A stretch of 37,153 nt of DNA from Alphaproteobacteria bacterium. GTDB lineage: Bacteria; Pseudomonadota; Alphaproteobacteria; MPNO01; VGEU01. Below, in pieces: positions 1 to 37,153 of the stretch (positions are counted from its first letter, which is position 1; each line of letters starts with the position of its first letter). Below the pieces are notes generated by a model. It saw nothing but the letters and a program-made list of their open reading frames with translations, was not told the DNA's origin and made no database searches. Made by a program: the position numbers and the translations under genes. Location of the stretch: positions 1 to 37,153 of the forward strand of contig VGEU01000023.1 of assembly GCA_016869145.1 (NCBI GenBank). The letters run 5' to 3'.

Positions 1-1224
1 GAACTCGCGCTGGAGCGTGCGGTCGGCGAGCTTGCGCGACCAGCCGCGCAGGCGCTCGGCGAGCCGCGCCCGTCCCTCGGGCGCCTCGAGACCGCCGGCC
101 GCCGCCTCGATGTCCCGGATCGCCCGGCTCACCGGCGCCGCGCTTGCGAGGACGGTCTCGAAGGCGGCCGCGCCGCCGGTCCGCACCAGACTGTCGGGGT
201 CCTCGCCCTGCGGCAGCGCGACGAGGCGAACCGATTTCTCCGCGCTCAGCACGGGGAGCGCGCGGTCGATGGCGCGGAGCGCGGCGCGCCGGCCGGCGCC
301 ATCGCCGTCGAAACAGAGTACGAGGTCGGGGGCGAGCCGCCAGCCGAGCGCGAGCTGGTCCTCGGTCAGCGCGGTGCCGAGCGGCGCGACGGTCTCGCCG
401 AACCCGGCCTGGGCCAGCGCGATCACGTCCATATAGCCCTCGACCACGAGGAGCCGCTTCCGCTCGGTCGCGGCGCGGCGGGCGGCCGCCAAGCCGAACA
501 GGACGCGGCCCTTGTTGAACAGCGGCGTGTCGGGCGAGTTGAGGTATTTGGGCTCGCCCGCGCCGAGGATGCGCCCGCCGAAGGCGATCGGCCGGCCGCG
601 CCCGTCGAGGATCGGGAACATGACGCGGCCGCGGAACCGGTCATAGCTCGGCCGCGCGTCGTCGGGGCGGATCAGGAGCCCGGCCTCGACCAAAAGCGGC
701 TCGGCGATCCCCTGGCCGATAAGCGCGCGCTTGAGGGCAGCGCGGTCGTCGGGGGCGAAGCCGAGCCGGAAGCGCCGGATAGTGTTCTCGGCGAGGCCGC
801 GGTCGCGTAGATAGGCCATCGCGCCGCGGCCGGCCGGGCCGTGGAGCTCGGCCTCGAACCAGCGGGTCGCCGCCTCGACGATCTGGTGCTGCGTCGCCTC
901 GGCCTTCGCCCGCTCGCGCTCGGCCGGGCTCGCGGCCGGCACCGGGACGCCGGCGAGGTCGGCGAGACGCTCGACCGCCTCGGGGAACGACAGCCCGTCG
1001 ATCTGCATCGTGAAGCCGATCGCGTCGCCGTGGGCGCCGCAGCCGAAGCAGTGGTAGAAGCCCTTCTCCTCGTTGACGGTAAACGAGGGCGTCTTCTCGT
1101 TGTGGAAGGGACAGAGGCCGGAGAACTCGCGCCCCTTGCGCGTGAGCTTGACTCGCTGGCCGATCAGATCGGCGAGCCCGATACGGTCGCGCAGTTCGTC
1201 CAGGAAGCGAGGCGGAAAGCTCAT
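1..1224 (-). CDS. dnaG: DNA primase DnaG, N-terminal 408 residues (cut by window edge)
   Basis: Primase makes the RNA primers for lagging-strand synthesis and works with the DnaB helicase. The reading frame opens with MSFPPRFLDELRDRIGLADL, the usual DnaG start. A CHC2 zinc finger follows with Cys38, His41, Cys59 and Cys62. The TOPRIM catalytic domain shows EGYMDVI at residues 262-268 and the metal-binding DGD at 306-308. The frame stays open to base 1, so the end of TOPRIM and the C-terminal helicase-binding domain lie outside the window. It sits 94 bp downstream of yqeY on the same strand, the usual alphaproteobacterial yqeY-dnaG-(rpoD) order, so rpoD is expected beyond the left edge. The call is very secure and only the C-terminus is unseen. 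Confidence 0.97.
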   Translation of the reverse strand, partial: MSFPPRFLDELRDRIGLADLIGQRVKLTRKGREFSGLCPFHNEKTPSFTVNEEKGFYHCFGCGAHGDAIGFTMQIDGLSFPEAVERLADLAGVPVPAASPAERERAKAEATQHQIVEAATRWFEAELHGPAGRGAMAYLRDRGLAENTIRRFRLGFAPDDRAALKRALIGQGIAEPLLVEAGLLIRPDDARPSYDRFRGRVMFPILDGRGRPIAFGGRILGAGEPKYLNSPDTPLFNKGRVLFGLAAARRAATERKRLLVVEGYMDVIALAQAGFGETVAPLGTALTEDQLALGWRLAPDLVLCFDGDGAGRRAALRAIDRALPVLSAEKSVRLVALPQGEDPDSLVRTGGAAAFETVLASAAPVSRAIRDIEAAAGGLEAPEGRARLAERLRGWSRKLADRTLQREF

Positions 1225-1318
1225 CGACGGCCCGTGTCGGGACCCTTCATCGGAGTATGGGGCGCCGGCCGCGCGGCGGCAACGACCGGCGTCGGACCGA
1301 TGCCGTCGGCGACCGCCC

Positions 1319-1783
1319 TCAGCCGAGCGCGGTCAGACGCTCGCGGACCCGCGCACTCGCCTTGGTGAAGTCCATCTGGCCGGCGAAGCGCTCGCGGAGC
1401 ACCGCCATGGCCCGCCCCATGTCACGCAGGCTGCCGGCGCCGATCTCGGCCAGGACATCGTCGATCGCCTTGTCGGCGGCGGCCGCATCGAGGGCCTTGG
1501 GCAGGAAGCCCTCGATGATCGCGATCTCCTCCGCCTCCTGCTGGGCGAGCTCGAGCCGGCCGCCCTGCTCGTAGAGCTTGATGCTCTCCTCGCGCTGGCG
1601 GATCATCGTCTGGAGGACCGAGTAGATGTCTTGATCGGTGATGCCCTCGGCGTTGCCGCGGCCGCGCGCGGCGATGTCGCGGTCCTTGATGGCGGCGAGG
1701 ATCAGCCGCACCGTCGAGACGGTGCGCTGCTCGCGGCTCTTCAGGGCGGTCTTCAGGGTCTCGCTCAGCCGCTCGCGCAACAT
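1319..1783 (-). CDS. yqeY: GatB/YqeY domain protein
   Basis: This 154-residue protein is a complete stand-alone YqeY: a helical bundle related to the tail domain of GatB, the amidotransferase subunit that handles misacylated tRNA. The role of free YqeY is not established. Typical family features are MLRERLSETLKTALKSRE at the start, the central QTMIRQREESIKLYEQGGR segment and the terminal FTKASARVRERL. The ATG at 1783 was chosen because GGAGG lies 9 nt upstream and the family starts there; an upstream in-frame ATG at 1861 would run back across the promoter. It is the first gene of the yqeY-dnaG unit, divergent from carA. No catalytic function should be assigned. Confidence 0.93.
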   Translation of the reverse strand: MLRERLSETLKTALKSREQRTVSTVRLILAAIKDRDIAARGRGNAEGITDQDIYSVLQTMIRQREESIKLYEQGGRLELAQQEAEEIAIIEGFLPKALDAAAADKAIDDVLAEIGAGSLRDMGRAMAVLRERFAGQMDFTKASARVRERLTALG

Positions 1784-1815
1784 GGCGTACGACCTCCGAT
1801 CGCAGGAAGGCGCGG

Positions 1816-1844
1816 AGCCTAGCCGAATTCGATCCCGGTGGCAA
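1816..1844 (-). promoter_or_regulatory. Putative sigma-70 promoter of yqeY-dnaG
   Basis: On the minus strand TTGCCA (1844-1839, five of six matches to the -35 consensus) is followed after exactly 17 nt by TAGGCT (1821-1816). Transcription would start near 1809, giving a leader of about 26 nt that contains the GGAGG of yqeY. The -10 element is a weak match, so this is a by-eye prediction. Confidence 0.45.
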
Positions 1845-1939
1845 AAGCGCGCCCCCGGCACGCGGGCCCCCGCTGCGGCCGGAGCCGGGGCTTTGGGTGC
1901 AGTGCGTCAATCGGCCCGGGCCGGGTCGACGGATGGCAT

Positions 1940-1968
1940 TTGATCGAGTCGGTACCGCGCCCCACATT
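1940..1968 (+). promoter_or_regulatory. Putative carA promoter
   Basis: TTGATC (1940-1945), a 17-nt spacer and CACATT (963-968 in the second kilobase, that is 1963-1968) form a weak sigma-70-like pair. The predicted start falls about 4 nt before the carA ATG. That fits the absence of any Shine-Dalgarno sequence there, but the -10 matches the consensus at only three of six positions. Confidence 0.3.
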
Positions 1969-1978
1969 GCGTCCATCC

Positions 1979-3178
1979 ATGGCGACCTCCCACCACCCTT
2001 CCGGGCCGCCGCCGGCACGCGCCGCCCGCCCGCCCGCCGCCACGGCCGCGCTCGTCATCGCCGACGGCACGGTCTTCTGGGGCCGCGGCGTGGGCGCAAT
2101 CGGCACGGCGGTGGGCGAGATCTGCTTCAATACCGCGGTGACCGGCTACCAGGAGGTGCTGTCCGACCCCTCTTATGCCGGCCAGATCGTCACCTTCACC
2201 TTTCCCCATATCGGCAATGTCGGCGCCAACGACGAGGACGTCGAGACGACGACCCCGGCGGCGCGCGGCCTCGTGCTGCGTTGCGACATCACCGCGCCGT
2301 CGAGCTGGCGGGCGGCCGGGTCGCTCGACCCGTGGCTCCGGCGCCACGGCCTCGTCGGCATCGCCGGCATCGATACGCGGGCGCTGACCCGAAGGCTCCG
2401 CGACGGCGGCGCCGCGACCGGGGTCGTCGCCCACACGCCCGACGGCGCGCTCGATGCCGCGGCGCTGGCGGCGACCGCGCGCGCCTGGCCGGGGCTCGAG
2501 GGCATGGACCTCGCCCGCGAGGTGACGTGCCGGCAGACCAGCGACTGGACCGAAACGCGATGGCGCCTCGGGCACGGCCATGGCCGCTATGCCGGGGCCG
2601 GCCCGCACGTGATCGCCGTCGACTACGGCGCCAAGCGGAACATTCTCCGCTCCCTCGCCGATACCGGCTGCCGGGTCACCGTGGTGCCGGCGATGGCGAC
2701 GGCCGACGACATCCTCCGCCACCGCCCCGACGGCATCTTCCTGTCGAACGGCCCCGGCGATCCGGCCGCGACCGGGGTCTATGCCGTGCCAACGATCCGC
2801 GCCCTGATCGCGACCGGGATCCCGCTGTTCGGAATCTGCCTCGGCCACCAGATGCTCGGCCTCGCGCTCGGCGCGCGGACGGCGAAGATGCATCACGGGC
2901 ACCGCGGCGCGAACCATCCGGTCAAGGATCTCGCGACCGGCCGCGTCGAGATCACGAGCCAGAACCACGGCTTCGTCGTGGTCGAGGAGACCCTGCCGCC
3001 GAGTGTGGCCAAGACGCACATATCCTTGTTCGACGGCACGCTCGAGGGCCTCGCGCTCGAGGGCCGGCCGGTGTTCTCCGTCCAGTACCACCCCGAGGCC
3101 TCGCCCGGCCCCAGGGACAGCTGCCACCTCTTCGATCGCTTCCGCGCGCTGATCGACCGCCACCGCGCCCAGTCCTAG
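1979..3178 (+). CDS. carA: Carbamoyl-phosphate synthase small subunit (glutamine amidotransferase)
   Basis: CarA hydrolyses glutamine and channels ammonia to CarB for carbamoyl phosphate, the precursor of arginine and pyrimidines. The 399-residue length is normal. The N-terminal CPSase_sm_chain domain ([15 protein letters not shown] onward) is followed by a class I glutamine amidotransferase domain. The nucleophile is Cys287 in FGICLGHQ, and the triad partners are His371 and Glu373 in VQYHPEAS. The ATG at 1979 was chosen because family homology starts about 25 residues later; the in-frame ATG at 1838 would add 47 residues unlike any CarA. No Shine-Dalgarno sequence precedes 1979. carB follows after 34 bp, so the two are almost certainly one transcript. 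Confidence 0.96.
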
Positions 3179-3212
3179 GCGTGCCCGATCTCCACAACCG
3201 ACCGCCGGCTCG

Positions 3213-6482
<3,270 letters not shown>

Positions 6483-6510
6483 CCCTAGTAGGCCAATCGC
6501 AGCCGACCGG

Positions 6511-6555
6511 CCGCGCAGCCCTGCGCGGGACGCCGGGGCGCGGTCCGTTGGACCG
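6511..6555 (+). other. Two stem-loops in the carB-greA spacer
   Basis: CCGCGCAG and CTGCGCGG (6511-6528) can pair, and CGGTCC-GTT-GGACCG (6541-6555) is a second perfect 6-bp hairpin. Neither is followed by a T-run, so they are not ordinary intrinsic terminators. They could act as mRNA processing or stability elements between carB and greA. Some such structure is expected by chance at this GC content. Confidence 0.3.
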
Positions 6556-6575
6556 AACGAGCGGGTAGCTGGATC

Positions 6576-7049
6576 ATGGAAGACATCCCGATGACGCTGG
6601 AAGGCTACAACCGGCTGGAGTCCGAGCTCCGCCGGCTGAAGACCGTCGAGCGTCCAGAGATCATCCGCGCGCTGTCCGCCGCCCGCGAGCACGGCGATCT
6701 CGCCGAGAACGCCGAGTACCAGGCCGCGCGCGAGCGCCAGGCGTTCGTCGAGGGTCGTGTGCTCGAGCTCGAGGACAAGATCCGCCGCGCCAAGGTCATC
6801 GACCCCAGCGCGCTCCGCGGCAAGGACATCAAGTTCGGGGCCACCGTGAAGGTCGTCGACGAGGATACCGACGAGCAGAAGACATTCCTCATCGTCGGCG
6901 AGGACGAGGCCGACATCAAGTCGGGCAGGCTCTCGATTACCTCGCCACTCGCGCGCGCGCTGATCGGCAAGCAGCGGGGCGACAGCGTCGAGGTGATGAC
7001 GCCGAACGGCACCAAGTCCTACGAGGTCCTCAAGGTCGTCTTCAAGTAG
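6576..7049 (+). CDS. greA: Transcript cleavage factor GreA
   Basis: GreA rescues backtracked RNA polymerase by stimulating cleavage of the nascent 3-prime end. The 157-residue protein has the normal layout: an N-terminal coiled-coil hairpin (residues 1-75) with the catalytic tip acids Asp41 and Glu44 in REHGDLAENAEY, then the FKBP-like C-terminal domain (GATVKVVDEDTDEQKTFLIV to the end). The start MEDIPMTLEGY aligns with the first residues of the E. coli protein. It lies 93 bp after carB on the same strand and ends at a hairpin terminator shared with the convergent cyclase gene. The carA-carB-greA order is common in alphaproteobacteria. Confidence 0.97.
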   Translation: MEDIPMTLEGYNRLESELRRLKTVERPEIIRALSAAREHGDLAENAEYQAARERQAFVEGRVLELEDKIRRAKVIDPSALRGKDIKFGATVKVVDEDTDEQKTFLIVGEDEADIKSGRLSITSPLARALIGKQRGDSVEVMTPNGTKSYEVLKVVFK

Positions 7050-7059
7050 CGCGCCGACA

Positions 7060-7080
7060 CCGGGCGGCCCGCCCGGTTCC
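7060..7080 (+). terminator. Intrinsic terminator after greA
   Basis: CCGGGCG-GCC-CGCCCGG is a perfect 7-bp GC stem with a 3-nt loop, starting 10 bp after the greA stop and followed by TTCCCTTTC. The T-tract is interrupted, so efficiency is uncertain. It lies between convergent genes; on the minus strand no T-run follows. Confidence 0.55.
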
Positions 7081-7083
7081 CTT

Positions 7084-8913
7084 TCAGCCCAGCACCTGTT
7101 CATCGAGGCGGATCGACGGACCGGCCGCGAGCGCCGCCGGTGCGAACCTCCGGAACGGCACGGTCGCGGCGAATCCCTTGATCGCCGCCGCCTCGGTGGT
7201 GGTCTCGAAGCGGTCGAGGATGGTCGCGACCGCCGGGTCGCGCGCGAGCTCGTCCGACATCACGACATCGCCGCCGTGGCTCTGCCCCTGCAAACGTGCG
7301 GCGAGGTTGACGGTGGTGCCGAAATAGTCGAGCCGGCCGTTGAGCGTCACCGCGATGCACGGCCCGACATGGAGGCCGAGCTTGATGACGAGCGGCGTCT
7401 CGTCGCCGTGGTTGAGCGCGGCGACGTTCTGCTGCGTCGCGATCGCGGCGCGGAGCGCCTCGGCCGGGTCGACGAAGGCCGCCATGACCGCATCGCCGAT
7501 CGTCTTGACGATGGCGCCGTCATGCTCGCGCACCGCGGCCGCGAGATAGGCGAAGTGCGTGCGGACGCGACGATAGGCCTTGGCATCGCCGATCCGCGCG
7601 TAGAGTGCGGTCGAGCCGCGGAGATCGGTGAACAGGAGCGCGATGCGGGCGATCCCGACATCGTCGCCCGGCCGCAGCACCGCCTCCGAGAAGAGATCGC
7701 GGAACGCTTGGAGCGCGGTGAGACGATCGGCGGTCAGCGCATCGGCGACCCAGGCGCGCGATTCGACGACGAGGATTAGCCGGCGGGCGGACGTGTTGCG
7801 GAGGACGACGGTGCCCGGCCGCGACGGCGGACGGGCGACGACCGTCTCACCGTCGCCGATCACCGACGGAAACGCGCCGCCGGCATGGTCCACCTCGGAC
7901 GCGCCGGTCGGGTGCAGCGTCCGTACCCGGTAGGGTCCGGGCATCGTATCGAACGCGACGACCCGCTCCTCGCCTGCCTCGAGCGTCTGCTGGATCACGA
8001 CATGCGGCGTCGACATCGGCCCGAACAGGCAGAACTCGCCGCCATCGAGCGGTCGGATCGCAGGGTTCGGCACGAACGAGCACTCGACATTGCGCGAGAA
8101 GTCGCGGTCGTAGTCGACGTTGCAGCTCGCGCAGTGCGCGCCGTGCGGCAGCGCATCGAGGCCCGTGCTCGAGACCTTCGCCGCGCGGCAGTTGGGGCAG
8201 AGGAGATCCCAGCGCAACTCGAGGAGGCCCGACCGCACGGCCTGCAGGCAGCATTCGATCACCGCGCGCGGCGCCACGGCCCAGCGCCGCGTGAGCGCGA
8301 GCGGCCGGATGCGACGGACGTCGTTCTCCTGCGCGGTGAGGACCTCGTCGGCGAGACGCGCCGCGAGGCCGTGGCCGAAAGCGGTCGCCTCGATCGCGGC
8401 GACCGCGGCGGAGACGCGCCGTTCGGCATCGGGCGGACGCGGCGCGGGCTGCGCCGCGTACGGGCGGATCGCGGGGTCGGCGAGATGTCGGCGGACACTC
8501 TCGAATTGCGCGGCGATGGTCTTCCCCGACCCCCGCATGAACCCGAGCGCGAGCAGGGCGCGCCCGAGGAGATTGCGCGGCCGGACGTCGAGCGTGTAAT
8601 CGACGCGGCAGCCGCCATCGCTGTCGGCGATGACGAGCGTCGCCGCGAGCGAGCGGAACGGACCGTTGACGAAGCGACGGACATGGGTGAAGCGCTCGGC
8701 GCTGACCCAATCGACCGGAATGTCCTCCCACCGGAGACGATAGTGTCCGATCCGGCAGTCGGCCATGTACACGACCGAGCCGTCCGGCTGCGGCTCCTCG
8801 CGGATGGCATGGCGCGGAAATCCGGCGCCTTCGTTGAACCGCGCGGTGTCTGCGAGGAGCGACCACGCATCGGCGCGCGGGGCGGCCAGTGTCCAGGTCC
8901 AGGTGCGTTCCAT
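7084..8913 (-). CDS. Class III adenylate cyclase with SRPBCC and DUF5939/zinc-ribbon modules
   Basis: This 609-residue protein is predicted to make cAMP from ATP. Residues 1-145 look like an SRPBCC (START/polyketide cyclase-like) ligand-binding domain. Residues 165-390 match the DUF5939 type of region found before such cyclases and contain a zinc-ribbon-like pair of Cys-x2-Cys motifs (Cys239/242 and Cys261/264). The cyclase domain spans about 422-595. Metal-binding aspartates are Asp430 (LLFTDLRGS) and Asp474 (KTIGD). The adenine-specifying Lys470 and Asp529 are both present, as are Asn536 and Arg540 of the transition-state motif (VNLAARL), so an active adenylate rather than guanylate cyclase is expected. 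No membrane segment or signal peptide is seen, so it is cytosolic. It lies 39 bp downstream of the asnC-like gene and may be co-transcribed. The ligand is unknown. Confidence 0.85.
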   Translation of the reverse strand: MERTWTWTLAAPRADAWSLLADTARFNEGAGFPRHAIREEPQPDGSVVYMADCRIGHYRLRWEDIPVDWVSAERFTHVRRFVNGPFRSLAATLVIADSDGGCRVDYTLDVRPRNLLGRALLALGFMRGSGKTIAAQFESVRRHLADPAIRPYAAQPAPRPPDAERRVSAAVAAIEATAFGHGLAARLADEVLTAQENDVRRIRPLALTRRWAVAPRAVIECCLQAVRSGLLELRWDLLCPNCRAAKVSSTGLDALPHGAHCASCNVDYDRDFSRNVECSFVPNPAIRPLDGGEFCLFGPMSTPHVVIQQTLEAGEERVVAFDTMPGPYRVRTLHPTGASEVDHAGGAFPSVIGDGETVVARPPSRPGTVVLRNTSARRLILVVESRAWVADALTADRLTALQAFRDLFSEAVLRPGDDVGIARIALLFTDLRGSTALYARIGDAKAYRRVRTHFAYLAAAVREHDGAIVKTIGDAVMAAFVDPAEALRAAIATQQNVAALNHGDETPLVIKLGLHVGPCIAVTLNGRLDYFGTTVNLAARLQGQSHGGDVVMSDELARDPAVATILDRFETTTEAAAIKGFAATVPFRRFAPAALAAGPSIRLDEQVLG

Positions 8914-8952
8914 CCAGAAACCTACGCGGCAACCGCGCGCCCGGATGACCGC

Positions 8953-9453
8953 TCAGCCGTCGGCCGGCTCCAAGGTGTCGAGGAGCTCGATCGGCACGCC
9001 GGGCTTGTTCTTGGACGAACGGATCGCGAGAGCGGACTTCACCAGCCGGACATTGGGCGCGGCGGTGAGGCGGGTGGTCAGGAACCGCTGATAGGCGTCC
9101 CAGTCCTCGGCCGCGATGCGGAGGAGGAAATCCATCTCGCCCGCCAGCATGTGGCACTCGCGCACCTCCGGCCAGGTCGCGACCAGGGCCTCGAAGGCGG
9201 TCAGATCCGCCTCGGCCTGGCTGTGCAGTCCGACATGGGCGAACACCGAGACACCGAAGCCGAGCGCCTCGGCGTCGAGGTCGGCGTGGTAGCCCCGGAT
9301 GCAACCGGTCTCCTCCAGCGCGCGTACCCGGCGCAGGCATGGCGGCGGCGAGATACCGGCGCGGCGGGCCAACTCGACGTTGGTCATCCGGCCGTTTTCT
9401 TGCAAATCCCGGAGGATGCGGATATCGATGCGGTCGAGCTTGACGCGCGCCAT
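8953..9453 (-). CDS. Lrp/AsnC family transcriptional regulator
   Basis: This 166-residue protein has the standard two-domain Lrp/AsnC form. The N-terminal winged helix-turn-helix covers residues 5-50 (LDRIDIRILRDLQENGRM, then MTNVELARRAGISPPPCLRR). A C-terminal RAM/AsnC ligand-binding domain covers about 65-145 (ECHMLAGEMDFLLRIAAEDW). Such proteins sense amino acids or related metabolites and often repress themselves. Its strong-looking promoter contains an AT-rich palindrome, a plausible self-binding site. It is divergent from the ELM1-family gene and upstream of the cyclase, so either could be a target. The effector cannot be told from sequence. Confidence 0.93.
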   Translation of the reverse strand: MARVKLDRIDIRILRDLQENGRMTNVELARRAGISPPPCLRRVRALEETGCIRGYHADLDAEALGFGVSVFAHVGLHSQAEADLTAFEALVATWPEVRECHMLAGEMDFLLRIAAEDWDAYQRFLTTRLTAAPNVRLVKSALAIRSSKNKPGVPIELLDTLEPADG

Positions 9454-9492
9454 CGATCGCTTCTTCCCTTCGCGTGTGTCGCGGACGAAATG

Positions 9493-9522
9493 ATATTACC
9501 AGAAATCGAAATTAAATTTCAA
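9493..9522 (-). promoter_or_regulatory. asnC-family gene promoter with overlapping palindrome
   Basis: On the minus strand TTGAAA (9522-9517) and TAATAT (9498-9493) are separated by 18 nt, one of the better sigma-70-like matches in the window. The dyad GAAAT-TAA-ATTTC (9508-9520) overlaps the -35 and spacer. The surrounding 35 bp are strikingly AT-rich against the local background. Autoregulation by the Lrp-type protein through this site is an inference. Confidence 0.5.
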
Positions 9523-9551
9523 TCGCCCGCCGCGGCGACGGAGGCGCGCGC

Positions 9552-10544
9552 ATGGCGCCGGTGACCTGGGTCCTGACCGACGGCAAGATCGGCATGGAGA
9601 ACCAGTGCCTCGGCCTCGCCGAAGCGCTCGGCGTCGAGCCGGTCGTCAAGCGGATCAGCCCGCTTCTGCCGTGGCGGCTCCTGCCGCCGCAGGCCTGGCT
9701 CGCGCCCCTCGCCGCGCCGGGGCCAGCGGGCGACCGGATCAAGCCGCCGTGGCCCGACCTCCTGATCGCGACCGGGCGGCAGACGGTTGCGCTCTCCATC
9801 GCGATCCGACGGGCGAGCGGCGGGCGCACCTACACGGTGCAGATCCAGGACCCGACCGTGGCGGCGCGGCATTTCGACCTGGTCGTCGCGCCGCGCCATG
9901 ACGGGCTCGCCGGCGACAACGTGATCGCGACGCTGGGCGCGCTCCACCGCGTGACCCGGGCGCGGCTCGATGCGGCCGCCCTGCGCCTCGCGCCGGGCAT
10001 CGCCGACATCCCGCGCCCGCGCGTCGTGGTCCTCCTCGGCGGGCCCAATCGCCACTACCGTTTCGACGCCGCGACGGTTGAGCGGCTGGCCACCGATCTC
10101 GCCCGCCTCGCCCGCGCGACGGGCGGCGGACTTCTCGTGACGCCGTCGCGGCGAACCGGCGCGTCGGCCGAGGCGATCGTCCGCACGCAGCTTCGCGACG
10201 TGCCGGCGCGAATCTGGGACGGCAACGGCGACAATCCCTATTTCGGCTATCTCGGCCTCGCCGAGGCGGTCGTCGTCACGGCCGATTCGGTCAACATGGT
10301 GACCGAGGCGTGCGCGACCGGGCGACCGGTGCTCGTCGCCCCATTGCCCGGCGGATCGGCGAAGTTCGCGCGCTTTCATGCCGCGATGGAGAGCGAAGGG
10401 CTGACGCGGCCGTTCCGCGGCGTCCTCGAGACCTGGCAGAGCCGGCCGCTCGACGAGACCGCGCGGGTCGCTGCGGCGATCCGCGACCGGGCGAAGCGAT
10501 TGAATTTCGCCGGACCCGGTCCTATTAGTCGTGAAGATCGCTGA
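9552..10544 (+). CDS. ELM1-family (DUF1022) GT-B-like protein
   Basis: The 330-residue sequence matches the family annotated as mitochondrial fission ELM1 or DUF1022. Markers are TDGKIGMENQCLGLAEALG near the N-terminus, QIQDPTVAARHFDLVVAPRHD at the middle, VVVLLGGPNRHYRFD, and the C-terminal VVTADSVNMVTEACATGRPV. The last resembles the nucleotide-sugar binding part of GT-B glycosyltransferases, so a glycan-related role is often suspected in bacteria, but no reaction is established. GGAGG lies 7 nt before the ATG, an excellent ribosome site. It leads a same-strand group with a 2OG-Fe(II) oxygenase and a large uncharacterised protein. There is no signal peptide or obvious membrane span. Confidence 0.85.
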   Translation: MAPVTWVLTDGKIGMENQCLGLAEALGVEPVVKRISPLLPWRLLPPQAWLAPLAAPGPAGDRIKPPWPDLLIATGRQTVALSIAIRRASGGRTYTVQIQDPTVAARHFDLVVAPRHDGLAGDNVIATLGALHRVTRARLDAAALRLAPGIADIPRPRVVVLLGGPNRHYRFDAATVERLATDLARLARATGGGLLVTPSRRTGASAEAIVRTQLRDVPARIWDGNGDNPYFGYLGLAEAVVVTADSVNMVTEACATGRPVLVAPLPGGSAKFARFHAAMESEGLTRPFRGVLETWQSRPLDETARVAAAIRDRAKRLNFAGPGPISREDR

Positions 10545-10566
10545 ACAACGCGGGCACGGTACGGCC

Positions 10567-11190
10567 ATGTCCCTTCTCCGGCTCGACGCCTTCCGCGACA
10601 CACCGCTGGTTCGCGAGCCCTACGAACACGTGATCGTGCCCGGCTTCGTCGCGACCGCCGCGCTGACCGCGGCCGAGCGCGATTTTCCGGCGATCGAGGA
10701 GCCCGGGAGCTTCCCGCTCGACGATCTCGATTACGGCGCCGGCTTCGACGCGCTGATCGCGGCGCTTCGCGGCGAGGACGTCGCGCGCGCCTTCGCCGAG
10801 AAGTTCGCCGTCGACCTGACCGACCGGCCGACGATGGTGACGGTGCGCGGTCGCTGCCATCAGAAGGACGGACGCATCCACACCGATTCGAAGGACAAGA
10901 TCATCACCGTCCTCGTCTACATGAACGGCCCTTGGGACGAGGCGGGCGGCCGGCTCCGGCTCCTCCGCTCGGCGCGCGACATCGAGGACTACGCGGTCGA
11001 GGTGCCGCCGATCGCCGGCACGCTCCTCGCCTTTCTCCGGAGCGCCCGTTCCTTCCACGGCCATCGTCCGTTCATCGGCCGACGCCGCGTGATCCAGCTC
11101 AACTGGGTCACCGGCGCCGATGTCGCGCGGCGCGAGCGCATCCGCCACGGCATCTCGGCCTGGTTCAAGCGCCGCCGGCGGTCCGCCTGA
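10567..11190 (+). CDS. 2OG-Fe(II) oxygenase family protein
   Basis: This 207-residue protein has the double-stranded beta-helix signature of Fe(II)/2-oxoglutarate dioxygenases. Iron ligands are His105 and Asp107 in RIHTDSKDK and His164 in SFHGHRP. Arg174 in RRVIQLNW is the likely 2-oxoglutarate anchor. The beta-strand after the HxD motif (KIITVLVYMNGPW) is typical of prolyl-hydroxylase-like members. The ATG at 10567 gives 22 bp of spacing from the ELM1 gene; an in-frame GTG at 10531 would overlap it and add 12 unconvincing residues. The substrate is unknown, and neighbours suggest something linked to glycans or a surface polymer. The C-terminus is very basic (KRRRRSA). Confidence 0.85.
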   Translation: MSLLRLDAFRDTPLVREPYEHVIVPGFVATAALTAAERDFPAIEEPGSFPLDDLDYGAGFDALIAALRGEDVARAFAEKFAVDLTDRPTMVTVRGRCHQKDGRIHTDSKDKIITVLVYMNGPWDEAGGRLRLLRSARDIEDYAVEVPPIAGTLLAFLRSARSFHGHRPFIGRRRVIQLNWVTGADVARRERIRHGISAWFKRRRRSA

Positions 11191-11229
11191 TGGCGCGACA
11201 CGGCCGACCCCGATAACGACGCGACCCCG

Positions 11230-13140
11230 ATGGCGCTCCGCTTTGAGACCTTCAACAACCGGACCGGCGGCAATTGCCTGTTCAAGGCGATCGGCCATCC
11301 GCTCGCCGTGCGCCGGCTGCCGGCGCTCTGCGCGCAGCTCGTCGGCGCGCGCGCGGTCGCACTCTACGATCCCAACGGCGTCGCCGACGCGGTCGCCGAG
11401 CTGGTCGATCTGTCCGGCGTCGCCGTCCGTCACGTCTTCGTCCAGCGTATCGAGGACCTCGGGCGGAGCGTCCTCGGTCGGCTCACCCAGCCGGTCTCGG
11501 AGCTGCCCGCGGCCGATGTCGATCTCCTGTTCGTCGTCGCGTTCGACGACGCGCGCCTCGTCCGCCACATCCGTCATCTGATCCCGGACCATGTGACGGT
11601 GGTCAGCCTCGATGCGCTCCGGATCCCCGACGCGATGCTGTCGCGCGCCGAGCGCTATCTCGACCCTCTCAACTTCGCGACCAATTTCGCGTTCTTCCGC
11701 GACGACGAGCGGCTCCACACCCGGCTCGCCACCGCGAACTACTGGGCGCGCTATGGCGCCCGCGACGCCGCCTTGTGGTGCGTCCTGTTCGACGCCACAG
11801 GCAAGCCGATTGCCGAGTGGGAGACGCCGCTCGGCGACAACGAGCGCGCGATCGTGATCGACAGCCAGGCCGTGCGCCGCCGCTTCGGGCTCGGCGCGTT
11901 CGCAGGCCAGCTCTTTCTCCACGTCGTCCGCGTCACCGGCCACGACGTCGTCAAATACGCGCTCGACACTTTCTCCGATGACGGGATCGAGCTCTCCTGC
12001 ACGCATGATGCGAATTCCTGGCCGGCCGACTTCTATGCCGGGCTGCCGGCGCCGGCGGCGGGCGAATCGGTCGTCCTCTGGGTGCAGAACTCGCACCCGA
12101 CGCCGATACCGGCCGGCGCGTTCGGGCTCAACGTGATGGGGCGACCCGACATCGTCACCCTCGATGCCGAGATCCCGGCCTTCGGCAGCCACGCGCTCGA
12201 GATCGGCCGCGTCCTGCCCGGCGTCGCATGGCCGGCCCAGATCGAGGTCCGCGCCGGCAAGCACGCGGTGCGGCCGCGCTACGAGGTCGTCGGCCGCACC
12301 GGCCGGCGGCGGATCGCGCATGTCAACGTCGAGCGCGTCGACCTCGAGCCCGATCCGCGCCTACCCGAGCTCGCGAACCTGATGGGCAAGGGCTATATCC
12401 TGCCCGCACCGATCCTGCCGCCCGACCGGTGGCGGAGCCTCGCCTTGCCCACGCCGATGGCGACGACCCAGACGACGCTCCCGGTCGCGGCGATCGTGGT
12501 CGATGGATCGGGCCGCGAGATGGTGCGGCGGCGGCTCGGCTGCCTGCCGCGCGATCACGCGACGGCGGTCGATCTCACCGCCGCGGTCGAGGCGGCGGGC
12601 GGTCTCCCGTCCGGCTTCGGCCATGTCGAGCTCGTCTACGACTTTGCCGACGGCGGCGCCGGCGACGGCTGGCTGCACGGGCTGTTCCGCTACGAGGATC
12701 GGACGTCCGGTCACGCCGCCGATACGAGCTTCGGCGCCCACATCTTCAACACCGCGCTCACCTATCGGAACGAGCCGCAGTCCTATAACGGGCCGGCGCC
12801 CGGCCTCTCGACGCGGCTCTATCTCCGCCTCGGCGCGCTGCCGACCGAGACCCTGTGCCAGCTCATCTACCCCGCCTCGACGCCATGGCACGCGACATCG
12901 ACGACCGAGATCGTGCTCCGCGACGACGTTGGCCGGGACATCGCGACGCGGCGGGTGGCGGTCCCTTGCGGCGGTTCCCATCTCTTTCTGGCGACGGAGA
13001 CGTTCACCGAGGCGGAACGCCGCGCGGCCGGCAGCGAGGCCTACGTAATGATCCGCGACGCCACCTGCCGGTTGTTCGGCTATCATGGCCTCCTCAACGG
13101 GCACGGGGCGTTCAGCCTGGATCACATGTTCGGCTTCTGA
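11230..13140 (+). CDS. Uncharacterised 636-residue protein with a Rossmann-like N-terminus and four beta-rich repeats
   Basis: I do not recognise this protein. Residues 1-135 alternate short beta strands and helices (LVGARAVALYDPNG, VDLLFVVAFDDARL), as in a Rossmann-like domain, with a distant flavour of PglD N-terminal or sugar-methyltransferase C-terminal folds. After that I can line up four similar beta-rich segments at about 180-235, 280-345, 418-475 and 558-612. Each opens with a hydrophobic strand, then a turn and charged residues, then a second hydrophobic strand ending near a Gly-rich turn. The C-terminus is LDHMFGF. No signal peptide, membrane helix or catalytic motif is clear. It follows the 2OG oxygenase by 39 bp without a visible Shine-Dalgarno sequence. 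Codon use matches its neighbours, so it is a real, long-resident gene. Confidence 0.8.
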   Translation: MALRFETFNNRTGGNCLFKAIGHPLAVRRLPALCAQLVGARAVALYDPNGVADAVAELVDLSGVAVRHVFVQRIEDLGRSVLGRLTQPVSELPAADVDLLFVVAFDDARLVRHIRHLIPDHVTVVSLDALRIPDAMLSRAERYLDPLNFATNFAFFRDDERLHTRLATANYWARYGARDAALWCVLFDATGKPIAEWETPLGDNERAIVIDSQAVRRRFGLGAFAGQLFLHVVRVTGHDVVKYALDTFSDDGIELSCTHDANSWPADFYAGLPAPAAGESVVLWVQNSHPTPIPAGAFGLNVMGRPDIVTLDAEIPAFGSHALEIGRVLPGVAWPAQIEVRAGKHAVRPRYEVVGRTGRRRIAHVNVERVDLEPDPRLPELANLMGKGYILPAPILPPDRWRSLALPTPMATTQTTLPVAAIVVDGSGREMVRRRLGCLPRDHATAVDLTAAVEAAGGLPSGFGHVELVYDFADGGAGDGWLHGLFRYEDRTSGHAADTSFGAHIFNTALTYRNEPQSYNGPAPGLSTRLYLRLGALPTETLCQLIYPASTPWHATSTTEIVLRDDVGRDIATRRVAVPCGGSHLFLATETFTEAERRAAGSEAYVMIRDATCRLFGYHGLLNGHGAFSLDHMFGF

Positions 13141-13191
13141 CCGCAGCGCGGGCCCGGCGCGCGTTCGGTCTCATTTCCAGGCATCAGACCC

Positions 13192-14163
13192 ATGGCCCAG
13201 ACCCATCACACCCGCCTCTTGATCCTCGGATCGGGCCCGGCCGGCTACACGGCCGCGATCTATGCGGCACGCGCGGCGCTGCAGCCGATGCTGGTCACCG
13301 GCATGGATGTCGGCGGCCAGATGAGCATCACCACCGACGTCGAGAACTATCCCGGCTTCGCCGATGTGATCCAGGGCCCGTGGCTGATGGAGCAGATGCG
13401 CGCCCAGGCCGCGCATGTCGGCACGCGTCTCCTCAACGACCTCGTCGTCGCGGTCGACCTGTCGGCGCGGCCGTTCCGCCTCGTCGGCGACAGCGGCGAC
13501 ACCTATCTCGCCGATGCGCTCATCGTCGCGACGGGCGCCCAGGCGCGCTGGCTCGGCATCGCGAGCGAACAGAGGTTCAAGGGGTTCGGCGTGTCCGCCT
13601 GCGCCACCTGCGACGGGTTCTTCTTCCGCGGCAAGGAGGTCGCCGTCGTCGGCGGCGGCAACACCGCGGTCGAGGAGGCGCTCTATCTCACCCACCACGC
13701 GACCAAGGTGACGCTGATCCACCGCCGCGACACGCTCCGCGCCGAGAAGATCATGCAGGACCGGCTGTTCCGGAACCCGAAGATCGCGCTGATGTGGGAG
13801 AGCGTCGTCGAGGAGATCACCGGCACCGATGCGCCGCCGTCGGTGACCGGGCTCCGCGTCCGCAACGTCAAGACCGGCGCGGTCGCGCCGATCGCCGTCG
13901 ACGGTCTCTTCGTCGCCATCGGCCACGTGCCGGCGACCGCGATCTTCGTCGGCCAGCTCGACATGGACTCCGACGGCTATGTCCTGACCCGACCCGGCAG
14001 CACGACGACGAACATCCCGGGCGTGTTCGCCGCCGGCGACGTTCAGGACAAGATCTTCCGTCAGGCCGTCACCGCGGCGGGATCGGGCTGCATGGCGGCG
14101 CTCGAGGCCGAGAAGTTCCTCGCCGGTCACGCCGACCACGCGCTGTCCTCGGCGGCACAATAG
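13192..14163 (+). CDS. trxB: Thioredoxin reductase
   Basis: TrxB passes electrons from NADPH via FAD and a redox disulphide to thioredoxin. The 323-residue length is standard. The FAD-binding motif GSGPAG is at 13-18, and the redox centre Cys137-Ala-Thr-Cys140-Asp141 is complete. The NADPH site is GGGNTA at 154-159, with the NADPH-specific HRRD at 177-180. The C-terminal FAD motif is GVFAAGDVQDK. It starts 51 bp after the previous gene and is followed by a LysR-family gene after 49 bp (25 bp to an earlier in-frame ATG), an arrangement conserved in many alphaproteobacteria (trxB-lsrB). Confidence 0.97.
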   Translation: MAQTHHTRLLILGSGPAGYTAAIYAARAALQPMLVTGMDVGGQMSITTDVENYPGFADVIQGPWLMEQMRAQAAHVGTRLLNDLVVAVDLSARPFRLVGDSGDTYLADALIVATGAQARWLGIASEQRFKGFGVSACATCDGFFFRGKEVAVVGGGNTAVEEALYLTHHATKVTLIHRRDTLRAEKIMQDRLFRNPKIALMWESVVEEITGTDAPPSVTGLRVRNVKTGAVAPIAVDGLFVAIGHVPATAIFVGQLDMDSDGYVLTRPGSTTTNIPGVFAAGDVQDKIFRQAVTAAGSGCMAALEAEKFLAGHADHALSSAAQ

Positions 14164-14212
14164 GCGCGCGGCGAGCCGTATCACGGCCATGAATCTCGCG
14201 CACGCCAAGGCG

Positions 14213-15103
14213 ATGGACTGGGACAAGCTGCGGGTCTTCCACGCCGTCGCCGAGGCCGGCAGCTTCACCCATGCCGGACAGGCCCTCAACCTGTCGCAAT
14301 CCTCGGTCAGCCGGCAGATCAGCGCCCTCGAGCGCAGCCTCAACACCGCGCTCTTCCACCGCCACGCGCGCGGGCTCCGGCTCACCGAGCAGGGCGAGAC
14401 GCTCTACCGCGCCGCCCGCGAGGTGTTCGCCAAGCTCGCCATGGTCGAGATGCTGGTCGCCGAATCACGCGACCGACCCAAAGGCCCGCTCCGCATCACG
14501 ACGACCGTCGCGTTCGGCTCGATCTGGCTCACCGAGCGGATCAAGGAGTTCATCGACCGCTATCCCGACATCTCGGTCACCCTGATCGTGACCGACGAGG
14601 AGCTCGACCTGACCATGGGCCAGGCCGATGTCGGCATCCGGATGACACCGCCGCGCCAGGCGGATCTGATCCAGCGCCATCTGATCACGATGCACCACCG
14701 CGCCTTCGCCGCGCCCCAGTATCTCCGCCGCTTCGGCACGCCCAAGACGCTCGACGATCTCGACCAGCACCGCCTGATCGCCTACGACGAGACCTTCCAC
14801 CCGCCCTTCACCAACATCAATTGGCTCCTCGAGGCGCGGGCCCGGACCGGCAACCCGCGACCGCCGGTGCTCCGCGTCAACAACATCTATGCGATGTTCC
14901 GGGCGGCGGCGACCGGGCTCGGCATCGCGCCGCTCCCCGACTACATGGCCAAGCTCGCGACCGATCTGGAGCCGATCCTGCCCGGGCTCGAGGGCCCCGG
15001 CTTCGACGTCTACTTCGTCTATCCGGAGGAGTTCCGTCACTCGAAGCGGATCGCGGTGTTCCGCGATTTCCTGCTCGCCAAGATCGAGGAAGACCGTCGC
15101 TGA
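14213..15103 (+). CDS. LysR-type regulator, VtlR/LsrB-like
   Basis: This is a 296-residue LysR protein: a winged helix-turn-helix at residues 1-65 (MDWDKLRVFHAVAEAGSF, LSQSSVSRQISALERSL) and a periplasmic-binding-protein-like effector domain from about 90. The MDWDKLRVFHA start and the location right after trxB match, from memory, the VtlR (Brucella) and LsrB (Sinorhizobium) group. That group controls redox or envelope functions and AbcR small RNAs. The ATG at 14213 matches the family start; an in-frame ATG at 14189 adds eight residues, and neither has a strong Shine-Dalgarno. A structured small RNA gene lies immediately downstream, as vtlR lies next to abcR2 in Brucella. Orthology is inferred from synteny and the N-terminus. 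Confidence 0.85.
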   Translation: MDWDKLRVFHAVAEAGSFTHAGQALNLSQSSVSRQISALERSLNTALFHRHARGLRLTEQGETLYRAAREVFAKLAMVEMLVAESRDRPKGPLRITTTVAFGSIWLTERIKEFIDRYPDISVTLIVTDEELDLTMGQADVGIRMTPPRQADLIQRHLITMHHRAFAAPQYLRRFGTPKTLDDLDQHRLIAYDETFHPPFTNINWLLEARARTGNPRPPVLRVNNIYAMFRAAATGLGIAPLPDYMAKLATDLEPILPGLEGPGFDVYFVYPEEFRHSKRIAVFRDFLLAKIEEDRR

Positions 15104-15194
15104 CGGCGCCCGCGGGCATGCACCGAGCGCATAACAGGGTTGCTCCGATTGGGGTGGATTACCCACGCTGCAGAGCCTATGTAATGAGACGTTG

Positions 15195-15208
15195 TTGCTG
15201 CAACGCAA
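15195..15208 (+). promoter_or_regulatory. Candidate LysR-type box upstream of the small RNA
   Basis: TTGC-N6-GCAA has dyad symmetry and contains the T-N11-A spacing of LysR-family sites. A second, tighter dyad TTGC-AAAC-GCAA lies at 15214-15225. Both fall in the only AT-richer part of the spacer after lysR and precede the folded RNA. No convincing -35/-10 pair was found, which is usual for activator-dependent promoters. Binding by the adjacent LysR protein is an inference. Confidence 0.4.
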
Positions 15209-15228
15209 CATCATTGCAAACGCAAGTT

Positions 15229-15368
15229 TCGCCGGCTCGGGCCGAGGCAGCCCCGGTTGGCGTTCAGGTTCCGGACGCAAGGTCCGGAAGGGGTCTTCGG
15301 ACCCTACGTCTCCCAGACGTGAAGCCTCCCTGTTGACTGGCCGGACCCCTCGGGGTCCGGCTTTTTTT
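15229..15368 (+). ncRNA. Structured small RNA with intrinsic terminator, AbcR-like by position and motif
   Basis: The lysR-msrP spacer holds a run of perfect hairpins on the plus strand. They are TTCCGGAC/GTCCGGAA with loop GCAAG (15269-15289), GGGTC-TTCG-GACCC with a UUCG tetraloop (15291-15304), ACGTCT-CCC-AGACGT (15306-15320), and a terminator hairpin with seven Ts. Between the third hairpin and the terminator lies an unpaired CCUCCCU, an anti-Shine-Dalgarno sequence, and CUCCC also occurs in the third loop. No protein frame of quality crosses it. The location beside a trxB-linked LysR gene recalls AbcR/alpha-r15 RNAs, which are about 115 nt long and use CUCCC motifs to block ribosome sites. 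The 5-prime end is not determinable; 15229 is a guess and the true start may be nearer 15250. Existence of an RNA gene is well supported; the AbcR identity is inference. Confidence 0.65.
15340..15368 (+). terminator. Strong Rho-independent terminator of the small RNA
   Basis: CCGGACCCC and GGGGTCCGG form a perfect 9-bp stem (10 with the flanking G-C pair) around a 2-nt loop, followed at once by C and seven Ts (15362-15368). This is the best intrinsic terminator in the window and sets the direction of the RNA as plus. The minus strand has no T-run on the other side. Confidence 0.9.
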
Positions 15369-15519
15369 GCGCCTGCTCAGGGGCCGCCGCAACGGCCGAA
15401 AGATGCCTGGGACCCTCAAGAACCTTTCGGACGGTTGCATAGGTCGGGGCGCCCAGCCATCGGGCGTCACCGCGGCGGTCCGGCTCCGTTCTTGTCCCGC
15501 CGCCGTGGCGCGGGCGGCC

Positions 15520-16503
15520 CTACAGGAACAGCCGCTCGCCCTTCATGTCCTTGTAGAGATGGGCGACGAACTCGGCATAGCCATTATAGAGAAGCGTCGG
15601 CGCGCGTTTATCGGAGCCGAGCGGCTTCTCGCTCGCCTGGCTCCAGCGGGGATGGGCGACCTCCGGGTTCACGTTGGCCCAGAAGCCGTACTCGCTGCCT
15701 TGAACGACCTCCCAAAAGGACTTCGGCCGCTGGTCGGTGAAGGTGAACCGGACGATCGACTTGATCGACTTGAAGCCGTATTTCCACGGCACCGCGAGGC
15801 GGAGCGGCGCGCCGTTCTGCCGCGGGATCGGCTTGCCGTAGAGACCGGTCGCTATGAAGGCGAGCTCGTTGGTCGCCTCCTCGATGGTAAGACCCTCGAC
15901 ATAGGGCCAGGGATACCAGAACTGCTTCTGGCCCGGGGCCACGTCGCGGTTCTGGAACGTCGTCATCGCGATGTATTTGGCGCCCGCCTTCGGTTGCGCG
16001 AGATCGACCAGCGCCTTCATCGGAAAGCCGCCCCACGGGACCGCCATCGACCACGCCTCGACGCAGCGCATCCGATAGAGCCGCTCCTCGAGCGGCATCC
16101 GCTTCAGAAGCGTGTCGATATCGATCGTCTGCTCCTTCTCGACCATGCCGTCGAGCGTGACGGTCCAGGGCCGGATCGGGAGCTTCTGCGCCGCCTTGGC
16201 GATCTGCTTGTGCGAGCCGAACTCATAGAAGTTGTTGTAGGTGGTCGCGAGGCGCTCCTCGGTGATCGGCCGGTCGAGCGTGTATTTGGGGTTGCGCTGC
16301 AACGGGTAGAGGCCCGCGCTGGGATCGGGATCGCCCTGGGCGAGTGCATCGTCGGGACCATACGTTCCGATGAGAGCGGTGCCGCCGAGCAGCATCGGGC
16401 CCGCGGCGAGCCCCTTCAGGAGGTGACGACGGTTCAACACCAGGTGCTCCGGTGTCGCCATCCGCTCCGGCAGCTCCCACCCGCGTTTCGTTCTCGTCAG
16501 CAT
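15520..16503 (-). CDS. msrP: Protein-methionine-sulfoxide reductase catalytic subunit MsrP
   Basis: MsrP (YedY) is a periplasmic molybdopterin enzyme that repairs oxidised methionines in envelope proteins. The 327 residues begin with a twin-arginine signal: Arg25-Arg26 in NRRHLLKG, a hydrophobic stretch to about residue 48, and a probable cleavage site ALA|Q at 55/56. The sulfite-oxidase-like fold follows, with the molybdenum-ligating Cys147 in MRCVEAWSM. The C-terminal WSQASEKPLG and NGYAEFVAHLY motifs are family hallmarks. The membrane heme partner msrQ, often downstream, is absent: beyond the stop are only intergenic sequence and the convergent small RNA. Cofactor genes mobB-moeA-moaDE lie about 10 kb away. 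An in-frame ATG at 16461 is an alternative start. Confidence 0.95.
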   Translation of the reverse strand: MLTRTKRGWELPERMATPEHLVLNRRHLLKGLAAGPMLLGGTALIGTYGPDDALAQGDPDPSAGLYPLQRNPKYTLDRPITEERLATTYNNFYEFGSHKQIAKAAQKLPIRPWTVTLDGMVEKEQTIDIDTLLKRMPLEERLYRMRCVEAWSMAVPWGGFPMKALVDLAQPKAGAKYIAMTTFQNRDVAPGQKQFWYPWPYVEGLTIEEATNELAFIATGLYGKPIPRQNGAPLRLAVPWKYGFKSIKSIVRFTFTDQRPKSFWEVVQGSEYGFWANVNPEVAHPRWSQASEKPLGSDKRAPTLLYNGYAEFVAHLYKDMKGERLFL

Positions 16504-16546
16504 GGATAGCCCTTTCGCTGGTCACGCGGCCGAGAATAAGGGTACC

Positions 16547-16562
16547 GGTCGCGATCGCGACC
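16547..16562. promoter_or_regulatory. Perfect 16-bp palindrome upstream of msrP
   Basis: GGTCGCGATCGCGACC is fully self-complementary and lies 44-59 bp before the msrP start. A TTGATT sequence abuts it upstream (minus strand 16568-16563) and TTATTC lies downstream (16539-16534), so it could sit in the promoter. CGATCG is a common word in this genome, which raises the chance of coincidence. Confidence 0.3.
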
Positions 16563-16802
16563 AATCAACTAATCGTCACCGCGCCATTCGATAACCGCCG
16601 TGCATCGTCTCGGCCCGCGCCGTCGTTAATTCAACGAGCTCGCGGCCGTGATGGTCATGGAAAGGCGCGACGGCTCTGGCAAGGACTACGCCGAGAGCAT
16701 CCGCATCGGCGCGTGAAGTTAGTCGTGGCACACGCGCAACAACAGCGCGGACGCCCTGCCGGCTACGCCGCAAGCCGCGCGGAGTAGCCGGCAACGCCCC
16801 GC
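16563..16802. other. Spacer between the EF-G-like gene and msrP, with a 10-bp inverted repeat
   Basis: About 300 bp lie between these two minus-strand genes. I see no convincing gene. A perfect 10-bp inverted repeat, TGCCGGCTAC (16757-16766) and GTAGCCGGCA (16784-16793), surrounds a 17-nt loop just after the EF-G-like stop. With no T-run it is not a classic terminator but may protect or end that transcript. A short plus-strand frame ending at about 16720 (MVMERRDGSGKDYAESIRIG) looks protein-like but is only 21 codons and has no ribosome site. It may be a gene remnant or chance. Confidence 0.35.
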
Positions 16803-18848
16803 TCACGCGTGCGCGACCGCGGCCTTCTCCTTCTGGCTCTGGATCACCTGGTCGGCGAGCCGCCCGGTGAGCTCCTGGAGATGGTCGAACGTCGCGTGGA
16901 ACGTGCCGACGCCCTGCGTCAACGACCGGAGCTCGACGATGAGATCATGGATCTCGGATTGCGGCATGTGCGCCTGCACGGTGTCCCAACCCGACCAGCC
17001 CTCACGCGGCACGTAGCCGAGGATCTGTCCGCGCCGCGTGCTGATCAGGCTGTGCACCTTGTTGGTGAAGTCGTTCGGCACGTCGATTTCGACCTTGACG
17101 ATCGGCTCGAGCAGCACCGGTTCACATTTCGGCATGCCCTCGCTCATGGCGACGCGCGCCGCGAGCTTGAACGACATTTCGTTGCTGTCGACCGTGTGAT
17201 ATTGGCCGTCGGTCAGGGTGACGGCGACATCGACGACGGGAAATCCGAGCGGCCCGGCATCGAGGAACTCACGCACCCCCGCCTCGACCGCCGGGATGAA
17301 GTTGCGCGGCACCGACCCGCCGACGACCTTCTCGTTGAACTGGAACCCGCCGCCGCGCGGCACCGGCTTGATGTCGATGTGGACGTCACCGAACATGCCG
17401 TGACCGCCGGTCTGGCGCTTGAACCGGCCGTGCTGTGAGACCGGCTTTCGGATCGTCTCCTTGTAGGGCACCGACGGCCGCGCCGCCTTGGCCGAGACGT
17501 TGTAGCGGTTCCTCAACTTGTCGAGCGCGATCTGGAGATGGATCTCACCCTGGCCGCGGAGGAGGAGCTCGCGCGTCTCGGCGCTCTGGAGATAGGAGAC
17601 CGACGGATCCTCCTCGCCGAGCCGCTGCAAGGCGCCGGTGAGCTTCACTTCGTCGGCGCGGTTCTCCGGGACGATCGCGAGCGTGAACACGGGCGTGAGT
17701 GGCGCCGGCCATGACGAGACGTCGGCCGGCGGCTTGCCCGAGGCGGTGAGGATCGCGCCGGTCTTGACCTCGTCCATGCGCCCGAGCGCGACGATATCGC
17801 CGGCGACGGTCTTGGCGAGTTTCTTGACCTGGCCGCCCAACATCGACAGAAGCGCGCCGATTCGCTTGTCGCCGAGGGTCGCGCCGTCGGCGATCGGCCC
17901 GCGCCAGACCCGCGCCACCGAGAGCTTGCCCGTGTGCGAGGCGTGAAAGGTCTTGAACACCTGGACCAGCGGCTCGCCGGTCGCGGCGATGCCGTGGCGT
18001 TCGGCTGTGACGGAGGCCGGCGGCACCTCGTGGCGGAGAAGCTTGAGAAGACGGCGGACGCCATTGTCGTGCTCGGCGGCGCCGAACATGACCGGAATGA
18101 TGAGGCCCTGGGCGAGGTCCTTGCTGAGCTGTTCGTAGATCTCGGCCGGCGGCGGGACCGCCTCCTCGAGCAGCTTCTCGAGCAGCTGGTCGTCGAAGTC
18201 GGCGAGCGATTCGAGCAGTTTCTGGCGCGCCTCGCGCTCCTCGCCGGTGATCGATTCCGGTATCGAGATGAGATCGGAGGCTTGGCCCTGCTTGTAGCGA
18301 TAGGCGCGCTCGCTGACGAGATCGACATAGCCGGTGAGCTTGTCGCCGTCGCGGATCGGCACCTGGCGGAGGACGAGCGGCCGCGACGAGATCGCCTGGA
18401 TCGATTCGAGGACGTCGCGCACCGACTGCGCAGCGACATCCATCTTGTTGACGAAGAGAACGTAGGGGATCTCGCGATCGTCGAGATATTTGAGGAGCGG
18501 GGCCAGCGTCAGCGCGCGTTCGGTCGACGGCTCGTAGACGACGACGGCGCAATCGACGACGGCGAGCGCATTCACCGTCTCCTGGATCAGCTCGATCGAG
18601 CCCGGGCAGTCGATGAAGGTCCACTTGTCGCCGAGATACTCGGTCGTCCCGACATTGAGCTCGACGCTCATCTTGCGCGCCCGCGACTCGACCGAGGCAT
18701 CGCCGACCGTATTGCCGTCCTTCATCGTCCCCTTGCGCGTCGTCGCGCCGGTGATCGAGAGGATGCTCTCGAGAAGGGTCGTCTTACCGCTCAGATAGGG
18801 CCCGACCAGTGCAGCGCACCGCGGGCCCGGATTTCCATTCCGGCTCAT
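16803..18848 (-). CDS. Elongation factor G-like GTPase (EF-G paralogue, non-canonical G domain)
   Basis: This 681-residue protein has the five-domain layout of EF-G but is not the main translocase. The P-loop is GPYLSGKTT (16-24) instead of the usual GHVDAGKTT. The switch I effector motif RGITI is replaced by RARKMSVELN. The G3 motif is DCPGS (80-84) where EF-G has DTPGH, so the catalytic histidine is a serine. The NKMD guanine motif (134-137) is intact. Domains II to V follow, with SVPRNFIPAVEAGVREF and SEGMPKCEPVLLEPIV in domains IV and V. I recall the same DCPGS form in alphaproteobacterial EF-G-like proteins, so it is a family trait, not damage. The ATG at 18848 has AGGGAGA about 9 nt upstream; the in-frame alternative at 18872 adds eight residues. 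Function is unknown; ribosome binding is likely. Confidence 0.88.
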   Translation of the reverse strand: MSRNGNPGPRCAALVGPYLSGKTTLLESILSITGATTRKGTMKDGNTVGDASVESRARKMSVELNVGTTEYLGDKWTFIDCPGSIELIQETVNALAVVDCAVVVYEPSTERALTLAPLLKYLDDREIPYVLFVNKMDVAAQSVRDVLESIQAISSRPLVLRQVPIRDGDKLTGYVDLVSERAYRYKQGQASDLISIPESITGEEREARQKLLESLADFDDQLLEKLLEEAVPPPAEIYEQLSKDLAQGLIIPVMFGAAEHDNGVRRLLKLLRHEVPPASVTAERHGIAATGEPLVQVFKTFHASHTGKLSVARVWRGPIADGATLGDKRIGALLSMLGGQVKKLAKTVAGDIVALGRMDEVKTGAILTASGKPPADVSSWPAPLTPVFTLAIVPENRADEVKLTGALQRLGEEDPSVSYLQSAETRELLLRGQGEIHLQIALDKLRNRYNVSAKAARPSVPYKETIRKPVSQHGRFKRQTGGHGMFGDVHIDIKPVPRGGGFQFNEKVVGGSVPRNFIPAVEAGVREFLDAGPLGFPVVDVAVTLTDGQYHTVDSNEMSFKLAARVAMSEGMPKCEPVLLEPIVKVEIDVPNDFTNKVHSLISTRRGQILGYVPREGWSGWDTVQAHMPQSEIHDLIVELRSLTQGVGTFHATFDHLQELTGRLADQVIQSQKEKAAVAHA

Positions 18849-18943
18849 CGGTTCCGTCTCCCTAGTCCTCACGCGGCCCGTTGACGCGGCGCTCTGCGCT
18901 CTCGTCCGGCTCGCGCAGCGCGCGACCCGTCATCGGGCCTTCA

Positions 18944-18959
18944 CCGAACTATTGTTCGG
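18944..18959 (-). other. Small hairpin downstream of aspartate aminotransferase
   Basis: CCGAAC-TATT-GTTCGG is a perfect 6-bp stem with a 4-nt loop, about 40 bp after the aminotransferase stop on the minus strand. It lacks a T-run, so it is at best a weak or Rho-assisted termination signal ahead of the EF-G-like gene. Confidence 0.3.
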
Positions 18960-19000
18960 CGGTCGATGAGGCCATGCAAGCGGATTCGCCGGGTCGCGGA

Positions 19001-20245
<1,245 letters not shown>

Positions 20246-20283
20246 CTAGAGCATCAACGGCCCGGATGGAACCACCTGCGCCG

Positions 20284-20312
20284 CTGACAGCGGGCCGGGC
20301 GCGCGCCATATT
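20284..20312 (+). promoter_or_regulatory. Putative uvrB promoter placing the start site at the ATG
   Basis: CTGACA (20284-20289, five of six), a 17-nt spacer and CATATT (20307-20312, four of six) form a good sigma-70-like pair. The expected start, seven or eight bases on, coincides with the A of the ATG at 20320, and no Shine-Dalgarno sequence exists. No alphaproteobacterial LexA box of the GTTC-N7-GTTC or GAAC-N7-GAAC type is visible in this spacer. Confidence 0.5.
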
Positions 20313-20319
20313 AGCGACC

Positions 20320-22436
<2,117 letters not shown>

Positions 22437-22440
<4 letters not shown>

Positions 22441-23210
22441 CGGCATCGACGCGGGGAACGGCGCTCGTCACCGGGGCGGGCCGGCGGATCGGACGGACGA
22501 TCGCCGAGGCGCTCGCGGGTCTCGGCTATTCGGTCGCCATCCACTTCCAAAGATCACGCGCCGACGCTGAGGCGGTCGCGCATGCGATCGTCGCCGCGGG
22601 CGGCCGCGCCGCGGTCCTCGCCGCCGATCTCGGGCGCGAGGCCGAGACCCGCACGCTCGTCGCGCGGGCCGCGGCGGCGCTCGGGCCGCTCACCTGCCTC
22701 GTCAACAACGCATCGGTCTTCGATGCCGACAGCATCGCCTCGGCGACGCGCGAGAGCTGGGACGCGCACATGGAGGTCAATCTTCGCGCGCCCTTCGTCC
22801 TGATGCAGGATTTCGCCGCGCAGCTCCCGCACGATGCGACCGGCAACGTGATCAACCTGCTCGACGAGCGGGTGTGGAACCCGACGCCCTATTTCGTGTC
22901 CTACACCGTGAGCAAGATCGGCCTGTGGACGCTGACCCAGACCCTGGCGCTCGCGCTCGCCCCGCGCGTCCGCGTCAACGCGATCGGCCCCGGCCCGACC
23001 TTGCCGAGCGCGCGGCAGAGCCTCGCGCAGTTCGAGCGGCAATGGGCGGCGATGCCGTTGAAGCGCGGCACGACTCCGGACGAGATCGCGGCCGCCGTGC
23101 GCTTCATCCTCGATTCGCCGGCGATGACCGGCCAGATGATCGCGCTCGACGGCGGCCGACATCTCGGCTGGGCGCATCCGGGTGCGACGGTCGAGGTCTA
23201 TGACGAATGA
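22437..23210 (+). CDS. SDR oxidoreductase, pteridine reductase-like (FolM/PTR1 type)
   Basis: This is a 257-residue short-chain dehydrogenase. The cofactor motif TGAGRRIG (12-19) has two arginines, as in NADPH-preferring pteridine reductases. The catalytic tyrosine and lysine are Tyr156 and Lys160 in YTVSK. Thirteen residues before the tyrosine, where most SDRs have the catalytic serine, there is Asp143 (INLLDER). Trypanosomatid PTR1 has the same Asp-x12-Tyr-x3-Lys arrangement. The substrate is therefore probably a dihydropteridine such as dihydrobiopterin, dihydromonapterin or dihydrofolate. Position supports this: it overlaps uvrB by four bases (ATGA) and folB follows. The family is certain; the pterin substrate is a good inference. 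Confidence 0.85.
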
Positions 23211-23253
23211 GCGCCGGCCCCCGGTGCAGAAGAGCGAGCAGCGACGACCGACC

Positions 23254-23664
23254 ATGACACAGCCCCGCGCCCAGCCGCGCCACGATGCGCAAGCCGCGCC
23301 CCGCATTTACGCGATGATCGTGCGCGACCTCGTCCTCAACTGCCTGATCGGCGTGCACCGGCACGAACGTGACGGCGTGCAGCGCGTGCGCATCAATCTC
23401 GAGCTCGACGTCGTCGAAGACGACCGTCCCCGCGATGATCGCCTCGCCCATGTTCTCGACTACGAGGTGGTTCTCGGGCGCATCCGCGCCGCGGTCACGG
23501 CGGGTCACGTCAACCTGGTCGAGACCCTCGCCGAACGGATCGCGGCGATCTGTCTCGACTACCGCACCGTGGCCGCGGTCCGGGTCCGGGTCGAGAAGCT
23601 CGATGTGTTCGAGGATGCCGCGAGCGTCGGGGTCGAGATCCGACGGGCGCGTGGTGCACCCTGA
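23254..23664 (+). CDS. folB: Dihydroneopterin aldolase
   Basis: FolB cleaves dihydroneopterin to the hydroxymethyl pterin used in folate synthesis. The core family pattern is visible: LNCLIGVHRHERDGVQ with the catalytic glutamate region near the N-terminus, the central LDYEVVLGRI and LVETLAERIAAICL, and VRVRVEKLDVFEDAASVG with the conserved lysine near the C-terminus. The 136-residue form from the ATG at 23254 carries about 18 variable residues before the fold; an earlier in-frame ATG at 23200 overlaps the SDR gene end and has GAGG close upstream, so it cannot be excluded. folP lies about 10 kb away in another operon. Confidence 0.92.
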   Translation: MTQPRAQPRHDAQAAPRIYAMIVRDLVLNCLIGVHRHERDGVQRVRINLELDVVEDDRPRDDRLAHVLDYEVVLGRIRAAVTAGHVNLVETLAERIAAICLDYRTVAAVRVRVEKLDVFEDAASVGVEIRRARGAP

Positions 23665-23988
23665 TCCGCGAACGATTCCGAGGGCTTAGGCGGGCCTTTT
23701 GCACAGTAGAGCGAAGCCACGGAGGCGCGCCCGGCGAATCGCGAAAAGACGCGTCGCGTTAACCCGGCAGCAATCCTGGTGCGCCCAAAATATTTGATAT
23801 TTCAAAGATATAGAGGACGTGCACAAGAATGGATCAAGGCTCGAAAAGCCCTGGATTCCCTGAGGCATCGCCCCGATGTGGCGGCAATATCGACAGGCTT
23901 GTCCACAGAGGCGGTGGAAAATCGGCCGCTGCCGCCCCGCGCCGCGCCCGATTGACCGGGTCCGGCGCGCGAACCACCTGATCCTGAG
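23665..23988. other. 324-bp spacer before uvrC with an AT-rich dyad
   Basis: No convincing gene or tRNA is seen. The centre is unusually AT-rich for this chromosome (about 23785-23835) and contains the dyad TTTGA-TATT-TCAAA (23793-23806), which resembles a protein-binding site. A TTGACC at 23952-23957 could be a -35 element for uvrC, but the matching -10 (CACCTG) is poor. A possible weak hairpin followed by TTTT sits about 30 bp after folB. The region probably carries the uvrC promoter. Confidence 0.35.
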
Positions 23989-25884
23989 ATGACCGGAGAC
24001 AGCGCCCGACCGACCGCGTCCGAGCCCCCCACCGCTCCGGACGCGCCGGGTGTCGCGGTGATCGAGGCGACGCTCCGCACCCTTCCCGGCCTCCCCGGCG
24101 TCTACCGGATGAACGGCGCCGACGGCGATGCGCTCTATGTCGGCAAGGCCAAGAATCTCAGGAAGCGCGTCGCCACCTATGCGCGCCCCGAGCGCCTGCC
24201 GCTCCGTCTCAAGCAGATGGTCGACGCGACGCTCTCGATGGAGATCGTGACGACCCACACCGAGGTCGAGGCGCTTCTTCTCGAGAGCAACCTGATCAAG
24301 CGCCTGAAGCCGCGCTACAATGTCTGCCTCCGCGACGACAAGTCGTTCCCGTTCATCCTCCTCACCGGCGACCACGATTTTCCGCAGCTTCTGAAGCACC
24401 GCGGCGCGCGCAGCCGGAAGGGCGCCTATTTCGGCCCCTTCGCCTCGGCCGGCGCCGTCAACCGCACGCTCGCGACCCTGCAGCGCGCCTTCCCGCTGCG
24501 CTCGTGCTCCGACCACGTGTTCGCGAGCCGGACGCGACCCTGCCTCCAGTTCCAGATCAAGCGTTGCACGGCGCCCTGCGTCGGACGCATCGCGGGCGCG
24601 GACTACGGCGCGATCGTCGCCGACGCGCAAGATTTCCTGTCCGGCCGGAGCCAGGAGTTGCAGCAGCGTCTCGCCGATCGCATGCAGGGGGCGAGCGATG
24701 GCCTCGAATACGAAGTCGCCGCAATCTATCGCGACCGCATCCGCGCGCTCGCCCAGATCCAGGCCCGCCAGGACATCAACATCGCGGGCCTCGGCGAGGC
24801 CGACGTGATCGCGGCCTACCAGGACGGCGGACACACCTGCATCCAGGTCTTCTTCTATCGCGCGGGCCAGAACTTCGGCAACCGCACCTATTTCCCGACG
24901 CACGCCCGTGACGTCGAGATCGCCGAGGTCCTCGAGCAGTTCATCGGCCAGTTCTATGCCGACAAGACGCCGCCGGCGCGCGTCCTGATCAGCCACGCCC
25001 TCCCCCAGCAGGCCCTTCTCGCCGAGGCACTCGCGGTGCGCGCCGGCCGCGCGGTCGAGCTCGCCGTGCCGGTGCGCGGCACCCGTCGTAAGGTCGTCGA
25101 CAACGCGATCCTCAACGCGCGCGAGGCGCTCGGGCGCCGGCTCGCCGAATCAAGCGCGCAACGGCGTCTTCGCGAGGGCCTCGCCGAACTCTTCGGTCTC
25201 GATTCGGCGCCGCGCCGGATCGAGGTCTATGACAACAGCCACATCGGCGGCACCAACGCGCTCGGCGCGATGATCGTCGCCGGGCCGGACGGCTTCGACA
25301 AGGGCGCCTATCGCAAGTTCAACATCAAGGGTGCCGAGATCACGCCGGGCGACGACTATGCGATGATGCGCGAGGTGCTCGGCCGCCGCTTCGCGCGCGC
25401 GCTCAAGGAAGACCCCGATCGCGAGCGCGGCCAGTGGCCCGACCTGGTCCTGATCGACGGCGGCCTCGGTCAGCTCAACGCCGCCTGCGAGGTGCTGGCC
25501 GAGCACGGGATCGCCGATCTCGAGCTCGTCGCGATTTCGAAGGGACCCGACCGCGACGCCGGGCGCGAGCGCTTCCACGCGCCCGGGCGCGAGCCCTTCA
25601 TGCTGCCGCCCAACGACCCCGTCCTCTATTTTCTGCAGCGGCTCCGCGACGAGGCGCATCGCTTCGCGATCGGCGCCCATCGCGCCCGGCGCTCGGCGGC
25701 GATCGGCCGTTCGCCCCTCGACGAGATCGCCGGCATCGGCGACCGGCGCAAGCGCGCCCTCCTGCATCGGTTCGGCTCCGCCGACGGCGTCGCCAAGGCG
25801 GGTCTCGGCGACCTCGAGACGGTCGACGGCATTTCTACGACGGTGGCACGACGCATCTATGATTACTTCCACGGCAACGGGTAG
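23989..25884 (+). CDS. uvrC: UvrABC excinuclease subunit UvrC
   Basis: UvrC makes both incisions in nucleotide excision repair. The 631-residue protein has the full set of domains. The N-terminal GIY-YIG nuclease for the 3-prime cut shows PGVYRM (36-41), [12 protein letters not shown] (50-61). A Cys-rich stretch follows ([22 protein letters not shown]). The UVR domain contacting UvrB lies around residues 215-260. The RNase H-like endonuclease for the 5-prime cut has [12 protein letters not shown] and [14 protein letters not shown]. The C-terminal helix-hairpin-helix pair includes [16 protein letters not shown]. The first 25 residues are low-complexity, and a later start is possible. pgsA follows by 38 bp, the common uvrC-pgsA pairing. 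Confidence 0.97.
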
Positions 25885-25922
25885 ACTGTGATGGACGATC
25901 GGCCGGCCCGACCGGCGCAACG

Positions 25923-26555
25923 ATGCGGACCGCGATGATCACGAGCCTGCCCAACCTGCTCACGCTGTTCCGTGTGGCCGTGATACCGGTCATTGTCGGC
26001 CTGTTCTTCTGGCCGAGCGATCTCGGCAGTTGGATCGTGTGCGCGCTGTTTTCGATCGCCGCGATCACCGATTTCTTCGACGGCTATCTCGCGCGACGGC
26101 GCGCGCAGCAATCATCGTTCGGGCGCTTCCTCGATCCGATCGCTGACAAGATTCTCGTCGCCGCGACGCTCCTGATGCTCGCCGGCACCGGCAAGATCGA
26201 CGGCCTCGCTCTGATACCCGCCGCGGTCATCCTCTGCCGCGAGATCCTGGTCTCGGGGCTCCGCGAGTTCCTCGCCGGTCTCGCCGTCGCCGTGCCGGTC
26301 TCCCCGCTCGCCAAGTGGAAGACGACGATCCAGCTCGTCGCGATCGGGATCCTGATCGTCGGTGACGCCGGCCCGGCTGCGATCCCGGTCCGGCTGATCG
26401 GCGAGCTCGGCCTGTGGGCGGCGGCCGCGCTCACGTTCGCGACGGGCTACGACTATCTCGGCGCCGGGCTCGGCCACATGGGCGTCGGCGCCGCGACCAA
26501 CACGGCGGACACCGACGAGACGACCGGGGACGAGCCGGTGGCGCACGGTCGCTAG
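25923..26555 (+). CDS. pgsA: CDP-diacylglycerol-glycerol-3-phosphate 3-phosphatidyltransferase
   Basis: PgsA is the inner-membrane enzyme making phosphatidylglycerol-phosphate, the committed step to phosphatidylglycerol and cardiolipin. The 210-residue protein opens with MITSLPNLLTLFRVAVIPV and has several hydrophobic helices. The CDP-alcohol phosphotransferase motif is complete: Asp50, Asp53-Gly54, Ala57-Arg58, Gly67, Asp71 and Asp75. The last 25 residues are a polar acidic tail. The ATG at 25935 (MITSLPN) is an equally good start. It is followed after 2 bp by mobB, so the molybdopterin genes are probably co-transcribed. Confidence 0.96.
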   Translation: MRTAMITSLPNLLTLFRVAVIPVIVGLFFWPSDLGSWIVCALFSIAAITDFFDGYLARRRAQQSSFGRFLDPIADKILVAATLLMLAGTGKIDGLALIPAAVILCREILVSGLREFLAGLAVAVPVSPLAKWKTTIQLVAIGILIVGDAGPAAIPVRLIGELGLWAAAALTFATGYDYLGAGLGHMGVGAATNTADTDETTGDEPVAHGR

Positions 26556-26557
26556 CG

Positions 26558-27079
26558 ATGCAGCGCGTTTTCGGCATCGCCGGCTGGAGTGGCAGCGGCA
26601 AGACGACGCTGATCACCAAGCTCATCCCCGAGCTGGTCGGCCGCGGCATGCGGGTCTCGACCATCAAGCATGCGCACCATCTCTTCGATGTCGACAAGCC
26701 GGGGAAGGACTCCCACGTCCATCGCGAGGCCGGCGCGACCGAGGTGCTGATCTCCTCGGTCCACCGCTGGGCGTTGATGCACGAGAACCGCGGCGCGCCC
26801 GAGCCGTCGCTCGCCGAGCTCGTCGCCAAGCTCGCGCCGGTCGATCTCGTGCTGATCGAGGGCTTCAAGTTCGGCGAGCACCGGAAGCTCGAGGTGCATC
26901 GTCCGTTGGTTGGCAAGCCCCTCCTCGCCGCGACCGATCCGGCCGTCGTCGCGATCGCGAGCGACGAGACCATCCCCGAGGCCCGCGTGCCGGTTCTGCC
27001 CATCGACGACATCCGTTCGATCGGCGATCTCGTCGTCGCGGCGAGCGGCCTCGCGCAGCGCGTGCCGCGCGGACGCTGA
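26558..27079 (+). CDS. mobB: Molybdopterin-guanine dinucleotide biosynthesis protein MobB
   Basis: MobB is a GTP-binding protein that assists MobA in attaching GMP to molybdopterin. The 173 residues start with MQRVFGIAGWSGSGKTTL, with the P-loop at 9-17. Next are STIKHAHHLFDVDKPGKDS, the conserved histidine-rich segment, then LVLIEGFKFGEHRKLEVHR, the usual MobB signature. It sits 2 bp after pgsA and 2 bp before moeA in one tight operon. No mobA is in the window. Confidence 0.94.
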   Translation: MQRVFGIAGWSGSGKTTLITKLIPELVGRGMRVSTIKHAHHLFDVDKPGKDSHVHREAGATEVLISSVHRWALMHENRGAPEPSLAELVAKLAPVDLVLIEGFKFGEHRKLEVHRPLVGKPLLAATDPAVVAIASDETIPEARVPVLPIDDIRSIGDLVVAASGLAQRVPRGR

Positions 27080-27081
27080 GC

Positions 27082-28335
27082 ATGGCGCAGCTCTCCGACG
27101 ACTGCTTCGCGTTCGGCGGCCGGCTCGCGACCGCGGCCGAGGCGCTCGACGAGCTCGACCGCCGGCTCGGCGTGGTTGTCGACCGCGAGACCATCGCCCT
27201 CGACGCCGCGCTCGGGCGCATCCTCGCCGAGGACGTGACATCGCCGCGCGCCGTGCCGCCGCACGACAACGCCGCCGTCGACGGGTTCGCCGTCCACCAC
27301 GATGACCTCGCGCCCGATCGCGACACCCGCCTCGGGATCGTCGGACGTGCCGCGGCCGGCCATCCCTTCGCCGGGTCGCCACCGCGCGGCACGGCGGTCC
27401 GCGTCCTGACCGGCGCGCCGATGCCGCCCGGCCCCGACACCGTGTTCATGCAGGAGGACTGCCGCGTCGAGGGCGAGGACGTGATCGTTCCGCCCGGCAT
27501 CAAGAAGGGCGCCAATCGTCGCCGCGCGGGCGAGGACATCGCGTCGGGCGCGACGATCCTCGGCAGCGGTCGGCGGCTCCGCGCCCAGGATCTCGGGCTC
27601 GCCGCCTCGGTCGGACGCACGACGCTCGGCGTCCACCGTCCGCTCCGGGTCGCGGTGTTCTCGACCGGCGACGAGGTGCGAGACATCGGGGCGGAGCTGC
27701 CGGCGGGCTGCATCTTCGATGCGAACCGGCACGTCCTCCTCGGCCTCCTCCGCGCACTCGGCACCGCGGTCTCCGATCTCGGCATCGTGCCCGATCGCTA
27801 CGAGGCCGTGCACGCGGCGCTGGCGCGCGCCGCCGCCGGCCACGATCTCCTGGTCACGTCGGGGGGCATGTCGACCGGCGAGGAGGACCATGTCCGCGCC
27901 GCCGTCGCCGCGCAGGGCCATATCCATTTCTGGCGTCTCGCGATCCGCCCGGGCCGTCCGCTCGCCTTCGGCCAGATCGGGCGCGTGCCGTTCATCGGGC
28001 TGCCCGGCAACCCGGTCGCGATGATGGTGACGTTCCTCCGCTTCGCGAGGCCGGCCATCCTGCGGCTCGCCGGCGCGACCGTGACCCCGCCGATGCAGTT
28101 CCCGGTCCGCGCCCGCTTCGACTACAAGAAGAAGGCCGGGCGCCGCGAGTGGGTGCGGGTTCGCCTCGCCGCGGGCGAGGGCGGCATCCCGGAGGCGACC
28201 AAGTTCCCGCGCGACGGCGCCGGCATCCTCACCTCGATGGTCGAATCCGACGGGCTCGTCGAGCTGCCCGAGGAGTTGACTCGCGTGGAGCCCGGCACCA
28301 TCGTCAGCTATATGCCGTTCAGTGAGGTCGCGTGA
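27082..28335 (+). CDS. moeA: Molybdopterin molybdenumtransferase MoeA
   Basis: MoeA inserts molybdate into molybdopterin-AMP to complete the molybdenum cofactor. This 417-residue protein has domains I and II (LGRILAEDVTSPRAVPPHDNAAVDGFAV), the central MogA-like domain III with VFSTGDEV and LLVTSGGMSTGEEDHV, FIGLPGNPVAMMVTF as the conserved MPT-binding turn, and the C-terminal beta domain IV. The GGMSTGEEDH variant replaces the usual GGVSVGDYD but keeps the acid and glycines. Its stop shares one base with the moaD start (TGATG), so the two are coupled. MsrP, encoded elsewhere in the window, uses this cofactor class. Confidence 0.95.
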   Translation: MAQLSDDCFAFGGRLATAAEALDELDRRLGVVVDRETIALDAALGRILAEDVTSPRAVPPHDNAAVDGFAVHHDDLAPDRDTRLGIVGRAAAGHPFAGSPPRGTAVRVLTGAPMPPGPDTVFMQEDCRVEGEDVIVPPGIKKGANRRRAGEDIASGATILGSGRRLRAQDLGLAASVGRTTLGVHRPLRVAVFSTGDEVRDIGAELPAGCIFDANRHVLLGLLRALGTAVSDLGIVPDRYEAVHAALARAAAGHDLLVTSGGMSTGEEDHVRAAVAAQGHIHFWRLAIRPGRPLAFGQIGRVPFIGLPGNPVAMMVTFLRFARPAILRLAGATVTPPMQFPVRARFDYKKKAGRREWVRVRLAAGEGGIPEATKFPRDGAGILTSMVESDGLVELPEELTRVEPGTIVSYMPFSEVA

Positions 28336-28586
28336 TGCAGGTGCTCTATTTCGGCTGGGTGCGCAGCAAGATCGGCGTGCCGGGCGAGGACATCCGCCCG
28401 CCGGCCGATGTCGCGACCATCGCGGACCTGATCGTCTGGCTCAAAGGCCGCGGCCACGGCTATGCCGAGGCGTTCCGCGATCTGTCGATCGTGCGCGCCG
28501 CGGTGAACCAGGAGATGGCGCAGCTCGATGCGCCGATCCGCGCCGGCGACGAGGTGGCGCTGTTCCCGCCGATGACCGGCGGCTGA
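28335..28586 (+). CDS. moaD: Molybdopterin synthase sulfur-carrier subunit MoaD
   Basis: MoaD is the ubiquitin-like small subunit that delivers sulfur as a C-terminal thiocarboxylate. The 83-residue protein starts MQVLYFGWVRSKIGVPGEDI and ends PPMTGG, with the required Gly-Gly at the C-terminus. The ATG at 28335 overlaps the moeA stop by one base; an in-frame GTG one codon earlier is less likely. moaE follows after 16 bp. Confidence 0.95.
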   Translation: MQVLYFGWVRSKIGVPGEDIRPPADVATIADLIVWLKGRGHGYAEAFRDLSIVRAAVNQEMAQLDAPIRAGDEVALFPPMTGG

Positions 28587-28602
28587 ACCGGCGCGCGTCG
28601 CG

Positions 28603-29085
28603 ATGATCAAGGTCCAGGCCGAGGATTTCGACATCGGCGCCGCGCTCGCCACGCTGACCGCGGGCAAGACCCATGTCGGCGCGCTCGCGAGCTTCGTCGG
28701 CCTCGTGCGCGACATCGCGGGCGAGCACCGGATCGCGTCGATGACGCTCGAGCATTATCCGGGCATGACCGAGCGCGCGCTCGCCGGTATCGAGGCCGAG
28801 GCGCGGGCGCGCTGGCCGCTCGATGACGTGCTGATCGTCCACCGCTACGGCCGGCTCGAGCCGGGCGACCGCATCGTCCTCGTCGCGACCACCTCCGCCC
28901 ATCGCGACGCGGCGATGAACGCCTGTCACTTCCTGATCGACTGGCTCAAGACCAAGGCGCCGTTCTGGAAGCTTGAGGACGGCAGCGGTGGCGCCGCCTG
29001 GGTCGCCGCCCGCGACAGCGACGACGACGCCGCCGAACGCTGGCAGACGTCGCCGACGGCGCAGAAGTCGCCGACGTCGACGTAG
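28603..29085 (+). CDS. moaE: Molybdopterin synthase catalytic subunit MoaE
   Basis: MoaE converts precursor Z (cPMP) to molybdopterin with sulfur from MoaD. In 160 residues it shows the N-terminal GALASFVGLVRD, the central LEHYPGMTERAL, VHRYGRLEPGD, SAHRDAAMNACHFLIDWLK and the active-site lysines in KTKAPFWKLE. The tail (about 20 residues rich in Ser, Thr, Asp) is beyond the family core and is encoded by a short direct repeat GTCGCCGACG. It is the last gene of the uvrC-pgsA-moa run and ends 7 bp from the convergent ilvE stop, leaving no room for a dedicated terminator. moaA, moaB and moaC are not in the window. Confidence 0.95.
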   Translation: MIKVQAEDFDIGAALATLTAGKTHVGALASFVGLVRDIAGEHRIASMTLEHYPGMTERALAGIEAEARARWPLDDVLIVHRYGRLEPGDRIVLVATTSAHRDAAMNACHFLIDWLKTKAPFWKLEDGSGGAAWVAARDSDDDAAERWQTSPTAQKSPTST

Positions 29086-29092
29086 CAGCGCG

Positions 29093-29965
29093 CTAGGACG
29101 GCTGGCGCACCAGCTTCTCGTAGTCGTCGCGGAGCCGTCGCGTCACCGGTCCGACCTGGTAGTGGTGCGGGCCGATCTGGCCGACGGCGGTCACCTCGGC
29201 CGCCGTTCCGGTCACGAACACCTCGTCCGTCTTGTCGAGCTCCGCCGGCATCAGCGCCCGCTCGACGACCTTGATCCCGGCCTTCTTCGCAAGACCGATC
29301 ACCGATTTCCGGGTGATGCCGTCGAGGAAGCAGTCGGGCTCCGGTGTGTGCAACTCGCCGTTCTGGACCAGGAACAGGTTCGCGCCCGTCGCCTCCGCGA
29401 GCCGGCCGCGATAGTCGAGCATCAAGGCATCGTCGTAGCCGGACGCCTCGGCCTTGTGCTTCGAGAGCGTGCAGATTGTGTAGAGGCCGGCCGCCTTGGC
29501 CTTGACCGGGGCGGTGTCCGGCGCCGGGCGACGCCAGTCCGACCAGGCCAGCTTGATGCCGCGCTCGCGCGCCTCGGGCGAGAAATAGGACGGCCATTCC
29601 CAGACCGCGATCGCGAGATGGATCTTGGTCTTCTGCGCCGACACGCCGAGCTGCTCCGAGCCGCGCCAAGCGATCGGGCGCACATAGGCGTCCTTGTGGC
29701 CGCTCGCCTTGACGGTCAAGTTGGTCGCCGCGTCGATCTCGGCGACCGAATAGGGAATCTCGAAGCCCATGATCTTGGCCGAGTCGGCGAGGCGCTGCGA
29801 ATGGTCGTTGAGCCGGAAGACCCGGCCCTCATAGACCCGCTCGCCCTCGAACACGCAGCTCGCGTAATGGAGGCCATGGGTCAAGACGTGAATCTTGGCG
29901 TCGCGCCACGGGATCAGCATGCCGTCGAACCAGATCTGGCCGTCCTGATCGTCGAAGTTCATCAT
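29093..29965 (-). CDS. ilvE: Branched-chain amino acid aminotransferase (class IV)
   Basis: IlvE transfers amino groups between glutamate and the branched-chain 2-oxo acids. The 290-residue protein is a fold type IV PLP enzyme: DGQIWFDGMLIPWRDAKIHVLTHGLHYASCVFEG at the N-terminus (shown in part by WFDGMLIPW), the cofactor lysine in VKAKAAGLYTI, and LAEATGANLFLV followed by PDCFLDGITRKSV. The start ATG at 29965 has GAGGGG 7 nt upstream; a second ATG follows at once. Longer in-frame starts would run into the operator and the divergent marR gene. The MarR-type regulator shares its upstream region, which contains a palindrome overlapping a TTGACA -35 candidate. Confidence 0.93.
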   Translation of the reverse strand: MMNFDDQDGQIWFDGMLIPWRDAKIHVLTHGLHYASCVFEGERVYEGRVFRLNDHSQRLADSAKIMGFEIPYSVAEIDAATNLTVKASGHKDAYVRPIAWRGSEQLGVSAQKTKIHLAIAVWEWPSYFSPEARERGIKLAWSDWRRPAPDTAPVKAKAAGLYTICTLSKHKAEASGYDDALMLDYRGRLAEATGANLFLVQNGELHTPEPDCFLDGITRKSVIGLAKKAGIKVVERALMPAELDKTDEVFVTGTAAEVTAVGQIGPHHYQVGPVTRRLRDDYEKLVRQPS

Positions 29966-30006
29966 GGGCCTACCCCTCGGTCGGGACACATTGTTTCGGA
30001 ATTGGA

Positions 30007-30036
30007 TTGCCATGCGTAACATTAATTGGCATATAT
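30007..30036 (+). promoter_or_regulatory. Putative marR promoter
   Basis: TTGCCA (30007-30012, five of six) and the AT-rich -10 region ATATAT (30031-30036) are 18 nt apart. The expected start is at or next to the A of the marR ATG at 30043. The -10 lies inside the palindrome, so self-repression is easy to picture. On the opposite strand a perfect TTGACA (30041-30036) may serve ilvE, though its -10 is weak. Confidence 0.4.
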
Positions 30037-30054
30037 GTCAATATGACTGACATA
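30025..30054. promoter_or_regulatory. MarR-type operator between ilvE and marR
   Basis: ATTGGCATATATGTCAAT (30025-30042) is an 18-bp palindrome with one mismatched pair, ending at the marR start codon. It overlaps a second dyad, TATGTCA-N7-TGACATA (30034-30054), with perfect 7-bp arms. Size, AT-rich core and location over two divergent promoters are typical of MarR-family sites. Binding is inferred. Confidence 0.6.
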
Positions 30055-30570
30055 AAATCCAGCGCCAACCCTCTTTTCCTCCGCGAGGAGGAGCTGCGCC
30101 AGGGCATGGAGCTCCTGTTCTACGCCTACCGCGACTTCACCTCCGAGCCGGACGAGATCCTGACGCGCTATCGCTTCGGCCGCGCCCATCACCGGGTGAT
30201 CTACTTTGTCGGCCGCAACCCGGACATGACGGTCTCCGACCTTCTCGGCATCCTCCGCATCACCAAGCAGAGCCTGTCGCGCGTCCTCGGCCAGCTCGTC
30301 CGCCAGGGCTTCGTCACCCAGACGCCCGGGCCGCGCGACCGCCGCCAGCGGCTTCTCCGCCTCACCGAGAAGGGCGAGGCGCTCGAGCGTCAGCTCTCCG
30401 AGGCGCAGCGCATCCGGATCGCCAGCGCCTATCGTGACGCCGGTGCCGACGCGGTCGAGGGCTTCCGCAAGGTCCTCCTCGGCATCGTCAATCCGCACGA
30501 CCGCGCCAAGGTCGTCGAACGCGCTGCCGACCGCGCCGCCGACAGCGCCGCCGAGCGGCGCCGGCGCTGA
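30043..30570 (+). CDS. MarR family transcriptional regulator
   Basis: The 175-residue protein has the MarR winged helix-turn-helix: GRAHHRVIYFVGRNPDMTVSDLLGILRITKQ leads into the recognition helix SLSRVLGQLVRQGFV, and the wing contains TPGPRDRRQRLLRLTEKG. N- and C-terminal helices form the dimer. The ATG at 30043 was chosen because the upstream in-frame TTG at 30007 is part of the promoter. No Shine-Dalgarno sequence is present. The divergent position opposite ilvE and the operator palindrome suggest control of itself and ilvE. The ligand is unknown. The C-terminus ends in an Ala/Arg-rich stretch, and the stop is 4 bp from the convergent phzF stop. Confidence 0.93.
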   Translation: MTDIKSSANPLFLREEELRQGMELLFYAYRDFTSEPDEILTRYRFGRAHHRVIYFVGRNPDMTVSDLLGILRITKQSLSRVLGQLVRQGFVTQTPGPRDRRQRLLRLTEKGEALERQLSEAQRIRIASAYRDAGADAVEGFRKVLLGIVNPHDRAKVVERAADRAADSAAERRRR

Positions 30571-30574
30571 GCGC

Positions 30575-31357
30575 TCAACCGAGCGCGATCGTGCCGGCGA
30601 GATAGAGGACGGCGCGACCGCCGATCCCGACGCGGTCGCCCCGGTCCTCGCAGACCAACACCCCGCCGCGCCGCGACAGCTGGCGCGCATCGAGCCGCGG
30701 CCGCCCGAGCCTTCGCGACCAATACGGGATCAGCGTCGAATGCGCCGAGCCGGTCACCGGATCCTCAGGGATACCGTAGGACGGCGCGAAATAGCGCGAC
30801 ACGAAATCGCAATCGGTGCCGGGCGCCGAGACGATGACGCCATAGGGATGGAGCGTCGCGAGCGCGGCCATGTCGGGCGCGAGCGCGGCGACGGTCTCCG
30901 CCGCATCGTAGAGCGCGAGATATTTCCTCGCGCGGAGGACGGCGCGGGGCGCCGCGCCAAGCGCCGCGTCGAGGCCGGCGGGTGGCGTACATGGCTCGGG
31001 CGGCAGCGCCGGGAAGTCGAGCTCGAAGAGATCGCCCTGGCGCGCCACCGCGAGCGGGCCGCTCCGCGAGGTGAAGGTCATCGTCGTGCGGCCAGGCTCG
31101 AGCACGGTCGCGATCACGAAGGCGCTCGCGAGCGTCGCGTGGCCGCACAACTCGACCTCGGCGAGCGGCGTGAACCAGCGGAGCGCGAAGCCCGCGCGCT
31201 CGCGCACGAAGAACGCCGTCTCGGACAGGTTGTTCTCCGCCGCGATCGCCTGCATCGTCGCGTCCGGCAGCCACGCATCGAGCGGACACACGGCGGCCGG
31301 ATTGCCGCGGAACACGCGGTCCGCGAACGCATCGACCTGGTAGATCGGGATCTGCAC
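30575..31357 (-). CDS. PhzF family isomerase-like protein
   Basis: This 260-residue protein belongs to the PhzF/diaminopimelate-epimerase-like fold family. It keeps the family marks: QVDAFADRVFRGNPAAVC at the start, Glu46 in NNLSETAFF matching the catalytic glutamate of PhzF, ELCGHATLA, and EDPVTGSAHSTL for the second half. Phenazine genes are absent, so this is one of the many housekeeping relatives with unknown substrate. The start is GTG at 31357, 8 bp after the thiD stop, because MQIPIYQVDAF aligns with the family N-terminus and upstream sequence belongs to thiD. It closes the tilS-ftsH-folP-glmM-thiD series. Confidence 0.9.
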   Translation of the reverse strand: MQIPIYQVDAFADRVFRGNPAAVCPLDAWLPDATMQAIAAENNLSETAFFVRERAGFALRWFTPLAEVELCGHATLASAFVIATVLEPGRTTMTFTSRSGPLAVARQGDLFELDFPALPPEPCTPPAGLDAALGAAPRAVLRARKYLALYDAAETVAALAPDMAALATLHPYGVIVSAPGTDCDFVSRYFAPSYGIPEDPVTGSAHSTLIPYWSRRLGRPRLDARQLSRRGGVLVCEDRGDRVGIGGRAVLYLAGTIALG

Positions 31358-31365
31358 GGCGCCGC

Positions 31366-32172
31366 TCAGCGTCCGGTGAAGGGCCGGACCGTGTGCGCGT
31401 GATCGATCGGACCGTGGCCGTGGCCGAAGCCGGGTGCCTGCCGGATCGCCGCATGCACATAGGCGAGACCGCGCGCCACCGCATCGCGGAGCGCGAGGCC
31501 CTGCGCGATCCCGGTCGCGATCGCGGAGGCGAGCGAGCAGCCGGTGCCGTGCGTGTGCTCGGTCCGAATGCGCGGCGCCTCGAAGGTCTCGATGCCGTTC
31601 CCCGTCACCAGCACGTTGTAGAGCCGCTCGCCCGCGAGATGGCCGCCCTTGAGGAGCACCGCCCGGCAACCGAGCGTCAGGAGCGATGCCCCGGCATCGC
31701 GCATGTCCTCGACCGAGCGGATGCGCATGCCCGAGAGGGCCTCCGCCTCGGGGATGTTGGGCGTCAGCAGCGTCGCGATCAGCGCGATACGCCGCTTGAG
31801 CGTCGCCGTCGCGGTCGGATCGAGGAGCGCGGCGCCGCCCTTGGCGATCATGACCGGGTCGACGACGACGGGCGTGTCGGGCGCGGCCGCCTCGATCACG
31901 TCGCACACGCCGTCGATGACCTCGGCCGAATGCAGCATGCCGGTCTTGATGCAGTCGGCGCCGATGTCGGCGAGGACGAGGCGCATCTGCTCCTGGATGA
32001 ACGACACCGGCACCGCATGCACGCCATGAACGCCCTGCGTGTCCTGCGCGGTGAGCGCGGTGACCGCGGTCGCGGCATAGCCTTCGAGCGCGGTCACGGT
32101 CTTGATGTCGGCCTGGATGCCGGCACCGCCGCCGGAATCCGATCCCGCCACGATGAGAACGCGTCCCTTCAC
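31366..32172 (-). CDS. thiD: Hydroxymethylpyrimidine/phosphomethylpyrimidine kinase
   Basis: ThiD phosphorylates HMP and HMP-phosphate to the pyrophosphate used in thiamine synthesis. The 268-residue ribokinase-like protein shows AGSDSGGGAGIQADIKT at the N-terminus, ADCIKTGML, VVVDPVMIAKGG and the catalytic anion-hole motif HGTGCSLASAI near the C-terminus. The start is GTG with GGAGG 4 nt upstream. It follows glmM by 33 bp, the normal alphaproteobacterial order. The C-terminal GFGHGHGPIDHAH segment is His/Gly-rich but common in relatives. Confidence 0.95.
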   Translation of the reverse strand: MKGRVLIVAGSDSGGGAGIQADIKTVTALEGYAATAVTALTAQDTQGVHGVHAVPVSFIQEQMRLVLADIGADCIKTGMLHSAEVIDGVCDVIEAAAPDTPVVVDPVMIAKGGAALLDPTATATLKRRIALIATLLTPNIPEAEALSGMRIRSVEDMRDAGASLLTLGCRAVLLKGGHLAGERLYNVLVTGNGIETFEAPRIRTEHTHGTGCSLASAIATGIAQGLALRDAVARGLAYVHAAIRQAPGFGHGHGPIDHAHTVRPFTGR

Positions 32173-32205
32173 CGATCCTCCCGCCGTCTCCGCCGCCGGC
32201 GGAGC

Positions 32206-33573
32206 TTAGCGCGCGGCGCGCGCAATCGCATCGACGATCGTCTCGACCACATCGGCGACGAGGGCGCGATCCTGGCCCTCGGCCATGACGCGGATCAGGG
32301 GTTCGGTGCCGGACTTCCGGATCAGGACCCGTCCGGTCTTGCCGAGCCGCTTCTCGCCGTCGCGGACGGCCTTCTTGACGCTCTCGACCTCGAGCGGTTC
32401 GACCCCGTTATATTTGACATTGTCGAGCACTTGCGGATAGCGCTCGAACATCCGCCCGGCCTCGCTCACCGGGCGGTTCGACTGGAGGACGACCGCGAGA
32501 ACCTCGAGCGCCGCGATCAGGCCATCGCCGGTCGTCGTGTAGTCGGACAGGATGATATGTCCGGACTGCTCGCCGCCCACATTGCAGCCGAGATGGCGCA
32601 TCTTCTCGACGACATAGCGATCGCCGACCGGCGCGCGATGGAGCGCGAGCCCCCGCCGCTCGAGCTCGCGCTCGAGGCCGAGATTGGACATCACCGTGCC
32701 GACGATCGCCGCGCCGGCGAGGCGACCGGCGCCCTGCCACGAGGTCGCCACCATGGCGAGGAGCTGGTCGCCGTCGAGGATCTCGCCCTTCTCGTCGATG
32801 ATGATGACGCGGTCGGCATCGCCGTCGAGCGCGATCCCGATGTCGGCGCGGTTCTCGATCACCGCGCGGCACATCGCCGCCGGGCTGGTGCTGCCGCAGT
32901 CGCGGTTGATATTGAAGCCGTCGGGCGCGACGCCGAAGCGGATGACCTCGGCGCCGAGCTCCCACAGCGCCGCCGGCGCGACCTTGTAGGCGGCACCGTG
33001 GGCGCAGTCGACGACGACCTTGAGACCGTCGAGACGGAGCCCCTTGGGGAAGGTGTTCTTGACGAACTCGATATAGCGGCCCTCGGCGTCGTTGAGCCGG
33101 CGCGCGCGGCCGAGATTGTGCGACGAGGCATAGGCGACCGAGAGGTCGCCGTCGACCAGCGCCTCGATCTCGGCCTCGGTCTCGTCGGACAGCTTGTAGC
33201 CGTCGGGGCCGAACAGCTTGATGCCATTGTCATGGAACGGGTTGTGCGAGGCGGAGATCATCACGCCGAGATCGGCGCGGAGGCTGCGCGTCAGCATCGC
33301 GACGCCCGGCGTCGGCAGCGGCCCGATCAGGATGACGTCCATCCCCATCGCGATGAAGCCCGCGGTCAGGGCCGGCTCCAGCATATAGCCCGAGAGCCGC
33401 GTGTCCTTGCCGATGACGACCGAGTGGCGGTGCGAGCCGCGCGTGAACAGCCGGCCGGCCGCCATGCCCACCCGCAAGACGGTCTCCGGGGTCATCGGCT
33501 CGGTATTGGCCCTGCCCCGGATGCCGTCGGTTCCGAACAGAGAGCGACGCATGGTACGGCTACCGTCGGCCAT
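32206..33573 (-). CDS. glmM: Phosphoglucosamine mutase
   Basis: GlmM converts glucosamine-6-phosphate to glucosamine-1-phosphate for peptidoglycan and LPS precursors. The 455 residues include [20 protein letters not shown] at the start, the phosphoserine Ser109 in [13 protein letters not shown], the magnesium loop DGDADRV, the sugar-binding GGEQSGH and the C-terminal phosphate site [12 protein letters not shown]. The ATG at 33573 has GGGGA about 7 nt upstream; an in-frame ATG at 33552 gives the more usual [10 protein letters not shown] start and is a close second. A terminator after folP separates it from the upstream genes, so it probably has its own promoter. Confidence 0.96.
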
Positions 33574-33618
33574 TGCAGTTCCCCGAGGATGATGAACGGA
33601 CCCCCAGGGAAGTGCACC

Positions 33619-33645
33619 AAAAAAGTAAAACCCGCCTTACGGCGG
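33619..33645 (-). terminator. Intrinsic terminator after folP
   Basis: On the minus strand CCGCC-GTAA-GGCGG, a 5-bp stem with a 4-nt loop, is followed by GTTTTACTTTTTT. It lies about 10 bp after the folP stop. The stem is short but the T-rich tail is strong. It should separate folP from glmM. Confidence 0.7.
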
Positions 33646-33654
33646 CAACCCGCA

Positions 33655-34800
33655 TCATGCGCCTTCCGGCGCGCCCTCCGGCGCGCCCTCGGGCACGATG
33701 GTCGCGCGGAGGACCGCGAGCGCCTGCGCCGCCTCGCGCACGTCGTGTACGCGATGGATGTGCGCACCCTGCGATGCCGCGCCGGCGATGGCCGCGATCG
33801 TGCCCGCCAGCCGGTCGGTCGCCGGTTCGCCGGCGGAGAGCGCGGCGATGAAGCTCTTGCGCGAGACGCCGAGGAGAACCGGGTAGCCCAAAGAGTGGAG
33901 GAGGGCGAGACGGCGGAGGAGCGTTGCGTTGTGGCCCGCGGTCTTGCCGAAGCCGATCCCCGGATCGACGGCGATGCGCCGCGCCGCGATCCCGGCCTCG
34001 ATGCAGGCCTCGACCCGTGCGGCGAGGAAATGGTGCACCTCGCGCGCGACGTCGTCATAGCGCGGCGCCAACTGCATCGTCGCCGGCGTGCCTTGCATGT
34101 GCATGAGGACGACCGCGGCGTCCGACCCGGCGACTAGCGCGAGCGCCGCCGGATCGCCGGCGAGCGCGGTGATGTCGTTGACGATGCGCGCGCCGGCGGC
34201 GAGCGCCGCGGCCATGACCGACGCACGCCGCGTGTCGACGGAGACGACGATGCCGTCGGCGGCGAGCGCCTCGATGACCGGAACGACGCGGTCGCGCTCG
34301 ACGTCGGGCGGCGTCGGCGCTGCGCCGGGCCGTGTCGATTCGCCGCCGACGTCGATGAACGCCGCACCGGCCTGGGCGAGTGCGCGGCCATGCGCGATCG
34401 CCGCCGCTTCCGTCGCGCGCTGCCCGCCGTCCGAGAAACTGTCCGGCGTGACGTTGACGACGCCCATGAGCCGGGCCCGGTCGAGCGCGATGCCCGCGAA
34501 GGACGAGCGCGGCGCGGCCAGCCGTTCGAGCCGTTCGGCGATCAGGGCACGCGTCGCGGCGTCGCGCCCCGCGCACCAGGACGCGAGCGCGGCGGCGGGA
34601 ACGAGCGCCGTGCGCGGACCGGCCTCGAGGATGCGGCAGAGGGTGAACGCGAACCGGCCGCCGTCGATCGCGAGCGCGGCGCCTTCGGCGATCGCCTCGC
34701 GGGCATCGCCGCCCGCGATCACGCCGACCGGCTCGATCAGCGGCCCCTCGACAAGCGAAAAGCCCCGGACCGAGCCGGGGCTTTGCGTGACGTCCGACAT
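33655..34800 (-). CDS. folP: Dihydropteroate synthase, with N-terminal extension
   Basis: FolP joins pABA to hydroxymethyl-dihydropterin diphosphate and is the sulfonamide target. The TIM-barrel domain covers about residues 110-370: LMGVVNVTPDSFSDGG, VGGESTRPGA, VSVDTRR, IVNDITA, AVDPGIGFGKT and LLGVSRKSF. The first 105 residues are the extra N-terminal domain seen in alphaproteobacterial FolP. The annotated ATG at 34800 is doubtful: codons 6-15 coincide with a perfect terminator hairpin for ftsH and there is no Shine-Dalgarno sequence. Family similarity begins near LIEPVGVIAGG (residue 21), so a non-ATG start there is possible. The C-terminus ends in a PEGA triplication from a 12-bp repeat. 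Confidence 0.93.
   Translation of the reverse strand: MSDVTQSPGSVRGFSLVEGPLIEPVGVIAGGDAREAIAEGAALAIDGGRFAFTLCRILEAGPRTALVPAAALASWCAGRDAATRALIAERLERLAAPRSSFAGIALDRARLMGVVNVTPDSFSDGGQRATEAAAIAHGRALAQAGAAFIDVGGESTRPGAAPTPPDVERDRVVPVIEALAADGIVVSVDTRRASVMAAALAAGARIVNDITALAGDPAALALVAGSDAAVVLMHMQGTPATMQLAPRYDDVAREVHHFLAARVEACIEAGIAARRIAVDPGIGFGKTAGHNATLLRRLALLHSLGYPVLLGVSRKSFIAALSAGEPATDRLAGTIAAIAGAASQGAHIHRVHDVREAAQALAVLRATIVPEGAPEGAPEGA
33658..33693 (-). repeat. 12-bp tandem repeat at the folP 3-prime end
   Basis: Three imperfect copies of a 12-bp GC-rich unit (of the form GGCGCGCCCTCC on the plus strand) encode the terminal PEGAPEGAPEGA. This is beyond the conserved enzyme core and is likely a replication-slippage product with little functional weight. 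Confidence 0.6.
34757..34784 (-). terminator. Terminator downstream of ftsH, inside the folP frame
   Basis: AGCCCCGG (34761-34768) and CCGGGGCT (34775-34782) form a perfect 8-bp stem, 10 bp with flanking A-T pairs, around a 6-nt loop. On the minus strand the stem is followed by TTTT. It begins about 25 bp after the ftsH stop. It is symmetrical enough to act in both directions. Its location within the first codons of the folP reading frame is unusual. Confidence 0.65.
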
Positions 34801-34809
34801 GGGGCGCGC

Positions 34810-36750
<1,941 letters not shown>

Positions 36751-36760
36751 AATCTACGTT

Positions 36761-36798
36761 CCCAACGGTCTAGGCCCAACGGTCGACGCCCAACGGTC
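36761..36798 (-). repeat. Three 10-bp direct repeats in the ftsH leader
   Basis: CCCAACGGTC occurs three times without mismatch at 36761-36770, 36775-36784 and 36789-36798, each separated by four variable bases (period 14). On the ftsH strand the unit is GACCGTTGGG. The last copy ends 11 nt from the GTG start, so the repeats would be in the 5-prime leader or core promoter. The function is unknown; a protein or RNA binding site, or slippage, are options. Confidence 0.75.
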
Positions 36799-36851
36799 GC
36801 GGGCGGCGGTGGAGGCGGGATCTGCCGCGGGCGAAGCGGACGCCATGGGGT

Positions 36852-36881
36852 AGTATCTAATGTGGCCCGCGCGTTAAACAA
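36852..36881 (-). promoter_or_regulatory. Weak candidate ftsH promoter overlapping the tilS stop
   Basis: On the minus strand TTGTTT (36881-36876) and GATACT (36857-36852) lie 18 nt apart. Both match the sigma-70 consensus only partly. A leader of about 95 nt with the three direct repeats would result. No clear heat-shock (sigma-32) promoter was recognised. Confidence 0.25.
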
Positions 36882-37153
36882 CCGAAAATGCCGCGCCCGC
36901 GAGCGCGACAGGCGGTGAAAAGGCCACATCGACCGCGGGAATCGCATCCGCGCCGTTCACGATCGCGCGAAAATGCGGCACGAGCAGAAGGCGCCGGCCG
37001 TCCCATACCGCCGGCAGCGCCAAGGCCGCATCGCGCGGAAGCGGTGGCCGGGCGGCGAGCGCGGCCCAGCCCGCAGGACCGAGCGCACCGACCGTCGCGC
37101 CGGGAAATCGTGACCAGCCGGCGGCGAAGCGGAGCCGGAACCGGCCGTCCCAG
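36874..37153 (-). CDS. tilS: tRNA(Ile)-lysidine synthase TilS, C-terminal 92 residues (cut by window edge)
   Basis: A minus-strand frame is open from the window edge to a TAA at 36874. It reads WDGRFRLRFAAGW, later LGPAGWAALAARPPLPRD, then LPAVWDGRRLLLVPHFRA and ends AGAAFSVV. The WDGRF opening, the PAVWDG turn and the LLVPH strand are typical of the C-terminal substrate-binding domain of TilS, which makes lysidine in the anticodon of tRNA-Ile(CAU). The tilS-ftsH order is standard in alphaproteobacteria. The catalytic PP-loop domain is outside the window. Assignment relies on the C-terminal pattern plus position. Confidence 0.82.
   Translation of the reverse strand, partial: WDGRFRLRFAAGWSRFPGATVGALGPAGWAALAARPPLPRDAALALPAVWDGRRLLLVPHFRAIVNGADAIPAVDVAFSPPVALAGAAFSVV

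Follow-up and report, generated by a model that had tools for sequence, protein, structure and literature searches.

A conserved structured small RNA behind a LysR-type regulator gene in Alphaproteobacteria as a probable counterpart of AbcR1

Gene order at the trxB-lysR locus

The window, which is the whole 37,153-nucleotide stretch of alphaproteobacterial DNA analyzed here (contig VGEU01000023.1), carries on its plus strand a thioredoxin reductase gene, trxB (13192 to 14163; TIGR01292, 402 bits, above cutoff), followed by a lysR gene (14189 to 15103) and a predicted small RNA gene of about 180 nt (15188 to 15368). The lysR product has helix-turn-helix and substrate domains and, as an orthologue of LsrB/VtlR, groups with the Rhizobiales LysR proteins whose genes adjoin ar15, the Rfam family of the AbcR RNAs. 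The next gene, msrP (15520 to 16503, minus strand; NF003767, 415.7 bits, above cutoff), is a convergent neighbor outside the module proper that adjoins the RNA in many relatives too. Further on, an elongation factor G-like protein is encoded at 16803-18872 on the minus strand (NF009379, 1025 bits, above cutoff).

A structured small RNA beside trxB-lysR had been predicted from the sequence of the window, and the encoding of a structured RNA next to lysR is confirmed. In 82 of the 103 genomes for which both an RNA place and a LysR place were listed, the RNA lies 129 to 589 nt (median 190) downstream of the lysR orthologue on the same strand; most genomes yielded a single match at E<=1e-60 when searched for that orthologue. 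Of 58 loci with the window RNA type, 55 have trxB immediately before lysR, as do 13 of 14 ar15-type loci, where ar15-type denotes a CCCCTCT-like motif behind lysR and not always a match at the Rfam gathering score. The same slot is occupied by Rfam ar15 (AbcR) in five Rhizobiales loci, from Rhizobium, Hoeflea, Phyllobacterium, Aquibium and Pleomorphomonas, which were retrieved with the same LysR as query. Parts of this arrangement have been noted before: trxB-vtlR synteny (PMC7486931) and, in one sentence, synteny of the abcR1 region across the wider Alphaproteobacteria (PMC8844928).

Structure and conservation of the RNA

The original prediction placed the RNA at 15229-15368, a stretch that folds at -76 kcal/mol (z -3.33, with 1 of 200 shuffles as good). 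The 3' end at 15368 is retained, while the promoter evidence described below puts the 5' end probably near 15188. The likely full transcript, 15188-15369, folds at -86.6 kcal/mol (z -3.96), and none of 200 shuffles did as well. A covariance model matched 15287-15368 with 97.9 bits, the window sequence itself being among the members of the model.

The predicted fold begins with a 5' hairpin, CGUUGU-UGCU-GCAACG (15190 to 15205), which may be compared with a TTGC..GCA dyad found about 76-81 nt past the promoter box in several other lineages, followed by an imperfect hairpin (15230 to 15262). Next come three consecutive perfect hairpins, as had been predicted: H1 (15269-15289), with 8 bp in the form UUCCGGAC-GCAAG-GUCCGGAA; H2 (15290-15305), with 6 bp and a UUCG loop; and H3 (15306-15320), with 6 bp in the form ACGUCU-CCC-AGACGU. 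The loop region of H3 holds CUCCCA, its CUCCC being partly paired in the window. The unpaired CCUCCCU of the original prediction lies within a single-stranded CCUCCCUGUU (15325 to 15334) that is almost invariant in all homologues. The intrinsic terminator (15339 to 15368) ends in the seven T foreseen (15362-15368), and its stem (15339-15362) has 10 bp instead of 9. The 3' part of the RNA thus consists of an almost invariant GUCUCCCAGAC-GUGAAG-CCUCCCUGUU, then the terminator.

Homologues were present in 29 of the 41 genomes of the first search, with the order nearly always trxB - lysR - RNA, often then msrP. The core ACGUCUCCCAGACGUGAAGCCUCCCUGUU is nearly invariant, and the flanking hairpins vary in step, in a compensatory manner. 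Two covariance models were made, R1 first and then R2, which was built from 68 matches. Among 67 distinct homologues, standard pairs filled 96.7% of the pair cells and 17 of 20 pairs showed the both-sided changes that had been named as a check on the structure, in an alignment fitted to the covariance model, so that these pair statistics lean towards the structure. The covariation score was 0.533 compared to 0.136 in shuffles, with 0 of 500 shuffles reaching 0.533, and sliding the pair partners as a control gave 0.04-0.10 (0.09-0.10 for a slide of one column). Both-sided changes were seen in all five modelled pairs of H2 and all nine of the terminator, each with many pair types across homologues; H3, also a modelled helix, is nearly invariant, and its support comes mostly from conservation because it varies so little. 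Terminators of differing length caused RNAalifold to miss most of the structure when it was given a plain MAFFT alignment, which was superseded by the covariance-model alignment.

R2 matches occurred in 191 of 385 alphaproteobacterial genomes, and annotation thereby gains an RNA family carried by roughly half of the class members sampled. Named carriers of the RNA include Defluviicoccus, Thalassospira, Magnetovibrio, Kiloniella, Azospirillum, Niveispirillum, Minwuia, Reyranella, Rhodopila, Roseomonas and Belnapia. The expectation of a single copy in the genome of the window holds for the window RNA type. A second R2 match there (35.5 bits; L121:2372-2513, corresponding to contig C26 at about 27871-28012, plus strand) reaches the gathering score of BjrC1505 (RF02356, 52 bits) and so belongs to a separate family; no LysR box was found upstream of it.

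A LysR-type box and -10 element upstream of the RNA

Between lysR and the RNA lies a predicted LysR-type operator, ATGCACCGAGCGCAT (15118 to 15132), of the pattern ATGCR-N5-YGCAT, and at a fixed spacing from it a predicted -10 element, CTATGT (15177 to 15182, plus strand). From these two elements, transcription would start near 15188. The pattern occurs upstream of the RNA in 46 of 72 spacers (16.8 kb), compared to 70 occurrences in the 529 kb of all loci, and is often part of a longer dyad, AGCCATGCA-N5-TGCATGGCT. Counting from the box's first base, 32 of 43 loci have a -10-like motif at +58 to +60, and in 21 it stands at +59. The distance is +59 in the window and, counted on the sequence rows, +60 in the Rhizobiaceae loci of Hoeflea and Rhizobium (L109 and L110), the same box being found upstream of both the window RNA type and ar15. 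A generic promoter scan of the window found no standard sigma-70 promoter.

In past work, LsrB was shown to bind the abcR1 promoter and to be required for AbcR1 (PMC8844928), abcR1 was found to be activated by VtlR in Agrobacterium (PMC7486931), and a consensus for LsrB/VtlR, GCAT-N3-TG-N3-T, was published (PMC7486931, PMC8844928). The right half of the window box, GCATAACAGGGTT, has one mismatch to this consensus, which is matched exactly on the plus strand in 23 of 58 window-type spacers, compared to 0.7 expected from shuffles. At zero mismatches the extended box is unique in its own genome. The only other near-match in that genome, with one mismatch, is at C47:971-990 (L279), about 80-100 nt before an open-reading frame for a small, secreted-looking protein.

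Copies of the RNA away from lysR were also inspected for the box, which was present at both copies in L124, at one of two in L125 and in L123, and missing from L122, L126 and the other copy of L125. The box and its distribution make the tie between LysR and the RNA firmer than the neighborhood alone would. On megaplasmid pTM3 of Tistrella mobilis (L277, 122853-128915), box, RNA and msrP are found together, and trxB and lysR are absent from the 6 kb examined around this copy. The tandem copies in L128, L129 and L086 have their own box as well. Such tandems, of two or three RNA copies behind lysR, were seen in L128 and L129 (one family of the class), L086 and L034, and with a LysR-type box at most copies they are reminiscent of the tandem abcR1/abcR2.

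Comparison with AbcR and other described RNAs

In an Rfam scan of the whole window, no family reached its gathering score. The original prediction had suggested a relative of AbcR and named a covariance search with the alpha-r15 model; that model (RF02345, gathering score 40 bits) gave no match even at E<=10 in 15000-15560, and the same model does match the five Rhizobiales loci. A class-wide search with RF02345 matched nowhere, controls included, and thus says nothing on absence. The window RNA and AbcR1/AbcR2 are alike in their slot downstream of lsrB/vtlR with trxB upstream, in the LysR-type box and its distance to the -10 element, in their CUCCC motifs and in the terminator. They differ in that the window RNA has H2 with its UUCG loop, H3 with GUCUCCCAGAC, and a linker of CCUCCCUGUU leading into the terminator, whereas the aSD2 element UUCCCCUC and SL2 (GGAGGU..ACCUUC) of ar15 are not present. 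The AbcR 5' hairpin has CUCCC in its loop, as does the hairpin preceding H3 in the relatives L022 and L043; the motif occurs in L086 too, where the fold is ambiguous. R2 matches in the Rhizobiales loci were considered as a sign of body homology with ar15 and rejected, as the terminator carries these matches, and homology of the RNA bodies is not shown by these comparisons. The suggestion of an AbcR counterpart is therefore upheld for slot, LysR and box and fails for membership in ar15.

The best Rfam match to the window RNA was SorX (RF02784; 28.5 bits, E 7.9e-5, below its gathering score of 46.6), which is similar in its short hairpin, CCUCCCUGUUG and terminator. SorX derives from the ompR-1 3' UTR and acts on the mRNA of a spermidine transporter (PMC8625941), while the window RNA has a separate predicted promoter behind lysR. 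MmgR/suhB (RF00519; 25.7 bits, gathering score 41) and SorY (RF02651; 23.6 bits, sub-threshold) share the CUCCCU linker and terminator with the window RNA but belong to other loci and regulation, and the window RNA scores far below gathering with either. All of these sub-threshold matches run through hairpin, CUCCCU and terminator. BjrC1505 likewise ends in CCUCCCUGUU and a terminator, but is the separate gene and family represented by the box-less copy described above. Among the papers searched, none printed the core sequence in a relevant context and none dealt with AbcR in Rhodospirillales; in a survey of Azospirillum small RNAs, AbcR occurs only in the reference list (PMC7685610).

Anti-Shine-Dalgarno motif and predicted targets

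The unpaired CCUCCCUGUU is complementary to GGGAGG-type Shine-Dalgarno sites, and masking of such sites is, judging by the motif, the likely mode of the window RNA. Candidate targets were searched with the pattern AACAGGGAGG-N-ATG in 27 genomes, using permuted sequences as controls. Perfect 10-nt matches before ATG numbered 68 in the 27 genomes, compared to 18, 28 and 46 for permuted sequences (2.2-fold), with two genomes accounting for most of the excess. The genes behind the matches include those for TctC, DctP, TAXI, LivK-like and peptide binding proteins. However, transporter binding proteins made up about 14 of 59 matches compared to 12 of 65 in controls (p = 0.51), no enrichment, and target-specific enrichment of binding-protein genes was rejected, the permuted controls holding a like share. 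The ABC-transporter targets of the original prediction thus gained no backing from target prediction. Any such RNA would naturally target transporter mRNAs, given their strong Shine-Dalgarno sites, and effects on transport functions have been reported for AbcR1/2, SorX and SorY (PMC8844928, PMC8625941, PMC7074977). Targeting of ABC-transporter mRNAs by the window RNA is plausible.

Proposed mechanism and alternatives

Taken as a whole, we consider it quite probable that the locus encodes a LysR-activated small RNA, about 180 nt long, that acts in trans; it would be the counterpart, in position and in regulation, of Rhizobiales AbcR1, and probably an older form of it. The neighboring LysR, the LsrB/VtlR orthologue, would bind the dyad at 15118-15132 and switch on the promoter with its -10 element at 15177, and transcription would run from about 15188 to the terminator end at 15368. 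The single-stranded CCUCCCUGUU, perhaps together with the CUCCC of H3, would then pair with GGGAGG-type Shine-Dalgarno sites and block translation, probably with the involvement of Hfq. The window RNA would probably belong to a new RNA family, marked by CCUCCCUGUU, whose members work like AbcR and share a promoter with AbcR by descent.

The RNA of the window type and AbcR may also be unrelated by descent, the same promoter slot having been taken at different times by RNAs with the same mode. This is possible though doubtful: the two bodies are alike only in CUCCC motifs and a terminator, and CUCCC RNAs are numerous in Alphaproteobacteria, whereas position, box and spacing are shared by both RNA types, ar15 shares one Rfam clan with suhB (itself a weak match here), and L022 and L043 carry the AbcR-like CUCCC loop before H3. 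We regard it as unlikely that the RNA is a 3' piece of the trxB-lysR mRNA released by RNase E cleavage, in the way that SorX is released from ompR-1 mRNA in Rhodobacter. Such an origin would suit the best Rfam match being a 3'-UTR-derived RNA (PMC8625941) and the RNA following lysR closely in the same orientation, but a conserved box and -10 element at fixed spacing separate lysR from the RNA, and copies far from lysR have a box of their own. Strict membership in AbcR/ar15 is harder still to credit, since gene order and promoter box agree with it but RF02345 did not match at E<=10, UUCCCCUC and SL2 are missing and the order of hairpins differs. That the RNA is a mere structured 3' end of the trxB-lysR transcript with no function in trans is highly improbable, for although a terminator is expected behind the operon and one is found, the invariant unpaired CCUCCCUGUU and H3 serve no termination role, and copies elsewhere or in tandem come with a promoter element of their own.

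Age of the module and the LysR protein

LsrB/VtlR and AbcR are important for virulence or symbiosis in Brucella, Agrobacterium and Sinorhizobium, and to our knowledge their circuit has been discussed mainly as a Rhizobiales matter. That the lysR-small RNA module is older and wider than the Rhizobiales, as the original prediction proposed, is well supported, because the RNA holds the ar15 slot behind the same LysR-type box across much of the class; the 191 carrier genomes and the LysR tree agree with this. In the tree, the deepest split has the window RNA type on either side, with Minwuia and L022 among the rows next to the Rhizobiales clade, and the ar15-type loci all fall within one clade. 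The tree has a midpoint root, so an ancestral status of the window type is only something that we infer. Were the lysR-small RNA pair the ancestral core, the role it first played would have been set in free-living bacteria, with host association coming later.

C273 is the thiol-switch residue of A. tumefaciens LsrB and has a key role there (PMC11975290). A cysteine at this position was found in none of 58 window-type LysR proteins compared to 5 of 14 of the ar15 type, and 37 of the 58 lack any cysteine in the matched part. Because none of the 58 has that cysteine, redox sensing through C273 looks like a later addition. We lean slightly toward a broader reading, in which an undescribed, class-wide small RNA family is a conserved target of LsrB/VtlR-type LysR proteins, box and RNA travel as a cassette, the module predates the LsrB thiol switch, and AbcR is a derived form. 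The LysR protein of the window itself contains no cysteine, although its gene lies beside that for thioredoxin reductase, and is in this unlike the thiol-sensing LsrB of Agrobacterium.
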